DNA of 64,000 bases. It comes from Spelaeicoccus albus. Lineage in GTDB: Bacteria > Actinomycetota > Actinomycetes > Actinomycetales > Brevibacteriaceae. Location of the stretch: the NCBI RefSeq assembly GCF_013409065.1, contig NZ_JACBZP010000001.1, forward strand, positions 1,860,001-1,924,000, given 5' to 3'. The notes under the pieces were generated by a model, which made no database searches, was not told where the DNA came from, and saw only the letters and a program-made list of their open reading frames with translations. Position 1 is the first letter of the stretch. Every line of letters begins with the position of its first letter. The translations under genes and the position numbers were made by a program. Shown in pieces: positions 1 through 64,000 of the stretch.

Positions 1-885
1 GAAGTCCTGCGCATCGTCGAACTCTGGATCGCCCACGGCGTCACGATCTTCCGCGTCGACAATCCGCACACGAAACCTGTCAAATTCTGGGAGTGGCTGC
101 TCGGCGAAGTCGCGCGGCGGCATCCGGACGTCGTGTTCCTGGCCGAAGCGTTCACTCGCCCGCCCATGATGCATGCACTTGCCAAGGCCGGCTTCCAGCA
201 ATCGTATTCGTACTTCACGTGGCGCAATACGCGCGAAGAGCTGGAAGAATACCTGATCGAGCTGCGCGACGACTCCGGCGATTTCCTCCGCCCGAACTTC
301 TTCGTCAACACGCCGGACATCCTGACCGAATATTTGCAGTTCGGGGGACCGCCGGCGTTCAAGATCCGCGCCGTGCTGGCATCGATGGGCAGCCCGCTGT
401 GGGGCGTGTACGCCGGATACGAGCTGTGCGAACACGTGGCCCGGCCGGGCTCGGAAGAGTACATGGACAACGAGAAGTACGAATACCGCCCCCGCGACTT
501 TGCCGCCGCCGAAGCCGACGGCAGGTCGCTGGCCGGGTATCTGACGCGGCTGAACGAAATCCGTCACGCCCACCCGGCCACGGGAGAGCTGCGCAATATT
601 CGACTGCACCGCGCGGACGACGACTCCATCCTCGCCTTTTCCAAACGCACCGGGGACGACAGAGTCATCGTCGTGGTCAACCTCGACCCGCACGCCGTCC
701 GCGAGACAACCGTCGACATCGATGTCGAAGCCCTGGGCCTGCCGACCGGCAGCACGTACCGCGTGCGAGATCAGCTCAGCGACGGCGAGTGGGAGTGGGG
801 CGCGCACAACTACGTGCGCCTCGACCCGTACATCGAGCCGGCGCATATCCTCGTCGTCTCGGCGGCCGACGGCTCCGGCCGGTAG
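1..885 (+). CDS. glgE: Alpha-1,4-glucan:maltose-1-phosphate maltosyltransferase, C-terminal part
   Basis: The reading frame is open from the first base of the window, so the 5' part of the gene lies outside. GlgE is a GH13_3 enzyme that extends alpha-1,4-glucans with maltosyl units from maltose-1-phosphate. The visible part contains the family's catalytic signatures: FRVDNPHTKP, where the Asp is the expected nucleophile, and FLAEAFTRP, where the Glu is the expected acid/base, followed by QSYSYFTWR. The last ~100 residues form the C-terminal beta domain. The stop is 13 bp before the GTG of the maltokinase-GlgB fusion, so the two are probably one operon. In many actinobacteria treS lies between glgE and the maltokinase gene, but here it is absent from that position. 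The family assignment is very secure; only the N-terminus is unknown. Confidence 0.95.
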   Translation, partial: EVLRIVELWIAHGVTIFRVDNPHTKPVKFWEWLLGEVARRHPDVVFLAEAFTRPPMMHALAKAGFQQSYSYFTWRNTREELEEYLIELRDDSGDFLRPNFFVNTPDILTEYLQFGGPPAFKIRAVLASMGSPLWGVYAGYELCEHVARPGSEEYMDNEKYEYRPRDFAAAEADGRSLAGYLTRLNEIRHAHPATGELRNIRLHRADDDSILAFSKRTGDDRVIVVVNLDPHAVRETTVDIDVEALGLPTGSTYRVRDQLSDGEWEWGAHNYVRLDPYIEPAHILVVSAADGSGR

Positions 886-898
886 GAACGAATCTGCA

Positions 899-3800
899 GT
901 GGGGATCAGCGGGGCACTTGCCGGTTTGCTCGACGCCTGGCTGCCCGCACGCCGCTGGTACCCGGGCTCCGGGACGGCGTTCTCGCACCCGGCCGAATTC
1001 CGCGAGCTGTTCGACGACGGCGACGAGGTGGCCGGGCGGCTGCTGCTGATCGAACTGACGTGGCCGGGCGGCCGGGCGCTGCTTCACGTGCCGTTGACGT
1101 TCCGGCGGCACCGGTTGGCCGACACGCCGGACGCCGCGCTGCTGGGACGCGTGGACGACCTCACGCTCGGCCCGCGGTGGGTGTACGACGGCGCCGTCGA
1201 CCCGGCAATGGTGCGTTGGGTGGCCGGTGCGATCACCGCGGACGGCGACCATGCCGGTGACGAGGAGGCCGGCGTGGCCCTGACGGGCAATGCGGCGGTC
1301 CGCCCGATCACTGCCGAACAAACGAACAGCTCCGCCGTCCTGGGCACCGGCCCGGACGCCGTGATAGTCAAATTCTTTCGCGTCGTCGCTCCCGGCCCGA
1401 ACCCGGACGTCGAGATCGCTTCCGCGTTGGCGGCCGCCGGGAGCGTCGACACCCCGGCGTGCTTGGGAGCGTTCGAGATCGACCTGCCCGCGGGAGAGGG
1501 GCGGGCGACACTGGCATCGGCCGGCCGGTACGTTCCGGGGGCCTCCGACGGCTGGAGTCTCGCCACCGATGCGTTCGCGGAGGGCCGCGGACTTCCGGGA
1601 GCCTACGATCTCGGGGTGGTCACGGCTCGCGTCCACCGCGATCTGGCAACGTCGTTCGGTGCCCGCCGTGCCGAGCCGGACGACGTCCGCGCGTCCTTGC
1701 TGGACCGCGTCGACTGGGCGCGCCGCGAAGCCGGAGCGCTGCTCGACCCGCACGCCGCGGCGCTGGACGAGCACCGGCGGGCCATCGAGGGCCTCGAGCA
1801 CGTCGGCGACGTCCAACGCGTGCACGGCGACCTGCACCTCGGCCAGTTCCTGGCGGCGGACGGCCGGTGGCTGATGCTCGACTTCGAAGGCGAACCGCTC
1901 CGACCGCTTGCGGCCCGCCGCCGTCCGGCCCCGGCACTCGGCGACGTCGCCGGAATGCTGCGGTCGTTCGATTACGCGGCCGGGTACGGCGCGTTGCACG
2001 GTCATCCGGTCGATCCGGGCTTGCCGGCGCGCGCTGCGGGCGAATTCCTGGCCGGGTACTCGGCCGAGTCCGGCACGGCTATCGACGCCGGCGACCCGCT
2101 GCTGCACGCGCTGCTGATCGACAAGGCGCTGTACGAAGTAGTGTACGAGGAACGACACCGCCCCAAATGGCTCCCCGTTCCGCTTGGCGCGCTGACCGAC
2201 CTACTGGAGGAGAAGAGCATGACGGACCGCCAGGACGACCGGCTCGACGCGCATGAGGTGGCGCGGCTGGCCGGCGGCAACCATCATGATCCGCACCGGC
2301 TGCTTGGTGCGCATCAGGACGACGGCGTGGTCACCTTCCGCACGGTGAAGCATTTGGCCTCGACAGTGACGGCCGTGACGCCGGACGACGTCGTTCCGCT
2401 TGAACACGTGCAGGACGGGCTGTGGGCCGGGTCGTACCGGCCCGACGACGGCCGGATCCCCGACTATCGGCTGCGCGTGACGTATCCGGACGGCACCGAG
2501 AACGAGGTCGACGACCCGTACCGGTTCCTCCCCACGGTCGGCGAAGTCGACAGATACCTGATCGGTGAGGGCCGGCACGAGACGCTGTGGGAGGTGTTGG
2601 GCGCGCACGTACGCCGCTATCCCGGCGTGTTGGGCGACGTCGACGGAACGGCGTTCGCCGTCTGGGCGCCGTCCGCGCAATCGGTGCGCGTGGTCGGAGC
2701 GTTCAACGACTGGAACGGCATCACCCACCCGATGCGCTCGCTGGGGGCGTCCGGCGTCTGGGAGCTTTTCATCCCCGGAGTCGGCGCCGGCACCGTGTAC
2801 AAATACGAGATCCTCGGCTCCGACGGCACATGGAAGCAAAAAGCCGATCCGATGGCGCAGGGTACCGAGGTCCCGCCGGCCACCGGTTCGGTCGTGACGG
2901 CGAGCCGGTACGAGTTCGCGGACGACGAGTGGATGAGCGCGCGCTCGTCGCGGGACCCGCACAATGCGCCAATGAGCACGTACGAAGTGCATCTGGGATC
3001 GTGGCGGCTCGGTCTGGACTATCGGCAGCTCGCCGTCGAACTCGTCGATTACGTGACCCGGCTCGGGTTCACGCACGTCGAGTTCATGCCCGTCGCCGAG
3101 CACCCGTTCGGCGGGTCGTGGGGATACCAGGTCACGTCCTATTACGCGCCGACCGCCCGGTTCGGCCATCCGGACGAATTCCGGCATCTTGTCGATGCGC
3201 TGCACCGGACCGGGATCGGCGTCATCCTCGACTGGGTGCCGGCGCATTTTCCCAAGGACGACTTCGCACTTGCCAAATTCGATGGCGGCCCGCTCTACGA
3301 ACACCCCGATCCGCGTCGCGGCGAACAACCCGACTGGGGCACGCTCATCTTCGACTACGGCCGGCGCGAGGTACGAGGTTTCCTGGTGGCCAACGCCCTG
3401 TACTGGATGAGTGAATTCCACATCGACGGGCTGCGGGTCGACGCCGTGGCATCGATGCTGTACTTGGACTATTCGCGTGGCGAAGGCGAATGGACGCCCA
3501 ACGCACGCGGCGGCCGGGAAAACCTCGAGGCCATCGACTTCCTCAAGGAGGTCACGGCGACCTGCTACCGGCTGCACCCGGGTACCGTCATGATCGCCGA
3601 GGAATCGACGGCATTCCCGGGCGTGACGGCCCCGACGGACGCCGGCGGGCTCGGCTTCGGACTGAAATGGAATATGGGCTGGATGCACGACACGCTCGAA
3701 TACGTCGCGCAAGACCCGATGTACCGCAGCTATCACCACGACAAGCTGACGTTCTCGATCGTGTACGCGTTCAGCGAGAACTTCGTGCTGCCGATCAGCC

Positions 3801-4408
3801 ACGACGAGGTGGTGCACGGCAAGGGGTCGCTCTTGCGGAAGATGCCGGGGGACCGATGGAAGCAGCTGGCCGGCGTCCGATCGTTCCTGGCGTACCAATG
3901 GGCACATCCGGGCAAACAGCTCATCTTCATGGGAACCGAGTTCGGGCAGGAAGCCGAATGGTCCGAAGAACACGGGCTCGATTGGTGGCTGACGGACGAT
4001 CCTCGGCATTCGGGCGTGCAACGCCTCGTCGCCGATATGAACGCCGTCTACAGCGCTTCGCCGGCGCTCTACGGTCAGGACAATTCGGCTGCCGGTTTCG
4101 AATGGCTCGACGGTGCCGACGCCGAGCGCAACGTGGTGTCGTTCGTGCGCTGGAGCCGGACCGGCCAAGCGCTCGTGTGCATCGCGAATTTCGCCGGCCT
4201 CCCGTACGAGGGATACCGGGTGGCGTTGCCGTTCGGCGGGAGCTGGGACGAGCGGTTGAACTCCGACGCCGAGGCGTACGGCGGATCGGGAGTGGGCAAC
4301 GACGGCCCCATCGAAGCCGTCACCGGAACGTATTTGGGCAAGCCCGCTTATGCCGATATCCGGATACCGCCGCTCGGGGTGCTGTATTTGACGCCGTCCG
4401 CCTCATAA
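899..4408 (+). CDS. glgB: Maltokinase (Pep2/Mak) fused in frame to glycogen branching enzyme GlgB
   Basis: One continuous frame of 1,169 residues holds two enzymes that are normally separate. Residues 1-440 are a maltokinase, which makes maltose-1-phosphate from maltose and ATP: N-terminal LPARRWYPG, kinase motif VHGDLHLGQF and metal-binding LMLDFEGEP. Residues ~441-1169 are a full-length GH13_9 branching enzyme: an N-terminal CBM48-type module (FAVWAPSAQSVRVVGAFNDW), nucleophile region DGLRVDAVASMLY, acid/base region IAEESTAFPG, and ISHDEVVHGKGS. No stop separates them. The link is PVPLGALTDLLEEKS followed by MTDRQ. The GTG at 899 was chosen because it opens directly into the conserved maltokinase start, with AGGA 11 bp upstream. 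An internal ATG at 2219 with a strong Shine-Dalgarno could also give free GlgB (729 aa, normal family length). A one-base assembly error removing a stop is the alternative explanation. Confidence 0.9.
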   Translation: MGISGALAGLLDAWLPARRWYPGSGTAFSHPAEFRELFDDGDEVAGRLLLIELTWPGGRALLHVPLTFRRHRLADTPDAALLGRVDDLTLGPRWVYDGAVDPAMVRWVAGAITADGDHAGDEEAGVALTGNAAVRPITAEQTNSSAVLGTGPDAVIVKFFRVVAPGPNPDVEIASALAAAGSVDTPACLGAFEIDLPAGEGRATLASAGRYVPGASDGWSLATDAFAEGRGLPGAYDLGVVTARVHRDLATSFGARRAEPDDVRASLLDRVDWARREAGALLDPHAAALDEHRRAIEGLEHVGDVQRVHGDLHLGQFLAADGRWLMLDFEGEPLRPLAARRRPAPALGDVAGMLRSFDYAAGYGALHGHPVDPGLPARAAGEFLAGYSAESGTAIDAGDPLLHALLIDKALYEVVYEERHRPKWLPVPLGALTDLLEEKSMTDRQDDRLDAHEVARLAGGNHHDPHRLLGAHQDDGVVTFRTVKHLASTVTAVTPDDVVPLEHVQDGLWAGSYRPDDGRIPDYRLRVTYPDGTENEVDDPYRFLPTVGEVDRYLIGEGRHETLWEVLGAHVRRYPGVLGDVDGTAFAVWAPSAQSVRVVGAFNDWNGITHPMRSLGASGVWELFIPGVGAGTVYKYEILGSDGTWKQKADPMAQGTEVPPATGSVVTASRYEFADDEWMSARSSRDPHNAPMSTYEVHLGSWRLGLDYRQLAVELVDYVTRLGFTHVEFMPVAEHPFGGSWGYQVTSYYAPTARFGHPDEFRHLVDALHRTGIGVILDWVPAHFPKDDFALAKFDGGPLYEHPDPRRGEQPDWGTLIFDYGRREVRGFLVANALYWMSEFHIDGLRVDAVASMLYLDYSRGEGEWTPNARGGRENLEAIDFLKEVTATCYRLHPGTVMIAEESTAFPGVTAPTDAGGLGFGLKWNMGWMHDTLEYVAQDPMYRSYHHDKLTFSIVYAFSENFVLPISHDEVVHGKGSLLRKMPGDRWKQLAGVRSFLAYQWAHPGKQLIFMGTEFGQEAEWSEEHGLDWWLTDDPRHSGVQRLVADMNAVYSASPALYGQDNSAAGFEWLDGADAERNVVSFVRWSRTGQALVCIANFAGLPYEGYRVALPFGGSWDERLNSDAEAYGGSGVGNDGPIEAVTGTYLGKPAYADIRIPPLGVLYLTPSAS
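2206..2221 (+). promoter_or_regulatory. Internal ribosome binding site and ATG for stand-alone GlgB
   Basis: GGAGGAG begins at 2206 and lies 8 bp before an in-frame ATG at 2219 that matches the usual start of actinobacterial GlgB. In the fused frame the same bases encode the linker residues LEEKS. The retained Shine-Dalgarno suggests that the genes were once separate and that two translation products may still be made. Confidence 0.6.
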
Positions 4409-4438
4409 CCGAAGTGGGAAGGGGCGAGACGGGAAGGT

Positions 4439-5134
4439 TTAGGAGGCGAGCAACACGGTGGTTTGCGTGCCGACCTCTTCATAGCCCAGCGATGCGGCAA
4501 GCCGGCGGGAGCCCTTGTTATCGATGTGCGACCGCCAGCCGGGTACGAGGCCGGCGTCCAGAGCCTCACTCGTGGCAATCGCCGCAATGGTGGCGCCGGC
4601 GCCAAGATGGCGATGGTTCGGCGCGGTCAGCACGGCCATGTGGGCAACTATGGCGTTCCATTCGTCGAACCCGGCCGCGGCAACCGGAGCGGCATCGTCA
4701 TCAAGCAGCACGAAGACGGATTCGCGCGCGGAAAGGCCGGCCTCGTTGACGTCGTCCGGCGGACACAACGACTCGAGCCGGCGGACGTCGGCGTGATCGT
4801 TCGAGATCAGCGGTTTGTCATCCGCGACGTCGCGGACCGCGGTATCGACGTCGGCGTAGGCAAGCACCGCCGGGCCCAATCCGTGTCCGCCGCGATCCGC
4901 AGTGAGAGCCAGCAGACCGGCGTGGGTAGTCAACTCGTCGTCCGCGACCGAGACCGCCCGTTGCCGCGCCCACTCCGGACCGGCCATCACGTGACGCCCC
5001 CAGATCGAAATGAAGCTGACGGCGTCCGTGCTTATCGCATACAGCCGCTCTCCGGGCACGTTCATGGCGTCATCGGCGAGCCCGAGGCGTCTGGTCCAAG
5101 CCAGGCGCACTATCGCTTCGGTGTTGGCGTCCAT
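4439..5134 (-). CDS. GNAT-family N-acetyltransferase
   Basis: This 231-aa protein has a GNAT fold in its C-terminal half. The core is MAVLTAPNHRHLGAGATIA, the beta4-alpha3 acetyl-CoA binding region with an R/Q-x-x-G-x-G/A-type loop (NHRHLGAG), followed by HIDNKGSRRLAASLGYEEVG, the typical C-terminal strand-helix-strand. The N-terminal ~110 residues resemble the unconserved first domain of two-domain GNATs. The start lies 4 bp downstream of the treZ stop, so it is probably the last gene of a treY-treZ operon. The acceptor substrate is unknown. The gene is convergent with glgB, 30 bp away. Confidence 0.75.
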   Translation of the reverse strand: MDANTEAIVRLAWTRRLGLADDAMNVPGERLYAISTDAVSFISIWGRHVMAGPEWARQRAVSVADDELTTHAGLLALTADRGGHGLGPAVLAYADVDTAVRDVADDKPLISNDHADVRRLESLCPPDDVNEAGLSARESVFVLLDDDAAPVAAAGFDEWNAIVAHMAVLTAPNHRHLGAGATIAAIATSEALDAGLVPGWRSHIDNKGSRRLAASLGYEEVGTQTTVLLAS

Positions 5135-5138
5135 CCCT

Positions 5139-7004
5139 TCACCCTATGCCGCCCACCGGGGGAACGGACAGAACGGCGGCCGACCACGCCGGCAACACCA
5201 CTTCCGTATCGCTGAGCCGGAAGCCGTCCGTCGTCGCCAATTCGATCCGCGGCCGCGAGCCGTCATCAACCTCGTCGACCAGTGCCCGATTGGGCAAAGC
5301 CGAGTCCGGCGCAGCCGCCGCGTCCGCCGCTGCAGGTGCGAGGCGGACGGCGTGTTCGTCGCCCGACAAGTTTGCCGCCACCAGGGCTCCGGGCCGCCGT
5401 ATCAGGAGCCCACGCCGGGCGGCGTCGTAGTCCACGTCGATTGCCGCAAACCGCGGATCGGCGAGGCCGGGAAGCCGCTTCCGGGTTGCGATGAGCTCGC
5501 CGTAGAGTGACAGCAACCGGGCATGATCACCGGTGTCCGGCTCGGTCCAGTCGAGCCGTGAGTCGGTGAAAGTCTTCTCAGCCTGTGGATCCGGCACGAT
5601 TGCCGGGTCCCAGCCCATTTGCTCGAATTCGCGCAGGCGTCCTTCCGCAGTGGCAGCAGCAAGCTCGGGTTCGGGATGCGAGGTGAAGAACTGCCATGGC
5701 GTGCCGGCGCCCCATTCCTCGCCCATGAAGAGCATCGGCGTGAACGGTCCGGACAAATTGAGCACCGCGGCAACAGCAAGTTTGCCGAAACGGAACTCAT
5801 CGGTGCCGAGCGTGGCGTGGAGGCGGTCCCCGGCTGCCCGGTTGCCGATCTGGTCGTGATCTTGGATGCACACGACGAGCCTCGAGGTCGGTATCCGGAG
5901 CGTATCGATGGGGCGTCCGTGGTGGCGGCCGCGGAACGACGAATACGTGCCGTCGTGAAAGAACCCGCGCCGGAGGACCTTCGCCACCGCGTCGAACGGT
6001 TCGAAGTCGGCGTAGTATCCGGCAGTCTCGCCGGTGACCGCGACGTGGACGGCGTGATGAAAGTCGTCGCTCCATTGCCCGTCCAAGCCGTAGCCGCCGG
6101 CTTCACGACTCGTGATGAGCCGCGGATCGTTCAGATCCGATTCGGCGATCAGCGTCAGCGGCCGCCCGGTCCGAGCCTGCAGCACGCCGACTTCGGCGGC
6201 CAATTCTTCGAGGATGTGCGTGGCGCGGGTGTCGCGCAGGGCGTGGACGGCGTCGAGCCGTAATCCGTCCACGTGATATTCGCCGAGCCACATCAGCGCG
6301 TTGTCAATGATGTAGCGCCGCACTTCGTCGGAGCCCGGACCGTCCAGATTGACCGATTCGCCCCACGTATTACCCGGCCCGCCGGACAGGTAGGGGCCGA
6401 ATCGGGGCAGGTAGTTCCCGCTCGGGCCGAGGTGGTTGTACACGACATCTTGGATGACGCCGATGCCGTGGGCGTGACACGCGTCGACGAACCGCCGGTA
6501 TCCGTCGGGGCCCCCGTAGGGCTCGTGGACGGCGAACCAGAGCACGCCGTCATAACCCCATCCGCGCATCCCGTTGAAAGCGTTGACGGGTAGCAGTTCG
6601 ACGAAATCGATGCCCAGATTCGCCAGATAGTCGAGTTTGCCGATTGCTCCGTCGAATGTGCCGTCCGGCGTGAACGTGCCGATGTGCAGCTCGTAGATGA
6701 CGGATCCGGCCGGCTCTCGGCCGCGCCACGCCGCGTCGTCCCCGGTCGGAGGCCCGGCAGCAACGACGCGCGACGGCTCGTGGACGCCGCGGGGCTGACG
6801 GCGCGACCGCGGGTCGGGAATCCGCGTCTCGTCGTCGCCGAGCAGGTAGGCATAGTCCTCGACCTGATCCAGCGCCTCGAGATCGGCTGCATGCCACCAC
6901 CCGCCGACGCCGCGTCTCAGATCATGGATGCGTTCGCCCTCGGCGCCGGAGGTCCACATGCGGACACGATCGGGGGTGGGCGCCCACACGGAAAAGTCGG
7001 TCAT
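5139..7004 (-). CDS. treZ: Malto-oligosyltrehalose trehalohydrolase
   Basis: TreZ releases free trehalose from the maltooligosyl-trehalose made by TreY. The 621-aa protein starts [14 protein letters not shown], the N-terminal E-set domain, then carries the GH13_10 barrel: [46 protein letters not shown] with the nucleophile Asp, [11 protein letters not shown] with the acid/base Glu, and [14 protein letters not shown]. The ATG at 7004 overlaps the treY stop by 4 bp (ATGA), which fixes the start although the frame stays open further upstream inside treY. Translational coupling with treY is likely. The length fits the family (about 580-620 aa). Confidence 0.95.
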
Positions 7005-9397
7005 TGGTCGTCCTCCTCGGCCGGCCGCAGCAAGGCGACAGGGTAGTCGGCAAAGAGGTCGGCCACCGGCACGGTTCCGGTGCGACGCCTTCTCGTGAAC
7101 ACGTCCACGTAGCCGCCGCCGAGGTCGACAACCGTGTCGGCCCAGCCGCCGGACGCCGCCAGCCCGGCAGGTAGCCGCGTGCCCAGTGCCACGGCGCCGC
7201 CGCGATCGAAGCCGAGCAGGTGGGATGCCCGCCGCCCGGCGGCGTGAACAGCCCGGTAGCCGCCGAACAGGTCGGGCCTGTCGCGGCGGAGGCGCAGCGA
7301 CCTGCTCGTCACAAGGAGTTTGGCAGCGGGATCCGTGACATCGGCCAGTTCGCCGGCGTCGAGCCGGGCCAGGGCCGCGCGGCGGGCGTCGAAATCGACG
7401 GGGCGGCGATTGTCCGGGTCGACAAGCGAGTTCTCGTCGCCGAATTCGCTGCCCTGGTACACGTCCGGAACGCCGGGAGCGGCCAGCTGTAACAATTTGG
7501 CCGTCAGGATATTGGACGCTGCGGGCGCGGCAATCCGGTCCGCGAACGACTTCACCGCCGCGGAGCCCAGACAGTAGTCGACAAAATCGTGCATCGACTG
7601 TTCGAATGCGGCGTCCGGTGCCGTCCACGTCGTCGAATCGCCGGCCTCACGTGCGGCCTTTTCCGCGTAGGCGTGCAGTCGGTCCGGGGTCGCCGGCCAG
7701 CTGCCGACGACGGCTTGCAGGAGCAGGTTTGCCAGCGGCCCGTCGTCCAGAGCCGTCTCTGGTCGCACCGCCCGAACGAGTTCTGTCCACTCGCCCGGAA
7801 TTTCGGACAGCACGTCGATCCGCGCGCGTACATTCTCGCTGCGTTTCGTATCATGCGTGCTCAGCGTCGTCATGGACCTGGGGGAGCGGGAGAGGCGGAG
7901 CTCTTGCCGCGAGTGGAATTCGGCCGGCTCGATGGAGAACACCGACGGATCCCCGCCGACCTCGGTCAACGACGTCAGGCGCGAATACCGGTAAAACGCG
8001 CAGTCCTCGACCCCCTTGGCCATCACCATGCCGCTGGTTTGCTGAAACCGGCGGGCGAGCGGTGACATCGGATCGCTCAGCAGCGGCAGCAGCCGGTCGA
8101 GAGAGCCGGCGAGGTCGGGACGGCGGCGGGTCGACTCGGCTACCGCGGCGTCCAGATGCTCCGACCCGGCCGGCAGGTAGCTCCGGTAAACCGGAAAGTT
8201 GGCCATCAGCTCGGCAAGGGCATCCGCCGCATCGCCTCGTGGACGGTCGATCAGCCGGGTGAGCCGGAGCACTTCCGAGCGCAAAATTCCGTCGGCGACG
8301 GCGCGTTTCGTGTCGTGGGTCAGGTCGTGCCAGTCCACGGGCTTGCCGGATTTCGTGCCGCGCAGTTCGGCGTCCAGCCGGTCGAGTCCCGGTTTGCCGG
8401 CCGGGTCGATCAGCACGCGGTCGATGTCGCCGAGCGCGTCGTATCCGGTGGTGCCCTCGCACGCCCAATCGCCGGGCAGTCGTTCGCCGGGTTCGAGGAT
8501 CTTTTCCACGACCGTGTACGCGTCGCGGGTGATCGTCCGCAGCGATTCCAGATATCCCTTCGGATCGGCGAGACCGTCCGGATGGTCGACGCGCAGGCCG
8601 TCGGCAAGCGATGAGTCGTCCGCCGGCCCGGCGCCGTCCGGGCCGGCGCCATCGCGCCCGCGTCCGAACCAGCTGCCGATCTGACTATGACTTTCGCCCA
8701 GCACCCACGGCTCCTCCACCCGCACACCGGCAAGCGTATTGACGGCGAAGAAGCGCCGGTAGTTCAGCTCGTCGTCGGCGCGGCGCCAATTCACCAGCTC
8801 GTAATGTTGCCGGGCGTGCACGGCCACGGCGGAGCCTGCCGCGTGAGCGTCGTCCGGCGCGCCCTCCCGGTCGGTCAGCGTGCCGGGGCTAATCGGGTAC
8901 CGGTTGTCGTAATAACACAGCACCGGCTCTGCCCCCGACTCGTCGATCCGCAGCTTGCCGAGCTCGGAGCCGGGATCGCTGTCGTCGCCGAGCACGGGGA
9001 TGCGGATCTTGCCGCCGGCTGCGTCCCAATCGACGTCGAACGCCTCGGCGTACCGCGAGCCGCGGCCGTGCGTGAGCAGATCCCACCACCAAACGTTCAC
9101 GGCCGGCGTGGCCACGCCCATGTGGTTGGGCACGATGTCGATCAGTACACCCAGCCCGAGGCCGTGGGCCGCGTCGGCGAGTCGGCGGAGGCCTTCCCGC
9201 CCGCCGCGTTCGACGTCAACGGTGTCGTGCCGGACGACGTCGTAGCCGTGCGACGAGCCGGGCTCGGCTTGAAGGACGGGGGAGAGGTACACCCAGTCGG
9301 CACCGAGACCGCGGACATAATCGAGCACGGCCGCGGCGGCATCGAAATCGAACGATTCGCGCACCTGCAAGCGATACGTGGATACGGGAGTCCTCAT
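7001..9397 (-). CDS. treY: Malto-oligosyltrehalose synthase
   Basis: TreY isomerises the reducing-end alpha-1,4 bond of maltodextrins to the alpha,alpha-1,1 bond of trehalose. The 798-aa protein begins [11 protein letters not shown] and shows GH13_26 motifs: [52 protein letters not shown] with the nucleophile Asp, [10 protein letters not shown] with the catalytic Glu, and [15 protein letters not shown]. Near the end it has [12 protein letters not shown]. The length matches bacterial TreY. It is the first gene of the treY-treZ-GNAT run, with GAGAGGCGG just before the ATG. Debranching of the substrate would be supplied by GlgX encoded at 12.4-14.6 kb. Confidence 0.95.
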
Positions 9398-9445
9398 TGC
9401 CGCCTCTCGTTCGTCGGAATTCCGGATTTCAGTCTAAGCGGACAG

Positions 9446-10096
9446 TCACGACTGCCGTTCGTGCCCGAGTGCCGAGATGGACGCGTGCACGAGCGCGCTT
9501 GTGGCAATGAGCAGTCGGTTGTGCATCGTGACCCCGCGAATGACTTGTAAACAGACTTCGTCTCGGCTGAGGCCGTCGGTGATGGGGTCGACGTTCTCCC
9601 GGACGATCTTCGTCAACGCCCGGGCGTGAAGAATTATCGTGTCCGGCCCGACTACGTAGCCCGCAGCGGCGAAGTCCGCGAGGGCATCCGAGACGGACCT
9701 GCGTGCTGTCGGTGAGATGTCCGGCCAACCCAGTTCTTCGAGAGCGCTGAGAACGTCGTCGTTGAAATCGTGGCGTGACGACTCGCCGGCAGGCGTGCGG
9801 CGCGGGGCCGCCGTGCCGCCGGAACTCAGCGCGAGGCGCTGGCATTCGCCCATGAGCTCGATCATCGGCACATTTTCGTCGTCAATGGCGCGGGCGAGGT
9901 CGGCGATCGAGCCGAGCGGTGTGTGCAATTCCGCTCGGAGCCAGGTCACCAGTGCGAGGCGATGGACGTGCACGTCGTCATAGACGGCCGTGGTGGCGTT
10001 CCTTTTTCGTCCGGCCGGAAGGATCCCCACGTGAATGTAGTACTTGATGCTGGCGGTCGAGACTCCGGTCGTGACGGCTAGTGAGCTGAGTTTCAT
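9446..10096 (-). CDS. MerR-family transcriptional regulator
   Basis: This 216-aa protein starts with a MerR-type winged helix-turn-helix: MKLSSLAVTTGVSTASIKYYIHVGILP, where the usual RYY is KYY, then AVYDDVHVHRLALVTWLRAELHTPLGSIADL. The C-terminal ~120 residues are a helical effector domain of no recognised type, so the ligand cannot be inferred. It is divergent from the DUF2306 membrane-protein gene and shares a 110-bp intergenic region with repeated GATAGT boxes, which suggests it controls that gene and itself. Confidence 0.8.
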   Translation of the reverse strand: MKLSSLAVTTGVSTASIKYYIHVGILPAGRKRNATTAVYDDVHVHRLALVTWLRAELHTPLGSIADLARAIDDENVPMIELMGECQRLALSSGGTAAPRRTPAGESSRHDFNDDVLSALEELGWPDISPTARRSVSDALADFAAAGYVVGPDTIILHARALTKIVRENVDPITDGLSRDEVCLQVIRGVTMHNRLLIATSALVHASISALGHERQS

Positions 10097-10141
10097 CGTG
10101 CTCCTGAACTGATGCGCCGTGATGTGATCCGTGCATCGATC

Positions 10142-10200
10142 GGATAGTTGAGCGTGCTGTGACTATCTACGTTGCCGTGATCGGATAGTCCAATTATCTT
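10142..10200 (+). promoter_or_regulatory. Promoter and dyad operator between merR-like gene and DUF2306 gene
   Basis: GACTATC at 10161-10167 and GATAGTC at 10184-10190 form an inverted repeat with a 16-bp spacer. A third copy, GGATAGT, lies at 10142-10148. A candidate -35 TTGCCG (10172-10177) and -10 TATCTT (10195-10200), 17 bp apart, overlap the dyad. The -10 ends only 6 bp before the ATG at 10207 and there is no Shine-Dalgarno, so the membrane-protein mRNA would be leaderless. This is inference from sequence only. Confidence 0.4.
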
Positions 10201-10206
10201 ATCGGT

Positions 10207-10704
10207 ATGACAACGATGTTCATAGCCCTCCACGCCACAGCCGCCTCGGGCGTCGTGCTGTTGGCGCCCATCCAAATCATTCGCAAGAAGAAGGATGCCC
10301 GCCACAAGCTGATCGGACGCTCGTGGGTAATTCTCATGTATCTCGTATGCGCGAGCGGCATGTTCATTTACACGCTCACGGGGTCGTTCACGGTATTTCA
10401 CGCCCTGGCGATATTCACATTCGGCACTACCACCGTCGGTGTGATGGCGATCCGCAAGGGGAAAGTCCGTCGGCACATCTTCATGATGGTCGGGTCGTGG
10501 CTTGGTGCGCTGACGGCCGGACTCTTTGCCGCGATCGTTCCCGGCCGGGAGATCCCGTCCTTGGCGGTCAGCGACCCGGGCCTGCTATGGACGATCATCG
10601 CCGTGATTCTCGTGGCGATCACCGGCTGGGCCGTCTACGTCCTGCGCTTTGCCCCCGTCCGGCCGCGGACGTCAAAACGACCACGGCTGGCGAAAGCCGC
10701 GTGA
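10207..10704 (+). CDS. DUF2306-like small integral membrane protein
   Basis: This 165-aa protein has about four to five hydrophobic segments. It starts with FIALHATAASGVVLLAPIQ, then has a basic loop RKKKDARHKLIGRSW that resembles the DUF2306 family (His near the start, HR/HK-x-x-GR loop). Two further TM helices follow (IFTFGTTTVGVMAI; FMMVGSWLGALTAGLFAA), and a last one (LLWTIIAVILVAITGWAVYVL) precedes a basic tail. The function of the family is not established. It is probably regulated by the divergent MerR-like protein. Confidence 0.65.
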   Translation: MTTMFIALHATAASGVVLLAPIQIIRKKKDARHKLIGRSWVILMYLVCASGMFIYTLTGSFTVFHALAIFTFGTTTVGVMAIRKGKVRRHIFMMVGSWLGALTAGLFAAIVPGREIPSLAVSDPGLLWTIIAVILVAITGWAVYVLRFAPVRPRTSKRPRLAKAA

Positions 10705-10729
10705 ACGCCGATCCGGGCACGGGCTCGGG

Positions 10730-11158
10730 TCATGCGCCAGGAGCGTGGGCCTTTCCTTGTTGCAGGATCCGGATGGCATTGCCAAAGGGATCTCTCACGC
10801 CCATATCAATGCCGTAAAAGTGCTCGGTGGGCTCTTGAGTAAAATCCGTGACGCCCCGCTCGCGGAGAGTTTTGTACAGCGCGTGCGCATCGTCAGTGAC
10901 GAAGACGAGCCCTCCCAGAGCACCCTTGGCAATCAACTCGCGGAGCTGAGCTGCGGTTTGTTCGTCGTGAATCGGCGGACCCGGTTGCTCCAGAGAGATC
11001 TCGGTGGCGCCATTGCCGGGAACGCGAACGGTCAGCCATCGATACTCACCCTGCTTCACGTCGTTGCCCTTCTCCAGGCCCAGCTTGGTGACGTAAAAAT
11101 CCAGCGCCTCCTCCTTGTCCAGTACGTAAATGGAAGTGACGTTCAGCGCAGTGATCAT
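10730..11158 (-). CDS. VOC (glyoxalase/bleomycin-resistance fold) protein
   Basis: This 142-aa protein has two beta-alpha-beta-beta-beta modules. The first starts ITALNVTSIYVLDKEEALDFYVTKLG and the second ends FYGIDMGVRDPFGNAIRILQQ, the usual VOC C-terminal strand in which Asp/Asn replaces one metal ligand. E in TEISLEQPG and the residues around HFYGIDMGV are candidate metal ligands. The product may be a detoxification enzyme or binding protein; the substrate is unknown. The gene sits 32 bp downstream of a truncated AraC gene on the same strand, a pairing that looks like a former regulator-target unit. Confidence 0.75.
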   Translation of the reverse strand: MITALNVTSIYVLDKEEALDFYVTKLGLEKGNDVKQGEYRWLTVRVPGNGATEISLEQPGPPIHDEQTAAQLRELIAKGALGGLVFVTDDAHALYKTLRERGVTDFTQEPTEHFYGIDMGVRDPFGNAIRILQQGKAHAPGA

Positions 11159-11190
11159 CGTGTCCTCGGAATCGGTTGTCGCGAATGTTC

Positions 11191-11541
11191 TCAGATCTTA
11201 CGTCGTCGCTCAATGCAGCGACTTATCCAAACGTGCTGTCTTGCGATGCCGGGCGACTTTCGCCATTCCGAGGTCGCATGACCGCGCGCTGGACGCAGTG
11301 CGGCGGTCACCGTACGGTCAGTCTCGCGGAGCAGAAACATCGAGCGCTCGACACGCCGGCGCTGCAAGTAGCGATGAGGCGGCTCGCCAAAGACTAAGCG
11401 AAAGCAGCGACTGAAATGAGCGGGGGACATATGAGCCACGGCGGCCACCGCGCGCACGTCGAGTGGTCCGCCGTACGCGCGATCCATCGCGTCCCGGGCA
11501 CGTAACAGTCGTCGGCTGCGATCTTCTGCGTAGCGGCTCAC
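11191..11541 (-). pseudogene. AraC-family regulator, truncated in the second helix-turn-helix
   Basis: Residues 1-78 are a good AraC/XylS DNA-binding start: PLDVRAVAAVAHMSPAHFSRCFR, then GEPPHRYLQRRRVERSMFLLRETDRTVT. At this point the family continues with the second HTH (a VGF-S-L-G-x-FSRTF pattern), but here the frame runs into AALRPARGHATSEWRKSPG and a basic tail of no recognisable similarity. The total is 116 aa. The second DNA-binding helix is therefore missing, probably through a deletion or frameshift around 11300. It could still make a shortened protein, but normal operator binding would be lost. The neighbouring VOC gene may be its former target. Confidence 0.6.
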
Positions 11542-11637
11542 CCGGTAAGACTACGAGAACGGAGCCCGGATAGCCCGCGGCCGCCGGCGGGAAGAAAATC
11601 CGAGCCGCCCCGCGCTCTTCCGGTCTAGGGTTGGCGC

Positions 11638-12369
11638 ATGGACGCAGAGCTGACCGGCGGAAACATGAATCGCGTCCGGCGAAGCGGCGACACGGTGCTT
11701 CGCGATGCGGGGCCCTGGACGCCGACGGTGCACCGGTATCTCGAATACCTCGCCCGGGCCGGTATCGATTGGGCGCCGCGGCCGCTGGGCATCGAGGGTG
11801 ATCGGGAGCGCCTGACCTTCATCGACGGCGTCGTTCCGGTCTATCCGCTGCCCGGCTGGGTGTGGGACGACGGGGTGCTGCGGGACGGTGCTCGCCGGCT
11901 GCGCCTGCTGCACGAGGCAAGTATCGGCTTTCCGATGGACGGCGCAGTGTGGCAATCGACGGCGAAGATCCCGGCCGAAGTCATCTGTGTGGGCGATTTC
12001 GCACCGCATAATCTGGTCTTTCGCGACGGGGTGATCGTCGGAGCCATCGATTTCGACATGTGTGCGCCGGGCCCGCGTCTCTGGGACATCGCCCATTTCG
12101 CAACGCGCGCCGTGCCGCTGACCGCACTGACGCCGGACGGCGCTCCGGGACGAGGCGAGGCCCGGCGCCGCGTGGATATCCTGCTTCGCGCGTACGGCTC
12201 CGAGGCGACCTGGGACGACGTCCTGCGCATTGCCGTCATCAGGCTCGTCGATCTGGCGCGGATGTCTCGCCGGAAGGCGGCGGAACTGTCAAAGCCGCAT
12301 TTGCGCGGCGATGCCGACGGGTACGAGCGGGACGCCGACTATCTCGCGGGTTTGCGGCAAGACGGCTGA
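11638..12369 (+). CDS. Aminoglycoside phosphotransferase (APH)-fold kinase
   Basis: This 243-aa protein belongs to the APH/choline-kinase fold. It has the catalytic loop VGDFAPHNLVF (a Brenner-type motif with the D and N positions kept; the usual HGD is VGD) and the metal-binding AIDFDMCAPGPRLWDIAHF. The N-terminal lobe is short: TVLRDAGPWTPTVHRYLEYL. The substrate cannot be told from sequence. Many such small APH proteins are not antibiotic-resistance enzymes, so resistance should not be assumed. It is convergent with glgX, 40 bp away. Confidence 0.7.
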   Translation: MDAELTGGNMNRVRRSGDTVLRDAGPWTPTVHRYLEYLARAGIDWAPRPLGIEGDRERLTFIDGVVPVYPLPGWVWDDGVLRDGARRLRLLHEASIGFPMDGAVWQSTAKIPAEVICVGDFAPHNLVFRDGVIVGAIDFDMCAPGPRLWDIAHFATRAVPLTALTPDGAPGRGEARRRVDILLRAYGSEATWDDVLRIAVIRLVDLARMSRRKAAELSKPHLRGDADGYERDADYLAGLRQDG

Positions 12370-12409
12370 CGACACGGGGGCTTGCGGGCACCGAACGGCC
12401 GGCCGATAG

Positions 12410-14578
12410 CTAGCGTTGCCCGCCTCGTCCGGCCAGCGACGCTTGCACCGAATGGTCCGGTTCCTCTTCGTCGTCGCCGTGAGCGCGCAACACGATGAGC
12501 GATTTGCCGCCCAAGGTGAGCGAGCCGTTCGCCTGACATTCGGTGCCGACGTCGACACTGCCGGATGTGTCGATCACTACGGACCAGGCGGGAGCATAAT
12601 CGTCGCCGGGGAGCGTGAAGTTCACTCCGTCGTCGTGCGCGTTGAAGAACAACATGAAATGGTCGTCCCGGATTGCTTCGCCGCGCCAATTGACCCCGCG
12701 GATGCCGTCGCCGTTGAGGAAGACGCCGATCGACCGCTCGAAGCCGGAATCCCAGTCGTCGGTGATCATCTCGGCACCGTCCGGGTTCAGCCAGACGAGG
12801 TCGGGCAACGGATCGCCCGTGCTGCTGCGCACCGGCCGGCCGTCGAAGAAGCGGCTGCGGCGGAACGTGGGATGGTCGGTGCGCAGTTTCGCCACGGCGG
12901 CAGTGAATTCGATGAGCGGGGAGTCGGCGTTCTCCCAGTCGATCCACGTGAGCTCATTGTCCTGGCAATACGCGTTGTTGTTGCCGTTCTGGGTGCGTCC
13001 GAGCTCGTCGCCGTGCGAAATCATCGGCACGCCTTGCGAGAGCAGGAGCGTTGCCAGGAAGTTGCGTTGTTGGCGGGCTCGAAGCGCGTTGATCTCCTCG
13101 TCATCGGTCTGGCCCTCGACGCCGCAGTTCCACGAGCGGTTGTCATCGGCTCCGTCGTTGTTGTCTTCGCCATTGGATTCGTTGTGCTTGTCGTTGTATG
13201 ACACCAGGTCGGCCATGGTGAAGCCGTCGTGAGCCGTGACGAAATTGATCGAGGCGAACGGACGTCGTCCGGAATTTTCGTACAGGTCCGACGAGCCGGA
13301 GATGCGGGAGGCGAATTCGCCGATGGTCGCCGGTACGCCGCGCCAGAAATCGCGGATCGAGTCGCGGAATTTGCCGTTCCATTCGGTCCAGAGCGGCGGA
13401 AAGTTGCCGACCTGGTAGCCGCCCGGGCCGACGTCCCACGGTTCGGCAATGAGTTTGACCTGCGAAACGATCGGGTCCTGCTGGACCATTTCAAAGAACG
13501 TGGAGAGCCTGTCGACGTCGTAGAACTCGCGGGCAAGGGCCGATGCCAGGTCGAATCGGAAGCCGTCGACGTGCATTTCGGTGACCCAATAGCGCAGCGA
13601 ATCCATCAGTAGCTGGAGCGTGTGCGGTTGCCGGACGTTGAGAGTGTTGCCGGTGCCGGTGTAGTCCATATAGTGTTGCGGGTCGTCGTCGACGGTGCGG
13701 TAATAGTGCAGATTGTCGATGCCGCGGAAAGAAAGCGTCGGCCCGAGATCGTTGCCCTCGGCCGTGTGATTGTAGACCACGTCGAGGATGACCTCGATGC
13801 CCTTGTCATGCAGGGTGCGGACCATCGATTTGAACTCCTGCACCTGCTGGCCGGCATCACCCGTGGACGAGTACCGGTTGTGCGGGGCGAAGAAGCCGAT
13901 CGTGTTGTAGCCCCAGTAATTGGTCAGGCCCTGCTGAGCGAGGGTGTCGTCGTTGACGAACTGGTGGACGGGCATGAGCTCGATTGCGGTGACGCCGAGC
14001 TTGTGCAAATGCGCGATCACCGATGGGTGGGCGACTCCTGCGTACGTGCCGCGCTGTTCCTCGGGGACGTCCGGATGCAAGGCGGTCAGGCCCTTGACGT
14101 GGGCTTCGTAAATGATGCTCTGGTAGTACGGAGTCTTTGGAGCGCGGTCGCCGTGCCAGTCGAAGAACGGATTGATGACGACGCCGTGCATAGTATTGGC
14201 TGCCGAATCGTCATCGTTACGGCTCGTCGGATCCCCGAAATCGTAGGAAAACATGGGCTGGCCCCACTCGATCTCGCCCGCTACCGATTTGGCGTACGGG
14301 TCGAGGAGGAGCTTGTTCGGATTACAACGGAGCCCGTTCTCGGGCTCGTACGGCCCATCCACTCGATAGCCATAGTGTTGGCCGGGCTCGATCTGCGGAA
14401 TATAGCAATGCCAGACATACGCGTCGCACTCGGTGACGGCGATGCGCTCTTCGCCGCCGTCATCGTCGAACAAGCACAGCTCGACCGACTCCGCGGCCTC
14501 GCTGTACAACGCGAAATTCGTGCCCGAACCGTCGAAAGTGGCACCCAACGGATAAGGCGTTCCCGGCTGAACTTCCAA
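12410..14578 (-). CDS. glgX: Glycogen debranching enzyme (isoamylase-type, GH13_11)
   Basis: GlgX/TreX hydrolyses alpha-1,6 branches of glycogen and feeds linear maltodextrin to TreY or phosphorylase. The 722-aa protein begins with the CBM48 region GTPYPLGATFDGSGTNFALYS. The barrel motifs are VILDVVYNHTAEGN, DGFRFDLASALAREF with the nucleophile Asp, LIAEPWDVGPGGYQVG with the acid/base Glu, and FVTAHDGFTMADLV. The only start fitting the conserved N-terminus is a TTG at 14578, preceded 4-5 bp upstream by AGGAGG. It completes the TreXYZ-like route together with treY and treZ, although it is not in their operon. Confidence 0.93.
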   Translation of the reverse strand: MEVQPGTPYPLGATFDGSGTNFALYSEAAESVELCLFDDDGGEERIAVTECDAYVWHCYIPQIEPGQHYGYRVDGPYEPENGLRCNPNKLLLDPYAKSVAGEIEWGQPMFSYDFGDPTSRNDDDSAANTMHGVVINPFFDWHGDRAPKTPYYQSIIYEAHVKGLTALHPDVPEEQRGTYAGVAHPSVIAHLHKLGVTAIELMPVHQFVNDDTLAQQGLTNYWGYNTIGFFAPHNRYSSTGDAGQQVQEFKSMVRTLHDKGIEVILDVVYNHTAEGNDLGPTLSFRGIDNLHYYRTVDDDPQHYMDYTGTGNTLNVRQPHTLQLLMDSLRYWVTEMHVDGFRFDLASALAREFYDVDRLSTFFEMVQQDPIVSQVKLIAEPWDVGPGGYQVGNFPPLWTEWNGKFRDSIRDFWRGVPATIGEFASRISGSSDLYENSGRRPFASINFVTAHDGFTMADLVSYNDKHNESNGEDNNDGADDNRSWNCGVEGQTDDEEINALRARQQRNFLATLLLSQGVPMISHGDELGRTQNGNNNAYCQDNELTWIDWENADSPLIEFTAAVAKLRTDHPTFRRSRFFDGRPVRSSTGDPLPDLVWLNPDGAEMITDDWDSGFERSIGVFLNGDGIRGVNWRGEAIRDDHFMLFFNAHDDGVNFTLPGDDYAPAWSVVIDTSGSVDVGTECQANGSLTLGGKSLIVLRAHGDDEEEPDHSVQASLAGRGGQR

Positions 14579-14717
14579 CGATCCTCCTGGTATCGACGAT
14601 GCAAGACCCTAGGCAACCTTACTCGGTAGTAACCTTCGTCCGGTGCAGCGCGAACGGTACCGGCCGGCGGCAGGGCCCCGGATGCACGCCGGAGCGAAGC
14701 ATGTAAAACTATGAAGG

Positions 14718-14746
14718 CGGCGTCCGGCGTGAACGTCCGGACGCCG
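14718..14746 (+). other. Hairpin immediately upstream of tRNA-Ser
   Basis: CGGCGTCCGG (14718-14727) pairs with CCGGACGCCG (14737-14746) around a 9-nt loop. It ends one base before the mature 5' end of the tRNA. It may be part of the tRNA precursor leader or a terminator-like structure; there is no T-run. Confidence 0.4.
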
Positions 14747-14747
14747 G

Positions 14748-14837
14748 GGAGAGCTGACCGAGCGGCCGAAGGTGGCGGTCTTGAAAACCGCTGTGCAGGT
14801 GATCCCTGCACCGAGGGTTCGAATCCCTCGCTCTCCG
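14748..14837 (+). tRNA. tRNA-Ser (anticodon TGA)
   Basis: A class II tRNA with acceptor stem GGAGAGC/GCTCTCC and a long variable arm (GTGCAGG...CCTGCAC). The T arm has GGTTCGAATCC. The anticodon loop is CTTGAAA, giving UGA, which reads UCA serine codons. G is the discriminator base. The 3' CCA is not encoded (CCG follows). An IS110-type element begins about 70 bp downstream. Confidence 0.95.
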
Positions 14838-14845
14838 CCGCAGGC

Positions 14846-14895
14846 GCCGCACCGCACCCCGTACCGTGCCTCATGCCGCACCGCGCCCCGTACCG
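14846..14895. repeat. Two direct repeats between tRNA-Ser and the IS element
   Basis: A 21-bp unit starting GCCGCACCGC and ending CCCCGTACCG occurs at 14846-14866 and 14875-14895 with one A/G difference. No gene is present here. It may be a slippage product or part of an IS insertion footprint. Confidence 0.6.
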
Positions 14896-14917
14896 CACCG
14901 ACACTTCTATGGTTGTG

Positions 14918-15961
14918 TCAAGCGGTGATGTGTTCGAGGTTTCGGTAGATTTCTCGGGCTATGTAGCGTTTGAGGCTTCGGTGGATGTCGCGGTTGCTGG
15001 CGTCGTGGGTGGTGCGTTTGTCGCGGTATGCCTGGGTGGCGGGGTCGTGGGCGAGTCGGGTCATGGCGATGCGGTGGAGTGCTGAGTTGAGTTGCCGGTC
15101 GCCGTAGCGTGATAGCCGGTGTCGGGTGGTGTTGCCGGAGGATGCTGGTAATGGGGCGGTGCCGGCGAGTTTGGCGAATGCGGCTTCGGTGCGGATGCGG
15201 CCGTGGTGGGAGTAGGCGTTGAGGATTTTCGCGCCGTTGATGGGGCCGACGCCGTTGATGTCGAGGAGGGCTGGCGTGGTGTCGGTGATGATGGTGGCCA
15301 GGCGTTCTCGGTTGGCGGCGAGTTCGGCGGTGAGGTGGTGGATTTCTTTGGCTATGCGGCGGGCTTCGTCGCGGCAGGTGGTGGTGTCGAGGTCGTCGGT
15401 GGTTCGGGTTCGCCAGGCGGCGATGGTGGTGATTTGAGCGTTGGTGATGCCGGTGCGGGCGTCGATGCCGAGGTTGGTGTCGCGGCATAGCGCGGTGAGT
15501 GAGTTTTTCAGCCGGGTGCGGTGGGCGTCGAGGCGTAGGCGGGCGGCGAGGAGCACTGCCAGGGCGTGGCGGGCGCCTGGCGCGCGGGGTGTGATGAGCT
15601 GGTCGGTGTCGGTGCCCAGAATCCCGCGGGCAGCGGTGCGGGCGTCGATGTTGTCGGTCTTACCGGTACCGACTCGGCTGGTTTTGGCTGGTGGGCGCAC
15701 TTCGGTCACTTGCAGGCCGGCGTCGGCCAGCAGGAGGGCCAGTTGGCGCCCGTAGGAGCCGGTTCCCTCGCAGGCGATCAACACGGTGCCGGTGACTTGG
15801 CTGATCCAGGTCAGGGCTCGGGCTAGTCCGGCCGGGTGGGTCGGGAACGTTTTCGTTTTCTCAATGCCGCCGGTGCGGGCGTTGACGAGGGCATAGGTGT
15901 GCGTGCGGGCGTGGGTGTCCACGCCGATGACATGATCGTAGGTGTCTGCGACGATAGTCAT
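14918..15961 (-). CDS. IS110-family transposase (DEDD recombinase)
   Basis: This 347-aa protein has an N-terminal RuvC-like DEDD domain: VIGVDTHARTHTYALVN with the first Asp, IACEGTGSYGRQLA with the Glu, and VGTGKTDNIDARTAAR with the following Asp residues. The C-terminal Transposase_20 domain contains INGVGPINGAKILN (a helix-hairpin-helix-like stretch), FAKLAGTAPLPASSGNTTRHRLS with the conserved Ser, and HRIAMTRL. The ATG at 15961 was chosen for its GAAGGAG Shine-Dalgarno and because it opens directly into the domain. The gene appears intact and may be functional. Confidence 0.93.
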   Translation of the reverse strand: MTIVADTYDHVIGVDTHARTHTYALVNARTGGIEKTKTFPTHPAGLARALTWISQVTGTVLIACEGTGSYGRQLALLLADAGLQVTEVRPPAKTSRVGTGKTDNIDARTAARGILGTDTDQLITPRAPGARHALAVLLAARLRLDAHRTRLKNSLTALCRDTNLGIDARTGITNAQITTIAAWRTRTTDDLDTTTCRDEARRIAKEIHHLTAELAANRERLATIITDTTPALLDINGVGPINGAKILNAYSHHGRIRTEAAFAKLAGTAPLPASSGNTTRHRLSRYGDRQLNSALHRIAMTRLAHDPATQAYRDKRTTHDASNRDIHRSLKRYIAREIYRNLEHITA

Positions 15962-16230
15962 GATGGTTACGTCTCCTTCACGGTTCGTGACTGTCACGGT
16001 GCCGGTCTGGAAATAGTGTGTGGAGGCATCTCCTTTAAGGGCCACACCCCCACATACGGGGTGGGCATACTTCTATCAAGCCTTCGACACGGTCAGGCCG
16101 GCACCGGCCTCTTATCGTGGTCAAGTCGACGCAAAGACACCTCAACAGAGGGGCCGAGTGGTGGAGAGACACGCCACAAGAGACCAGTTACCAGCCTGCC
16201 AGCTAACAACCAGGCCAGCCACACACCAGT
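15962..16230 (-). ncRNA. Candidate bridge RNA region in the IS110 non-coding end
   Basis: IS110 elements are known to express a structured bridge (seek) RNA from a non-coding end, and that RNA base-pairs with target and donor DNA. In this copy the ~270 bp upstream of the transposase has no plausible gene and contains small hairpins: CACCCC/GGGGTG at 16045-16063 and AGGCCG/CGGCCT at 16095-16110. This placement is inferred from the family layout. I could not fold it or match its guide loops to the flanks. Confidence 0.35.
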
Positions 16231-16234
16231 AAAG

Positions 16235-16289
16235 GAGTGGTGGCGAATGGCTGCGAAATCGGCGATTTCGCAGCCATTCGCCACCACTC
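16235..16289. repeat. Perfect 26-bp-arm palindrome, family copy A
   Basis: Arms 16235-16260 and 16264-16289 are fully complementary around a 3-nt centre (GGC). The arm begins GAGTGGTGGCGAATGGCTGC and ends GAAATC. It lies between the IS110 element and the codA stop at 16302, so on the minus strand it can act as the codA transcript terminator, though no T-run follows. Copy B is at 55756-55812 and a short relative is at 39378-39414. Confidence 0.9.
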
Positions 16290-16301
16290 GGCGGGGCGGA
16301 A

Positions 16302-17858
16302 CTACTGGGAGGCGGCCTCCTTGATCAGATCCGAGCACCGCTCGCCGATCATCATGGTCGTGATGTTCGGGTTCACCGTCGTGAGCTCCGGCATCACAGA
16401 GGCGTCGGCGACTCGCAGGCCCGTCACGCCCTTCACCCGCAGCTGCGGATCGAGCGGCGACCCTGCGTCGTCCGCCGCGCCCATCCGCACCGTGCCGGCC
16501 GGATGGTACACGGTGTTGTGGGTCTTGGCGATGTAGTCGGCGATCTCCTCATCGGTCTGTACGCCCGGCCCCGGATACAGCTCCCGCCCGGCCCACTCGG
16601 CCATGGCCGGCTGGGACACGATCTCGCGGGCTTTCTTGATCCCTGCGACCATGACGCGCATGTCGTGCGGATCCGAGAAGTAGTTCGGGTCGACCTTCGG
16701 CTTGTCCCGAAAGTCGATAGTGCGTAGCCGCACTGTGCCGCGGGAGCGGGCGTGCGTGACGTTCGGGGTCAGGCAGAAGCCGTTCTCCGTTGTCGGATAC
16801 CCCTGCCGGGCGGTGTGCATGTCGAACGGCACCGATCCGTAGTGGAACATGAGGTCGGGCCGAGACAGCCCGTCCTCGGTCGGAGTGAAGATGCCGATCT
16901 CCCACCACTGCGTCGATTCGGACACCATCGGCTGCTTGGCGTCCCACTGGATGACGCCCTCCGGATGGTCCTGCAGATTCGATCCGACGCCGGGGGAGTC
17001 GACGCGCACATCGATGCCGACCTCGCGCAGGTGGTCGGCCGGGCCGATACCCGACAGCATCAGCAGTTTCGGCGAATCGATAGCGCCGGCGCTGAGGATG
17101 ACTTCGCGCCTGGCCCCGATCGTGCGGCTGTGGATCAGGTCGGTATCGAGGACTTCGACGCCACGCGCGCGGCCGTCGTCGTCGATGACGATCTTCTTGG
17201 CCCGCAGCCCGGTGAGGACGTGCAGATTCTGCCGGTCAAGATTCGGGTGCAGATAGCTGACCGACGACGACGACCGGACGCCGTCCTCCCGGACATTGAT
17301 CTGAAAGAAGTTCGCACCGTTGACGACCGTCTCGTTGTCGTTGAACTGCACGCGCGGGATGCCTGTCTGCTCGCAGGCGTCCAGTAGCGCGACGCCGCAC
17401 GGGTCGACCGGCGGCACGTTGCGGATTCTGACGGGGCCGCTTCGGCCGTGGTGGTCGCCGGACTCGGAATTGTTTTCCAGACGGCGGTACAGCGGATACG
17501 TGTTCTCGGCGCGCCAGCCCTCGGCGCCGCGTGCCTCCCACTCGTCCAAGTCCTCGCGCGGGGCCCAGAACGCAATGCACGAGTTATGCGAGGAGCAGCC
17601 GCCCAACACCCGGGCGCGGGCATGACGCATGAACGAGTTTCCGTTCTTCTGCGGCTCGACCTGGTAATCCCAGTCGTACCCGGATTCGAGCAGCTCCATC
17701 CACCGCGACACCTGCAAAATCGCGGCGTCGTCGACGTCGGACGGTCCGGCCTCGATCAGCGCGACCTGAACGTCCGCGTCCTCACTCAGTCGGGACGCAA
17801 CGGCGGCCCCGCCTGAGCCGCCGCCAATGACGACGTAATCGAATTCGTTCTCGCTCAC
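16302..17858 (-). CDS. codA: Choline oxidase (GMC oxidoreductase)
   Basis: The 518-aa protein is a GMC flavoenzyme with N-terminal FAD motif DYVVIGGGSGGAAVASRL. It resembles Arthrobacter globiformis choline oxidase throughout, not the membrane-linked BetA dehydrogenase. It keeps GGCSSHNSCIAFWAPREDL (the His that is covalently linked to FAD in choline oxidase), QWWEIGIFTPTEDGL, HYGSVPFDM, HNTVYHPAGTVRMG (Val/Tyr/His of the active site) and TVNPNITTMMIGERC. It should oxidise choline to betaine aldehyde and on to glycine betaine with O2, giving H2O2. Its ATG overlaps the gbsA stop by 4 bp, making it the last gene of betT-gbsA-codA. A choline dehydrogenase label is the usual automatic alternative. 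Confidence 0.88.
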   Translation of the reverse strand: MSENEFDYVVIGGGSGGAAVASRLSEDADVQVALIEAGPSDVDDAAILQVSRWMELLESGYDWDYQVEPQKNGNSFMRHARARVLGGCSSHNSCIAFWAPREDLDEWEARGAEGWRAENTYPLYRRLENNSESGDHHGRSGPVRIRNVPPVDPCGVALLDACEQTGIPRVQFNDNETVVNGANFFQINVREDGVRSSSSVSYLHPNLDRQNLHVLTGLRAKKIVIDDDGRARGVEVLDTDLIHSRTIGARREVILSAGAIDSPKLLMLSGIGPADHLREVGIDVRVDSPGVGSNLQDHPEGVIQWDAKQPMVSESTQWWEIGIFTPTEDGLSRPDLMFHYGSVPFDMHTARQGYPTTENGFCLTPNVTHARSRGTVRLRTIDFRDKPKVDPNYFSDPHDMRVMVAGIKKAREIVSQPAMAEWAGRELYPGPGVQTDEEIADYIAKTHNTVYHPAGTVRMGAADDAGSPLDPQLRVKGVTGLRVADASVMPELTTVNPNITTMMIGERCSDLIKEAASQ

Positions 17859-19342
17859 TGGTCTCCTCCGTCCTCGAACCAGCCCGTGACTGCCGGCCTG
17901 AGATTGTGGTAGATGTGCTTGGCTTCCTGATACTCGTCAAGCCCCGTCGGCCCGAGCTCGCGGCCGATGCCGGACTGGCCGTAGCCGCCCCATTCGGCTT
18001 GCGGCAGGTACGGGTGGAAGTCGTTGATCCACACGGTGCCGTGGCGCAGCCGGCCCGCCACGCGTTGGGACTTGCCGGCGTCCTGCGTCCACACTCCGGC
18101 GGCGAGCCCGTATTTCGTGTCGTTGGCGATGCGCACGGCGTCGTCCTCGTCGTCGAACGTTTCGACAGTGACGACGGGGCCGAAGCCTTCATCGACAACC
18201 ACCGACATGCCTTGCTTGACGTCGTCGAGCACCGTGGGCAAGTAGTAGAAGCCGTTCTCGAGATCGCCGGACGGCGCTTCGCCGCCGCACCGCAGCACGG
18301 CGCCTTCCTGGATCCCGCGCTGCACATACGCGCTGACCTTCTCCCGGTGGGCTGCCGAGATGAGCGGTCCGGTCTCGGCTCGCGGGTCGAACGGCCCGCC
18401 CAGGCGGATCATCTTCGCGCGGCGGACGAGCTCGTCGACGAACTTGTCGTGCAGCGACTTCTCGACGACGAGGCGGGCGCCGGCCGAGCACACCTGGCCG
18501 GAGTGCACGAATGCGGCATTGAGCGCATTGTCGATGGCCGCGTCGAAATCGGCATCGGCGAACACGACGTTCGGGTTCTTTCCGCCGAGTTCGAGTGCGA
18601 CGTTCTTCACCGACAAGGCGGCGGCCGACGAAATATGCCGTCCGGTTTCAAAACCACCGGTGAACGAGACCATGTCGACGTCCGGATGTTCCGTCATGGG
18701 CGCACCGGCCTCGGCACCCGCGCCCAGCACCAGGTTCGCAACGCCGGCCGGCACTCCGCAGTTCTCGAGCAGCGACATGAGCAGAACGGCGGTGTGCGGT
18801 GTCAGCTCGCTCGGCTTCAGGATGAACGTGTTCCCGGCGGCCAGGGCCGGAGCGACCTTCCACGCGGCCTGCAGCAGCGGATAATTCCACGGCGTAATCA
18901 GTGCGCAGACCCCGACCGGCTCGTGCACGATCCGGCTGACCACATCGGCACTGCCGGCGTCGACAAGGCGCCCGGCATCCTGCCCGGCCAGTTTGCCGAA
19001 GTAGTCGAAGCAGTTCGCGATATCGTCCATGTCGATTTCGCTTTCGACGAGCCGCTTGCCGGTGTCGAGCGACTCGGCATGGGCGAACTCGTCCTTGGCC
19101 GCGCGAAGACCGGCCGCGACCTTGAGCAGGACGTCGCCCCGTTCGGCTGCGGGCGTGCCCGGCCAGTCGCCGGAGTCGAAGGCACGCCGGGCAGCAGCGA
19201 CGGCGCCGTCGACGTCCGCGCGTCCGGCTTCCGAAACGCTGGCGACCAGCTCGCCGTTGGCCGGGCAGTGGATCTCCCGGGTGGCGCCGTCGGCGGCGGC
19301 CTGCCACTGACCGTCGATGTACAAAGTCTGAGTGTCTGGCAT
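17855..19342 (-). CDS. gbsA: Betaine-aldehyde dehydrogenase
   Basis: The 495-aa NAD(P)-dependent aldehyde dehydrogenase shows VGVCALITPWNYPLLQAAWK (cofactor and oxyanion-hole Asn), FTGGFETGR, ELGGKNPNVVFADAD (general-base Glu) and HSGQVCSAGARLVV (catalytic Cys). Similarity over its length to GbsA/BetB and its place between betT and codA support betaine aldehyde as the substrate. The ATG at 19342 lies 10 bp after the betT stop, with AAGGAG overlapping that stop. The frame extends further upstream but inside betT. Because choline oxidase can carry out both steps, this enzyme may remove betaine aldehyde that escapes. Confidence 0.9.
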   Translation of the reverse strand: MPDTQTLYIDGQWQAAADGATREIHCPANGELVASVSEAGRADVDGAVAAARRAFDSGDWPGTPAAERGDVLLKVAAGLRAAKDEFAHAESLDTGKRLVESEIDMDDIANCFDYFGKLAGQDAGRLVDAGSADVVSRIVHEPVGVCALITPWNYPLLQAAWKVAPALAAGNTFILKPSELTPHTAVLLMSLLENCGVPAGVANLVLGAGAEAGAPMTEHPDVDMVSFTGGFETGRHISSAAALSVKNVALELGGKNPNVVFADADFDAAIDNALNAAFVHSGQVCSAGARLVVEKSLHDKFVDELVRRAKMIRLGGPFDPRAETGPLISAAHREKVSAYVQRGIQEGAVLRCGGEAPSGDLENGFYYLPTVLDDVKQGMSVVVDEGFGPVVTVETFDDEDDAVRIANDTKYGLAAGVWTQDAGKSQRVAGRLRHGTVWINDFHPYLPQAEWGGYGQSGIGRELGPTGLDEYQEAKHIYHNLRPAVTGWFEDGGDQ

Positions 19343-19352
19343 GTCGTGCTCC

Positions 19353-21449
19353 TTAGCTTTCGGCGACGACGTCGGCCGTGTCGGTTTCGGGCGGATCGGC
19401 GACAATCGAGTCTTCGCTGGTGATCCGCAAGTAGGTCAGATGACGCTCGTAGTAGTCGAGGATGTCGCTGATGAGCTGTTCCTTTGAATATCCCTGCACG
19501 TTGTACCCCTGCGTGCCCTCGGGAATGTACACCTCGATCCGGTAGTACACGTCGTCTCCGCGCGCACTGCCGGTGGCAAATTCGGGGATGGGGCATTCGA
19601 CCGGCCAATACGTGTACGTGAACGCCTCGGCATCGCCCATGTTGACGGAGAGTCCGGTGAACGACAATCCCGACTCCGGGTCGGTGCCGTTGATGGGTGC
19701 GGCGTCGGTCGATTGGTCGCGGAATTCGGCGAGCACTTCCTCGACGGCGGGCTTGCACGTTTCGAGCATGAACCGTTCGGTCTGCTTTTTGCCGGGATAG
19801 CTCATCATGCGCGTGAGACGTCGGCGCCACAGCTTCGCATCGGGTTTCGCCGGCGATGTGCGCGACGACAAGGTGCCGGGCAACGCGGCGCGCACGCTGT
19901 CGTAGTGGCGTCCTTCGCCCTTCAGCGATTTGTAGAGCCCCAGCATGATCAGATACAGGACGAACGAGAACGGCAGGCCCATGATGATTGTCGCGTTCTG
20001 CAAGGTCGTGATGCCGCCGATCGACAGCATCACGAGCGTGAGCAGGCCGGTCGCCACCGCCCAAAACACACGCAGCCACTTCGCGCCGTCCGCTCGGGAG
20101 GTCTTCAGGTACGACGTGAAGTTCGACATCACGAGCGCGCCCGAGTCGGCGGAGGTGACGTAAAAGAGCAGGCCGGTGAACGTGGCGACGCCTGCCGAGG
20201 CCGGGGCCCAGGGGTAGTCGGCCAAAAGCGAATAGAACGCCTTTTCCGGGTGATTCATGGCGACCTGGCCGAAGTGGGCTCCGGAGGCGCCGGAGTTCAT
20301 GACGATGTCCAGCGCGCTGTTACCGAAGATGCACACCCACAGCAGGATGTAGATGAACGGAATGATCATGGTGCCGGCCACGAACTGGCGGATCGAGCGG
20401 CCGCGTGAGATGCGCGCCAAGAACAGTCCGACGAACGGCGCCCAGGCGATCCACCAGGCCCAGAAGAACAGCGTCCAGCTGTTCAGCCAGGCATCGGGGT
20501 GGTCGAATGCGAAAGTGTTCATCGTCATATGCACGAAGCCGGTGAGGTAGTCGCCGACATTCATCACGAACGAATTGAGCAAGAAGGTCGTCTTGCCGGT
20601 GAACAAGATGAACATCGTCAGCATCAGAGCCAGGACCACGTTGATCTCGGACAACCGTCGGATGCCCTTGTCGACGCCGGAGACAGTGGAAATGGTGGCG
20701 ATGACGACGGCCAATCCGATCAGCGCGGCCTGCATGCCGACGTTCTGCGGCAGATCGAAGAGGAACTTCAGGCCGAAATTGAGCTGGACGACGCCGATGC
20801 CCAGGCTGGTGGCGATGCCGAAGATGGTGCCCAGCACTGCGGCGATATCGACCGAGTGGCCGATCGGGCCCCAGATGCGCTTGCCGAAGATCGGGTAGAG
20901 CGCAGCGCGAATGCTCAAGGGAAGATTGCGGCGGTAGGCGAAATAGGCAAGCGCCATCCCCATCAGCGCGTACATGGCCCATCCGGTGATGCCGTAGTGG
21001 AACAGCGTCCACACGACGGCTTGGCGAGCCGCCTCGATACTCTTCCCGTCGCCGTCCGGTGGTGCCAAGTATTGGGTGACCGGCTCCGAGACGGAAAAGA
21101 ACATGAGGTCGGTGCCGATGCCCGCTGCAAACAGCATTGCCGCCCACGTGAAGATGTTGAATTGCGGTTTCGATTGCTCCGGGCCGAGTTTGACCTTCCC
21201 GTATCGGGAAATACCGATGAAGAGGATGAAACCGATGATGACGGCGGCCGTGAGGAAGTAGTACCAGCCAAAGTACGTGGCCACCCATTCGACGACCGCA
21301 CCGATGACGGTTTCGGCCGAGCCGGGAGCCAGCCACGCCCACAGGGTCAGCGCGATGATGATCCCGGCAGAGGTGAAGAAGACTATCGGGTTGACGCGGC
21401 TTTCGCGTTCCGGTTTGGCCACCGGCTTCTCAGCAGTTTTCGAGGTCAT
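19353..21449 (-). CDS. betT: BCCT-family choline/betaine transporter
   Basis: This 698-aa betaine/carnitine/choline transporter has 12 predicted TM helices in residues ~20-510. It carries the family regions FAAGIGTDLMFFSVSEPVTQY, HYGITGWAMYALMGMALAYFAYR (substrate and sodium region) and WTLFFWAWWIAWAPFVGLFLARISRGR (the Trp-rich signature). A ~180-residue cytoplasmic C-terminal domain follows; this long tail is typical of BetT-type proton-coupled choline transporters and absent from short BCCTs, and in BetT it senses osmotic state. It is the first gene of the betT-gbsA-codA run, 137 bp downstream of a TetR gene on the same strand. Choline is the most likely substrate. Confidence 0.9.
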   Translation of the reverse strand: MTSKTAEKPVAKPERESRVNPIVFFTSAGIIIALTLWAWLAPGSAETVIGAVVEWVATYFGWYYFLTAAVIIGFILFIGISRYGKVKLGPEQSKPQFNIFTWAAMLFAAGIGTDLMFFSVSEPVTQYLAPPDGDGKSIEAARQAVVWTLFHYGITGWAMYALMGMALAYFAYRRNLPLSIRAALYPIFGKRIWGPIGHSVDIAAVLGTIFGIATSLGIGVVQLNFGLKFLFDLPQNVGMQAALIGLAVVIATISTVSGVDKGIRRLSEINVVLALMLTMFILFTGKTTFLLNSFVMNVGDYLTGFVHMTMNTFAFDHPDAWLNSWTLFFWAWWIAWAPFVGLFLARISRGRSIRQFVAGTMIIPFIYILLWVCIFGNSALDIVMNSGASGAHFGQVAMNHPEKAFYSLLADYPWAPASAGVATFTGLLFYVTSADSGALVMSNFTSYLKTSRADGAKWLRVFWAVATGLLTLVMLSIGGITTLQNATIIMGLPFSFVLYLIMLGLYKSLKGEGRHYDSVRAALPGTLSSRTSPAKPDAKLWRRRLTRMMSYPGKKQTERFMLETCKPAVEEVLAEFRDQSTDAAPINGTDPESGLSFTGLSVNMGDAEAFTYTYWPVECPIPEFATGSARGDDVYYRIEVYIPEGTQGYNVQGYSKEQLISDILDYYERHLTYLRITSEDSIVADPPETDTADVVAES

Positions 21450-21586
21450 GAAGTCCTAGGGTCGGAAAACAATGTCAGATCAGAGCGCTCCGGGCCGAGT
21501 CTAACCAAAGAGCCGGACGGCGTGAAGTTTCGTGATGTCGGCCGTCTCCGTACGAGGGGAGTTCGGTGAAGGCGGAATTGAGGCGG

Positions 21587-22177
21587 TCAGCGCGGTGCGG
21601 AAAGCCGTTCGGCGGCCCGGACCACGAACGCCCGACGGCGGGCACGCTCGTCCTGATCGTCGGCGTCGGCGCCGGTGAGCATGTGGGCAAGCTGCGGTAC
21701 CGAATACCACCACGCGGCAAGCGCCATGAAGATGAATGTCAGATACGCCGGGTCGAGATCGGATGTCACGGCACCGTTTCGTTGCTCGGCGATCACCACC
21801 TCGACCTTCTTCCGGTAATGGGCGGAACGGTTCGCCTCGTCGGCGGCCGGCCCCCCGCTGAGTCCTTCCCATTGCAGCAGCCGAATCAATTCCGGGTGGT
21901 CGGTGTGGTAGTCGAAGGTGCGTCCGGCGAATTCGCCAACGCCCTGCGTGCCGGGGTCGTCGACGAGCACGGTGGCTGCCAGCTTGCCCAGCTCGTCGGT
22001 CAACACCGTCTCGAACAAGGCACGTTTGTCGCCAAAGTACTTGTAGAGGCGTTCTTTGTTGATTCCGGCACGCTCGGCGATTCGCGCCATCGTCGTGCCG
22101 TCGGGCCCCCGCTCCGCGAACTCGATGGTGGCGGCTTCCTTGAGCCGGCGCCGCGTGCCTTCGGTGTCCCAAGCCAT
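21587..22177 (-). CDS. TetR-family regulator, candidate repressor of the choline operon
   Basis: The 196-aa protein has a TetR N-terminal HTH (TIEFAERGPDGTTMARIAERAGINKERLYKYFGDKRALF) and a helical ligand domain. It precedes betT on the same strand and is divergent from an aldo/keto reductase gene, so it could act like BetI, but the C-terminal domain is not clearly BetI-like. The ATG at 22177 was preferred over upstream in-frame starts because the TetR domain begins directly after it. Target genes are inferred from position only. Confidence 0.75.
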   Translation of the reverse strand: MAWDTEGTRRRLKEAATIEFAERGPDGTTMARIAERAGINKERLYKYFGDKRALFETVLTDELGKLAATVLVDDPGTQGVGEFAGRTFDYHTDHPELIRLLQWEGLSGGPAADEANRSAHYRKKVEVVIAEQRNGAVTSDLDPAYLTFIFMALAAWWYSVPQLAHMLTGADADDQDERARRRAFVVRAAERLSAPR

Positions 22178-22274
22178 GCCCTCACCATAAACCACTCCAA
22201 CCAAAACGTTGCAGTTTGCTGGACCGGCACCTACACTAAAGCTATTACCAACCGCACCGTTGGATTTGTAGATT

Positions 22275-22286
22275 CTCGTCGACGAG
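22275..22286. promoter_or_regulatory. 12-bp palindrome in the tetR/aldo-keto reductase intergenic region
   Basis: CTCGTCGACGAG is a perfect palindrome 47 bp before the aldo/keto reductase ATG, in the 155-bp region between two divergent genes. It could be an operator for the adjacent TetR protein, but chance occurrence in GC-rich DNA is possible. Confidence 0.25.
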
Positions 22287-22332
22287 GGCCGTGAAATCTT
22301 CAGGGCGGGACAATTGTGAAAGGAACAAGCAC

Positions 22333-23202
22333 ATGAGTACACCCGGCGGAACGATTTCGCTTGCCGGAGATTTGAGCATTTCACGCATGGGCTACGGGGC
22401 TATGCAGTTGGCCGGACCGGGGGTCAGCGGGCCGCCGGCCGATCGCGATGCCGCGGTGGCCGTGCTGCGTGAAGCAGTCGACCTCGGCATCACGCATATC
22501 GACACCGCCGACTTCTACGGTCCGTTCGTGACGAACGAGATCATCAAGGAGGCGCTCTATCCGTATCCGTCGGATGTGCACATCGTCACCAAGGTCGGGG
22601 CGCGGCGCGGAAGTGACGGTTCGTGGATCCACACGCTTGAGCCGGCCGAATTGAAGGCTCAGGTGCACGAAAATCTCGGCCGTTTGGGTCTTGAGGCGCT
22701 GGACGTCGTGAATTTGCGCTTGGCGGTCGAAGAAGGGCCCGCCGATCCGGCCGATCTTGACGATCAGGTAGGTGCCCTGGCCGAACTGCGCGACGAAGGG
22801 CTCATCCGGAATATCGGCATCAGCGGTGCGACCGATGAGCAAGTCACCGCAGCCAAAGCGATCGCGCCCATCGTCACCGTGCAAAACCACTACAACGTGG
22901 CCAACCGGAACGACGATCCACTCGTGGACCGCGCCGCCCGCGAGGGCATCGCGTATGTGCCGTTTTTCCCGCTCGGCGGTTTTTCGCCGATTCAGTCGAC
23001 CACACTGGATTCGGTGGCTTCCGCACTCGGGGCCTCGGCCCAGCAAGTTGCGTTGGCGTGGCTGCTGCAACGTTCGCCGGCTATCGCGGTGATCCCCGGC
23101 ACGTCGTCAAGCGCCCATCTTCGCGAGAACGTCGCGGCGGCCGACTTGCAACTGGATGCGGACACCGTGGCAACGCTCGATGCCATCGGCCTCGAACGCT
23201 GA
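22333..23202 (+). CDS. Aldo/keto reductase
   Basis: This 289-aa TIM-barrel AKR opens ISRMGYGAMQLAGPGVSGPP. It has HIDTADFYGPFVTNEIIKEAL with the catalytic Asp and Tyr, and HIVTKVGARR with the catalytic Lys. The usual tetrad His is replaced in DVVNLRLAVEEG, as in the YdbC/PdxI-type subgroup. NAD(P)H-dependent carbonyl reduction is expected. Pyridoxal is a possible substrate by subgroup resemblance, but this is weak. The ATG at 22333 is preceded by AAAGGAA 9 bp away. Confidence 0.8.
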   Translation: MSTPGGTISLAGDLSISRMGYGAMQLAGPGVSGPPADRDAAVAVLREAVDLGITHIDTADFYGPFVTNEIIKEALYPYPSDVHIVTKVGARRGSDGSWIHTLEPAELKAQVHENLGRLGLEALDVVNLRLAVEEGPADPADLDDQVGALAELRDEGLIRNIGISGATDEQVTAAKAIAPIVTVQNHYNVANRNDDPLVDRAAREGIAYVPFFPLGGFSPIQSTTLDSVASALGASAQQVALAWLLQRSPAIAVIPGTSSSAHLRENVAAADLQLDADTVATLDAIGLER

Positions 23203-23241
23203 CGCCGTCCGGCATCCGCCACCACGCCCCGCCCGCCACGT

Positions 23242-23299
23242 CGAGAGTGGAGTCGTTGTCGGTTTTGAGACCGTCGAACCGACAACAACTCCACTCTCG
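23242..23299. terminator. Long hairpin between convergent genes
   Basis: Arms 23242-23264 and 23277-23299 (23 nt each, one mismatch) flank a 12-nt loop. The left arm begins CGAGAGTGGAGTCGTTGTCG. It lies between the aldo/keto reductase stop (23202) and the fdhA stop (23326), so a bidirectional terminator is the simplest role. The stem is unusually long and lacks a T-run, so a palindromic repeat element is also possible. Confidence 0.65.
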
Positions 23300-23325
23300 G
23301 CGATGGGGAAGCGCGGTAACGGAAG

Positions 23326-24540
23326 TTACGCGGCGACCATCCCGTGCGGGTCGATCACGAACTTCTTGGCAGCACCCTGATCGAACTGCTGATACGCGTC
23401 GGGCGCTTCGTCCAGGCTGATGGTCGTGGCGTTGACGGCCTTGGCGATATCAGCCTTGCCCGCCAGGATCAGATTCATCAGCTGCCGGTTGTACCGCTTC
23501 ACCGGGCACTGGCCGGTCGTGAACGAATGCGACTTCGCCCAGCCCAAACCGAGCCGGACGCCGATCTGACCGATCTTCGCATTCTCGTCGACCCCGCCCG
23601 GGTCACCCGTGACATAAAGTCCGGGAATGCCCAGTGACGCGCCGACTCTCGTCGCCGTCATGATGTCGTTGAGCACCGTGGCCGGCTGTTCGGCCGCACC
23701 CTCGCCGTGGCCCTTGGCTTCAAAGCCCACCGCGTCGACGGCGGCATCGACCTCAGGCTCGCCGAGGATCTGCTCGAGCTTGTCGGGAAGGTCACCCGGT
23801 TTGCTGAGATCGACAGTCTCGCAGCCGAACGACCTGGCTTGCGCCAGCCGGTCGGCGTTCATGTCGCCCACTATCACCACCGATGCGCCCAGCACGTGCG
23901 AGGCGTATGCCGCGGCAAGCCCGACCGGACCGGCCCCTGCGACGTACACCGTCGACCCGGTTGTCACGCCGGCCGACACCGCGCCGTGATATCCGGTGGG
24001 GAAGATGTCCGACAACATCGTCAGATCGAGAATCTTCTCGAGTGCCTGATCCCGGTCCGGGAACTTCAACAAGTTGAAGTCGGCGTACGGGATCATGACG
24101 TATTCGGCCTGTCCGCCGATCCATCCACCCATGTCGACGTAGCCGTAGGCCGCGCCGGGCCGCGCCGGATTCACGTTCAGGCACACGCCGGTCTTACCTT
24201 CGTTGCACATCCGGCACCGGCCGCAGGCGATATTGAACGGCACCGAACAAATATCGCCTTCCTTCACGAACAACACGTCGTCGCCCTTTTCCACCACTTC
24301 GCCGGTGATTTCGTGGCCAAGTGACTGGCCGACGGGGGCCGTCGTCCTGCCGCGCACCATGTGCTGGTCGCTGCCGCAGATATTCGTGGTGACGAGCTTC
24401 AAGATGACGGCGTGCGGCGCTTTTTGCTGCATTCCCAGCCCATTGGCGACCTCGGCAGGGATTTCCAGCTTCGGATAGTCAATGGATTCGATTCCTACCT
24501 GGCGCGGTCCTTTGTATACGATCACGCGATTGTCTGGCAT
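23326..24540 (-). CDS. fdhA: Glutathione-independent formaldehyde dehydrogenase
   Basis: This 404-aa zinc-dependent medium-chain dehydrogenase resembles Pseudomonas putida FdhA. The catalytic zinc region is TTNICGSDQHMVRGRTTAPVG and LGHEITGEVVE. Structural-zinc cysteines sit in CGRCRMCNEGKTGVC. YGYVDMGGWIGGQAEYV is a family signature and VYVAGAGPVGLAAAYASHVLGA is the NAD-binding motif. It oxidises formaldehyde to formate using tightly held NAD. It lies between the choline and carnitine clusters; demethylation of glycine betaine releases formaldehyde, which would give this enzyme a role, though no demethylation genes are in the window. Confidence 0.9.
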   Translation of the reverse strand: MPDNRVIVYKGPRQVGIESIDYPKLEIPAEVANGLGMQQKAPHAVILKLVTTNICGSDQHMVRGRTTAPVGQSLGHEITGEVVEKGDDVLFVKEGDICSVPFNIACGRCRMCNEGKTGVCLNVNPARPGAAYGYVDMGGWIGGQAEYVMIPYADFNLLKFPDRDQALEKILDLTMLSDIFPTGYHGAVSAGVTTGSTVYVAGAGPVGLAAAYASHVLGASVVIVGDMNADRLAQARSFGCETVDLSKPGDLPDKLEQILGEPEVDAAVDAVGFEAKGHGEGAAEQPATVLNDIMTATRVGASLGIPGLYVTGDPGGVDENAKIGQIGVRLGLGWAKSHSFTTGQCPVKRYNRQLMNLILAGKADIAKAVNATTISLDEAPDAYQQFDQGAAKKFVIDPHGMVAA

Positions 24541-24743
24541 TGGTCTTCCTCCTGCTACTCGATCCGGGCAATGAATCGATCAGCGGTGCCCCGCCCGGTT
24601 TGGCACCAAGAGCGACAAGTTCACCGGGGAAACGGGGGCGGGAAAAACCGGATTACGGCCCAGCGGCGACGATCATCGGGGGCGAACCGAGCGCCCGTCC
24701 GGAGATGACCGTAATCGATAAGCATGGCTACCAATCCTGACGC

Positions 24744-24783
24744 CGTGGCAACCGCCACGTCTCATCAGCTTAGGTCGACCTAA
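24744..24783. promoter_or_regulatory. Hairpin and 14-bp palindrome in the fdhA/MBL intergenic region
   Basis: The 343-bp gap between divergent fdhA and the MBL-fold gene contains CGTGGC-AACC-GCCACG (24744-24759) and the perfect palindrome TTAGGTCGACCTAA (24770-24783). The palindrome is about 100 bp before the MBL-fold ATG and about 230 bp before the fdhA start. It has the form of a GntR- or TetR-type operator. Nothing else gene-like is seen in this gap. Confidence 0.35.
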
Positions 24784-24883
24784 TCCGGCCCGTCAATGGC
24801 TTGTCGCGGCACCGTGAATTCCGGTCTACGGTTGGTGCAATACCGGCGGCCGAGCGGTCGGTCCGGAAATCGGAGGGACGACG

Positions 24884-25714
24884 ATGGCAGTTTGGATCTG
24901 CGCAGCATGCGGCATCGAACATCCGGACACGGCCGGGCCTCCGGTGCGGTGCGAAATCTGTCTGGACGAGCGGCAATTCGTGCCGGCATCGGGACAGGCC
25001 TGGACGACGTCGGCGACGTTGGAAAAGTCCGGAACGACAAGCAGTGTCGTGCGCGTTGCCGCCAGCCTGCACCGCATCATTGTCGCCCCGGCCGTCGCCA
25101 TCGGCCAGCGATCGCTGCTCGTGACCACGCCGGACGGCAACCTGTTGTGGGATCCGAGCGGATATATCGATGCGTCGATGATCGATGCCGTGCGCGACCT
25201 GGGCGGGATCGCCGCAGTAGCGCTCAGTCATCCGCATATGACGGGCGCCGCCGTCAGCTGGGCGCGCACGTTCGACGTGCCGTTGTATTTTTGCCGGGAC
25301 GACGCAGGCTGGATCAGGCGCCCGGACGAACGTATCCGCCTTTGGTCGGGTACCGCCGAATTGGGCGGCGGAATCCGACTGGTCCAGTGCGGCGGCCATT
25401 TCGCCGGCAGCTGCGTCGCCCACGTGCCCGGCATCGGCGGGGGCGCGCTTTTGACCGGCGACACCATCTTCCCGGGCCCTGGAACCGTGTCGGCCATGCG
25501 GTCCTATCCCAATAAGATTCCGCTGCCCGAGCGGGCGATCCGCACAATCCTGCGCGCGCTCGCCGATTACGAGTACGAGCGACTGTACGGATCGTTCGAG
25601 AACGATATTGCCGCCGGCGCTTCCGCCATCGTCAAGCGCTCGCTCGGCCGGTATATCGAATGGGTGCGCGGCGAGGCGGACATGACGGAACCTTCGGGGT
25701 TTTCCGGGCGATGA
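24884..25714 (+). CDS. Metallo-beta-lactamase-fold protein with N-terminal zinc ribbon
   Basis: The first ~30 residues form a rubredoxin/zinc-ribbon-like motif ([15 protein letters not shown]...[12 protein letters not shown], two CxxC pairs). Residues ~55-250 show an MBL fold, but the canonical HxHxDH is reduced to [13 protein letters not shown]. Later ligands are partly kept: CGGHFAGSC and LLTGDTIF. The metal centre may therefore be mononuclear or altered. Small MBL proteins with this architecture recur in actinobacteria without a defined substrate. The 276-aa gene stands between fdhA and a DUF1348-like gene. Confidence 0.7.
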
Positions 25715-25817
25715 CGACCGGGGATTCGCAATTGTTCGTACGCTGACCGCGTCCGGCTCCGCGGTTCGTGCCTACAGTGCAAGTACGGATGACCCGCTTC
25801 GCCGAGAGGAGTATCAG

Positions 25818-26276
25818 ATGTCGCCGATGCCGGTGCCGCCGTTCGATGCCGAGACGGCTGCCGCCAAGGTCCAAGCGGCCGAGGACGTGTGGAATACGTG
25901 CGACCCCGAGAAGGTTGCGATGGGCTATACCGACGATTCGGTATGGCGCAATCGAGATTCATTCATCGTCGGGCGCGATCAAATCATCGCGTTCTTGCGG
26001 CAAAAATGGCAGCGCGAACTCGATTATTCGTTGCGCAAACAGCTGTGGGCGTTCACCGGCAATCGGATCGCCGTGCGGTACCAATACGAAAGCCGCGATC
26101 CGGCGGGCCGCTGGTGGCGCAGTTACGGCAACGAGCTGTGGGAATACGACGACGCCGGACTGAACAGCCGGCGCGAATCCAGTATCAACGACGTACCAAT
26201 CATCGAGTCCGAACGGCGCATCTTTGGTCGCCGATCGGACGCCGACCGCGGGCGCGATGTCATAGACCTGCGCTGA
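25818..26276 (+). CDS. NTF2-like protein, DUF1348 type
   Basis: This 152-aa protein has the NTF2/SnoaL cone fold pattern: [88 protein letters not shown]. These match the DUF1348 group. No catalytic activity is established for this group. GAGAGGAG precedes the ATG. It precedes the carnitine regulator by 123 bp on the same strand but is probably not in that operon. Confidence 0.75.
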
Positions 26277-26311
26277 GACCTGCACCGGTATCCGGCACCG
26301 GCCGATAGAGA

Positions 26312-26377
26312 GATCTAGATCACATAATCGCAATCTTCGGCTGACCGAGGATCGCGGCGTGTTTGCGGAAATCGCAA
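26312..26377. promoter_or_regulatory. Candidate operators upstream of the carnitine-operon regulator
   Basis: Two dyads lie in the 123-bp gap before the regulator ATG: the palindrome GATCTAGATC (26312-26321) and TTGCG-N5-CGCAA (26363-26377). The latter is only 22 bp from the start codon, a position suited to autoregulation by the XRE-TetR protein, whose gene is first in the operon. This is inference. Confidence 0.35.
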
Positions 26378-26399
26378 GTTTTGGTTTAAGGTCGGGGTC

Positions 26400-27332
26400 A
26401 TGTCGTCCGCCTCCGAGCCTCCCGCCCCGTCCCCGGACGACGATCTCGGCCCGGATTCCGCTGCGGTGCCGAGTACTCGCATGCGCGTCAGGACGGCGAT
26501 CGCCGACAGCGGGATGGCTCAGCGCGAGGTTTCCCGGGCTATGGGACTGGACGAGACGAAGCTTTCCAAATCACTTCGCGGTACGCGCCGATTCATGCCG
26601 GCCGAGCTCATCCGGCTTGCGGACGTCACGGGCGCCACCGTCAGCTGGTTGCTTGCCACGGCGGACGACGACGCGGCATCGGCCACACCGGCTCCCCGGG
26701 CCATGCCCACCCTTCATCGCGAAGACAGTGAGCATGCCAAAAAGCGCCGCGACATCGTCGAGACCGCGTGGAAGCTGATCGCCGCACGCGGGTACGCCTC
26801 CGTGCGGATCGCGGACATCGCGTCGGCTTGCGGCACGTCCAGCGCGACGGTGCACTATTACTTCCCGTCCAAACGCGAACTTTTCGAAGAGTCGCTGCGC
26901 TATTCGGTCAAGTTGGCATTCGACAGGCAGGTCGCCGTCCTGTACGCCATCGACGACCCGGTTGCGCGGCTGAAGAAACTCGTCGACCTGCAAACCCCCG
27001 ATGACGAGGTCGTCGGTGCCGAATGGTCGATCTGGCTGCAAACGTGGGCCGATGTGGCGGTCGGCGCCGGCGCGGCGGAAAACCACCGGCAAGGGTACGC
27101 ACGGTGGTTCCAAACCGTCCGTGACGCGATAGCGGCCGGTCAGCAGGCAGGACTCGTCATCGACGGTCCGCTCGACGGGTTGGCGCTCGAACTCACCGCG
27201 ATCATGGACGGCCTCGGCATCAAAGTTCTCACCGGCATCATCGATGTGGCGGCCATGAAGGGCCGGCTCATCGACTTCATCGACCGTGCGCTGCTCACCG
27301 ACGCAGGGCGCGAGAAAGGCATCACACCATGA
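26400..27332 (+). CDS. Two-headed regulator: XRE-like HTH plus TetR domain
   Basis: This 310-aa protein combines two DNA-binding modules. Residues ~28-85 look like a Cro/C1 (XRE) HTH: MRVRTAIADSGMAQREVSRAM, then DETKLSKSLRGTRRFMPAELIRLADVTGATVSWLL. Residues ~112-165 are a TetR HTH: IVETAWKLIAARGYASVRIADIASACG and SSATVHYYFPSKRELFEESL. A BetI-like all-helical C-terminal domain follows (WSIWLQTWADVAV). The stop overlaps the cdhC start by 4 bp, so it is encoded within the operon it most likely controls. Carnitine or a downstream metabolite is a plausible ligand. Confidence 0.8.
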   Translation: MSSASEPPAPSPDDDLGPDSAAVPSTRMRVRTAIADSGMAQREVSRAMGLDETKLSKSLRGTRRFMPAELIRLADVTGATVSWLLATADDDAASATPAPRAMPTLHREDSEHAKKRRDIVETAWKLIAARGYASVRIADIASACGTSSATVHYYFPSKRELFEESLRYSVKLAFDRQVAVLYAIDDPVARLKKLVDLQTPDDEVVGAEWSIWLQTWADVAVGAGAAENHRQGYARWFQTVRDAIAAGQQAGLVIDGPLDGLALELTAIMDGLGIKVLTGIIDVAAMKGRLIDFIDRALLTDAGREKGITP

Positions 27333-28216
27333 CCAAAAAAACCATTGTCACGTGCGCCCTGACCGGCGCCGGTGACACGACCGGCAAGAGCGAATTCGTG
27401 CCGGTTTCCCCCGAGCAAATTGCCGACGACGCCATCGCGGCAGCCCGCGCCGGCGCCTCGGCCGTGCACATCCACGTGCGCAATATCGCCACCGGCCAAG
27501 GCTCGCGGGACGTCGGACTCTACCGCGAGGTCGTGCGGATCGTCCGCGAATCCGACGTCGACCCGGTCATCAACCTGACCGCCGGCATGGGCGGCGACCT
27601 TGTCGTCGACCCGCAGGATCCGACGAAGCAGTTGGAGGGTACCGACCTGGTCAGCGGCATCGACCGGCTGCCGCACGTGGAAGAGTTGCTGCCGGAGATC
27701 TGCACGATCGATTGCGGCACCTTGAACTTCGGCGAAGGCAGCAATATCTACGTCTCCACGCCGGACATGCTGCGTGAGGGGGCCGCAAAGATCCAGGAAC
27801 TCGGCGTGAAGCCCGAGATGGAGATCTTCGACACCGGCAACCTGTGGTTCGGCAATGTGCTGGTCCGCGAAGGCCTGATCGATCCGCCGCCGCTCTATCA
27901 ACTGTGCATGGGAATCCCGTACGGGGCGCCCGTCGACGCGGGCCTGTTGCAGGCCATGGTGAACATGCTGCCGGACGGCGCCGAGTGGACGTCGTTCGCG
28001 ATCGGGCGCAATCAGCTGCCCTGGGTCGCCCAGTCGGTGCTCTTGGGCGGACACGTCCGCGTCGGACTCGAGGACAACCTGTACCTCCGCAAGGGCGTCA
28101 AGGCAACGAACGCCGAGCTGACCGAACGGGCCGTCGACATCGTCGAGAGCCTCGGAGCGCAGGTCGCTACACCGGACGAGGCCAGGGACATCCTGGGCCT
28201 GAACAAGAAGGGCTGA
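27329..28216 (+). CDS. cdhC: 3-Dehydrocarnitine cleavage enzyme (BKACE/DUF849)
   Basis: This 295-aa TIM-barrel beta-keto acid cleavage enzyme starts KKTIVTCALTGAGDTTGKSEFVPVSPEQIA and carries the zinc-binding AVHIHVRNIATGQGSRD. Further conserved regions are INLTAGMGGDL, MEIFDTGNLWFGNVL and GHVRVGLEDNLYL with the conserved Glu. In Pseudomonas, CdhC condenses 3-dehydrocarnitine with acetyl-CoA to give betainyl-CoA and acetoacetate. The neighbours (carnitine dehydrogenase and hot-dog thioesterase in the same operon) specify this substrate within the otherwise broad BKACE family. Confidence 0.9.
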   Translation: MTKKTIVTCALTGAGDTTGKSEFVPVSPEQIADDAIAAARAGASAVHIHVRNIATGQGSRDVGLYREVVRIVRESDVDPVINLTAGMGGDLVVDPQDPTKQLEGTDLVSGIDRLPHVEELLPEICTIDCGTLNFGEGSNIYVSTPDMLREGAAKIQELGVKPEMEIFDTGNLWFGNVLVREGLIDPPPLYQLCMGIPYGAPVDAGLLQAMVNMLPDGAEWTSFAIGRNQLPWVAQSVLLGGHVRVGLEDNLYLRKGVKATNAELTERAVDIVESLGAQVATPDEARDILGLNKKG

Positions 28217-28219
28217 TCC

Positions 28220-29182
28220 ATGAGCTATGACTCCTACCCGGCGCCGGCGGACGTCGAAGCCGTCGGCTGCGTCGGCATCGGCACGATCGGCGGCGGCTGG
28301 GCCGCGTACTTCCTCTCCCGCGGCTACCGCGTCGAGGCGTGGGACCCGTCGCCGGACGCCGAGCCCAAGCTACGCAGGCTCATCGAGGCGGCCTGGCCGG
28401 CGCTGACCGAGCTGGGGCTTGCCGACGGCGCGTCGCCGGACAACGTGCGCGTGCACGCCGAGTTACCGGGCGCCGTCCGGAACGTTCAGTTCGTCCAGGA
28501 GAGCGCTCCGGAAGTGCTCGACCTCAAACGCTCGCTTCTTGCGGACATCGATGCGGCAGCCGACCCGACCATTGTGGTCGGATCGTCGACGTCGGGATAT
28601 TCGATGACTGAAATGTCCGGCGACGCCGCCTCGCCGGGCCGGCTCGTCGTCGGTCATCCGTTCAACCCGCCGTACCTGATACCGCTGGTCGAGGTCGTCG
28701 GCGGCGACCGGACCGACCCGGAAGCGGTCCGGTGGGCCGCCGACTGGTACGACCACATCGGTAAATCGGTGATCGCCATGGACCGGGAAGTGCCCGGGTT
28801 CATCGCCAACCGGCTGCAAGAGGCTCTTTGGCGCGAAGCCTTGCACATGATCGACTCCGGTGAAGCGACAGTCGACCAGATCGACAGGGCCATCACCGAC
28901 GGGCCGGGCCTGCGTTGGCCCGTGCAAGGCCCGATGCTGACCTTCCACCTGGCCGGCGGCGAAGGCGGCATGGCACATATGCTCGACCATTTCGGACCGT
29001 CGTTGAAGTCCCCCTGGACACGGCTGGACGCGCCCGAATTGACGAGTGAACTGCGCGACGCCGTGGTGGCCGGTTGCGATGACGAAGCCGGTGACAGGTC
29101 GGTCGCCGACCTCATCGCCGAACGGGACGCCGCAATAATCGCGATCCAGCGCGTCATCTCCGGAATCCGGGAGGCCGCGTGA
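28220..29182 (+). CDS. cdhA: L-carnitine 3-dehydrogenase
   Basis: This 320-aa member of the 3-hydroxyacyl-CoA dehydrogenase fold has NAD motif GCVGIGTIGGGWAAYFLSRG, an active-site region with SSTSGYSM and VGHPFNPPYLIPLVEVVGG (conserved His), and PGFIANRLQEALWREALHM. The C-terminal domain contains GPGLRWPVQGPMLTFHLAGG and a following KSPWTRLDAPELTSEL, which are characteristic of carnitine dehydrogenases rather than fatty-acid enzymes. It oxidises L-carnitine to 3-dehydrocarnitine with NAD. It starts 3 bp after the cdhC stop and overlaps cdhB by 4 bp. Confidence 0.9.
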   Translation: MSYDSYPAPADVEAVGCVGIGTIGGGWAAYFLSRGYRVEAWDPSPDAEPKLRRLIEAAWPALTELGLADGASPDNVRVHAELPGAVRNVQFVQESAPEVLDLKRSLLADIDAAADPTIVVGSSTSGYSMTEMSGDAASPGRLVVGHPFNPPYLIPLVEVVGGDRTDPEAVRWAADWYDHIGKSVIAMDREVPGFIANRLQEALWREALHMIDSGEATVDQIDRAITDGPGLRWPVQGPMLTFHLAGGEGGMAHMLDHFGPSLKSPWTRLDAPELTSELRDAVVAGCDDEAGDRSVADLIAERDAAIIAIQRVISGIREAA

Positions 29183-29676
29183 CGAAGCCGCACACTTATC
29201 GCGACGTCGTCCGGCGTGAATGGATCGACTACAACGGCCACATGTCCGAAGCGTTTTACGTTCTCGTTTTCGGCTACGCCACCGACCGCGTCATGGATGC
29301 CCTCGGCATGGACGAGGATTACCGCAGGCGTACCGGCAACTCGCTCTACACCGTCGAAGCGCATATCCGCTACCTGCGCCAGGCTGTGCTGGGCGACGAG
29401 TTGACAGTGACGACGTCAGTGGTCGGGAGCGGTGCCAAGAAGCTCCACTTGGCCCACGAAATGCACGTCGGCGGCGAGCTTGCCGCCACCGAGGAGCTGC
29501 TCGGCCTGCACGTGGGCGCGGGGGACAAGACCGTGCCGTTCGACGGCGCAGTCGCGGCCGAGATCGCCCGCGCGCTGCCGGGACCCGATCGTCACCCTCC
29601 GGACTGGATCGGGCGCGCAGTGCAATCCGGCCCAGCGCAATCCGGCGCAGCGCAATCCAATCAAGGGCGTAGCTGA
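29179..29676 (+). CDS. cdhB: Betainyl-CoA thioesterase (hot-dog fold)
   Basis: This 165-aa hot-dog protein has the 4-hydroxybenzoyl-CoA thioesterase-like start EWIDYNGHMSEAFYVLVFGYATDRVM, with the Asp/Asn/His region, then VEAHIRYLRQAVLGDELTV and HEMHVGGELAATEELLGLHV. In the known pathway CdhB hydrolyses betainyl-CoA to glycine betaine and CoA. The GTG start overlaps the cdhA stop (GTGA). The last ~20 residues contain a low-complexity repeat (QSGPAQSGAAQS) from a short imperfect DNA repeat near 29630-29660, not seen in the core fold. Confidence 0.85.
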   Translation: MTKPHTYRDVVRREWIDYNGHMSEAFYVLVFGYATDRVMDALGMDEDYRRRTGNSLYTVEAHIRYLRQAVLGDELTVTTSVVGSGAKKLHLAHEMHVGGELAATEELLGLHVGAGDKTVPFDGAVAAEIARALPGPDRHPPDWIGRAVQSGPAQSGAAQSNQGRS

Positions 29677-29700
29677 TCGACTACCTGGAGAACTGACCTC

Positions 29701-31281
29701 ATGCCACCCAATCCACCACCTGCCACCTCGCTGAGCCGGCGACGCCTGCTCGGTGCGGGAATGACTGCCGGCGCCGGCGCCATGCTCGTTGCATGCGGCG
29801 GACCCGCCGGCGAAATCGAAGCGCCGAAGGGCGAGCCCGAGCGCGGCGGCCGATTACGCGTCGGACTGACCGGCGGCGGCGCCTCCGATACCCTGGACGC
29901 GCATCTTCCGGTCAACACGACGGATATCGCCAGATGCATCAACTTGTACGAGACGTTGCTCTATTACAACGACGACTACGTACTCACCCCGCTCCTGGCC
30001 ACCAAAGTGACATCCTCTCCCAACGCAAAGGTCTGGACGGCGCACTTGCGCCGCGACGTGGTATTCCACGACGGCCGTCCGATGACCGGCAAGGACGTGG
30101 CGGCCACTTTCGCGCGGATCACCGACCCGAAAGACCCGAAAAGCGGCGCGGCCGGCCTGACGGACCTCGACAAGGTAGTGGTTGCGGGTGAGCACAAGGT
30201 CGAATTCCACCTCAAGTCGCCGAACGCCGCGTTCGACGACTCGCTCGGCCAGTACGCGAACGGCATCGTCCCGGCCGATTACGATCCGAAACACCCGGTG
30301 GGCACCGGGCCGTTCAAGGTGAAGTCCTTCACCGCCGGTCAACAAAGCGTTTTTGCGCGCCACGACCATTACTGGCGCCAAGGTCAGCCGTACCTCGACG
30401 AACTCGTCATCCTGGATTTCAGCGACGACGACGCGATAGTGAACGCGCTGCTGTCCAGCCAGGTCGATGCGATTGGGCAGATTCCGCTGGCGCTCACGCA
30501 AGTCATCGGCTCCGACCCCCGCGTCAACGTTTTGACCTCGCCCACCGGTTCCTGGATGCCGTTCACGATGCGGATCGACAAGAAGCCGTTCGACGACAAG
30601 CGAGTACGGCAGGCGTTCCGGCTGGCAGTGGACCGGAAGCAAATGATCGAGCAGGTCTACAGCGGACACGGCCGAATCGGCAACGACATGTACGCGCCGT
30701 TCGATCCCGCCTATTCCAAGGACTTGCCGCAACGCCGTCAGGACATCCGTCAAGCGAAGAAGCTGCTGGCCGACGCCGGGCATCCGAACGGCCTGGACGT
30801 CGAACTTGTCACGGCGCCGATTCAGTCCGGCGCGGTCGAGGCGGCGCAGGTGTTCGCGCAGCAAGCGAAAAAGGCCGGAATCCGCGTCAATATTCGGCGC
30901 GTCGATTCGACGACGTTCTTTGGCGACAACTATTTGAAATGGACGTTTGCGCAGGATTTCTGGTACACGCGCAACTTTCTTCCGCAAGTGAATTCCGGTA
31001 CCGCTCAAGACGCGCCCTTCAACGAAACGCATTGGAAGAACGCCAAATTCACGAAACTCGTGGCCGAAGCGACGAAGACCATCAACGAAGGCCAGCGTAA
31101 CCGGCTCATCGAGCAAGCGCAGAAGATTCTCTACGACGAAGGCGGATACATCATCTGGGGGTTCTCCGATCAGGCGGACGCCTATCAGAAATACGTGGCG
31201 GGGTTGAAGCCGAACCGGACCGGTTTGTCGCTGTCCGGATTCCAATTCCGCCGCGTATGGCTGGGAGGGAGCAACTCATGA
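29701..31281 (+). CDS. ABC transporter substrate-binding lipoprotein (SBP family 5)
   Basis: This 526-aa protein begins with a Tat-like signal (SRRRLLGAGMTAGAGAML) ending in lipobox VAC, so it should be exported folded and lipid-anchored. The body is an SBP_bac_5 (DppA/OppA/NikA) domain: TPLLATKVTSSPNAKVWTAHL, RRDVVFHDGRPMTGKDVAATF, HPVGTGPFKVKSFTAGQ, FTMRIDKKPFDDKRVRQAFRLAVDRKQMI. Normally such proteins bind peptides, nickel or opines. Its place directly after cdhB and before permeases and ATPase suggests carnitine or acylcarnitines, which is inference. Confidence 0.85.
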   Translation: MPPNPPPATSLSRRRLLGAGMTAGAGAMLVACGGPAGEIEAPKGEPERGGRLRVGLTGGGASDTLDAHLPVNTTDIARCINLYETLLYYNDDYVLTPLLATKVTSSPNAKVWTAHLRRDVVFHDGRPMTGKDVAATFARITDPKDPKSGAAGLTDLDKVVVAGEHKVEFHLKSPNAAFDDSLGQYANGIVPADYDPKHPVGTGPFKVKSFTAGQQSVFARHDHYWRQGQPYLDELVILDFSDDDAIVNALLSSQVDAIGQIPLALTQVIGSDPRVNVLTSPTGSWMPFTMRIDKKPFDDKRVRQAFRLAVDRKQMIEQVYSGHGRIGNDMYAPFDPAYSKDLPQRRQDIRQAKKLLADAGHPNGLDVELVTAPIQSGAVEAAQVFAQQAKKAGIRVNIRRVDSTTFFGDNYLKWTFAQDFWYTRNFLPQVNSGTAQDAPFNETHWKNAKFTKLVAEATKTINEGQRNRLIEQAQKILYDEGGYIIWGFSDQADAYQKYVAGLKPNRTGLSLSGFQFRRVWLGGSNS

Positions 31282-32234
31282 CTCGTCTGATAGTTCGCAG
31301 GCTCGCGATCAGCGTCATCATTCTGATCATCGTGTCGATACTCGTGTTCCTCGCCACGCTGCTGTTGCCGGGCGACCCGGCCAGGGCCATCCTCGGCCAG
31401 CAGGCCACCCCCGAACGACTGCATGCCCTGCGCGAGCAAATGCACTTGAATGATCCCATTTGGCAGCGTTATCTGTCCTGGTTCGGCGGTTTGTTCGTCG
31501 GCAACTTCGGCACGTCGACAGCGACCGGCTCCTCGGTCGGCGCACTGCTCGGCCCGCGCATCGTGAACTCGCTCGTCCTGATGGTGGTCGCTGCGGTGAT
31601 CAGTGTGCCGGTCGGCATCGCCGCCGGCACCTACGGCGCGATCCGGCGAGGACGTGCAGGCGATCACGCGGCGACGGGCGTGAGCCTCGTGCTGGCTGCC
31701 CTTCCCGAGTTCGTGATCGGCATCGGCCTGATTGCGTTGCTGTCGACAAGCGTCATGCATCTGCTGCCGTCGGTGACGATGAACCCGCCGGGCGAGCACG
31801 TGTGGGACCATCCGACCCAACTGATCTTGCCGATCGTGACGCTCGTGCTCGTCGTCACTCCGTACATCATCAGGATGATGCGGGCCACGATGATCGAAGT
31901 GCTCGACAGCGGGTTTGTCGAAATGGCCAGGCTGAAGGGTGTGCCGGAAAGGCAGGCCATCCTCAAACACGCGGTGCCGCACGCACTCGGACCGGTGGCG
32001 CAGGTCATCGCGATCCAGCTTGCGTGGTTGGTCGGCGGCATAGTTGTCGTCGAATTCCTGTTCCGGTACCCGGGAGTCGGCGCGGCGCTTGTCAATGCAG
32101 TCGACAACCGCGACGTGCAGGTCGTTCAGACCCTGTCGATGCTGATCGCCGCGGTTTACGTCGTCGTGAACCTGCTGGCGGACATCGTCGGCATCGTCAC
32201 GAATCCGAAGCTACGCACGGAGGTGGCAAAATGA
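31278..32234 (+). CDS. Opp/Dpp-type ABC permease, DppB-like
   Basis: This 318-aa permease has about six TM helices, an N-terminal RRLAISVIILIIVSILVFLATLLLPGDPA, the usual loop HLNDPIWQRYLSWFGGLFVGNFG, and the EAA-type loop MARLKGVPERQAILKHAVPHAL that contacts the ATPase. It ends with WLVGGIVVVEFLFRYPGVG. The ATG at 31278 overlaps the stop of the binding-protein gene by 4 bp. It is one half of the heterodimeric channel. Confidence 0.9.
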   Translation: MTRLIVRRLAISVIILIIVSILVFLATLLLPGDPARAILGQQATPERLHALREQMHLNDPIWQRYLSWFGGLFVGNFGTSTATGSSVGALLGPRIVNSLVLMVVAAVISVPVGIAAGTYGAIRRGRAGDHAATGVSLVLAALPEFVIGIGLIALLSTSVMHLLPSVTMNPPGEHVWDHPTQLILPIVTLVLVVTPYIIRMMRATMIEVLDSGFVEMARLKGVPERQAILKHAVPHALGPVAQVIAIQLAWLVGGIVVVEFLFRYPGVGAALVNAVDNRDVQVVQTLSMLIAAVYVVVNLLADIVGIVTNPKLRTEVAK

Positions 32235-33115
32235 GCGCCATCGAGACCGATGAGCAGGTCGGCAAGGAAATCGAAGCACCACCGGGCCTCTTCCGGCGGA
32301 TGGTACGCCAGCGGCAAGCGAAAATCGGCATTGTGCTGGCCGGCGTCATCGTCGTCCTCGCTCTCGTCGGACCGCTCCTGCTTCCCTGGCTGACGGGCTA
32401 TTCGAGCACTGAATTCGCCGGGCGGCCATTCCAGCCGGACGGGTGGTTCGGTACCGACAACCTCGGCCGTGACATCACCAGCCGGTTCCTGGCCGGCGGT
32501 CTGCGGCTGTTGATCTATGCGGCGCTCGCCACCCTGCTCGGCATGCTGTTGGGCCTGATCGCTGGTATGGTCGCCGCCTATCAGGGCGGCTGGCTGGACT
32601 CCGTCATCATGCGCGGATCCGACGTCTTGCTGGCCTTGCCGCAAATCGTGTTCGCGCTGTTGGCCATCACCGTCCTGGGGCCCAAGGCGTGGGTGCTGAT
32701 TACCGTCATCGGCGTCACGCACGCTCCGCGGATCGCCCGCGTGGCCCGTTCCGCAACTGTTGCAGTCATCACCGAGGACTACATAGCGGCAGCGGAAATG
32801 TATGCGATGCCGAGATGGAAGATTCTTCTCAGCGAGGTCTTTCCCAATATCACCGGACCCCTCATGGTCGAGCTCGGGCTGCGCATGACGTACTCCATCG
32901 GCTATATCGCGTCATTGTCCTTCCTGGGACTGGGCATGCAGCCGCCGACGGCCGGTTGGGGATTGATGATCAACGAGAATCGGATTGCGCTGCTGCTTCA
33001 ACCGTGGGGCGTGTTGTTGCCGGTGGCCGCGATCGCCATCCTGACGGTGGGAACGAACCTGATCACCGATTCGCTGGCCAGGGCATCGGCCAATCTGAAT
33101 GTGGAGGACGAGTAA
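32231..33115 (+). CDS. Opp/Dpp-type ABC permease, DppC-like
   Basis: This 294-aa second permease half has the OppC_N region RRMVRQRQAKIGIVLAGVIVVLAL, the signature PDGWFGTDNLGRDITSRFLAGGLR, an EAA loop with IAAAEMYAMPRWKILLSEVFPN, and the closing SFLGLGMQPPTAGWGLMI. The ATG overlaps the preceding permease stop by 4 bp, and its stop abuts the ATPase ATG directly. Confidence 0.9.
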   Translation: MSAIETDEQVGKEIEAPPGLFRRMVRQRQAKIGIVLAGVIVVLALVGPLLLPWLTGYSSTEFAGRPFQPDGWFGTDNLGRDITSRFLAGGLRLLIYAALATLLGMLLGLIAGMVAAYQGGWLDSVIMRGSDVLLALPQIVFALLAITVLGPKAWVLITVIGVTHAPRIARVARSATVAVITEDYIAAAEMYAMPRWKILLSEVFPNITGPLMVELGLRMTYSIGYIASLSFLGLGMQPPTAGWGLMINENRIALLLQPWGVLLPVAAIAILTVGTNLITDSLARASANLNVEDE

Positions 33116-34804
33116 ATGACCGACGAATCCCAGGCGGACGCCGTCCTGACCGTTCGCGACCTGCGCATCAGTACCACGGCGCACGGCACCGAGATCCTGC
33201 ACGGCGTGTCGTTCGAGCTGCAGCCCGGCAAGATTCTGTCGCTGGTCGGCGAATCCGGGTCCGGGAAGACGACTGCCGGGCTCGCCTGCATGGGGCACTT
33301 CCGGCGCGGGCTCAGCCTGAGCGGCGGCGAGGTGAGGCTCGAGACCCCCGAGGGGCCGGCCGATGTGCTGACGATGAGCGAACCGGCGCGCCGCGGCTTG
33401 CGCGGCGGATCGATCTCGTACGTCCCGCAGGATCCGGCCCTGTCGCTCAATCCCGCGATCCGGGTGGGCGAGCAGATCCTGGAGGTCATGCGGGTTCATG
33501 GATTCGGCGCCGACGAGCACGAACGCGGCAAGCGGGTCGCGGAGGTACTAGCCGAAGTCGGCCTGCCCGGCGACCGGAACTATCAGCGTCGATTCCCGCA
33601 TCAGCTGTCCGGCGGGCAGCAGCAGCGAATCGGCATTGCCATGGCGTTCGCGTGCCGGCCGTCGGTGATAGTGCTGGACGAGCCGACGACGGGACTCGAC
33701 GTGACCACGCAGGCGCTCGTACTCGAGACAATCGATACGCTGACTCGTCGGCACGATGTGGCGGGCCTGTACATCACACACGACCTGGCGGTTGTGGCCG
33801 AGGTCGCCGACGAAGTCGTCGTCATGCTGGGCGGTGACATCGTGGAACGGGGGCGTGCCCGCGATGTGCTGTACTCGCCGACGCATTCCTATACGCGCAA
33901 ACTGCTTCGCGCCGTGCCCGATCTGGCCGGCCGGAATCATATCGGCACGGTGGACGCCGTCACCGACGAGCATGCGGTGGTCGTCGAGAATTCCCGGCCG
34001 GCGGCGGTCGGGGAGCCGGCGGGCTCGGTGTCCACGACGGCGCCCGAGACCGATGATGCGGTCGTCTGCGCCGAGGACATCAGCCTGAGCTACGGGTCGA
34101 ATCGGGTGCTGGACGGTGTGACGCTCAGTCTGGCGCCGGGCGAGTCGACAATGCTGTTGGGCGAATCCGGATCGGGGAAGACGACGTTGTCGCAGTGCAT
34201 CGCCGGGCTCAACGCCGGGTTCACCGGGCGCGTGCGGTTGGCCGGCGAGACGTTGAAGAACGGCACCCGCCAACGCACGCAGGACGATCGCCGACGTATT
34301 CAATACGTCTTCCAGAGTCCCTTCTCGTCGCTCAATCCACGGCGCACGATCGGCGAATCGATCGCGGTGCCGTTGGAGATGAACAGTGCCGGCACCCGGG
34401 CCGAACGCCGCGCCAAGACGCTTGAAGCGCTCGACCAGGTCCGACTGGGCCGGCAGTTCGTCGACAGGCGTCCGGGCGAGCTCAGCGGTGGTGAACGACA
34501 GCGTGCGGCAATTGCCCGCGCACTCGTCAACACGCCGTCGGTGCTGGTGTGCGACGAGGTGACGTCGGCGCTCGACGTGTCGGTGCAGGCGTCAATCGTG
34601 GACTTGTTGCGTACCCTGCAAGTCGAAACCGGCATGGCCATGCTGTTCGTCACGCACAATATCGCGTTGGCTCGGCACATCTCGCAGCGACTTGCGGTCC
34701 TGCAAAAGGGCAAAATCGTCGACAACGGCCCGACTGCGGAGGTCTTGGACAATCCCCGGCACGAGTACACCCGGGAACTTCTCGACAACGTGCCCACGAT
34801 TTAG
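33116..34804 (+). CDS. ABC transporter ATPase, DppD-DppF fused double NBD
   Basis: This 562-aa protein carries two complete nucleotide-binding domains. NBD1 (residues ~8-265) has Walker A GESGSGKTTAGLA, Q-loop YVPQDPALSLNP, signature LSGGQQQRIGIAMA and Walker B VIVLDEPTTGLD. NBD2 (~315-560) has GESGSGKTTLSQ, FQSPFSSLNPRRT, LSGGERQRAAIARAL and VLVCDEVTSALDVS. A linker of about 50 residues joins them. Both sites look catalytically complete. Double-NBD proteins of this kind (as in YejF or GsiA) power oligopeptide-type transporters. The ATG follows the permease stop with no gap, preceded by GGAGGACGAG. Confidence 0.9.
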   Translation: MTDESQADAVLTVRDLRISTTAHGTEILHGVSFELQPGKILSLVGESGSGKTTAGLACMGHFRRGLSLSGGEVRLETPEGPADVLTMSEPARRGLRGGSISYVPQDPALSLNPAIRVGEQILEVMRVHGFGADEHERGKRVAEVLAEVGLPGDRNYQRRFPHQLSGGQQQRIGIAMAFACRPSVIVLDEPTTGLDVTTQALVLETIDTLTRRHDVAGLYITHDLAVVAEVADEVVVMLGGDIVERGRARDVLYSPTHSYTRKLLRAVPDLAGRNHIGTVDAVTDEHAVVVENSRPAAVGEPAGSVSTTAPETDDAVVCAEDISLSYGSNRVLDGVTLSLAPGESTMLLGESGSGKTTLSQCIAGLNAGFTGRVRLAGETLKNGTRQRTQDDRRRIQYVFQSPFSSLNPRRTIGESIAVPLEMNSAGTRAERRAKTLEALDQVRLGRQFVDRRPGELSGGERQRAAIARALVNTPSVLVCDEVTSALDVSVQASIVDLLRTLQVETGMAMLFVTHNIALARHISQRLAVLQKGKIVDNGPTAEVLDNPRHEYTRELLDNVPTI

Positions 34805-34814
34805 AAGAGGACCG

Positions 34815-35849
34815 ATGCAGCAGAGCATGGCTTCCGTCCCGGCCTATGTGCGGGACGCCCTGACACCGGGCATGTACGAAGTGCTCGACCATCAGCTGGC
34901 CAGGGCCGCGGAACGGCGCGGCGTCGACTCGGCGCCCGGCGGGGATCGCTCGGCCCGGCTGGCGGTGATGCGTGCCGATTACCGTGCCGAGCGCTCCTTC
35001 TGGAACGAGGGAGGTCCGCAAATGGCCTCGACGTACGACGGCCACGTGCATGCGGCGGGGGTCGACGTGCCCATCAGGATCTACCGGCCGACGGCGGCCG
35101 AGTCGTTGCCGGCCATCGCGTATTTCCACGGTGGGGGCTTCAACGTCGGCGATCTCGACACGCACGACCGGATCATGCGGGTGCTCGCCGACAAGAGCGG
35201 CGCCGCAGTCGTCGGCGTCGACTACACGCTTTCGCCCGAAGCCCGGTTCCCGCAAGCGCTGCATGAATGTGCCGGAGTCGTGGCGCACCTGGCCGCCGAA
35301 GGGCAGCGCTACGGCATCGAACCCTCCCGGCTGGTTGTCGCCGGCGACTCGGCCGGGTCGATGCTGTCGATGGGGACGGTGTTGCTGCTCCGGGACGGGC
35401 CCGCCGAAGCGGGGCTCCGGGCGGACGCGGCGGCCGCGGCGTTCGCGTCGATTCGCGGGATGCTTTTGTACTACGGCGGGCACGGGCTCCGCGATTCCGC
35501 CACCAGCCGGTTGTACGGCGGCTTTTGGGACGGAATGGGCAAGCGGGAGCTTGGGGACGTCGACGCGTTTCATTTCAACGATGCCGCCGAACGCTCGAGC
35601 CCGTACATCGACCATCTCTCGGCCGACTTGTCGCGCGATCTGCCCGCCGCGTTCATCGTCGGAGCGGAGCTCGACCCGTTGGCCGACGACGGCAGGGCGC
35701 TTGCCGCGATGCTTGCCCGCAACGGCCGCGAGGTCGACTTTCGAATGGTGCCCGGCGTCCTGCATTCCTTCCTGCACTTCGGCCGGATGCTCGACGAAGC
35801 GAACGAGGAACTCGCCCGCGGAGCCGAATTCGCCCGTGCGCATCTGTGA
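34815..35849 (+). CDS. HSL-family alpha/beta-hydrolase (esterase)
   Basis: This 344-aa hormone-sensitive-lipase-type hydrolase has the oxyanion-hole motif YFHGGGFNVGDLDTHDR, nucleophile elbow VVAGDSAGSMLS, acid region GAELDPLADDG and catalytic His in VPGVLHSFLHFGRML, so the Ser-Asp-His triad is complete. It starts 10 bp after the ATPase stop and ends the carnitine operon. An acylcarnitine hydrolase (releasing carnitine from its esters) would fit, as Pseudomonas uses the hydrolase HocS for this purpose, but substrate specificity is inferred from context only. Confidence 0.85.
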   Translation: MQQSMASVPAYVRDALTPGMYEVLDHQLARAAERRGVDSAPGGDRSARLAVMRADYRAERSFWNEGGPQMASTYDGHVHAAGVDVPIRIYRPTAAESLPAIAYFHGGGFNVGDLDTHDRIMRVLADKSGAAVVGVDYTLSPEARFPQALHECAGVVAHLAAEGQRYGIEPSRLVVAGDSAGSMLSMGTVLLLRDGPAEAGLRADAAAAAFASIRGMLLYYGGHGLRDSATSRLYGGFWDGMGKRELGDVDAFHFNDAAERSSPYIDHLSADLSRDLPAAFIVGAELDPLADDGRALAAMLARNGREVDFRMVPGVLHSFLHFGRMLDEANEELARGAEFARAHL

Positions 35850-35880
35850 GGCCTCCGAGCGGCCGGCCTGAAATGCTCGC

Positions 35881-36077
35881 CGGCGCAGCCCCGCCCGGGT
35901 GACGGGACAAATTGCGTTTCGACGCGGCAGCTGCTGTAATGCGTGTTCGAGTCGAAATCAATGAGGGGGTGAGCCGCCGTGGACGAAAGTCGATCTTTGA
36001 CGAAGCCCCAGTCGGCGGCTCGTACTCCGGGCTAGCGGGGTCGCGGGCCGAAACCCTATCGTTTTTCTAAGGCCCTG
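35881..36077 (+). other. Possible structured 5' leader of mgtE
   Basis: A ~200-bp non-coding stretch precedes mgtE. GAGCCGCC (35971-35978) pairs with GGCGGCTC (36014-36021), enclosing a small AAAG/CTTT hairpin, and CAGCTGCTG lies upstream. Magnesium transporter genes often have magnesium-sensing leaders, but I could not match this one convincingly to the M-box consensus. Treat it as a candidate only. Confidence 0.25.
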
Positions 36078-37412
36078 ATGAACTCCGAGATTGGCACCCC
36101 CGCGCTACCCGTCTTTCCCGATGGGTGCGCCACTGTCGGCGAGTGGCTTGATGCGACCCCGGACCGGATCGATCGCGGTGAGCAGCTCACGTCGCTCACG
36201 TCGGCTGATTTGGCGCGTTTGTTCGATGAGCTACCGGTGGAGGACGCCGGGGAACTTGTCGGGACGCTGTGGGCCGGGCACGCTGCCGCGATCTTGACGC
36301 GACTCGGCACGTCGCGTGCCGCTGCGGTTCTCGATGAACTCGCTCCGGACGTCGTCGCCGCCGTCTTGCGTCACAGCGGTGACGAACTGTCGAATCTGCG
36401 AACCGGCCTGTCCGACGCGCAGCGCGCAGCCGTCGACACGATTCTCCGGTGGCCGGACGGTACGGCCGGCGCGCGAATGACGCCGCACGTGCTCACCGTG
36501 CTGTCCACTTCGTCGGCGATGGGGGCGCGGGCGCATGTGCGGGCGGCATGGAAGCAGGCGGAGATTATCGTTTACGTGTTCGTTCTCGATGCGCGTGACA
36601 CGCTGCTGGGCGTCGTGACGTTCCGCGACCTCATGCTGGCGCCGTCACGGATGCGCATCTCGGAATTGATGGAAGCCAAATTGGTGACCGTCGAGCCGGA
36701 CGAAGATCAAGAACAAGCCGCGCAGCTCTTGGTGAACCACCGGCTGGCGGCGCTGCCGGTCGTCTTGGACGGCAAGCTCCTCGGCATCATCAGTGCCGAC
36801 GACGTGTCCGACATCATCGTGGCGGAATCGACCGAGGATGCCGAACGGCAGGGCGGGTCGACTCCGCTGGAGGTCCCGTACCTTCGTGCCAGTCCGCTCC
36901 TCTTGTGGCGCAAACGCATTGTCTGGCTGCTGGCCCTCTTTGTCGCGGAGGCCTATACCGGCAGCGTTTTGCGAAATTTCGAAGCTGAGCTCGATCAGGT
37001 GGTTGCGCTGTCCTTCTTCATCCCGTTGTTGATTGGAACCGGCGGTAACACCGGAACCCAGATCACGACCACCATCGTCCGCGCGCTCGCCGTCGGCGAA
37101 GTACGAATGCGCGATATGGGACGCATCCTTGGCAAGGAAATTTCCGCGGCGGGCCTGATCGCTATCGCCATGGCCGTTGCCGCCTGGATTCGAGCGTGGA
37201 CGCTCGGGGTCGGTCCGGAGGTCGGGGTGGTCGTGACGGTGACGATCGCGGCCATCGTCGTGTGGAGCGCCGTGATTGCGACGGTGCTTCCACCGATACT
37301 GCGCAAGATCCGGCTTGATCCGGCTGTTGTCTCGGCGCCCATGATTGCGACCGTCGTCGACGGTACGGGGCTCGTGATCTATTTCGAGGTGGCCCGGCTC
37401 GTGTTGTTCTGA
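36078..37412 (+). CDS. mgtE: Magnesium transporter MgtE
   Basis: This 444-aa protein has the three MgtE parts: an N-terminal helical superhelix (residues ~30-130, LARLFDELPVEDAGELVGTLW), two CBS domains (~135-250, LLGVVTFRDLMLAP and LLGIISADDVSDIIV), and a five-helix channel domain with LIGTGGNTGTQITTTIVRALAVGEV, the signature pore region. A C-terminal stretch DPAVVSAPMIATVVDGTGLVIYF completes the family pattern. It imports Mg2+ and is gated by cytoplasmic Mg2+ through the CBS part. It is convergent with the ABC exporter gene, 13 bp away. Confidence 0.95.
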   Translation: MNSEIGTPALPVFPDGCATVGEWLDATPDRIDRGEQLTSLTSADLARLFDELPVEDAGELVGTLWAGHAAAILTRLGTSRAAAVLDELAPDVVAAVLRHSGDELSNLRTGLSDAQRAAVDTILRWPDGTAGARMTPHVLTVLSTSSAMGARAHVRAAWKQAEIIVYVFVLDARDTLLGVVTFRDLMLAPSRMRISELMEAKLVTVEPDEDQEQAAQLLVNHRLAALPVVLDGKLLGIISADDVSDIIVAESTEDAERQGGSTPLEVPYLRASPLLLWRKRIVWLLALFVAEAYTGSVLRNFEAELDQVVALSFFIPLLIGTGGNTGTQITTTIVRALAVGEVRMRDMGRILGKEISAAGLIAIAMAVAAWIRAWTLGVGPEVGVVVTVTIAAIVVWSAVIATVLPPILRKIRLDPAVVSAPMIATVVDGTGLVIYFEVARLVLF

Positions 37413-37425
37413 CAAGAGCCGGCGT

Positions 37426-39291
37426 TCACCCGACTGCGGCGAATTGGCTCCGATACAACTCGTGGTAGCGGCCGCCGCGGGCCAGCAGCTCGTCGTGGGT
37501 GCCGCGTTCGACGATTCGGCCGGACTCGACGACGAGGATCGCATCGGCAGCGCGAACAGTGGACAAACGGTGCGCGATCACGATGGCCGAGCGGCCGACG
37601 AGCGCCTCGCTCAGTGCGGCCTGCACCGCCGCTTCGGACGTCGTGTCGAGGTGCGCGGTCGCTTCGTCCAACACCACGAATCGCGGCTTGGCCAGCAGCA
37701 TTCGGGCAATGGTGAGCCGTTGGCGTTCGCCCCCGGACAGCCGGTAGCCGCGTTCGCCGACTATCGTGTCGAGCCCGTCCGGAAGCGAACCGGCAAGCTC
37801 GGTCAGCCGAGCCTTTCCCAGCGCGTCCCAGAGCTCGGCGTCCGTCGCACCGGGCCGCGCCAGGGCGAGGTTCGAGCGCAGCGACTCATGGAACAAGTGA
37901 CCGTCCTGCGTCACAAGTGCCACGGTGTCCTGCAATGACGATTTCGTGGCCTGCCGTACATCGACGCCGCCGACGCGGATGCTGCCGCCGTCGACGTCGT
38001 ACAACCGGGTGAGAAGTTGGGCGATAGTCGATTTTCCGGCTCCGGAAGACCCGACAATTGCAACTGTTTGTCCGGGCCGGACGCTGAAGGACACATCGTG
38101 GATCACTTCGGAACCGCCGCGGGAGTCGAGGACGGCGACCTCCTCGAGAGAAGCCAGCGAGACCTTGTCCGCGGCCGGGTAGCCGAACCGGACCGAGTCG
38201 AATTCCACTCCGATTTGCCCGTCGGGGATCGGCCGCGCATCGGGCGCTTCGGCGACGAGCGGCTTCAGGTCGAGGATTTCAAAAACGCGTTCGAAGCTCA
38301 CCAAGGCGCTCATGACCTCGACGCGGGCTCCGGCCAATGACGTCAGCGGCGCGTACAAGCGCGTGAGCAGGAGGGCGAGGGTGACAACCGAGCCGGCCTG
38401 GAGTTGTCCGATCAGCGCGTAAAACCCGCCCAGCCCGTAGACCAGCGCCAAGGCGAGAGCCGACACCAAGGTCAAGGCAGTGACGAACACCGACTGCAGC
38501 ATGGCCGTGCGGACGCCGATATCGCGCACCCGCGCGGCGCGCACCGAGAACTCGGCCGACTCCGACTCCGGATGCCCGAACAGTTTGATCAGCGTGGCTC
38601 CGGGCGCCGAAAACCGTTCGGTCATCTGCGTGCTCATTGTGGCGTTGTGATTTGCCGATTCGCGTTGCAACCGTGCGAGGCGTCCGCCCATGCGGCGAGC
38701 CGGCACCGCGAAGATCGGCAGCAATATCAAGGCAAAGAGCGTGATCTGCCACGACACGCTGAGCATCACGACGAGGGTCAGCACGAGCGCCACCACATTG
38801 CCCACGACGCCGGACAAAGTACCGCTGAATGCGCGCTGCGCGCCGATCACGTCATTGTTCAACCGGCTGACCAGGGCACCGGTGCGGGTGCGGGTGAAAA
38901 ACGCGACGGGCATCCGTTGGACGTGGTCGTAGACGGCGGTACGGAGATCGAAGATGAGCCCCTCGCCGATCCGCGACGAGTACAGCCGCGTGAAAATCGA
39001 CAACGCCGCATCGGCCAGCGCGATGACGGCGATCAGCACCGCCAAGAAGACGACGGTGCGCACTTCGTCGTGTGCGACTATCGCATCGACCACGCGGCCG
39101 GCCAGCACCGGCGTGGCCACGGCAACCGAGGCCGCCGCAATGCTCAAGATCAAGAAAACGCCGAGCGCCGCGCGGCGATGGCGTACGAACGCCCAGATCC
39201 GCGTCAAGGTCGCCTTGGAAAACGGGCGTTTGTCGTTTTTGGCGTACATCGCGTTGTACAACGAGTTCCATGCCGCGTTGTCCATGCTCAT
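37426..39291 (-). CDS. ABC-type exporter, fused TMD-NBD half transporter
   Basis: This 621-aa protein has six TM helices in residues ~40-330, with the coupling-helix region MTERFSAPGATLIKLFG. The NBD has Walker A VGSSGAGKSTIAQLL, Q-loop VTQDGHLFHESL, signature YRLSGGERQRLTIAR, Walker B RFVVLDEATAHLD and H-loop IAHRLSTVRAAD. Nothing near it suggests a substrate; exporters of this class move lipids, drugs or peptides. It should act as a homodimer. Confidence 0.9.
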   Translation of the reverse strand: MSMDNAAWNSLYNAMYAKNDKRPFSKATLTRIWAFVRHRRAALGVFLILSIAAASVAVATPVLAGRVVDAIVAHDEVRTVVFLAVLIAVIALADAALSIFTRLYSSRIGEGLIFDLRTAVYDHVQRMPVAFFTRTRTGALVSRLNNDVIGAQRAFSGTLSGVVGNVVALVLTLVVMLSVSWQITLFALILLPIFAVPARRMGGRLARLQRESANHNATMSTQMTERFSAPGATLIKLFGHPESESAEFSVRAARVRDIGVRTAMLQSVFVTALTLVSALALALVYGLGGFYALIGQLQAGSVVTLALLLTRLYAPLTSLAGARVEVMSALVSFERVFEILDLKPLVAEAPDARPIPDGQIGVEFDSVRFGYPAADKVSLASLEEVAVLDSRGGSEVIHDVSFSVRPGQTVAIVGSSGAGKSTIAQLLTRLYDVDGGSIRVGGVDVRQATKSSLQDTVALVTQDGHLFHESLRSNLALARPGATDAELWDALGKARLTELAGSLPDGLDTIVGERGYRLSGGERQRLTIARMLLAKPRFVVLDEATAHLDTTSEAAVQAALSEALVGRSAIVIAHRLSTVRAADAILVVESGRIVERGTHDELLARGGRYHELYRSQFAAVG

Positions 39292-39377
39292 CGTGTCGTC
39301 CGCTGCTTTCAGCCGTGGGGGAGTGGAAGGGATCTACCGACGTAACTACGGCGCGCGCCGGTATGTTCCCATCCCTC

Positions 39378-39414
39378 GAGTGGCGGCGAGCAGCTGGGCG
39401 TTGCGCCACCACTC
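39378..39414. repeat. Short relative of the 16.2/55.8 kb palindrome family
   Basis: GAGTGGCGGCG (39378-39388) and CGCCACCACTC (39404-39414) are inverted repeats with one mismatch and a 15-nt loop. The outer 11 bp match the outer arms of the palindrome at 16235-16289, but the inner part differs. It sits in the 163-bp gap between the ABC exporter start and the S4-protein stop. Confidence 0.5.
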
Positions 39415-39454
39415 GGCGCCGGATTGGGGCCGCCGGGACGGGGCAGAAAAGCGG

Positions 39455-39862
39455 CTAGCGTTTGCGGCCGTGCAGCTTGTCGAGCGCACGGCGGTCGCGT
39501 TTGGTCGGCCGCCCGGCCCCGCGCTCGCGGTGCACGACGGCCGGTTGTTCGACTCGCGGCGGCGGGGGCGGAGTTCTGTCCTCGTAGGCTTGGACGGCGA
39601 TCGGCGCGCCGACGCGCTTGGTGAGGATTTGTCGGACTATGACTCGATGCTCGCGCTCTTTGCGCACTCGTACTTCATCGCCGATGCGCACGGTCTGGGC
39701 GGGTTTGGCGCGATCGCCGTTGACGCGCACGTGCCCGGCCTTGCACGCCGCCGTTGCGGCCGAGCGGGTCTTGAAAAAGCGGACGGCCCACGTCCAGCTG
39801 TCGATGCGGGCCTGACTTGTCGATTCGATGATGCGTCCTCGGGTGGTGACGGATGCCCCCAT
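39455..39862 (-). CDS. S4-domain RNA-binding protein (Hsp15/HslR-like)
   Basis: This 135-aa basic protein has an S4 RNA-binding domain in residues ~17-80: RIDSWTWAVRFFKTRSAATAACKAGHVRVNGDRAKPAQTVRIGDEVRV. A basic tail follows (GRPTKRDRRALDKLHGRKR). Hsp15/HslR-type proteins bind stalled 50S subunits carrying peptidyl-tRNA, a ribosome-rescue role. The extra ~15 residues before the domain suggest that translation could start later. Confidence 0.85.
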   Translation of the reverse strand: MGASVTTRGRIIESTSQARIDSWTWAVRFFKTRSAATAACKAGHVRVNGDRAKPAQTVRIGDEVRVRKEREHRVIVRQILTKRVGAPIAVQAYEDRTPPPPPRVEQPAVVHRERGAGRPTKRDRRALDKLHGRKR

Positions 39863-39916
39863 GGTAACGCCGGGCTGCGGCGGCCGGGTTCCGTGGTCGC
39901 CCCGCGAGTGACGGGA

Positions 39917-40405
39917 CTACTCCCGGGTGAGGCGCATTTCCAACGAAGGCTGCCAGGTGCGGCCGCCGTCCATCGACATCCGGCCGATTTCGTGCCAGCC
40001 GGAATCGTCGAGAGTGATGTCGAAGCGCATGAGGATCCCCGGAGCCGGCTCGAATCCCCACCGCCAGCCGGAATCGGTACTCTCCAGCGGAACCTCGATC
40101 GAATTCCCGCCCGAGTAGGCACGCCACTTCAGGTCCCCGGAGTCGGCATCGAACCGGACGACGGCGAAAGCGCGGAACCGCACGTCGTCCGGCGCTCCCG
40201 GATGAGTTCCCGTGCCCTCGATCGTCAGTAACCCGCCGCCGAGCACGTACGTCACGTGCTCGGTCTGCTCGAATTCCGCGCGGCCGCGTTCGGTGAGAGT
40301 CCAGCCGGATCCGTGCCATGTGCCGGCGAAGCCGGAAAGCCGGCCCAGCGCGCTGCGGTGCGCGGCCAAACTGTCGGGGCCCTCGTCGTCCGGACTGGTC
40401 GTCAC
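39917..40405 (-). CDS. DUF1579-like lipocalin-fold protein
   Basis: This 162-aa protein shows the pattern FAGTWHGSGWTLTERGRAEFEQTEHVTYVLGGGLLTIEGTG, then alternating strands FRAFAVVRFDADSGDLKWRAYSGG and ILMRFDITLDDSGWHEIGRM. This resembles DUF1579 and related calycin-fold proteins. The function is unknown. Its start overlaps the stop of the upstream VC0807-like gene by 4 bp, so the two are co-translated. Confidence 0.6.
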   Translation of the reverse strand: MTTSPDDEGPDSLAAHRSALGRLSGFAGTWHGSGWTLTERGRAEFEQTEHVTYVLGGGLLTIEGTGTHPGAPDDVRFRAFAVVRFDADSGDLKWRAYSGGNSIEVPLESTDSGWRWGFEPAPGILMRFDITLDDSGWHEIGRMSMDGGRTWQPSLEMRLTRE

Positions 40406-41163
40406 GCGGCCTTCTCGACTGCGGCGGCCCGTCTGGCGTCACCGGCCTTTTGCGACTTCTTCCCGACCGTGATGGTGTAGGTGATCAAGCCTGCCAGCAC
40501 GATGATCGGCAAGATGTTCGACACCGTGAACGCCGTCGAGAAACTTGTCGTGTAAGCGAAAACGATGCGCGTGATCGCCTCCAGGATGAAGGCGACCGCC
40601 CACACGTAATTGAGCTTGTACTGCACGTGCCGGAATTGCGGGTACTGCCAGAGGCCGTACCAGTAATCCAGGCCGGCCCTGGTGCCGTCGGTGGCGAACT
40701 TGGCGCCGAAGTAGAACATGATCGGCTTGGGGAAGAATATCGACACGAGGCACGCCAATCCGAACCCGCCCGTGACTGCCGAGTCCTTGACCAGGAGGAG
40801 CCGGTCGTCGCCGCTGCCGATGTACGCGACTGCTGCGGAGAGCAGCACCCACAACAAGATGACGAGCGAGGCGCCGGACATCTTACGGGCCCGGATCCAT
40901 GTGATGACCATCATGATGATCGGACCGATTCCCGATAAGACAAATGCCAGTTGGGTGCTGGCGCCGTTGTTTTCGGCGATCTGGAACACTGCGATGGTGA
41001 CGCCGACGTCGAAGATCGCAGTCAACAGGAAGCTGCCGAGCATGGCCGTGCCGTTCAGATGGCGGGCACCGGCGTCCTGGCCGGCCGGCGCCGTTGCCGG
41101 GGAATGAGTCGGGGATTGAACCGGGCGTTGGGGATGCGAACCTGTTTCGCTTGGCGAGCTCAT
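40402..41163 (-). CDS. VC0807-family integral membrane protein
   Basis: This 253-aa protein has a ~40-residue polar N-terminus followed by about five to six TM helices: LGSFLLTAIFDVGVTIAVFQIAENNG, LAFVLSGIGPIIMMVITWIRARKMSG, ILLWVLLSAAVAYIGSG. Near the C-terminus it has VQYKLNYVWAVAFILEAITRIVFAY. The layout fits the VC0807 family of unknown function, distantly like intracellular septation protein A. The ATG at 41163 was chosen because longer frames run into the divergent paaX-like promoter region. Confidence 0.65.
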   Translation of the reverse strand: MSSPSETGSHPQRPVQSPTHSPATAPAGQDAGARHLNGTAMLGSFLLTAIFDVGVTIAVFQIAENNGASTQLAFVLSGIGPIIMMVITWIRARKMSGASLVILLWVLLSAAVAYIGSGDDRLLLVKDSAVTGGFGLACLVSIFFPKPIMFYFGAKFATDGTRAGLDYWYGLWQYPQFRHVQYKLNYVWAVAFILEAITRIVFAYTTSFSTAFTVSNILPIIVLAGLITYTITVGKKSQKAGDARRAAAVEKAA

Positions 41164-41213
41164 GTCGGTATTGTGGCACATGCACTCACGATTCGGAAGG
41201 AAAACGACATCAA

Positions 41214-42092
41214 ATGGCGCAATCCGGTGAGGCGCGCACACCGTCGCCGGTCAGCAGCGTTCCGCTCATGTTCGGCATTGCCGAAGCCGTGGGGCTGCCC
41301 GGAACGATTTTGACGACCCTGCTGGTCGATACCGGAATGACGCAATCCGCCGCACGGACCGTACTGGCCCGGCTCAAAAAGCGCGGAGCCCTCACCGTCA
41401 CCCGGGTCGGCCGCGCCGGCGTCTACCGGTTGGCCGGTGAAATGCTCCGCGGTTTCGAACGGGTCGAACACGGGCCCCGGCAGGCGCCCTGGGACGGAAA
41501 GTTCCGCACAATCGTTTACGACATCCCCGAATCGGAGCGGGCGGAAAAGGACAAGCTCCGTGCGTTGGCCGCGGGCTACGGGTTCGGCACGCTGCGGCCC
41601 GGTGTCCTGATCGCCATCGGGGACGAGCTGTGGCGGCAGGCGCCCCGGCACTACGACGGGAACGGCCTGCTCGAGACCGGAACCTTGGAATTCGACCCCG
41701 CGGCCGCCCGGGCCGTTGCCGCTCGTGCCTGGGATCTACCCCGCAGGGCCGCCGAATTCGCGCGGGCATGCCGCGCGGCCGAAAAGCTCACGCAGATCTC
41801 GGCCGTGCCGAGGGACAACGCTGCAGCGTTCCGGCAATTCCACGACAATTACCTGGCGTCGATCGACGTCCGCCTGTCCGACCCGGGCCTGCCGGCCGAG
41901 CTGCTGCCCGCCGATTGGAAAGCCGGTGAACTCGACAGGCTGCTCGGCGACATGCTCACGGTGTGGGAGGGCGCGGTGAATGCACACGTCGAGTCGGTAA
42001 TTCGGGCCAGCAGGCACCGGAGTCTCGTCGAATTCAAGCCGGCGGAGTTTGCGCGGGACTCTGGTGCGGACGACGTCCGCCGAAGCGGGTGA
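41214..42092 (+). CDS. PaaX-like transcriptional regulator
   Basis: This 292-aa protein has an N-terminal winged helix (LMFGIAEAVGLPGTILTTLL, then GMTQSAARTVLARLKKRGALTVTRVGRAGVYRL). The PaaX central domain follows: WDGKFRTIVYDIPESERAEKDKLRALAAGYGFGTLRPGVLIA. PaaX proteins respond to aryl-CoA ligands in phenylacetate regulation, but no paa genes are present here, so the target is unknown. Its last 59 bp overlap the convergent ltrA gene. Confidence 0.8.
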   Translation: MAQSGEARTPSPVSSVPLMFGIAEAVGLPGTILTTLLVDTGMTQSAARTVLARLKKRGALTVTRVGRAGVYRLAGEMLRGFERVEHGPRQAPWDGKFRTIVYDIPESERAEKDKLRALAAGYGFGTLRPGVLIAIGDELWRQAPRHYDGNGLLETGTLEFDPAAARAVAARAWDLPRRAAEFARACRAAEKLTQISAVPRDNAAAFRQFHDNYLASIDVRLSDPGLPAELLPADWKAGELDRLLGDMLTVWEGAVNAHVESVIRASRHRSLVEFKPAEFARDSGADDVRRSG

Positions 42093-43218
42093 GCATTCCG
42101 GCCAGCGCGGCAAGTATCAGTGCAGCGAACTGGACGCCGAACGGGGCCAGCGAGGCCGCGGCCAACAGCAGTGCGCCGATCGGGACGGCGATATTGACCC
42201 AGCGCGCGGACTGCGGCCGCACGATGATGACCCACACCAGAAACGCGTAAATGGCGACCGGTAGGCAAAGCGCGGCCTGTGCGGCAGTGCGCGAGAGGTC
42301 GGAGCCGGCATCGAAGTCGACAAGCACCTCGATCCCGGCCGACACGGCCGCTACGCAGGCAAAGATGAGCGCATGCAAATACCCCCACCGCAACGCGACA
42401 CTGAGCCGCACGAGCAGGTGTTGTTGCGGCAAGGCGAAGTAGACCCACCACAAACACGCGATGACGACGAGGGCCGTTGCGGCCAGCACTATCAGCTCGG
42501 GTCCGTGCCCGGGCGACCCGAATGCCTCGACCACGGTATGCGTCGATGCCAGGATCGATTCGCCCAGCACAATGATCGTGAAACACGAATAGCGGTCGGC
42601 GATGTGGCCGGGATGCCAGTTCGTTTGCCCATGCCGTTCGGCTATCACCGGAACCGACAGTTCGATGATCGCTCCAATGAGGAACGGTATGAGGGTGATG
42701 GAGCCGGGCAGCAACAGGATGAGCACCCAATAGGCCTGCGCCATGGCGATGCCGACGGCGTACCGCAGCGTGGTCGGACGCGCGTCCCGATGGTCGTGGG
42801 CGGCGCGCAACCACTGAAAGATCATCGAGAGCCGCATCACGACGTAGCCGAGCACTCCGAGCGTGAACGTACGGTGTTCGACGGCCAAGAAACCGGGAAT
42901 GCCCGCGGCAAGCACCAGGGCACCGCCCATTTGGACGATGGTGGTGATGCGATAGAGCCAATCGTCGGTGTCATAGGCCGAGGCGAACCAGGTGAAGTTC
43001 ATCCAGGCCCACCAGATGGCGAAGAAAGCCATCAGGTAACCGACGATTCCCGGCCCGGAGTGTCCGTGCGCGATAGCCGCATGCAGGCCGGACGACGCTT
43101 GCGAGACCGCCACGACGAAGACCAAGTCGAAGAGCAGCTCGAGCGGGGTGGCGCCGCGGCCGGGTTCATCCCGACGTCGCGGAACCATGCGCGGCAATGA
43201 TTGACGAGGTGGGGGCAT
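42034..43218 (-). CDS. ltrA: Low temperature requirement protein A (LtrA)-family membrane protein
   Basis: This 394-aa membrane protein has about ten TM helices. It shows the LtrA signature start ATPLELLFDLVFVVAVSQ and AFFAIWWAWMNFTWFASAYDTDD, and later HPGHIADRYSCFTIIVLGESIL. The family was named from a Listeria mutant with a cold-growth defect; its biochemical function is unknown. The ATG at 43218 fits the family start. The 3' end overlaps the convergent paaX-like gene by 59 bp. Confidence 0.85.
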   Translation of the reverse strand: MPPPRQSLPRMVPRRRDEPGRGATPLELLFDLVFVVAVSQASSGLHAAIAHGHSGPGIVGYLMAFFAIWWAWMNFTWFASAYDTDDWLYRITTIVQMGGALVLAAGIPGFLAVEHRTFTLGVLGYVVMRLSMIFQWLRAAHDHRDARPTTLRYAVGIAMAQAYWVLILLLPGSITLIPFLIGAIIELSVPVIAERHGQTNWHPGHIADRYSCFTIIVLGESILASTHTVVEAFGSPGHGPELIVLAATALVVIACLWWVYFALPQQHLLVRLSVALRWGYLHALIFACVAAVSAGIEVLVDFDAGSDLSRTAAQAALCLPVAIYAFLVWVIIVRPQSARWVNIAVPIGALLLAAASLAPFGVQFAALILAALAGMLTRFGGRRPHQSPAQTPPA

Positions 43219-43240
43219 GCGCCAATTATGCCGGGAAGCT

Positions 43241-43837
43241 TTAAATCTCCCAGTCGCCGGTCGACACGACGTCGCTGAGCGGTCGACGGGTGCGCGGCGC
43301 GCTTTCGCGCTCGCGGTACGGCTCGGGCAGCGCGGCCGGATCGCCAATCGTGCCGACTGCCGTCACCGACACGGCGCAGAACCTGTCCGGTAGATCGAAG
43401 GCCGTGCGAATGGCCTCGGCGTCGAAACCGCCCATCTGGTGCACGTGCAGGCCTTCGTGGTGAGCTTGGACGCTGAAGTTCGCGACGGCCTGCCCGAGGT
43501 CGTACTCGGCCCAGCGAAGTTCCGTGCCGTCATCGCGCCGAAGCTCGGCCACATTGACGACGAGCGCGGAGACCGAACCGGCCCACTTGCGGTTCCCCTC
43601 GGCCAGGTTCGTGAAGATCTTGTCGAACGCCTTCGTGCCGCGTCGGCCGATGATGAACCGCCACGGCTGTGTATTGGCGGCGGACGGCGACCAGCGCGCG
43701 GCTTCGAGCGCTCCGGCCAGCCGGCCCTCCGGGAGGACTGCCTCGGGATCGAACGCGCGCGGCGACCAGCGTTCCGACAGTACGGGGAGGATCGGGGCGG
43801 CGGTATCGGCGGCGCGAGCGGCGGAATCGATCGACAT
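43241..43837 (-). CDS. Nitroreductase-family FMN oxidoreductase
   Basis: This 198-aa protein has the nitroreductase fold: SERWSPRAFDPEAVLPEGRL (FMN phosphate binding), LEAARWSPSAANTQPWRFIIGRR, LGQAVANFSVQAHHEGLHVHQMGGFD, and SVTAVGTIGD. FMN and NAD(P)H dependence are expected; the physiological substrate is unknown. It is 72 bp downstream of the FAD-binding protein gene on the same strand and may share its MarR control. Confidence 0.85.
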   Translation of the reverse strand: MSIDSAARAADTAAPILPVLSERWSPRAFDPEAVLPEGRLAGALEAARWSPSAANTQPWRFIIGRRGTKAFDKIFTNLAEGNRKWAGSVSALVVNVAELRRDDGTELRWAEYDLGQAVANFSVQAHHEGLHVHQMGGFDAEAIRTAFDLPDRFCAVSVTAVGTIGDPAALPEPYRERESAPRTRRPLSDVVSTGDWEI

Positions 43838-43909
43838 GGAACTCCAATTTCTGCGGTTGAATCTTCAACTGGGCACAACCGCCGGAATGCCGATGATCTT
43901 CCCGAAGCG

Positions 43910-45925
43910 TTACGTGACGTCCCTCACTCGCGAGACAAGATCGACTACCGACTGCGGGGCGGACGTTTTCAACCCGAGGATGTCGCGGGCGATGGCGTCG
44001 GCGTCGCCCAGCGAGATCGCATTCGTCCCGGGGGTCGCTGCAATTGCGGTGCCCCATTCAACGCTGGAGAGCTGCAAACCGATGACGTACCGGCGTGGAT
44101 GCGTGCGGCCGGCCCCATCAATCAACCGATGCGGACGGGCAGAGACGTCCAAACCCGTCCCGGGCACGGTTGTCAGATCCGGCAATCGATACGATTTCGG
44201 CCGGGCTGCGCCGGTATCGAGCAGATCGCGCAGCAGCCCGTCGGCCGCCACGCTGACGCGGTTGGCGGGGGCCAACGCTTCGGCCAGCCGTTCGGCGGCG
44301 AATTCCGAGCCCGCAACTGCCGGGGATGTCGCGACGAACCGGGCGCTGCCGTCGTTGCGCGTGTCCACCTGCATGCGCGGGCCGATGAATTTGACGAGGC
44401 CGCACCGGGCCAGCGCGGACAGTGCCTCGATCCTGCGCAGTGGCGGGCCGGAACCGAGAGTCTGTGCGACATCCTCGAACCACCCCCGGACCTCGTCGAG
44501 GAACGACGCCGGTTCGATCGCGCCGACGAGCACGAGCCGTTTGACCATCTCGCGCCCGGTGTAGATGGCCAGTGCGGCCATCTTCACGGGGGAATCGACC
44601 CCGCGGCGAGCTTGGGCGGCGTCCGCATCCAAGTAGGCGACCGCCCACCTGTGCCACTCGTCGTACCCGTCGAAGGTGAGGCCGGCGGCCGGGGCGATCA
44701 GCCGGTGGACGTCGAAGCGGTAGCTTTCGTCCGGCACGAGTCGCGCGGCGAGTGCCTCCCACGCACTGTCCGTCGCCCTATGCTCGAGGTGATCGAGCAG
44801 TTCCCGCACGTCGCCGTGAATCGCCTCGGGATCGGTGCGCGCCAGCGTTTGATAATAAATCCACAGCGCGTCGCGCTGTAGCAGGCCGAACACGTCCCGG
44901 TTGAACGCCAGCTGCCCCGACTGCGCTTGCCGGCGCCGCGCTTCGAGAGCCGACGCAGTGAAGAACCGATGGTGGTAGCGCGGAAGCGGCACGCCGTCGA
45001 CGATTGGTTTGGCGCGATAGGGCACGCCGCGACGGGAACCGGCGATCAGCACCGGTTCGCGTCCCGACGGCAGATAGGTCAGGCGTGCGCCGTCCGGCAC
45101 AAACCGGCCGCCGCGGCCTTCGGTGACCATGGCGCAGATGTCGAAAAAATTCAGCGCGATGCCGCGGAAAATGATGCGTTCACCGGGCGGGGCCATCCGA
45201 TCCCAATCCACGTCGGCCGGCAGAGCGGGCGGTTGGTACACGAGTTGGTGGGCGTCGGCGAAGTCCCGCCACCGCCGGGACGTGGTGGTCGGCTGGGCCG
45301 GCAAATGGCCCAGGGCCAGCACGACGTGGGTGGCCATCAACTCGGTGCCGTCGGCCAATGAGATCACTTGGCGGCCGTCGGCGGTCTCGCGCAGGGCCCG
45401 GGCACGGGTGGCGTGTCGCAGCAGGCGCACCGACGGCGGTGCTTCGCGGGCAATGCGGTGATAGGCCGCCCGCAGGTACGCGCCGTACAGCCGGCGGGAC
45501 GGGAACGAACTCGGGGTGAGCGCCCGCGCCTCGGCCACCACGTCCGCCGGTTCGTCGGAATTGCCGGCAGCGACCTGGCGCAGCCAATCGGCCATGTCCG
45601 GGCCGGTGTCCCGCGGCGTGAAAGTGGTACTCGAATCGGGGTATACGGTTTGGTCGCCCGGCTGAGTGTTCATGAGCAGCAGCGGGCTCTGGTCGTCGCG
45701 CCACACCTGGCCGGACCCGGCGGGGTGCGGGTCGACGACGTGGATGGTCAACGACGCGTCGAGCTCGGCCGCATGGGCGACGAGGCGTTCAATCACACTT
45801 GTTCCGCGCGGCCCGGCACCAATGACGGCGACGGTGAGTACGTGCGGGTCGGCGGCGTACGACGGGTCGATGTTCTTGAGACCTTTCGGATGGAGGAGCC
45901 GCGGACCTCGCCGCGGCATACTCAT
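43910..45925 (-). CDS. FAD/NAD(P)-binding protein (COG4529 type)
   Basis: This 671-aa protein begins with a dinucleotide-binding fold: TVAVIGAGPRGTSVIERLVAHA and IHVVDPHPAGSGQVWRDDQSPLLLMNTQPGDQTVY. A second motif is ELMATHVVLALGHLPAQPTT. The C-terminal ~400 residues have no close functional assignment; such proteins occur in actinobacteria as large flavoproteins of unknown substrate. The gene is divergent from a marR gene across only 51 bp of AT-rich DNA, so MarR regulation is likely. Confidence 0.75.
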   Translation of the reverse strand: MSMPRRGPRLLHPKGLKNIDPSYAADPHVLTVAVIGAGPRGTSVIERLVAHAAELDASLTIHVVDPHPAGSGQVWRDDQSPLLLMNTQPGDQTVYPDSSTTFTPRDTGPDMADWLRQVAAGNSDEPADVVAEARALTPSSFPSRRLYGAYLRAAYHRIAREAPPSVRLLRHATRARALRETADGRQVISLADGTELMATHVVLALGHLPAQPTTTSRRWRDFADAHQLVYQPPALPADVDWDRMAPPGERIIFRGIALNFFDICAMVTEGRGGRFVPDGARLTYLPSGREPVLIAGSRRGVPYRAKPIVDGVPLPRYHHRFFTASALEARRRQAQSGQLAFNRDVFGLLQRDALWIYYQTLARTDPEAIHGDVRELLDHLEHRATDSAWEALAARLVPDESYRFDVHRLIAPAAGLTFDGYDEWHRWAVAYLDADAAQARRGVDSPVKMAALAIYTGREMVKRLVLVGAIEPASFLDEVRGWFEDVAQTLGSGPPLRRIEALSALARCGLVKFIGPRMQVDTRNDGSARFVATSPAVAGSEFAAERLAEALAPANRVSVAADGLLRDLLDTGAARPKSYRLPDLTTVPGTGLDVSARPHRLIDGAGRTHPRRYVIGLQLSSVEWGTAIAATPGTNAISLGDADAIARDILGLKTSAPQSVVDLVSRVRDVT

Positions 45926-45976
45926 ATATTTACATACGAGCCTAAAAATATAGAGTTACTATGTATAATTGGCGCC
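45926..45976. promoter_or_regulatory. AT-rich divergent promoter/operator between FAD protein and marR
   Basis: This 51-bp gap is strikingly AT-rich for the genome and contains the dyad ATAG-AGTTA-CTAT (about 45950-45962), plus TATATTTACATA and ATGTATAAT, which can serve as -10 elements. A MarR dimer bound here could control both genes. Confidence 0.5.
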
Positions 45977-46441
45977 ATGGCACCGAACGTCTCCACCACC
46001 GAAAACGGCATGCATGCCGCCGTCGACCAACTTTCGATCGACCTTATCGTGGCGTCGTCCAAGCTGGTTCGCGCCTCCGCTCGACTGTCCGAGACACAGG
46101 TGCCGCCGGCCGTGTGGCGGGCACTGGCGATCCTTGACGAATACGGCGAAATGCGCGTCGGCGACTTCGCCGTCCGCGACAGGTGCTCGCAGCCGACCGC
46201 GACGGCAATGTTCAAGCGACTGGAAGGACACGGACTGGTCGAGCGCGTCACCGACCCGGAGGACCGGCGGGCGGTTCGCATCCGGCTGTCCGAAAAGGGC
46301 GTGCGCCGACTCGGGGAATTGCGGGACGGCGTGGCGAACGCGTTGCGCGATCGGATGGAATCGCTTGACGGCAGGGAGCGGCAGTCGCTTCGCGACGGTG
46401 TCGCAGTGGTGGAACGGCTGCTGTCCGACGTCGACGAATAG
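45977..46441 (+). CDS. MarR-family transcriptional regulator
   Basis: This 154-aa protein has the MarR winged HTH: VPPAVWRALAILDEYGEMRVGDFAVRDRCSQPTATAMFKRLEGHGLVERVTDPEDRRAVRIRLSEKG. The basic wing DPEDRRA is typical. The dimerisation helices at both ends are present. It is divergent from the FAD-protein/nitroreductase genes, so it is a likely redox or phenolic sensor controlling them. Confidence 0.85.
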   Translation: MAPNVSTTENGMHAAVDQLSIDLIVASSKLVRASARLSETQVPPAVWRALAILDEYGEMRVGDFAVRDRCSQPTATAMFKRLEGHGLVERVTDPEDRRAVRIRLSEKGVRRLGELRDGVANALRDRMESLDGRERQSLRDGVAVVERLLSDVDE

Positions 46442-46462
46442 GCCCGGCTGCTTCCCGCGGCC

Positions 46463-48049
46463 TCAGCTGTCCGGCCGCTCCTCGGGCGGATAGCACTGCG
46501 TGGTCGGGTCGTTGGACGCTTCGTCCGAGCTCTGTGTCGGCTTGTCCTTGGTCTTTGACGGCTTGGTGTCCGTCGGCGCCGTGCCGCTTGGTGCCTTCTC
46601 GCTGGTCTTCTTGTCGATGAATTTGTGCAGCTTGTCGTAATCCGGATGCCACGTCTTGACCACGTTGTTGTCGATTTGGATGGTCTGGAAACCGGCGACC
46701 TTCACCTTGCGGGCCAAAATGACGAACGACTTCAGCTGATCCTGCTGGATATCGGTCTCGACGTTCCGGGTGGCAGAGCCGGCCAGCTGCGGGAACGCCA
46801 GGGCGAGTTTGGCGGGGTTGACCTGCCCCAGCACCGTCTTGATCATCCGCTGTTGACGGCACATGCGGTCGTAGTTGTTCGAGCCCTCGCGCGAGCGGAC
46901 GTACCACAGGGCGTGGAAGCCGTCGAGATGCTGCTGGCCCGGCTGAATATAGCCGCGGATCGGGTACTTGCCGCCGGTGCCGAGATCGTGTCCGCCGCCG
47001 ATCGGAATCTTGCGGTTGACGTTGATGTCGACGCCGCCGATCGAATTGACGACGTCCTCGAACCCTTGCAAGTTCACAAGCGCGAAATAGTTGATCGACA
47101 GTCCGAGCGAACCCTCAACGGCATGCGTCGTCGCAGTCAGCCCGGCCTGTTTCTTGGGTCCGTCGACGTATTGCGGATGCTGAGCAGCCCACGTCCACAC
47201 GGAATTGATCATGCTTTGTTGTTTGCCGAACGCGTTGAACCCGTCGGGGAACTTCTTGGCCATCTTCGTGCCCTTGGGAAAGATGGGGAAGTCGAGGTTT
47301 CGCGGGATCCCTATCAATTTCGTCTCGCCCGTATGCGTGTCGATCGAGGCGACCATCAGCGTGTCGGGGCGGGTGCCGATACGGGATTTGCCGGCGTCCG
47401 AGCCCAAGAGCAGCACATTGATGTGCGGCATGTCCTCCCACGGGTCGTCCGCGGCCACGTTCGGCCCGTGCTTTTTGATCGGGCCGGAGTTGCCGAACAC
47501 GTTGGTCAGCAGCGACCGTTCGGTCAGGCTGTAAAAAGCGCCCAGCCCGGTCGGCATTGCCGCAAATGCCAGCATGCAGACCACGAGGACGCCGCCGAGC
47601 ACGCGTTGCGGGCTCTGCAGCGACAGCGGCCGTTTCAACTCGACGTACGAGGCCACGATGATCGCGGCCCATATCAGCAATAGGACGGCGCAGACGATGG
47701 CGATCGTCGTCAGCCAGGCCGGTGAGACGGCCAGGTGCAGGCCGATCTCCATGGGATCGGCGAAAATGATGATGCCGGCAATGACTGCCAGCCCCACGAT
47801 GAACACGGCGAGGATGACGCCGCCCAGGACGCGCCGGCCCGCAGCGATGAGCCCGGCTCCGGGGATCAACGTGCCGACTGTCGTCCACGTCAGGACGTGG
47901 GTGAACCTGTCACCGCGGGACGAGGCGTGGCGTTCGGTCGATGAATCCGACTCGTCGGGACGACGGGCGGAACGGCGGCGCTTCTCGGCCTCGCGGATCG
48001 AACGCCGCGTGGCCTGCTCGGAAGAATCCGGCACCGCTCTCCTCGTCAT
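46463..48049 (-). CDS. LytR-CpsA-Psr (LCP) family cell-wall glycopolymer ligase
   Basis: This 528-aa protein has a charged cytoplasmic N-terminus (~50 residues), about four TM helices (residues ~50-190), then an extracellular LCP domain: INVLLLGSDAGKSRIGTRPDTLMVASID, ETKLIGIPRNLDFPIF, INYFALVNLQGFEDVVNSIGGVDINV, DGFHALWYVRSREGSNNYDRMCRQQRMIK. The arginines and aspartates that bind pyrophosphate-lipid substrates are present. It ends in a Ser/Thr/Lys-rich low-complexity tail. It should attach teichoic-acid-like or other glycopolymers to peptidoglycan. Several TM helices rather than one is common for actinobacterial LCPs. Confidence 0.9.
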   Translation of the reverse strand: MTRRAVPDSSEQATRRSIREAEKRRRSARRPDESDSSTERHASSRGDRFTHVLTWTTVGTLIPGAGLIAAGRRVLGGVILAVFIVGLAVIAGIIIFADPMEIGLHLAVSPAWLTTIAIVCAVLLLIWAAIIVASYVELKRPLSLQSPQRVLGGVLVVCMLAFAAMPTGLGAFYSLTERSLLTNVFGNSGPIKKHGPNVAADDPWEDMPHINVLLLGSDAGKSRIGTRPDTLMVASIDTHTGETKLIGIPRNLDFPIFPKGTKMAKKFPDGFNAFGKQQSMINSVWTWAAQHPQYVDGPKKQAGLTATTHAVEGSLGLSINYFALVNLQGFEDVVNSIGGVDINVNRKIPIGGGHDLGTGGKYPIRGYIQPGQQHLDGFHALWYVRSREGSNNYDRMCRQQRMIKTVLGQVNPAKLALAFPQLAGSATRNVETDIQQDQLKSFVILARKVKVAGFQTIQIDNNVVKTWHPDYDKLHKFIDKKTSEKAPSGTAPTDTKPSKTKDKPTQSSDEASNDPTTQCYPPEERPDS

Positions 48050-48231
48050 CGGGTACTGATGGGCCTGAAAAGGCGCACGACGTCATCGCGTGGCAACAGG
48101 CACGTAACGACGATAGACGTTTGGCGGCTCGTTATGCACATCAAAGCGCAATTGTTCGGCGGATTCACAGGTAGTTCACCGCGGGGGCAACATTTGGACA
48201 ACGGGGAAGCCGATATGGAAAAGTTGCCACG

Positions 48232-49698
48232 GTGTCTGGAGGCAATCACACAATAACCGGATCTCGGGATCGTTCGTTCTTTGGTCATCCCAAGGTTCTC
48301 GCCAATCTCTTCGGCGTCGAAGTCTGGGAGAGATTTTCGTTTTACGGGATGCAGGGCATCGTCCTCATCTACATGTATTACTCCGCCACGCGCGGCGGTC
48401 TCGGGCTGGACAAATCGATTGCCACCGGAATCGTCGGCGGCTACGGCGGAACCGTCTACATTTGCGCAATCCTCGGCGGATGGCTGGCCGACCGCGTGCT
48501 CGGCGCCGAGCGCGTCTTGTTCTTCAGCGCCATCGTCGTCATGTTCGGCCACATCTTCCTCGGGGTGTTGCCCGGATATGCGGGCCTGTTCGCCGGGCTG
48601 ATCTGCATCGCCGTCGGTAGCGGCGGCATCAAGACGACAGCCACCTCCCTGGTCGGCACGTTGTACTCAACGGACGATGAACGGCGGGACGCCGGGTTCT
48701 CCCTGTTCTACATGGGCATCAACGTGGGAGCTCTCGTCGGGCCGTTCCTCACCGGAATTCTGCAAAAGGAGTGGGGTTTCCATTTCGGCTTCGGGCTCGC
48801 CGCGCTGGGCATGGCCATCGGGCTCGTGCAGTATTCGATCGGTCGGAAGAACCTGCCCGAGTCCGGCAAGCGCGTGCCCAACCCGCTGCCGAAGTCGGCC
48901 TATCCCAAGCTGATCGGCATTGCCGTGGCAGGACTGGCGTTGCTGGTCGTGCTCACGCTGGTGCACGTCATCACGGCCGCGAACCTGGCGGTCGTGGTCA
49001 TCATTGCGGCCGCCGCCGCTGCAGTCGTGTACTTCATCGTGATCTTGCGCAGCCGCCGGATCACGCATGTCGAACGCCGACGGGTGCTGGCGTTCATTCC
49101 CATGCTGATCGCCAATTCGGCTTTTTGGTCGCTGTATCAGCAGCAGTTCACGGTGGTCACGATCTACACGGACGTCCGGCTCGACCGCAGCCTCTTCGGC
49201 TGGGAGATGCCCGTGTCATGGTCGCAATCGATCAACCCGGTGTTCATTATCGTGTTTGCCGGCGTCTTTGCGGCGATCTGGACGAAGTTGGGGAGCCGTC
49301 AGCCCTCGACGCCGATGAAGTTCGTGGTCGGCATGGCGATCATGGGCGTAGCGTTCTTGCTGTTCATCACGATGTCCGGCACCGGCATGCACGGCGCCCC
49401 GCTGCTCGGCCTGGTCGGCGTCATCTTCGTTTTCACGGTGGCGGAACTGTTCATTTCGCCGGTGGGCCTGTCGCTGACCACCAAGCTCTCGCCGTCGATC
49501 TTCCAAACCCAAACGGTCGCCTTGTACTTCTTGTCGGTGGCAATCGGCACGGCAATGGCCGGCGAACTGGCCAAGTGGTATTCGCCGGACCACGAGGTGG
49601 CCTATTTCGGCATCATCGGCGGCGCCGGCATCGTCGTGGCACTGCTGTTGCTCGCCTTCATCAAGCCGATCCGCTCGCTCATGTCCGGAGTGCACTGA
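48232..49698 (+). CDS. dtpT: POT/PTR-family proton-coupled di- and tripeptide transporter
   Basis: This 488-aa MFS-type transporter has about 12-14 TM helices. It starts with the PTR signature region FGVEVWERFSFYGMQGIVLIYMYY (ExxERFxYY-type motif), then LGGWLADRVLGAERVLF and the second PTR motif FSLFYMGINVGALVGPFLTGIL. Later FWSLYQQQFTVVTIYTD contains substrate-binding residues of the family. A GTG at 48232 is used as the start; GGAAAAG is about 10 bp upstream. It imports small peptides with protons. Confidence 0.9.
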   Translation: MSGGNHTITGSRDRSFFGHPKVLANLFGVEVWERFSFYGMQGIVLIYMYYSATRGGLGLDKSIATGIVGGYGGTVYICAILGGWLADRVLGAERVLFFSAIVVMFGHIFLGVLPGYAGLFAGLICIAVGSGGIKTTATSLVGTLYSTDDERRDAGFSLFYMGINVGALVGPFLTGILQKEWGFHFGFGLAALGMAIGLVQYSIGRKNLPESGKRVPNPLPKSAYPKLIGIAVAGLALLVVLTLVHVITAANLAVVVIIAAAAAAVVYFIVILRSRRITHVERRRVLAFIPMLIANSAFWSLYQQQFTVVTIYTDVRLDRSLFGWEMPVSWSQSINPVFIIVFAGVFAAIWTKLGSRQPSTPMKFVVGMAIMGVAFLLFITMSGTGMHGAPLLGLVGVIFVFTVAELFISPVGLSLTTKLSPSIFQTQTVALYFLSVAIGTAMAGELAKWYSPDHEVAYFGIIGGAGIVVALLLLAFIKPIRSLMSGVH

Positions 49699-49713
49699 TC
49701 GCCGGCAAGCCGG

Positions 49714-50349
49714 TTATCCGGTGGGCCGGGTGAGTAACAGCAAGAGGGTAGTCAAGGATGGCGCCGACTCGCGGTAGACGCCGGGCTCGGTGGGCATGAG
49801 CGCGTCCAGGCTGTGTTGTTTCTGGACGGCGCCCAGGATTTCGATCGCTTCGTTCGTGGGCAGCGCGAATTCGCGGCCCACCTTGGCAAGTGCGTCGGTG
49901 AGCAGATCCCGGACATTGCCGATCGTCTCGCGCTCGAGGACGTTGTACTTTTCGAAAGTCTCCGGATTGCGCAGTGCGTAAAGGCGTAGTTCTTCCTGGA
50001 CGATTATCCATTCGCGGGTGACCGGGCGGGCGGCACGCGAGAACGCTTCGGCCGCGTGCTCGATGAGTGTCGCCGAATCCTCCTGCGAGGGCTCTGCCAA
50101 GGAGTCGCCGATCACTTGGTGTGCGCGCTCGACGACATCCGAAATCTGCTGATCGAGCAGTGCAAGGACGAGTTCTTCCTTGTCGGCGAAATTGGAATAG
50201 AACGCGCCGCGCGTGTAGCCGGCCCGCTCGCAGATGTCTTCCACGCTTGCCGCCATCACTCCGCGTTCGGCAAATGCATCGATGGCGGCGTCCATCAGTC
50301 GCGCCCGGGTCTGGGCACGACGCTTCGTCACGGGTGCCGATTCAGCCAT
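49714..50349 (-). CDS. TetR-family regulator of the MMPL-YhgE operon
   Basis: This 211-aa protein has a TetR HTH (AAIDAFAERGVMAASVEDICERAGYTRGAFYSNFADKEEL) and a helical C-terminal domain resembling TetR_C regulators of efflux systems. It is divergent from the MMPL gene. Between them lies a clear 17-bp palindromic operator at 50409-50425, so it probably represses the MMPL-YhgE genes and itself. Confidence 0.85.
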   Translation of the reverse strand: MAESAPVTKRRAQTRARLMDAAIDAFAERGVMAASVEDICERAGYTRGAFYSNFADKEELVLALLDQQISDVVERAHQVIGDSLAEPSQEDSATLIEHAAEAFSRAARPVTREWIIVQEELRLYALRNPETFEKYNVLERETIGNVRDLLTDALAKVGREFALPTNEAIEILGAVQKQHSLDALMPTEPGVYRESAPSLTTLLLLLTRPTG

Positions 50350-50408
50350 TGCTTGTCCTTCTCGCCGGGAACCGGCTAGCGATTTGCAGTGAGTATTTTC
50401 AATACATT

Positions 50409-50435
50409 ACTGTATGCAATACAGTCCTGTATGCA
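50409..50435. promoter_or_regulatory. TetR operator candidate
   Basis: ACTGTAT-GCA-ATACAGT (50409-50425) is a perfect 7-bp-arm dyad, followed directly by a further half copy, CTGTATGCA (50427-50435). It lies in the 135-bp gap between the divergent tetR and MMPL genes, an AT-rich patch consistent with overlapping promoters. Confidence 0.65.
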
Positions 50436-50484
50436 AAATGCGATCCAGTGACGCCGACCCGAATATATTTTTCAGGAGTCCTCC

Positions 50485-53214
50485 GTGTCCTCGTTCTTGT
50501 ACGCTCTCGGGCGTTCGTCGTTCCGCCACCGCAAGATGGTGCTGTTCATCTGGCTCGGCGCGCTCGTCGTCATCGGCAGCTTTGCCGGCGCGTTCTCCAA
50601 AGCGTTCGATGATCAGTTCACGTTGCCGGGAACCCAGTCCCAAGAGGCGATGGACTCCCTCAGTCACACGTTCCCGCAGGCCAGCGGCTCAAATGCGCAG
50701 ATCGTCTTTCAGGCGCCTGACGGCGACTCGGTGCGCTCATCGAATATCAAAAGCGCCCTCCAGGCGGACGTGAAATCGATTAAACAGTTCAACCAGGTGT
50801 CGAACGTGAGTTCGCCGTACGACAAGCACATCCACGGCGCGATCGCGGCGGGCGGCAAGGCTGCCATCATCACTGTCCAATTGGACGGTGAGCGGGCCGA
50901 GATCACGCAGGGCACCAAGAACAAACTTCAAGACGTCGCCACCGAGCTGGAAAAGAAATTCCCCCAGTCGAAAGCGGAAGCCGGCGGCGACGCCTTCGGC
51001 ATGACGGGGGTGCAGGTCAGCGTGACCGAAGCGATAGGCGTCGTCATTGCGCTTGTCGTCCTCTTCCTGACATTGGGGTCGTTCCGGGCGGCGGGCATGC
51101 CGCTTTTGACGGCGCTGCTCGGCGTCGGGATTTCAATGATGCTTGTCGTCGGGGCCACGGCGTTCGCCACGGTGTCGTCGACGACGCCGATGCTGGCCCT
51201 CATGCTCGGACTGGCCGTGGGGATCGACTACGCACTCTTCATCCTCTCCCGACATCGCGACCAGTTGGGTGAAGGGATGGAAACCGAAGAGTCCGCTGCG
51301 CGTTCGGTGGCGACGGCGGGATCCGCAGTCGTCTTTGCCGGGCTGACGGTGATCATCGCCCTGGCGGGTCTGTCGGTCGCCGGTATTCCGTTCCTCACGA
51401 CCATGGGCATAGCTGCGGCGGCCGCCGTCGCCATCGCCGTCATGATCGCGCTGACTCTGTTGCCGGCGCTGCTCGGGTTCGCCGGCGACAAGCTGCGCCC
51501 GAAGGTGAAGCGAGTGTCGAAGAAGAAGCGGGGGCACACCTCGAAGCAGCCGCGGGAGAAGCGCGCGTTCTTCCGGGGATGGATCACTGCCGTCACGAAA
51601 TGGCCGCCGCTCACTATCGCGATAGTCGTCGTCGGGCTGGCGGTCGTGTCCTTGCCGGCGACGAGCCTGAAGCTGGCGCTTCCCGACAACGGCACGTCGG
51701 CCAAGGGGACGCCGGCGCGGATCACGTACGACATGATTTCCAAGAACTTCGGTCCCGGGTACAACGGCCCGCTCATCGTGACGGCCAATATCGTGGGCTC
51801 GGACGACCCGCTGGGAGTGATGGACGGCATCGAATCCGATATCAAGAAGATGCCGGACGTTGCGGCGGTGCCGCTCGCCACTCCGAACGAGGACGCCGAC
51901 ACCGGTATCGTGCAGGTCACGCCCAAATCCGCGCCGGACTCGCAGGCCACCAAGGATCTCGTCAACAGGATCCGCGACAAGTCCGGACATTGGGAGGACA
52001 AGTACGGAGTGACGACTGCCGTCACCGGATTCACCGCCGTCGGAATCGACGTGTCCGACAAACTCGGTAGCGCGCTCCTTCCGTTCGGAATCCTCGTCGT
52101 CGGCCTGTCGATAGTGCTGCTCACGATGGTGTTCCGGTCGATAGCCGTACCCATCAAGGCCACTGTCGGTTATCTGCTCAGCGTGGGAGCCTCGTTCGGA
52201 GTTGTCTCGCTGGTCTTCGGTCACGGCTGGTTTGCCGACGCGTTGAACGTCGGCCACACCGGTCCGGTGATCAGCTTCCTGCCGATCATCCTGATGGGCA
52301 TCCTGTTCGGCCTGGCCATGGACTACGAGGTGTTCCTGGTCTCCCGGATCCGCGAGGACTTCGTGCACGGCGGCGATGCCAAACACGCGATCCGCACCGG
52401 GTTCCTTGGCGCGTCCACGGTCGTGACGGCCGCGGCCGTCATCATGTTCTCGGTGTTTGCGGCGTTCGTCCCCGAGGGGGAGCCGGCCATCAAGGCCATC
52501 GGTCTGGGCCTGGCGGTCGGCGTGTTCGTCGACGCGTTCTTGGTCCGGATGACGCTGGTACCGGCCGTGTTGGCGTTGCTGGGCAGACACGCCTGGTGGC
52601 TGCCGGCATGGCTTGACAGGGTTCTGCCGTCGTTCGATGTGGAAGGCGAAGCCTTGCACCATCAAATCCAATTGCAGAACTGGCCGAGCGCCGATGACGA
52701 CTCGGCGATTTACGCCGACGGCCTGTCCCTGCAGAACGTCCACGGTAAGACCGTCTTCGAGGGCGTGTCGATGCGATTGGAGCGCGGCGGCGTTCTTTTG
52801 ATCGATGGAAGCCGCGATTCGGGGCGCTCGCAATTGATGTTGACGCTTGCCGGGCGGATGAAGCTGCAAGGCGGCCGGGCCAAGGTGCTCGGCAATGTGC
52901 TGCCCGAACAATCCACGGGCGTCCGCCGGCACACCGGATACATCACCGGAAGCGATGCGGACGACCTGACACGTATTGCCAGGCGGGTTCTCGGACGCGG
53001 TCCGGACATCGTGTTCATCGACGATGCCGATATGTTGCTGGCGCATGCCGACCGGGCGAAGATCGCCGAAATGAGCGAGCGCGCCGGTTCCGGTCAGGGG
53101 CCCGCCATCGTTCTGGGGGCGACGAACCCCGAAATCCTGACGGATCTGCTCCCTCCGGGCACGACTCGGATATCCATGTACAACCCGGCTTTGAACGTTG
53201 AAGGAGCCCGCTAA
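50485..53214 (+). CDS. MMPL-family transporter with C-terminal degenerate ABC-ATPase-like domain
   Basis: This 909-aa protein has two MMPL/RND halves: one TM, a periplasmic loop, then clusters of TM helices (residues ~180-340 and ~530-710). The signatures are LALMLGLAVGIDYALFILSRHRDQL and LMGILFGLAMDYEVFLVSRIREDF, with the proton-relay Asp-Tyr pairs. Residues ~742-909 resemble an ABC nucleotide-binding domain: GLSLQNVHGKTVFEGVSMRL, P-loop GSRDSGRSQL (Lys replaced by Arg) and Walker B DIVFIDDAD. No LSGGQ signature is seen. The tail may bind but not hydrolyse nucleotide. GTG start with AGGAG 6 bp upstream; YhgE/Pip follows after 2 bp. MMPL proteins export lipids or drugs. Confidence 0.85.
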   Translation: MSSFLYALGRSSFRHRKMVLFIWLGALVVIGSFAGAFSKAFDDQFTLPGTQSQEAMDSLSHTFPQASGSNAQIVFQAPDGDSVRSSNIKSALQADVKSIKQFNQVSNVSSPYDKHIHGAIAAGGKAAIITVQLDGERAEITQGTKNKLQDVATELEKKFPQSKAEAGGDAFGMTGVQVSVTEAIGVVIALVVLFLTLGSFRAAGMPLLTALLGVGISMMLVVGATAFATVSSTTPMLALMLGLAVGIDYALFILSRHRDQLGEGMETEESAARSVATAGSAVVFAGLTVIIALAGLSVAGIPFLTTMGIAAAAAVAIAVMIALTLLPALLGFAGDKLRPKVKRVSKKKRGHTSKQPREKRAFFRGWITAVTKWPPLTIAIVVVGLAVVSLPATSLKLALPDNGTSAKGTPARITYDMISKNFGPGYNGPLIVTANIVGSDDPLGVMDGIESDIKKMPDVAAVPLATPNEDADTGIVQVTPKSAPDSQATKDLVNRIRDKSGHWEDKYGVTTAVTGFTAVGIDVSDKLGSALLPFGILVVGLSIVLLTMVFRSIAVPIKATVGYLLSVGASFGVVSLVFGHGWFADALNVGHTGPVISFLPIILMGILFGLAMDYEVFLVSRIREDFVHGGDAKHAIRTGFLGASTVVTAAAVIMFSVFAAFVPEGEPAIKAIGLGLAVGVFVDAFLVRMTLVPAVLALLGRHAWWLPAWLDRVLPSFDVEGEALHHQIQLQNWPSADDDSAIYADGLSLQNVHGKTVFEGVSMRLERGGVLLIDGSRDSGRSQLMLTLAGRMKLQGGRAKVLGNVLPEQSTGVRRHTGYITGSDADDLTRIARRVLGRGPDIVFIDDADMLLAHADRAKIAEMSERAGSGQGPAIVLGATNPEILTDLLPPGTTRISMYNPALNVEGAR

Positions 53215-53216
53215 GA

Positions 53217-55397
53217 ATGATGAACATCGAACACGCAGGCGGCACGCGCAAGATCAGCCCCCTGTCCATCATCGGGATTATCCTGGTCCCGTTGATCGTG
53301 GCCGGCGGCTTCGTCTGGGCGATCTGGCACGCAACCGACCGGCTGGACAACGTGGACGCCGCGATCGTCAACAACGACGAGCCGGCCACCGTCAACGGGC
53401 AGACCGTTCCGATGGGACGGCAGCTGGCCGGGGGACTGGTCAAGGGCGGCGACTCCCAGTCGTCCGACGGGAAGAACTACGACTGGCAGATCACCGATTC
53501 CTCGGACGCCGAGGCCGGGTTGAAGTCGGGCAAGTACGCGGCAGTCGTGACCATCCCGAAGAACTTCTCGAAAGCGGCGACGTCGTATGCCAAGAAGGAC
53601 GGTGACAAAGCCCGGCACGCAACGCTCGACGTGACGACGTCGAACGTGACGGGGCTTGCCGATCCGGCCATCAGCAGCATGATTTCGTCGACGGCGACGA
53701 AGACTCTCAATTCGGAGTTGACCGGGTCGTATCTGAAGAACATCTATGTCGGATTCAACAAGATCGGCGACCAGTTCTCGAACGTGTCGGATGCGACAAG
53801 CAAACTTGCGGACGGCCAGGACGGGCTGAACAAGGGCATCCACAAGACGCATCACGGCAGTCAGTCACTGGCGAACGGGCTCGACAAGCTCGGGTCCGGT
53901 GCCGACGAGCTGGCGTCCGGGACGGATAAGCTGGCAACGGGGCAAAAGGGCTTGGCCTCGGGGCTGCACCAGGCTGCCGACGGCGCGTCCCAGCTGCCCG
54001 GCCAAACGCAAAAGCTCGCCGACGGCGCCAAAAAGCTCTCGTCGGGTGCGGGGCAGGTCGCGGACGGCACTCAGAAAGCCGCCGGCGGCGTCCACCAGCT
54101 CGATTCGAAAATGCCGGCCCTGAAGAACGGCGGCCAGCAGCTGTCCGACGGCGCGAGCAAGTACGCGGCCGGCGCCAAGGCCTATGCCGGACACATGCAG
54201 AAACTTGCGGCGAACTGCCCCAAGCAGAGTCCGGGGATGCAACGGTATTGTGCGCAGGTCCAGGCGATGGCCGATGCGGCCGGGCAAGGATCGGAGCAGC
54301 AGCCGGGCCTTGCCGCCGGTGCCGCCGGTCTCGCGTCCAGCACGAAGTCGTACACGGGCGGAGTCTCGCAGGTCGCCGACGGCGTGACGAAACTCGATCA
54401 GAACATGGGCAAACTGTCCAACGGCGCAAACGGCGTCGCATCGGGCGCCGACTCATTGGCCTCGGGCACTCAAAAGCTGGCCGACGGTATGGGTCCGTTG
54501 TCGAAGGGGCTTACCCAGTCGGCCCAGGGCGCGGACAAGCTGGCCGCGGCAACCAACCGGCTCAGCACCGGCGCGCACAAGCTGGCCACGGGCGCGAACA
54601 AGTCGGCGGACGGCGCGCACAAGCTCTCGCACGGCGTCGGCAAGCTGTCAAAGGGCAGCGACAAGCTCACCGACGGCACTCAAAAGCTGGCCGACGGTCT
54701 GGAAAAGGGCGCAAAGTCGGTGCCCAGCTACTCGAAATCGCAGCGTGCCCAGCTGTCGAAGGTGGTGTCGTCACCGGTGAAGGATTCCGGGGCGAGCGGT
54801 TCGTCGATCTTCGCCGACGCGTCGGCCTCCGGATTCCTGGTCGTGATCGCCTTGTGGATCGGCGCCCTGGTGGCGTATTTGGTGATGCGTGCCGTGACGA
54901 GTCGCGTGTTGACGTCGAGCAGGCCCTCGTGGATGCTCGCCCTGCGCGGGCTGATGCCGGGCATGCTGGTCGTCGCCGTGCAGGCGATCCTGCTGTCGGG
55001 CCTGCTGGCCGTGGTAATGGACTTCTCCGCGAGCGTGTTCACCCAGTTCTTCGTGTTCAGCCTGTTGGCCGGGGCGGCATTCGTCGCAGTCAACCACGCG
55101 CTAGTGGCATTGCTGGGAGGCATCGGCCGGTTCATCTCCGTCGTGCTGGTGGTGGCCACTGCCGCAGCGAACATTTTGTCGGCAATACCGGAGTTCTTCG
55201 CAAGTATCACTCCGTTCTTGCCGCTGACGCCCGCTATCGACGGGCTGCAGGCCATTGCGGGCGGCGGTACCGGCGTGGGTTCGGCCGCCGGCGGCCTGCT
55301 GGGGTGGTTGATCGGCGGGGTCGTCGTGAGCATTCTGGCGGTGGCCAGGCGGCGCTCGGCTTCCCCGGACGGGCTCGGCCACCCGCAAGAGGTGTAG
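53217..55397 (+). CDS. YhgE/Pip-family membrane protein with long repeat-rich ectodomain
   Basis: This 726-aa protein has an N-terminal TM anchor (ISPLSIIGIILVPLIVAGGFVWAIW), the YhgE/Pip N-terminal domain (AIVNNDEPATVNGQ and TIPKNFSKAATSYAKKDG), and a ~350-residue extracellular coiled stretch of repeated xLADGxxKLxxG/LASG units (residues ~200-510). It ends with about six TM helices of ABC-2 permease type (residues ~535-710). The family includes the phage-infection protein of Lactococcus and ESX-linked proteins. It starts 2 bp after the MMPL stop with AAGGAG upstream, so the two are probably one envelope complex. Confidence 0.85.
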   Translation: MMNIEHAGGTRKISPLSIIGIILVPLIVAGGFVWAIWHATDRLDNVDAAIVNNDEPATVNGQTVPMGRQLAGGLVKGGDSQSSDGKNYDWQITDSSDAEAGLKSGKYAAVVTIPKNFSKAATSYAKKDGDKARHATLDVTTSNVTGLADPAISSMISSTATKTLNSELTGSYLKNIYVGFNKIGDQFSNVSDATSKLADGQDGLNKGIHKTHHGSQSLANGLDKLGSGADELASGTDKLATGQKGLASGLHQAADGASQLPGQTQKLADGAKKLSSGAGQVADGTQKAAGGVHQLDSKMPALKNGGQQLSDGASKYAAGAKAYAGHMQKLAANCPKQSPGMQRYCAQVQAMADAAGQGSEQQPGLAAGAAGLASSTKSYTGGVSQVADGVTKLDQNMGKLSNGANGVASGADSLASGTQKLADGMGPLSKGLTQSAQGADKLAAATNRLSTGAHKLATGANKSADGAHKLSHGVGKLSKGSDKLTDGTQKLADGLEKGAKSVPSYSKSQRAQLSKVVSSPVKDSGASGSSIFADASASGFLVVIALWIGALVAYLVMRAVTSRVLTSSRPSWMLALRGLMPGMLVVAVQAILLSGLLAVVMDFSASVFTQFFVFSLLAGAAFVAVNHALVALLGGIGRFISVVLVVATAAANILSAIPEFFASITPFLPLTPAIDGLQAIAGGGTGVGSAAGGLLGWLIGGVVVSILAVARRRSASPDGLGHPQEV

Positions 55398-55463
55398 GCG
55401 GCGGACAGGTTTTGCGACAAGTGGCTCCGAACCGCTAGGCTGGATCGGCACGCGAAATTGCTT

Positions 55464-55555
55464 GGAGACGTCGCATAGTCAGGCCTAGTGCACCACCCTG
55501 CTAAGGTGGAGTCCCCGCAAGGGGACCGAGGGTTCAAATCCCTCCGTCTCCGCCA
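55464..55555 (+). tRNA. tRNA-Ser (anticodon GCT)
   Basis: Acceptor stem GGAGACG/CGTCTCC, anticodon loop CTGCTAA between CCACC and GGTGG (anticodon GCU, reads AGC/AGU), long variable arm GTCCCC...GGGGAC, T loop GGTTCAAATCC. The 3' CCA is encoded (55553-55555) and is itself the start of a long hairpin that follows. Confidence 0.95.
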
Positions 55556-55613
55556 GCCGACAAGAGCCCCCGTCGTCCGTTGATCCGGACGACGGGGGCT
55601 CTTGTCGGCTGGC
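55552..55613 (+). terminator. 28-bp perfect hairpin downstream of tRNA-Ser, overlapping its CCA end
   Basis: Arms 55552-55579 and 55586-55613 are perfectly complementary with a 6-nt loop (TTGATC). The left arm starts at the tRNA discriminator base, GCCAGCCGACAAGAGCCCCC. This is a strong terminator-like stem, but no T-run follows. The CCA end of the tRNA would be buried in the stem until processing. Confidence 0.75.
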
Positions 55614-55755
55614 GGGACCAACCGCGTTTCTTGCGGCAAGTCGCGCAGCCTCGTACGTTCCGCCCGGAATGCACGAGGCCGCGCCGTTTGGCATGGTTGG
55701 TACCGCCCGGGACGACGCTCGGGCCAGGGTGTCGACGTCCGGCGGCCCCATCCAT

Positions 55756-55849
55756 CCAGTGGTGGCGAATGGCTGTGAAATCGCCGATTTCACAGCCATT
55801 CGCCACCACTGGGCAAGGCGGGACAGCCGTTCGCCACCACTGGGCAGGG
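55756..55849. repeat. Perfect 27-bp-arm palindrome, family copy B, with an extra half copy
   Basis: Arms 55756-55782 and 55786-55812 are fully complementary around GCC. The sequence matches copy A at 16235-16289 except for paired substitutions: C to T on one arm with G to A on the other, and a swapped outer pair. A second copy of the right arm (55823-55849) repeats 55792-55818 with two differences. The element lies 37 bp downstream of the MFS stop (55887) on that gene's strand. Confidence 0.9.
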
Positions 55850-55886
55850 TGCGATCACCGGCTGCGGGGGGCCAGCGGGGAATCGG

Positions 55887-57101
55887 CTAGCGGACGGCCG
55901 GCCGACGGTGACGCCACTCGGTACCGATCGCCAAGAGCAGGCCGGCTGAGCCGAGAATGACGGCGACCCATGCGGGGGAGAGCAGCCCGAACCCGGCAGC
56001 AATGACTGCTCCGCCGAGCCAGGCGCCGCCCGCATTGGCGATGTTGAGCGCGGAGTGCGACATTGATGCGGCAAGCGACGGGGCGTCCGGGGAGGATTCG
56101 ATCAGCCGGATCTGGATGGCCGGTCCGATGAACTGGGCCGACACTCCGATCAAGAACACCGTCGGAATTGCCAGCCACGGATTGTGCGCCACGAGCGCGA
56201 ACGTCGTCATGATCGCCGCGATCGAGGCGAAACCGACGAGCAGCGATGTGGATAGCGAATGGTCGGTCAGCCGGCCGCCGAGTAAATTGCCAAGGGTCAT
56301 CCCGACGCCGAAGATCGCCAATACCAGCGGCAGCCAATCGGCCGATAGGCCGCTGACGTGCGTCATGATCGGCGCAATGTACGAGTAGACGGCGAACATG
56401 CCGCCAAAGCCGACTGCCCCGGTCAGTACGGTGAGCCACACGTCCAGACGCTTCAACGCGGTGAGCTCGCGGCGCATGCTGGTGCCGCCGAGCGCATCGA
56501 TCTTCGGCACCCACCGCATCAGTGCCAACAGGGTGATCAGCCCAATGGCGCCGACGATGAGGAACGCGGCCCGCCAACCGAAGTGCTGCCCGACCAACGT
56601 TGCGCCCGGAACACCGAGAATGTTGGCGACGGTCAATCCCGCCATCATGAGCGACACGGCGCGCCCCTTGCGCTGCGGCCCGACGAGATGCGAGCCGACA
56701 ACGGATCCGACGCCGAAGAACGCGCCGTGCGGAAGCCCGGCCACAAAGCGGGCAAGGATGAGCATGCTGATGCTCGGGGCCAGCGCCGACGCCGCGTTGC
56801 CGATGACGAAGAGTCCCATGAGCGCGAGCAGCAGCGTCTTGCGCGGCAATCGCGCAGTCAGTGTCGAAATCAGCGGCGCACCGACCACGACGCCCATTGC
56901 ATAGGCGGTGATGACAAGGCCGGCCGTCGAAATGGACGTGCCGAGACCGTGCGCTATGAGCGGAAGGATGCCCATCGTGGCGAATTCGGTGGTGCCGATG
57001 CCGAAGCCGCCGAGCGCCAGGGCCAGGATCGCCCAGCCGGCGGTACGGCGTGAGGCGTTCGGCTGTTCGGTCGTTGGCGAGACCGTTGCCGAAGAAGTCA
57101 T
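55887..57101 (-). CDS. MFS transporter, DHA1/AraJ-like exporter
   Basis: This 404-aa protein has 12 predicted TM helices. It begins GWAILALALGGFGIGTTEFATMGILPLIAHGLG, the DHA1 start typical of AraJ/YdhP-type exporters. The MFS motif A analogue is PLISTLTARLPRKTLLLAL, and motif C lies in LTVANILGVPGATLVGQHFGWRAAF. The GTTEF motif is common to purine-riboside, arabinose and drug exporters of this branch. The substrate is unknown. The ATG at 57101 was chosen over a longer frame because the TM domain begins about 20 residues after it. Confidence 0.85.
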   Translation of the reverse strand: MTSSATVSPTTEQPNASRRTAGWAILALALGGFGIGTTEFATMGILPLIAHGLGTSISTAGLVITAYAMGVVVGAPLISTLTARLPRKTLLLALMGLFVIGNAASALAPSISMLILARFVAGLPHGAFFGVGSVVGSHLVGPQRKGRAVSLMMAGLTVANILGVPGATLVGQHFGWRAAFLIVGAIGLITLLALMRWVPKIDALGGTSMRRELTALKRLDVWLTVLTGAVGFGGMFAVYSYIAPIMTHVSGLSADWLPLVLAIFGVGMTLGNLLGGRLTDHSLSTSLLVGFASIAAIMTTFALVAHNPWLAIPTVFLIGVSAQFIGPAIQIRLIESSPDAPSLAASMSHSALNIANAGGAWLGGAVIAAGFGLLSPAWVAVILGSAGLLLAIGTEWRHRRPAVR

Positions 57102-57311
57102 AGATCTGCCTTCCGATATTCGGGCGGGGTCCGGTCGGCGTCGTCGGCATTCCGGTGAGGACAAAGGGGAGGGACTTACGCGGCCGGGCTCGCGCCCGCG
57201 GGCGGTGCACGGCAATCCCTACGGGCACAAGCCTAGACGGGCGGAAAATATTTCGTCGAACTTCGTGGTGTCGATCACTGCCCGGTCCGTGGTCGCCTCG
57301 ACCACGGCATG

Positions 57312-57351
57312 GAGAAGGGGCGCCGTCCGGCTCGTGACGGCGCCCCTTCTC
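57312..57351 (-). terminator. Terminator-type hairpin downstream of pckG
   Basis: A 16-bp perfect stem (57312-57327 with 57336-57351; left arm GAGAAGGGGCGCCGTC) with an 8-nt loop lies 34 bp beyond the pckG stop on the same strand. No clear T-run is present, which is common for GC-rich actinobacterial terminators. Confidence 0.7.
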
Positions 57352-57384
57352 GGCGTGTGACCGGCGTCGTGCGCCGGGCGGTGA

Positions 57385-59217
57385 TTACTCCAGGCCGAGC
57401 CGGCCGCGAAGTGCGTCGCGTTGGTCGGCCAGTTCGCTGGGCAGCGTGTCGCCGATTCGAGCGAACCAGTCGGCGATGTCGTCAAGTTCGGCATCCCATT
57501 CGGCGGGATCGACAGCGAGGCATTTGGCCAGCTCGTCGTCGGAGAAGTCGAGTCCGGCGACGTCAAGCGAACCGGGGGCCGGAATGCGTCCGATCGCCGT
57601 TTCGACGGCGTCCGCCTTGCCGTCGATACGGTCGACTATCCACTTCAGCACGCGCGAGTTCTCGCCGAAGCCGGGCCAAATGAACTTATTGTTCTCGTCC
57701 CGGCGGAACCAATTGACGTAGTAGATCTTCGGCAGCACCGCGCCGTCCCGCTCACCCAGGGCCAGCCAATGGGCGAAGTAGTCGCCAGCGTCGTAGCCGA
57801 TGAAGGGCAGCATCGCCATGGGATCGCGGCGAACCACACCGACCTGGCCGGTGGCGGCTGCGGTCGTCTCGGACGAGAGCGTGGCGCCCATGAAGACGCC
57901 GTGCGCCCAGTCGAGGGTCTCGGTGACGAGAGGCATCGTCGTCTTGCGGCGTCCGCCGAACATGATGGCGGAGATCGGCACGCCATTGGGGTTGTCCCAC
58001 TCGGGCGCAACGACCGGGACGTTCTCGATCGGCGTGCAGAACCGCGAATTCGGGTGCGCGGCCGGGCGCCCGGAATCGGGAGTCCAGTCATTGCCGCGCC
58101 AGTCCGTCAAATGCTCAGGGGTTTCATCGGTCATGCCTTCCCACCACACGTCGCCGTCGTCGGTCAGCGCGACGTTGGTGAAGATGTTGCCGCCGGCCTC
58201 GATGGCGCGCATGGCATTCGGGTTTGTCGACCAGCCGGTGCCCGGCGCCACGCCGAACATGCCGAACTCCGGGTTGACTGCGTACAACTGTCCGTCGTCG
58301 CCAAAGCGCATCCAGGCGATATCGTCGCCGAGCATCTCGGCCTTCCACCCCGGGATCGTCGGCTCGATCATGGCCAGGTTGGTCTTCCCGCATGCCGAAG
58401 GGAAGGCGGCCGCGATGAATTTGGACTCACCTTCGGGATTCGTCAGCTTCAGGATGAGCATGTGCTCGGCCAGCCAGCCTTCGTCGTGCGCGATGGCCGA
58501 CGCGATCCGAAGTGCGTAGCATTTTTTGCCCAAGAGTGCGTTGCCGCCGTAGCCCGAGCCGAAGCTCCACACGGTCCGGTCTTCCGGGAAGTGACTGATG
58601 TACTTCGTCGGATTGCACGGCCAGACGACGTCCTGTTCACCGGGCTCAAGCGGAGCGCCCACGGAGTGCAGGCACTTGACGAAGTCCGCATTCGTGCGCG
58701 ACATCTTCGCCAGAACGTCGCTATTGACGCGGGCCATGATCAACATCGAGAGCACGACGTAGGGCGAGTCGGTGATTTCGACGCCGTACATCGGCTGATC
58801 GGCGTCCAGATGACCCATGACGAACGGGATGACGAACATGGTGCGTCCGCGCATGCAGTCCCGGTAGAGCTCCGTCATGGTGGCTTTCATCTCGTCCGGC
58901 GCGGCCCAATTGTTTGTCGGGCCGGCATCGCGCTCATTACGTGAGCAGATAAAGGTGCGACCTTCGACGCGGGCGACGTCCTCGGGGTCGGAGGCGCAGT
59001 AGAACGAGTCTTTCTGCTTCGTCAGGCGGACGAGAGTCCCGGCCTCGACGAGCTCATCTTCCAATGCCTTCTTTTCGGCGGTCGAACCGGAAACCCACTG
59101 AACGCGGTCGGGGGAAGTCAACCGGGCGACGTCGCGAACCCAGCTGAGAAGTCCGGGATGCGAAGTGGGCGCATCGGCGAGGGCATCGGTGGATGGCCGG
59201 TTTTCAAGAAGGGTCAT
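57385..59217 (-). CDS. pckG: Phosphoenolpyruvate carboxykinase (GTP)
   Basis: This 610-aa GTP-dependent PEPCK converts oxaloacetate and GTP to PEP in gluconeogenesis. Motifs seen: the substrate-binding [28 protein letters not shown]-loop [12 protein letters not shown] with the reactive Cys, metal-binding [13 protein letters not shown], and guanine-binding [19 protein letters not shown]. The length is normal for the family. The ATG at 59217 was chosen for the conserved start region, with GGGAGAGAG about 8 bp upstream. A consensus CRP/GlxR-type site lies 111 bp upstream. Confidence 0.96.
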
Positions 59218-59327
59218 GAATCTCTCTCCCGGGCGGATAGATATTAAGAGCGAGTCACCGGTGTCGGTGGCATATTCCACGCTAGGAAGTGAGCGCGGCC
59301 GGAAGCCGAAAAAACTGGTCAGTAAGC

Positions 59328-59343
59328 TGTGACGTAGATCACA
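59328..59343. promoter_or_regulatory. CRP/GlxR-type binding site upstream of pckG
   Basis: TGTGA-CGTAGA-TCACA is a perfect match to the TGTGA-N6-TCACA consensus of cAMP-receptor proteins, including actinobacterial GlxR. It lies 111 bp upstream of the pckG start. Regulation of a gluconeogenic gene by carbon status is biologically sensible. Confidence 0.65.
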
Positions 59344-59377
59344 ATGACAACCAAAATGACCGATCCTGTAAATTAAA

Positions 59378-59414
59378 TGACGTATTTGTACAAATAGTTG
59401 ACTGCTATACGTCA
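59378..59414. promoter_or_regulatory. Nested palindromes in the pckG upstream region
   Basis: The inverted repeat TGACGTA (59378-59384) / TACGTCA (59408-59414) encloses ATTTGTACAAAT, a perfect 12-bp palindrome (59384-59395). The surrounding 321-bp gap (59218-59538) is AT-richer than the genome and has no plausible gene. These may be operators for a second regulator of pckG or an unrelated upstream promoter. Confidence 0.4.
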
Positions 59415-59538
59415 TATTGCATGATGAACGACGTGTGCATCCGGGTTCGCCCGCTCAACCACCCGGATTCGCTCATCACGACAGTTATGGGTATGATCGT
59501 TGAGGCTTAATTGCTTCGCCCGGAGAACTTTCGGGCAT

Positions 59539-59614
59539 GCGCCTGTAGCTTAACGGATAGAGCATCTGACTACGGATCAGAAGGTTGGGGGTTCGAATCC
59601 CTCCAGGCGCACCA
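59539..59614 (+). tRNA. tRNA-Arg (anticodon ACG)
   Basis: Acceptor stem GCGCCTG/CAGGCGC, anticodon loop CTACGGA within TCTGA/TCAGA (anticodon ACG), T arm GGGGGTTCGAATCCC, discriminator A and encoded CCA (59612-59614). Such tRNA genes are common integration sites, and integrase remnants lie just downstream. Confidence 0.96.
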
Positions 59615-59617
59615 TCG

Positions 59618-59656
59618 CGAGGCTGTGACCAGGCAAAACGAGTGGTCACAGCCTCG
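59618..59656 (+). terminator. Terminator of tRNA-Arg
   Basis: CGAGGCTGTGACCA (59618-59631) pairs perfectly with TGGTCACAGCCTCG (59643-59656) across an 11-nt loop, starting 4 bp after the tRNA CCA. AT-rich sequence with short T-runs follows. Confidence 0.75.
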
Positions 59657-59852
59657 GATAATTTCTTGATAACTCCATAATCCCGTATTTACCCCGTACT
59701 TTGAGTGCAAAATAGTGCAAGTCGGAAGGCATCTACTGAAGTTTTTGCGTTGCCGAGCACGGGCGAAGATGACCACCTGGTCTCGCGTCGAATGTTGTGT
59801 ATGCGGCGAACATCGGCAAAATTTTCCCGTGTGTCGTTCGACGTTCCAGGTG

Positions 59853-59896
59853 CGAAAACGCGGCCACCCCAGTGAATTGGGGTGGCCGCGTTTTCG
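59853..59896. terminator. Hairpin downstream of the integrase remnant
   Basis: A 19-bp perfect stem (59853-59871 with 59878-59896; left arm CGAAAACGCGGCCACCCCA) has a 6-nt loop. On the minus strand it lies 26 bp beyond the original integrase stop at 59923; on the plus strand it ends in TTTTCG. It is a likely terminator for the integrase gene. The ~200 bp before it (59657-59852) holds no recognisable gene. Confidence 0.7.
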
Positions 59897-59922
59897 TCAC
59901 GGGTCAGTGTAGAAGTCAGACG

Positions 59923-60300
59923 CTAGGTTTCTGACGCCAACTTATCCAAGATCGAGCTACTATCCGGGGTTCGGTCAGGTCGCTGGACTTAGTAAGTGCT
60001 GGTGACCGCCTCGCTTGAATGACCGAGCTGGAGCGAGCTGGTGCGCAGGTCGGCCTGCGACTCCAAGATCGTTGCCACAGTCTTTCTGAATGTGTGCCCG
60101 GTTACCCACTCGAATCCGGCGAACGATCGAACTGTCCGCCATGTCCGGGCAAAAATGCGGGGTGCAATGTAGCTCGACGTTTTCGTGTGGAAAACGACAC
60201 CGAGTTCATTGATGGAAGCGTCATCATCGACGCGACGGCGGAGCAGCATGTCGACCGCGAACATCGGCAATGCCCATTTTGGCACGACGGCATTGTCATT
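59923..60300 (-). pseudogene. Tyrosine recombinase (integrase) remnant
   Basis: Only the C-terminal catalytic part survives. It shows VPKWALPMFAVDMLLRRR, then WVTGHTFRKTVATILESQ with the conserved H-x-x-R, and LQLGHSSEAVTSTY. The next codon is TAA (59989-59991), exactly where the active-site tyrosine is expected. Beyond it the same frame continues VQRPDRTPDSSSILDKLASE to a TAG at 59923, a normal integrase tail. About 250 N-terminal residues are missing: the frame starts inside the excisionase-like gene's 3' end. It is inactive as written. Its position next to tRNA-Arg marks an old integrative element. Confidence 0.85.
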
Positions 60301-60475
60301 CTTCGATGTGCTGGTCGATCCAGGCTTCGACGTCTTCCCACCGGTATCGGATGTTGCCGCCGATACGTACAGCCCTTGGGTCGAGTTGCCGGGTACGCCA
60401 GGCGTAGAAGGTGGCTTTCGGCTTCGATAGGTAGGCCGCCAGGTCGTCGACGGTCAGTAGCGGATAGATGGTCAT
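60296..60475 (-). CDS. Excisionase-like helix-turn-helix protein
   Basis: This ~59-aa protein (ATG at 60475; an alternative ATG at 60496) has the winged HTH of the MerR/Xis type used by actinobacterial integrative elements: YPLLTVDDLAAYLSKPKATF and YAWRTRQLDPRAVRIGGNIR, ending WEDVEAWIDQH. It sits directly upstream of the integrase remnant, as xis does in pSAM2-like elements. It appears intact, but without an integrase it has no partner. Confidence 0.7.
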   Translation of the reverse strand: MTIYPLLTVDDLAAYLSKPKATFYAWRTRQLDPRAVRIGGNIRYRWEDVEAWIDQHIEE

Positions 60476-60539
60476 GGGTTCTCGTAATGTCTGCATACTG
60501 GCCTTTATGCGATGGGAATGATTCGAGGTCTGCGTATAG

Positions 60540-61061
60540 CTTTCAGCTGTTTTCAACTTCTACGATCTGCTTCGTGCTGCTGCGAACAAGCATTTACTGA
60601 AGATCCTGCTTATAGGAATTGGTGTAGGTTCCGTGCAGATGGCGTCTGGGATCAACGTGATCATGTATTACGGGCAGGCAGTGCTTACTGGGACAGGGTT
60701 GGCGGGAAACGGCGCGCCTATCGCTCAAATCGGGCCGGGCATCATCGCCGTCATCGGAGCAATTATTGCTCTGAAGTTGATGGACCGTTTGGATCGCCGG
60801 ACGACGCTCTTGCTGGGAGTCACCTTAACGACTATCTCGCATATCCTGATTGCCGCGGCCACCGGCTTACAACACGACGCCCAACAATTGCTCGCGATAC
60901 TCGGCGCACTGTCATGGGTCTTCGAATTCACGACTGTGCCAGAGACCCGCGGCCGATCGCCGGAGGACCTTGACATCGCTATTACGGCTGGTTCGCTCCG
61001 CACGCTGAAGGAGCGCTCGTCGGCCGCATCGCGGAAGGGCCTGGCACATGTGGGCCGATGA
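60540..61061 (+). pseudogene. MFS sugar:proton symporter remnant
   Basis: The open frame lacks an N-terminal half and a proper start. It contains FYDLLRAAANKHLLKILLIG, then VQMASGINVIMYYGQAVLTG (the TM7 region of XylE/IolT-type sugar porters), LKLMDRLDRRTTLLLGVTLT (motif-A-like loop) and finally FEFTTVPETRGRSPEDLDIA, the conserved end of the family. TM1-6 and most of TM10-12 are missing, so at least two deletions have occurred. It lies between the integrase module and the frl cluster. Confidence 0.8.
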
Positions 61062-61077
61062 TCGAGCGCGCTCCGGC

Positions 61078-62169
61078 TCAGGAATTGACGTGGTCGGTAG
61101 TCGTCACCGATTCCCTTGGGACAAAAGTCGCCTCTAGAACGTAGTCCCGGGTCGGCGAAGCGTCTCCGTCGATACGTTCGATCAACCTGCGTGCTGCAAG
61201 TCTACCGAGCTCGAACGTCGGTTGGGCAACGATCGACATGGGCGGTTGCATAATTGACGCCCATGCGCTGTCATCGAAACCTATCAGCGATACATCTCGC
61301 GGGCACTCAAGCCCCCGTTGCTGCATCGCGTGCAATGAGCCGGTCAACGCCTCGGTCTCGGTGGCGAGGATGGCAGTCGGCGGATCGCTGAGCGCCATCA
61401 TCCCATTCACCGCCCGGATCGCCTGGTGCTCGTCGTTGTGGACGTGTGTGACAAGTGAGGTATCGAATTCAATCCCGGCATCGTCGAGCGCGTCCATGTA
61501 GCCGAGAAGACGTCCCCCTTCACTTGAGATAGACCTCTCGATGATGGCACGCATTTCCGACGCATCCGCAGCGGGCCGGTTAGTCGTGGGGCCCCACACG
61601 AAGCCAATACGTTTGTGACCATGTCTGATGAACTCTTGCACGGCGGCATAAGATGCTTCGCGATTGTTGATGACTATCGCATCGGCGTCCAACGCATTGA
61701 GCTTGCGGTCTACCATGACCAAAGGAACTTCCCGTTCGAGCAAGGACTCAAGATGTCTTAGCGGTTCGGCTTTGCCGGCCACGGGCGCGAGGATAATCCC
61801 GTCGACCAGTTTGTTAAGAAGCACGTCAATTGAAGCTGCCTCTTTGTCGGTATCCTCGTCGGACGTCGACAGCAATAGGTCGTATCTTGCCTCGCGTACG
61901 ACGCTTGAGACTCCACGGAGGACGTCGGTAAAGAACGGGTTACCGATGTCGGCCAGTACTACGCCAATGGTATGAGTAGTACGCGTCTTCATCGATTTGG
62001 CTAAAGTATTTGGACGGTAACCAATACGCTGTGCCGCAGCGAGGACGTTAGCACGCGTCTTCTCGCTTACCGACCCGTATCCGCCGAGTGATCGGGCGAC
62101 TGTTGCTCGTCCGACACCGGCAGCGGTTGCTACGTCCGAGATTGTTGGTGAAGATTTGGGCTTTGTCAA
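61078..62169 (-). CDS. LacI-family regulator of the frl cluster
   Basis: This 363-aa protein has a LacI HTH (TISDVATAAGVGRATVARSLGGYGSVS, then LAAAQRIGYRPNTLAKSM) and a periplasmic-binding-protein-like domain (GVVLADIGNPFFTDVLRGVSS, FVWGPTTNRPAA, VSLIGFDDSAWASIMQPPMS). A TTG at 62169 preceded by GGGGGGAGAG was chosen as the start: it begins just before the HTH and avoids the 80-bp overlap with frlD that the longer ATG frame (62331) needs. It lies last in frlB-frlD-lacI and probably senses an Amadori compound or its phosphate. Confidence 0.85.
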   Translation of the reverse strand: MTKPKSSPTISDVATAAGVGRATVARSLGGYGSVSEKTRANVLAAAQRIGYRPNTLAKSMKTRTTHTIGVVLADIGNPFFTDVLRGVSSVVREARYDLLLSTSDEDTDKEAASIDVLLNKLVDGIILAPVAGKAEPLRHLESLLEREVPLVMVDRKLNALDADAIVINNREASYAAVQEFIRHGHKRIGFVWGPTTNRPAADASEMRAIIERSISSEGGRLLGYMDALDDAGIEFDTSLVTHVHNDEHQAIRAVNGMMALSDPPTAILATETEALTGSLHAMQQRGLECPRDVSLIGFDDSAWASIMQPPMSIVAQPTFELGRLAARRLIERIDGDASPTRDYVLEATFVPRESVTTTDHVNS

Positions 62170-62251
62170 CCTCTCTCCCCCCTCAGACGGTTCAGTAGTC
62201 TCTTTCGTGTGGCGCGTGGTCGGCCCGAACTTTTGCCCGTATGTGTTGGCC

Positions 62252-63136
62252 TCACTGGTCCGCGGGGATGGCTCTGCCGTACCCGAAAGCACCCTCGACT
62301 GTGCATTGATCTGCTGCGGCTTGCGCCGCAATGCTCATGCTTCGCCGGAGAACCGTGCCGTCGGGACGATACTTACGGCTCCAGCCTGCCCTAAGCAATT
62401 CAACCACGAAAGCTGCGAGATAGGCGTCGCCGCATCCCATAGTGTCGACGAACTCGCCCTCCACTTTGGTGGCAGGCACTCGGATCACACTGCCACCGTC
62501 GTACAGCAGAGCGCCCGATGCGCCCATGGTGGCAAGGACGAGAGACGGGCCGAACTCGGCGATCCGGGGCAGTTCGCTTGCCGGATCGACACCGCTATCG
62601 TCGGCGGAGGAGAGCAGGGCTAAATCTATCGACGGCCCCACGACTGACAGATACTCGTCCGTGCGGAACTCGCTCTCCGACGAGAAGTCATACGACACGA
62701 GGCTACCCGTGGCTTTGAGCTTATCGAGTTCGTTGGTGCTCTGTGAGTAGACGCTTGAATGGACGAGGTCGAAGCCAGCCGCGAATTCAATATCAACAGG
62801 TTCCAGCACGTACGCGTCAGACACAGTCACGCCACCGTCATTTCCGCCGAGGAATCTGCGATCTCCGTCAATCGTCTCGATCTCAGTCAAGCCGGTGGGA
62901 CCGTGCCGCGAGGTGACATGTGAGGTGTCGATCCCGCAATCGGCGATTGCTGAACTCAGAAATCGCCCGCGTTCGTCGTTGCCGATCACGCCCATGTAAG
63001 CACAATCGGCTCCCAGTGAACGGGCTAGGACGGCAACGTTGACGCAGTTTCCACCGGGATATTCAACGAATCTGTCGACGAATCGGTCAACGATGTTGTC
63101 CCCGAAGCCGAGGATTCTCGGCGTGCTGTGTTCCAT
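62252..63136 (-). CDS. frlD: PfkB-family kinase, fructoselysine 6-kinase-like
   Basis: This 294-aa ribokinase-fold protein begins ILGFGDNIVDRFVDRFVEYPGGNCVNVAV, the FrlD-type start with DNxVD and YPGGN. It has GVIGNDERGRFLSSAI and the catalytic end VDTMGCGDAYLAAFVVELL, with the G-x-G-D anion hole and base Asp. FrlD phosphorylates fructoselysine at C6 for cleavage by FrlB, whose gene ends 5 bp upstream. Related fructosamine substrates (for example fructose-asparagine) cannot be excluded. Confidence 0.82.
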   Translation of the reverse strand: MEHSTPRILGFGDNIVDRFVDRFVEYPGGNCVNVAVLARSLGADCAYMGVIGNDERGRFLSSAIADCGIDTSHVTSRHGPTGLTEIETIDGDRRFLGGNDGGVTVSDAYVLEPVDIEFAAGFDLVHSSVYSQSTNELDKLKATGSLVSYDFSSESEFRTDEYLSVVGPSIDLALLSSADDSGVDPASELPRIAEFGPSLVLATMGASGALLYDGGSVIRVPATKVEGEFVDTMGCGDAYLAAFVVELLRAGWSRKYRPDGTVLRRSMSIAAQAAADQCTVEGAFGYGRAIPADQ

Positions 63137-63141
63137 GGCGC

Positions 63142-64000
63142 TCAGTACGAGACCACGCGGTAGTAGCGTCGCAGGTCAAGCGAGTGGTCGCGCACCTTTG
63201 CGAGGTGGTGGCTGAACCGGTCCATCACTGCGCTGGCGATCATCGGGGCGAGAAGAGCCCGGTTTTCCCTGCTGACGCCGGGCAAATCGTATCCGGCCGT
63301 GTCGATCACTGTGACGTCGTCGCTATATGACGTGACAAAGTTCTCCACGCGATCCATGAGAGGGCGCGTCTCGTCCTCGCCCAAGAAGAGAAGGACGCTG
63401 GTGTCCTTCTCGAGGAGTTCGAGCGAGCCGTGGAAAAATTCAGCTCCATGCACGCGCGTGGTTTTCAACCATTGCATCTCTTCGAGGATGCACATGGAAT
63501 AGAGGTAGGTGAATCCCCAGAGGTAACCCGTGCCCGTCAAGAAGTGGTAGTCGGTCTCCGTGTGCTTTTCGGCGAATGCCTGGCCGATCGGATCGGCCGC
63601 ACGAGCCACCGCGGTGAGTGCTTCGGGGAGCGCATCCAGATCGGTGCTCAGGCGCTCATAGGAGTCGAACTCGCCGCGGCGATGCAACAAATTCGCGGAA
63701 AGCGTGAGGTACGGAACGTCTATAGGCCATGCTCCCGGCTCCGTCAGCAGAACGCGATCGACGGCTTTCGCGAAGGGGTTCTCGGCGCGTCCCGTCACGC
63801 CGATAGTCAGCGCGCCTTTGGATTTGGCGAAGTCGATGCACTCGAGAATGTCGGGCGTCGTGCCCGATTCCGAGCCGAACACCGCCACGGAGTCCGCGCC
63901 GAAGTCCGGATCGGGCGCGAGGATGAATTCCTTGCCGATCACCGCACGCGCCGGAAAGCTCGACCGGGTCTGGAAGAGGCGTTCAAAGGGGAGTGCCGCC
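63142..64000 (-). CDS. frlB: SIS-domain fructosamine-6-phosphate deglycase (FrlB-like), N-terminus beyond window
   Basis: The frame is open to the last base, so the 5' end lies outside. The 285 residues seen include SIS-domain parts: SVAVFGSESGTTPDILECIDFAKSKGALTIGVTG (sugar-phosphate loop), EFFHGSLELLEKDTSVLLFLGEDETRPLMDRVENF (conserved Glu and His of deglycases) and the closing KVRDHSLDLRRYYRVVSY, which closely parallels the end of E. coli FrlB. It would split fructoselysine-6-phosphate (or a similar compound) to glucose-6-phosphate and the free amino acid. Confidence 0.82.
   Translation of the reverse strand, partial: AALPFERLFQTRSSFPARAVIGKEFILAPDPDFGADSVAVFGSESGTTPDILECIDFAKSKGALTIGVTGRAENPFAKAVDRVLLTEPGAWPIDVPYLTLSANLLHRRGEFDSYERLSTDLDALPEALTAVARAADPIGQAFAEKHTETDYHFLTGTGYLWGFTYLYSMCILEEMQWLKTTRVHGAEFFHGSLELLEKDTSVLLFLGEDETRPLMDRVENFVTSYSDDVTVIDTAGYDLPGVSRENRALLAPMIASAVMDRFSHHLAKVRDHSLDLRRYYRVVSY

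What the first reader, a model, noticed from the sequence alone, without database searches (positions are those of the whole stretch)
14905..16289. IS110 element abutting a palindromic repeat: possible REP-type targeting with bridge RNA
The IS ends at about the base where palindrome copy A begins. Known: IS621 (IS110 family) of E. coli inserts into REP palindromes, and IS110 elements use a bridge RNA to choose targets. The ~270-bp non-coding end upstream of this transposase is where such an RNA would lie. Inference: this palindrome family is the natural target.
Basis: partly seen in the sequence, partly recalled or inferred. Interest (0 to 1): 0.55.

Follow-up and report, generated by a model that had tools for sequence, protein, structure and literature searches.

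The report
RNA-guided IS110 element in a palindrome
A jumping gene of the IS110 family sits at the edge of a palindrome that is repeated across its host's genome, and it appears to encode an RNA whose guide sequence spells that edge, while its relatives in a sister genus carry different guides that match their own hosts' palindrome.

Summary
The IS110 element (window 14902-16234, transposase on the minus strand) abuts a 55-bp perfect palindrome at 16235-16289. The genome holds four copies, identical over 1,330 bases, and 4 of 4 abut this palindrome family at the same base, with otherwise different flanks. The long end upstream of the transposase is predicted to encode an RNA of IS621-like layout. 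Its left target guide contains CCACCACTC, as the left target does; its right guide pairs (5 of 5, wobble allowed) with all four occupied right targets but with only 24 of 105 sampled empty-site flanks. Homologues in a sister genus insert into a different palindrome, at edge, centre or arm, with guides to match: 32 of 38 copies lie in palindromes, and no other of 3,628,800 guide-target assignments scores as high as the true one. Five orthologous empty sites of one homologue carry the palindrome. This is a bridge-RNA-type IS110 with a REP-like target: a new member of a known kind, in a natural series of guides matched to lineage-specific palindromes. Transcription and recombination were not tested. 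An IS481-like element occupies the same palindrome.

The parts
14902..16234 (-). IS110-family element, 1333 bp between the cores (RE at the low end, LE at the high end)
   Evidence: four-copy comparison; copies identical over 1330 bases
14918..15961 (-). IS110 transposase/recombinase, 347 aa from the ATG at 15961
   Evidence: Pfam PF01548 2.4e-19 and PF02371 2.4e-18 (on the longer frame 14918-16045); NCBIfam NF033542 'IS110 family RNA-guided transposase' 4.1e-46, above cut-off; ISCro4 7.8e-10 and IS621 2.3e-9 among solved structures
14900..14901 (.). core dinucleotide at RE (TC on the transposase strand)
   Evidence: junction comparison
16235..16236 (.). core dinucleotide at LE, also the edge of the palindrome
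   Evidence: junction comparison
16235..16289 (.). palindromic repeat, REP-like host sequence, target of the element
16020..16220 (-). predicted bridge RNA (ends approximate, not mapped): 5' stem-loop, target-binding loop, donor-binding loop
16201..16220 (-). 5' stem-loop of the predicted bridge RNA
   Evidence: helix 1 (columns 17-36 of A1), converted to window coordinates by hand
16156..16164 (-). left target guide CCACCACTC
   Evidence: longest exact match of the 20-nt consensus target to the LE is 12 nt, 3 of 5000 shuffles reach it; covariation
16126..16132 (-). right target guide GCGTC plus GA (GA complements the TC core)
16069..16076 (-). left donor guide ATAGAAGT, matches RE CATAGAAGTG
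   Evidence: position; covariation; alone not significant (270 of 3000 shuffles)
16031..16038 (-). right donor guide TTAAAGGA, complements core plus LE TC-CTTTA
   Evidence: position; covarying columns 1-5 with 230-234
55757..55811 (.). second palindrome copy in the window, unoccupied; its edge reads CCACCACTG, which does not complete the guide match

Best explanation
An RNA-guided IS110 element that uses a high-copy, REP-like palindromic repeat of its host as landing site. Inferred steps: the LE is transcribed into a bridge RNA; [quoted passage not shown] its donor-binding loop pairs with the joined ends of the circular element (CATAGAAGTG-TC-CTTTA); the DEDD/serine recombinase cuts and exchanges strands at the core. 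Because the site is asymmetric, the element lands with LE next to the palindrome (seen in 4 of 4 copies). Shown here by computation: ends, target, RNA structure, guide-target and guide-donor covariation, and pre-existing empty sites in relatives for one homologue. Inferred only: transcription, binding, recombination.
For: 4 of 4 copies at the same base of the palindrome. The right guide fits all 4 occupied right flanks (5 of 5 pairs, wobble allowed) against 24 of 105 left-target-matching sites in 38 fetched empty palindrome loci (0.229^4 = 0.0027). Across 10 guide classes the true guide-target assignment scores 119 and no other of 3,628,800 reaches it; left guides alone and right guides alone are each tied by one other assignment. 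RNA structure: 95.5% of cells paired, 22 of 47 pairs with two-sided changes; 0 of 500 shuffles as high on four of five measures, 2 of 500 on the fifth; the guides lie in the internal loops. Donor guides and 'handshake' positions covary with the element ends over 5 donor types (1 of 120 assignments, the true one). 32 of 38 copies of the element and its homologues lie in palindromes, and the own-type palindrome only with the own element. Five orthologous loci in relatives of G003 align across the joined flanks with the palindrome and no IS.
Against: No transcription or activity data; Rfam gave no bridge-RNA match. Five of 10 guide classes have left-guide fits of only 4 to 6 of 10 (ownB L013 4, G009 4, G048 6, G005 6, G054b 6), and the second ownB copy (L014) has a right flank that does not fit its right guide. 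The length of 5 for the right guide was chosen after seeing the occupied sites: at 3 or 4 positions the empty sites fit nearly as often (95 and 80 of 105), at 6 the contrast is 4 of 4 against 23 of 105, at 7 it is 3 of 4 against 21 of 105, and without wobble only 1 of 4 occupied sites fits at length 5. The own donor match alone is not significant (270 of 3000 shuffles). Guides were assigned by hand from the alignments, and classes share ancestry. 6 of 38 copies are not in either palindrome.
Confidence: 0.92

Rival explanations
1. The recombinase itself recognises the palindrome (hairpin, cruciform or arm sequence) and the RNA only assists.
For: 32 of 38 copies are in palindromes, as if the fold mattered; recognition of palindromic REPs by transposase domains was suggested in PMC1525189 (Discussion part 1 read).
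Against: Homologues hit edge, centre or arm of one palindrome according to their guide, and a non-palindromic target matches its guide too (G017: left 9 of 10, right 5 of 5). No other guide-target assignment scores as high as the true one.
Confidence: 0.04
2. The palindrome is part of the element (an IS end or a small mobile element carried along).
For: All four copies match through the palindrome at 100% (rounded).
Against: L012 carries a different arm pair; the half-site occurs 69 times per strand in a genome with four IS copies; empty orthologous sites of a homologue have the palindrome.
Confidence: 0.01
3. The four copies arose by segmental duplication of one insertion, so the adjacency is one event.
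For: Copies are identical over 1330 bases.
Against: Flanks on both sides differ at all four sites beyond the repeat unit, as far as printed (about 80 bases left, 45 to 50 bases right of the palindrome).
Confidence: 0.01
4. The guide match is a fossil: the LE captured a piece of the repeat and it has no function.
For: The match to the repeat unit is 12 nt, longer than the guide plus core.
Against: It lies in the internal loop, at the homologous columns where other guide classes match their own targets, to varying degree.
Confidence: 0.02

Closest known systems
IS621 (IS110 group, E. coli) with its bridge RNA
   Same: DEDD plus serine recombinase, RNA-bearing long LE upstream of the gene, RNA with a 5' stem-loop and two internal loops, left guide matching the bottom strand and right guide the top strand, REP-type palindromic target (PMC11208160 sections 6, 7, 12 and passages; PMC11208158 passages)
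   Different: different palindrome and guides; core TC here, and in homologues a target NC against TC at RE, whereas IS621 has CT with an almost invariant second T; protein related only at 2.3e-9
ISPpu9, ISPpu10, ISPa11 and other REP-inserting IS110s
   Same: IS110 elements selective for REP sequences (PMC1525189 abstract and Discussion part 1)
   Different: REPs of other bacteria; no guide RNA mentioned in the parts of that 2006 paper that I read
ISEc11/ISXne4 natural redirection by seekRNA (IS1111 family)
   Same: related elements differ in guide and, to match, in target (PMC11187229 passages)
   Different: one pair in the passages seen, and a group with the RNA in RE (PMC11208160 section 12); here 10 guide classes in one family of hosts, several on one palindrome at different positions

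Membership tests
[quoted passage not shown]
   2.4e-19; the acidic residues align with those of IS621/ISCro4 in the alignments
IS110 family | C-terminal PF02371 with conserved serine | tested here: met
   2.4e-18; an SG motif aligns; that this is the catalytic Ser (S241 in IS621, PMC11208158 passages) is inferred from the alignment
IS110 group (not IS1111) | long non-coding end with the RNA upstream of the gene (LE), short RE | tested here: met
   273 bases from the IS end to the ATG at 15961, 16 bases of RE beyond the stop; RNA structure lies in LE
IS110 group (not IS1111) | no long subterminal inverted repeats | tested here: inconclusive
   between the outer 60 bases of the two ends the longest inverted match is 7 nt, at unequal offsets 22 and 8; chance level not computed
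bridge RNA systems | structured RNA with target- and donor-binding internal loops | tested here: met
   structure; guides. In silico only; no Rfam match
bridge RNA systems | RNA is transcribed and bound by the recombinase | not testable with these tools
   no RNA data
bridge RNA systems | guide decides the target | tested here: inconclusive
   covariation over 10 guide classes supports it strongly; not shown by experiment
REP elements sensu stricto | RAYT transposase in the same genome (association recalled; cf. title and abstract start of PMC2817692 in the listing) | tested here: not met
   PF01797: 0 matches in this genome; control positive in 5 of 14 genomes. The repeat is therefore called REP-like only
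REP-like repeats | high-copy dispersed palindrome | tested here: met
   69 half-site matches per strand, control 0; intergenic placement not tested genome-wide

The most novel reading that the evidence does not exclude
Within one bacterial family, IS110 bridge RNAs have been re-aimed more than once to the private high-copy palindrome of each host lineage, hitting it at its edge, centre or arm. Palindrome targeting then arose separately in this lineage and in the sister genus (the tree puts non-palindromic targeters between them). These elements also tolerate a target core (AC, GC) that differs from the RE core (TC), each kept at its own junction, with the right target guide always carrying GA, the complement of the RE core, as expected from handshake pairing after strand exchange.
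Probability: 0.5. Interest if true: 0.6.

Novelty: new member of a known kind. Interest (0 to 1): 0.45.

Why it matters
REP targeting by IS110 and natural guide change were known separately. Here ten guide classes, two host-lineage palindromes, empty orthologous sites and a second, unrelated transposon on the same repeat come together in one host family. That makes a natural experiment on how RNA-guided mobile elements acquire new targets and why high-copy palindromes are recurrent landing pads, and it offers recombinases with an NC-type core for comparison with IS621.

Tried and rejected
The Rfam search of 14600-16500 gave a tRNA above its gathering score and four matches below gathering scores (two families on the palindrome, one on the tRNA stretch); no IS110 bridge-RNA family matched. 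The single genome-contig scan with the transposase gave one locus (Nocardioides, 46 residues), not used. Plasmid searches gave weak IS110 relatives only, none followed. RAYT origin of the palindrome: no PF01797 in this genome. L019 (713053) looked like an IS remnant, because the match ran 13 bases into the IS end; on reading those bases match poorly, and it was left open; its 105-site counts are included. A first tree took wrong reading frames for at least two rows and was discarded. The partial G028 homologue (L140) was fetched but left out of all counts; G019 (L134) has the same printed LE and junctions as G017 and is counted among the 38 copies but not as a guide class. G048's right guide and G017's left guide were not picked up by the regular expression and were read from the alignment. 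The G005 left guide follows my reading of the alignment register and differs by one position from what one search printed. No call names the genus of the window's genome or of the sister genus; Brevibacteriaceae was only my guess, used as a search word and not as evidence.

Full report
Observation. The window lies in a 4.03-Mb single-contig genome (G000:C1:1860001-1924000). On the minus strand, 14918-15961 encodes an IS110 transposase with PF01548 and PF02371 (on the longer frame from the GTG at 16045). It scores above the cut-off of NCBIfam's 'IS110 family RNA-guided transposase' and aligns to the solved ISCro4 (7.8e-10) and IS621 (2.3e-9) recombinases. Immediately beyond its upstream end lies a 55-bp perfect palindrome, 16235-16289. 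The genome has four copies of the IS, identical over 1,330 bases. Aligning them fixes the ends: core GA (TC on the transposase strand) at 14900-14901 and 16235-16236, element of 1,333 bp at 14902-16234. In 4 of 4 copies LE ends on the same base of the palindrome, with otherwise different flanks. In one copy (L012) the palindrome has a different, still self-complementary inner arm, so it belongs to the target and not to the IS.

The repeat. The half-site GTGGCGAATGGCTGCGAAAT (up to 3 mismatches) occurs 69 times per strand, against 0 for the reversed control. The arm edge TTCGCCACCACTC occurs 178 times (89 per strand, control 0), partly as single half-units at 31-base spacing beside the palindromes. 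A 26-nt half of the palindrome (up to 3 mismatches) was found in this genome only, among 60 of its family. No RAYT (PF01797) was found in the genome, so I call the repeat REP-like.

The RNA. Seventeen LE sequences were aligned: the own element and 16 homologous rows, two of them copies from one genome (G018); A1. RNAalifold gives a 5' stem-loop and two stems with internal loops, the layout described for IS621 (PMC11208160, sections 6, 7 and 12 read). On the named structure without the donor-guide pairs, 95.5% of cells pair and 22 of 47 pairs have two-sided changes; no shuffle of 500 is as high on four of five measures (2 of 500 on the fifth), and slid versions fall to 27-48% paired. The structure was derived from the same alignment, which favours it over the slid versions. 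The own RNA alone (16015-16230) folds at z -4.2. Rfam gave no bridge-RNA match.

Guides and target. In the first internal loop the own element reads TCCACCACTC on the 5' side; its left target is GCCACCACTC in all four copies (9 of 10). The longest exact match of the 20-nt consensus target to the LE is 12 nt; 3 of 5000 shuffles reach it. The 3' side reads GCGTC-GA. It pairs, with one or two wobbles except in L012, with the right flanks GGTGC, GGCGC, GGCGC and GACGC of the four copies. Among 105 sites with the same left target in 38 empty palindrome loci (those I fetched, not all in the genome), 24 fit fully. The length of five was chosen after seeing the occupied sites: with 3, 4, 6 and 7 positions the empty sites fit 95, 80, 23 and 21 of 105 times, the occupied ones 4, 4, 4 and 3 of 4; without wobble 1 of 4 occupied and 1 of 105 empty sites fit at five. 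46 sites GCCACCACTCGRYGC exist in the genome, control 0.

Homologues. A search of 60 genomes of the family (E up to 1e-60) found homologues at 44-51% identity in 12 other genomes. I examined 38 copies of 17 elements, own included; one partial homologue (L140) was left out. 32 of 38 lie in a palindrome: 4 in the own one and 28 in a different one, CTACCTGACGGCGGCCCAGCAACCTCGCG and its complement (three of the 28, L128, L131 and G041a, show only part of it beside the junction and score 23-27, above shuffles of 13-15). The 36-nt centre of that second palindrome (up to 3 mismatches) is present in 22 of 60 genomes and absent from the window's genome. The insertion point is the outer edge, the centre, or (G009) the arm. 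Six copies are in neither palindrome (ownB twice, G017, G019, G048, G005). In G041 an edge-type and a centre-type element share one palindrome (L138). Taking one representative for each of 10 guide classes, the sum of left- and right-guide matches is 119; of all 3,628,800 assignments of guides to targets only one, the true one, reaches it; for left or right guides alone one other assignment ties, because two classes share that half of the target. The classes are related and guides were read by hand, so this is a strong pattern and not an exact probability. Poor left fits: ownB L013 and G009 4 of 10, G048, G005 and G054b 6 of 10. ownB's other copy, L014, fits on the left (TTGACAAAAC against ATGACAAAAC) but not on the right.

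Donor side. The base after AGAAG in the left donor guide follows the base after AGAAG in RE in 5 of 5 donor types, and the right donor guide complements the first five LE bases in all of them. The two bases after GA in the right target guide pair with RE positions 7 (5 of 5) and 6 (3 of 5). Together only the true assignment of 120 reaches the total; handshake alone 2 of 120, left donor base alone 2 of 120. These are the handshake positions described for IS621 (PMC11208158, passages). In the homologues the two bases before LE are AC or GC (CC in G048) while RE ends in TC, so that only the C is shared by both junctions; reading this as a two-base core with a variable first base is my interpretation. 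The GA of the right guide is invariant in the 17 rows. In IS621 the core is CT, other first bases are tolerated and the second T is almost invariant (same passages). The own element has TC on both sides. Its donor match alone is weak (270 of 3000 shuffles).

Empty sites. One G003 copy with its flanks (L119) was searched in 39 genomes, relatives of G003. Of 13 loci compared with the joined flanks, five (L147, L150, L151, L152, L153) align on both sides with the palindrome present and no IS; one (L149) aligns on the right side only; seven score weakly and were not inspected. For several of these the flank matches stop on both sides of the palindrome, so they may lack it. The palindrome is thus present without the IS at the orthologous site of five relatives. 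No empty orthologous site could be sought for the window copy, because the held set has no other genome of its genus.

Tree. With 16 transposases the own element groups with G017 (non-palindromic target) and is separated from the sister-genus palindrome group by ownB, G048 and G005 (non-palindromic). That suggests palindrome targeting arose at least twice, but the root is a midpoint, branches are long, and the non-palindromic lineages rest on one or two copies each.

Place among the known. IS110 elements inserting into REPs are known (IS621, ISPpu9, ISPpu10, ISPa11: PMC1525189, abstract and Discussion part 1), as are bridge/seek RNAs and a natural redirection (PMC11187229, passages). Searches for this setting: 'Brevibacterium, IS110, palindrom' gave one paper, unrelated by title and start of abstract; 'IS110, repetitive extragenic palindromic, Actinobacteria' gave none; some searches were read as listings, except for the four papers named here. 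The library holds open papers only. Verdict: a well-supported new member of a known kind, whose value lies in the comparative series. After checking, the confidence in the best explanation was lowered from 0.93 to 0.92 because of the dependence on guide length found.

Noticed in passing
L015 1240-2670, L016, L141, L142 (G000:C1 667239, 3465733, 732226, 971025): An IS481-like element (best NCBIfam match NF033577, below its cut-off) has four long copies in this genome: three inside palindrome centres and one just outside a palindrome within the repeat array, each with a 15-bp repeat at both ends as read. Two unrelated transposons use the same repeat at different positions.
   Followed up: partly
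window 55757-55811: Second palindrome copy in the window, with one base change in each arm that keeps the arms complementary, and a half-unit at 55827-55842; its edge has CACTG instead of CACTC.
   Followed up: partly
L012, L017-L054, L141, L142: Inner arms of the palindromes differ between copies yet mostly stay self-complementary (GGCTGCGAAATC, GGTGGCAAAATC, GGCTGAAAATTTTC), which points to maintenance or copying as a hairpin; half-units are arrayed at 31-bp spacing beside many of them.
   Followed up: no
L013, L014 (G000:C1 2744454, 2726042): A second IS110 element of this genome (48% identity) inserted after TTGACAGAC or TTGACAAAAC; neither palindrome.
   Followed up: partly
L138 (G041:C3): An edge-type and a centre-type IS110 element sit in one palindrome, their RE ends facing each other.
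   Followed up: no
L019 (G000:C1:713053): Palindrome whose edge reads CCACCACTCC followed by bases loosely like the IS LE; remnant or chance, not resolved.
   Followed up: no
window 14748-14837: A tRNA gene ends 62 bases before the RE core of the IS (Rfam tRNA).
   Followed up: no

What the first reader, a model, noticed from the sequence alone, without database searches (positions are those of the whole stretch)
16235..16289. Family of long palindromes with compensatory base changes
Copy A (16235-16289) and copy B (55756-55812) are near-identical perfect palindromes with 26-27 bp arms 39 kb apart. Their few differences are paired on both arms, so base pairing is retained, and a shorter relative sits at 39378-39414. 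All three are intergenic and downstream of genes. Compensatory change means selection on the hairpin or copying through a hairpin intermediate, as in REP/BIME or other palindromic mobile elements.
Basis: seen in the sequence. Interest (0 to 1): 0.6.

Follow-up and report, generated by a model that had tools for sequence, protein, structure and literature searches.

The report
Actinomycete hairpin repeats at gene ends
The two hairpins are members of a family of at least 68 near-identical, perfectly self-complementary DNA elements scattered between genes, mostly just after gene ends, in this one actinobacterium; they look and behave like the REP/REPIN mini-elements of other bacteria, but the genome lacks the transposase family thought to spread those.

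Summary
A and B are two of at least 68 palindromes in this 4.03-Mb genome (267 sites of the 16-nt arm, 4 expected). They are nearly all 55 nt (two 17-nt arms at fixed spacing), with a variable but still self-complementary centre: 14 of 26 pairs show double changes, 59 double-change cells versus 9.9 in shuffles. Most carry one or more extra arm copies in direct repeat 31 bp outward. All 72 inspected arrays are intergenic, half between convergent genes, median about 28 bp after a stop codon. No copy was found in about 480 other genomes, viral contigs, plasmids or phages. No RAYT/Y1 transposase was found in this genome or its sampled family. A sister genus carries two unrelated palindrome families, one built the same way (fixed-length palindrome plus 19-bp outer units). 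An IS110 (4/4 copies) sits on the palindrome edge, and its non-coding end holds a 10-12-nt match to that target; another IS (3 copies) sits in the palindrome centre. Best reading: REPIN-like non-autonomous elements, maintained or copied as hairpins, probably acting as bidirectional 3'-end structures; the mobilising enzyme is unknown. New variant of a known kind.

The parts
16235..16289 (.). Copy A: 55-nt palindrome (17-nt arm unit F 16235-16251, 21-nt centre, arm unit R 16273-16289)
55756..55812 (.). Copy B: palindrome, arm units F 55757-55773 and R 55795-55811
55826..55842 (-). Outer direct-repeat unit of copy B, 31 bp beyond its R arm
39378..39414 (.). Copy C: degenerate, centre-deleted relative (F-R spacing 20 instead of 38)
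14899..16234 (-). IS110-family element abutting copy A; 4 identical copies in the genome, all at the same point of a palindrome
14918..16045 (-). IS110 transposase gene (DEDD_Tnp_IS110 + Transposase_20)
16153..16164 (-). CCACCACTCGGC in the IS110 non-coding end: identical to the palindrome edge that the IS occupies; putative bridge/seekRNA target guide
   Evidence: 10-12 nt match in the four sites

Best explanation
A REPIN-like family of non-autonomous palindromic elements. Shown: the conserved core is a 55-nt palindrome made of two inverted 17-nt units (consensus GAGTGGTGGCGAATGGC) at a fixed distance of 38 bp with a self-complementary centre of free sequence; it occurs at least 68 times in one genome and was found nowhere else; paired changes are far above the controls; arrays extend outward by 31-bp direct repeats, some plainly by local tandem duplication that copied 14 nt of locus-specific flank. 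Inferred: the element spread inside this lineage as a folded single strand recognised through its 17-nt arms by an enzyme not yet identified (not a Y1/RAYT), and copying through the hairpin keeps the arms identical. Insertions are kept mainly just after stop codons, where the hairpin can serve as a bidirectional transcript end or mRNA 3' stabiliser.
For: Copy number and control; fixed F-R spacing of 38 in 62 of 63 inverted pairs, even with unrelated centres such as ATTTTTCGTAAAAAT; 97% of cells paired, 59 double-change cells vs 9.9 shuffled, slide controls 5-11. Internal control: the two arms mismatch at 19 positions (50 expected on shuffling, minimum 41), while equally close direct units mismatch at 80 (104 expected). 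Double changes (59) far outnumber one-sided ones (10), which fits concerted copying better than stepwise repair. 72/72 arrays intergenic; 36 convergent, p = 2e-7 vs intergenic bp; stop side 28 bp vs start side 111 bp. No other genome searched holds it, nor viral contigs, plasmids, phages. Two IS types use it as a target, as known for REPs (PMC1525189). REPINs in Pseudomonas show the same fixed length, hairpin capacity and compensatory changes (PMC3116915).
Against: No mobilising enzyme was found: no Y1, no reverse transcriptase; the Y2 search was uninformative because its controls were silent. No empty site or insertion polymorphism was seen, since no congener is held. The arms are not individually palindromic as REPs are. 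A functional site kept by selection could give much of the same picture.
Confidence: 0.6

Rival explanations
1. A set of functional 3'-end hairpins (bidirectional terminators or mRNA stabilisers without a U tract) whose sequence was homogenised by recombination; selection on pairing gives the compensatory changes.
For: Median about 28 bp downstream of stop codons; in 20 of 32 convergent cases tabulated both stops lie within 60 bp, leaving little room for another terminator.
Against: Other long hairpins in the same window, which look like ordinary terminators, are unrelated in sequence (55550-55615, 57312-57351, 59853-59896). Termination needs no common 17-nt arm, no fixed 55-nt length and no 31-bp outer units. 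Eight arrays lie between divergent genes. Few G-U intermediates.
Confidence: 0.2
2. Binding arrays of a sequence-specific DNA protein (nucleoid, supercoiling or segregation factor) that binds the 17-nt unit on one face of the helix.
For: Direct spacings are 31 bp (71 times) and 41-42 bp (6 times, each with a different spacer), i.e. about 3 and 4 helical turns (p = 8e-7 against a uniform choice). The units stay conserved although the spacers vary.
Against: Does not need perfect self-complementarity of the free centre, which holds the most strongly covarying pair. Several 31-bp repeats are local duplications, so the spacing is partly inherited. The parallel family in the sister genus has a 19-bp period, not a whole number of turns.
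Confidence: 0.12
3. Neutral by-product of replication: hairpin template switching and slippage keep turning imperfect repeats into perfect palindromes and tandem units, without transposition or selection.
For: Concerted double changes; 31-bp duplications including local flank.
Against: Does not explain dispersal of one shared sequence to at least 68 places or the constant 55-nt length.
Confidence: 0.08

Closest known systems
REPINs (REP doublets forming hairpins; Bertels and Rainey 2011, PMC3116915)
   Same: Two inverted conserved 16-17-mers at fixed distance, variable centre with conserved length and hairpin capacity, common compensatory changes, extragenic, clusters with extra units
   Different: No RAYT found in the genome or family; the arms are not themselves REP hairpins; one continuous stem of 26 bp; extra units at 31 bp in direct orientation
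CGTC-tagged REPs (Di Nocera et al. 2013, PMC3733652)
   Same: No dedicated transposase known; intergenic, near gene ends, head-to-head dimers; the 4 nt before our unit are most often CGCC, sometimes CGTC
   Different: CGTC is a minority variant here; REP stems there are 8-9 bp with 4-5 nt loops
Untagged REP-like families mentioned for M. tuberculosis, D. radiodurans and others (PMC3733652)
   Same: Palindromic repeats without GTAG/CGTC tag; one example is an actinobacterium
   Different: Sequences not compared here
Inverted uptake-signal pairs used as terminators (Haemophilus; PMC5217627)
   Same: Inverted pairs of one short motif at gene 3' ends
   Different: No solitary units inside genes among inspected sites
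IS110-family elements inserting in REPs (ISPpu9, ISPpu10, ISPa11, IS621; PMC1525189)
   Same: IS110 occupying one point of a palindromic repeat in every copy (4/4)
   Different: Different repeat; insertion at the stem foot; guide-like match seen directly in the non-coding end

Membership tests
REP/BIME with RAYT | Dispersed, multicopy, mostly extragenic palindrome | tested here: met
   68 palindromes; 72/72 arrays intergenic
REP/BIME with RAYT | GTAG tetranucleotide at the stem foot | tested here: not met
   Foot is mostly C-G-(C/T)-C then GAGTGG; no GTAG
REP/BIME with RAYT | RAYT (Y1/HUH transposase) in the genome | tested here: not met
   PF01797: 0 in own genome and in 60 family genomes, while the E. 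coli control rings; NF047646 only E = 0.008, under the cut-off; ORFs of at least 250 aa at that locus include ABC-transporter permease-like ones and no RAYT was recognised
REPIN | Two inverted conserved 16-mers at near-constant distance forming one hairpin | tested here: met
   F-R spacing 38 in 62 of 63
REPIN | Variable centre with compensatory change | tested here: met
REPIN | Cognate RAYT flanked by the same repeat | tested here: not met
   No Y1 transposase
REPIN | Excision/insertion intermediates or polymorphic presence | not testable with these tools
   No second strain or population reads held
CGTC REP | CGTC tag, 8-9 bp stem, 4-5 nt loop | tested here: not met
   26-bp stem, 3-nt loop; T at the third tag position in only 13 of 72 spacers
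Rho-independent terminator | GC-rich hairpin followed by a U run near the stop codon | tested here: not met
   Hairpin and position fit but the flanks are G/C-rich without a T run
MITE | Terminal inverted repeats of a resident autonomous IS plus target duplication | tested here: inconclusive
   Neither of the two resident IS examined carries the unit as its end; they are inserted in it. Target duplications of the element itself were not tested
Uptake signal sequence | Thousands of solitary copies, also inside genes | tested here: not met
   267 sites; the 214 inspected are in intergenic arrays or IS-split arrays; 53 not inspected
IS110 with bridge/seekRNA | DEDD + Transposase_20 domains, non-coding end with target match | tested here: met

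The most novel reading that the evidence does not exclude
Some actinomycete lineages carry a class of hairpin mini-elements independent of RAYTs: a fixed-length palindrome built from two inverted copies of a lineage-specific unit, extended outward by direct units at a fixed period (31 bp here, 19 bp in the sister genus), with the unit sequence replaced between genera while the design is kept. They would be spread or maintained by an enzyme that is not a Y1 transposase.
Probability: 0.3. Interest if true: 0.75.

Novelty: new variant of a known kind. Interest (0 to 1): 0.52.

Why it matters
REPINs are taken to depend on RAYTs. Here is a genome, and a sister genus with unrelated sequences of the same design, where REPIN-like elements are numerous and well preserved although no Y1 transposase was found. 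That makes directly testable whether such elements need a RAYT, whether another enzyme can copy hairpins, or whether they survive as useful 3'-end structures.

Tried and rejected
Reverse transcriptase: absent. Y2/IS91 transposase: none, but controls silent, so not informative. RAYT equivalog model gave one sub-cut-off hit at a locus of ABC-permease-like ORFs. Rfam gave only chance microRNA-like hairpin matches at copy A. Genes between neighbouring array pairs are mostly ordinary metabolic or transport genes by sequence appearance; one near 924-925 kb has a weak REase_MTES_1575 match below cut-off. Paper searches on Brevibacterium palindromic repeats (the genus was only a guess at the family) and on REPINs with Actinobacteria returned nothing on this element. 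One fold call failed on length.

Full report
Observation. Copies A and B are perfect palindromes with 27- and 28-nt arms. Their two stem differences are paired and the third difference is the unpaired centre. Both fold far better than shuffled sequence (z = -12 and -13). Copy C is a real but degenerate relative that has lost its centre. Copy B has a further arm unit 31 bp outward.

Extent. The window is 1860001-1924000 of a single-contig 4.03-Mb genome. The 16-nt arm AGTGGTGGCGAATGGC occurs 267 times with up to 2 mismatches, against 4 for the reversed pattern. The loose palindrome pattern matches 68 places, with no control match. Stretches around the listed copies were fetched; they hold 72 arrays and, with A and B, 74. 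They cover 214 of the 267 sites; the other 53 were not inspected.

Anatomy. Where a forward and a reverse unit meet they are 38 bp apart in 62 of 63 cases, giving a 55-nt palindrome. The 21-nt centre varies, sometimes completely (L160, L176, L182, L209), but remains largely self-complementary. Most palindromes carry at least one more unit in direct repeat outside. The spacing is 31 bp in 71 cases and 41-42 bp in six; 62-63 bp cases are about two periods long, and at least one (L209) holds a decayed unit in between. Spacers are C-rich and differ between loci. In several arrays (L158, L196, both L197 arrays, L204, L187, L166) consecutive spacers, or the outer flank and the spacer, are the same or nearly so: local 31-bp tandem duplication that in some cases also copied locus-specific flank. 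Conservation outside the outermost unit ends within about 10 nt.

Covariation. On 44 distinct sequences, 97% of pair cells are standard pairs; 14 of 26 pairs have double changes; 59 double-change cells compare with 9.9 in shuffles (0 of 500 reach it) and 5-11 when partners are slid. Shuffles do not remove shared descent, so an internal control was used: arms of the same palindrome mismatch at 19 positions (shuffled 50, minimum 41), whereas neighbouring direct units at similar distance mismatch at 80 (shuffled 104). The excess is therefore specific to the hairpin. One-sided changes that keep a pair are few (10 cells), which suggests concerted change, by copying one arm from the other or spread of already paired variants, rather than slow mutual repair. 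This is an inference.

Location. Genes were called with a simple codon-usage caller of my own, so borders are approximate. All 72 arrays in the fetched loci are intergenic (13% of the window is intergenic). 36 lie between convergent genes against about 16 expected from intergenic length (p = 2e-7). A few of the 72 are halves of arrays split by an IS, whose neighbours include the IS gene, so these counts are slightly blurred. In co-directional pairs the stop codon is 28 bp away and the next start 111 bp (medians; p = 1e-4). The same placement is described for REPs (PMC3733652).

Distribution. No palindrome in 98 other genomes of the order, 59 of them from the same family, and only one unrelated GC-rich match in 395 other genomes of the phylum sample, which overlaps the first sample slightly. 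None in viral contigs, plasmids or phages. The species name is not known from these tools.

Parallel families. A search of 200-kb samples of six relatives for recurrent long hairpins found none in five (G003, G005, G010, G012, G060) but two families in G002, another genus of the same family. One has the unit AGTGACAGAAC with inverted units 29 bp apart, centres such as ACCACCGTCTACGGTGGT and GACACCGTCTACGGTGTC, and outer direct units every 19 bp. The other is GTGCACTAATTCCnGGTGAGCTCACCnGGAATTAGTGCAC, 13 copies. Neither resembles the family here in sequence. The design, not the sequence, is shared with the first of them.

Enzyme. No Y1 transposase in this genome or in the 60 family genomes searched. 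No reverse transcriptase in six genomes. The Y2 search is uninformative. The mobilising agent, if any, is unknown.

IS targeting. Four identical IS110 copies exist and all four sit at the same point, the foot of a palindrome, with the ends consistent with a TC core. Their non-coding end contains CCACCACTCGGC, matching 10-12 nt across each insertion point; expected occurrence in the whole 64-kb window is 0.02. This fits the guide RNAs described for the family (PMC11187229, PMC11208160). Three copies of a second IS with an integrase core sit in the palindrome centre with 15-bp target duplications.

Conclusion. It works like a REPIN family. It is not filed as REP/BIME or REPIN proper because the GTAG tag and the cognate RAYT were tested and not met. 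New variant of a known kind.

Noticed in passing
window 14899-16234 (-) and L159, L173, L201: IS110 element: 4 identical copies, all inserted at the foot of a palindrome, with a 10-12-nt guide-like match to the target in the non-coding end.
   Followed up: partly
L198, L208, L209: A 1.4-kb IS with integrase-core transposase inserted three times in the palindrome centre, 15-bp target duplications.
   Followed up: partly
L241-L260 (genome G002): Unrelated palindrome family in a sister genus: unit AGTGACAGAAC, fixed spacing 29, covarying centres, outer units at 19-bp period.
   Followed up: partly
L261-L270 (genome G002): Second palindrome family, GTGCACTAATTCCnGGTGAGCTCACCnGGAATTAGTGCAC, 13 copies; some have further TTCCGG/TGTGCAC motifs outside.
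   Followed up: no
window 14748-14839 and 55464-55555: Both palindromes A and B lie near a tRNA-Ser gene (TGA and GCT anticodons).
   Followed up: no
window 55550-55615: Hairpin with 30-nt perfect arms starting inside the 3' end of tRNA-Ser(GCT).
   Followed up: no
window 23239-23302: 26-nt inverted repeat, 92% complementary, 12-nt loop.
   Followed up: no
L186:4232-4269 and L208:1751-1788: Another hairpin present twice in this genome: CGTCGGGAACGCGCCGTC arms.
   Followed up: no
L191:2633-2666 and L191:3015-3048: Hairpin ATTGTGGCCGTGCGAT present twice 380 bp apart beside an array.
   Followed up: no
L301-L310 (genome G060): A repeat containing GTGATCATGCAATCCCGCCACC counted 20 times in 200 kb.
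   Followed up: no
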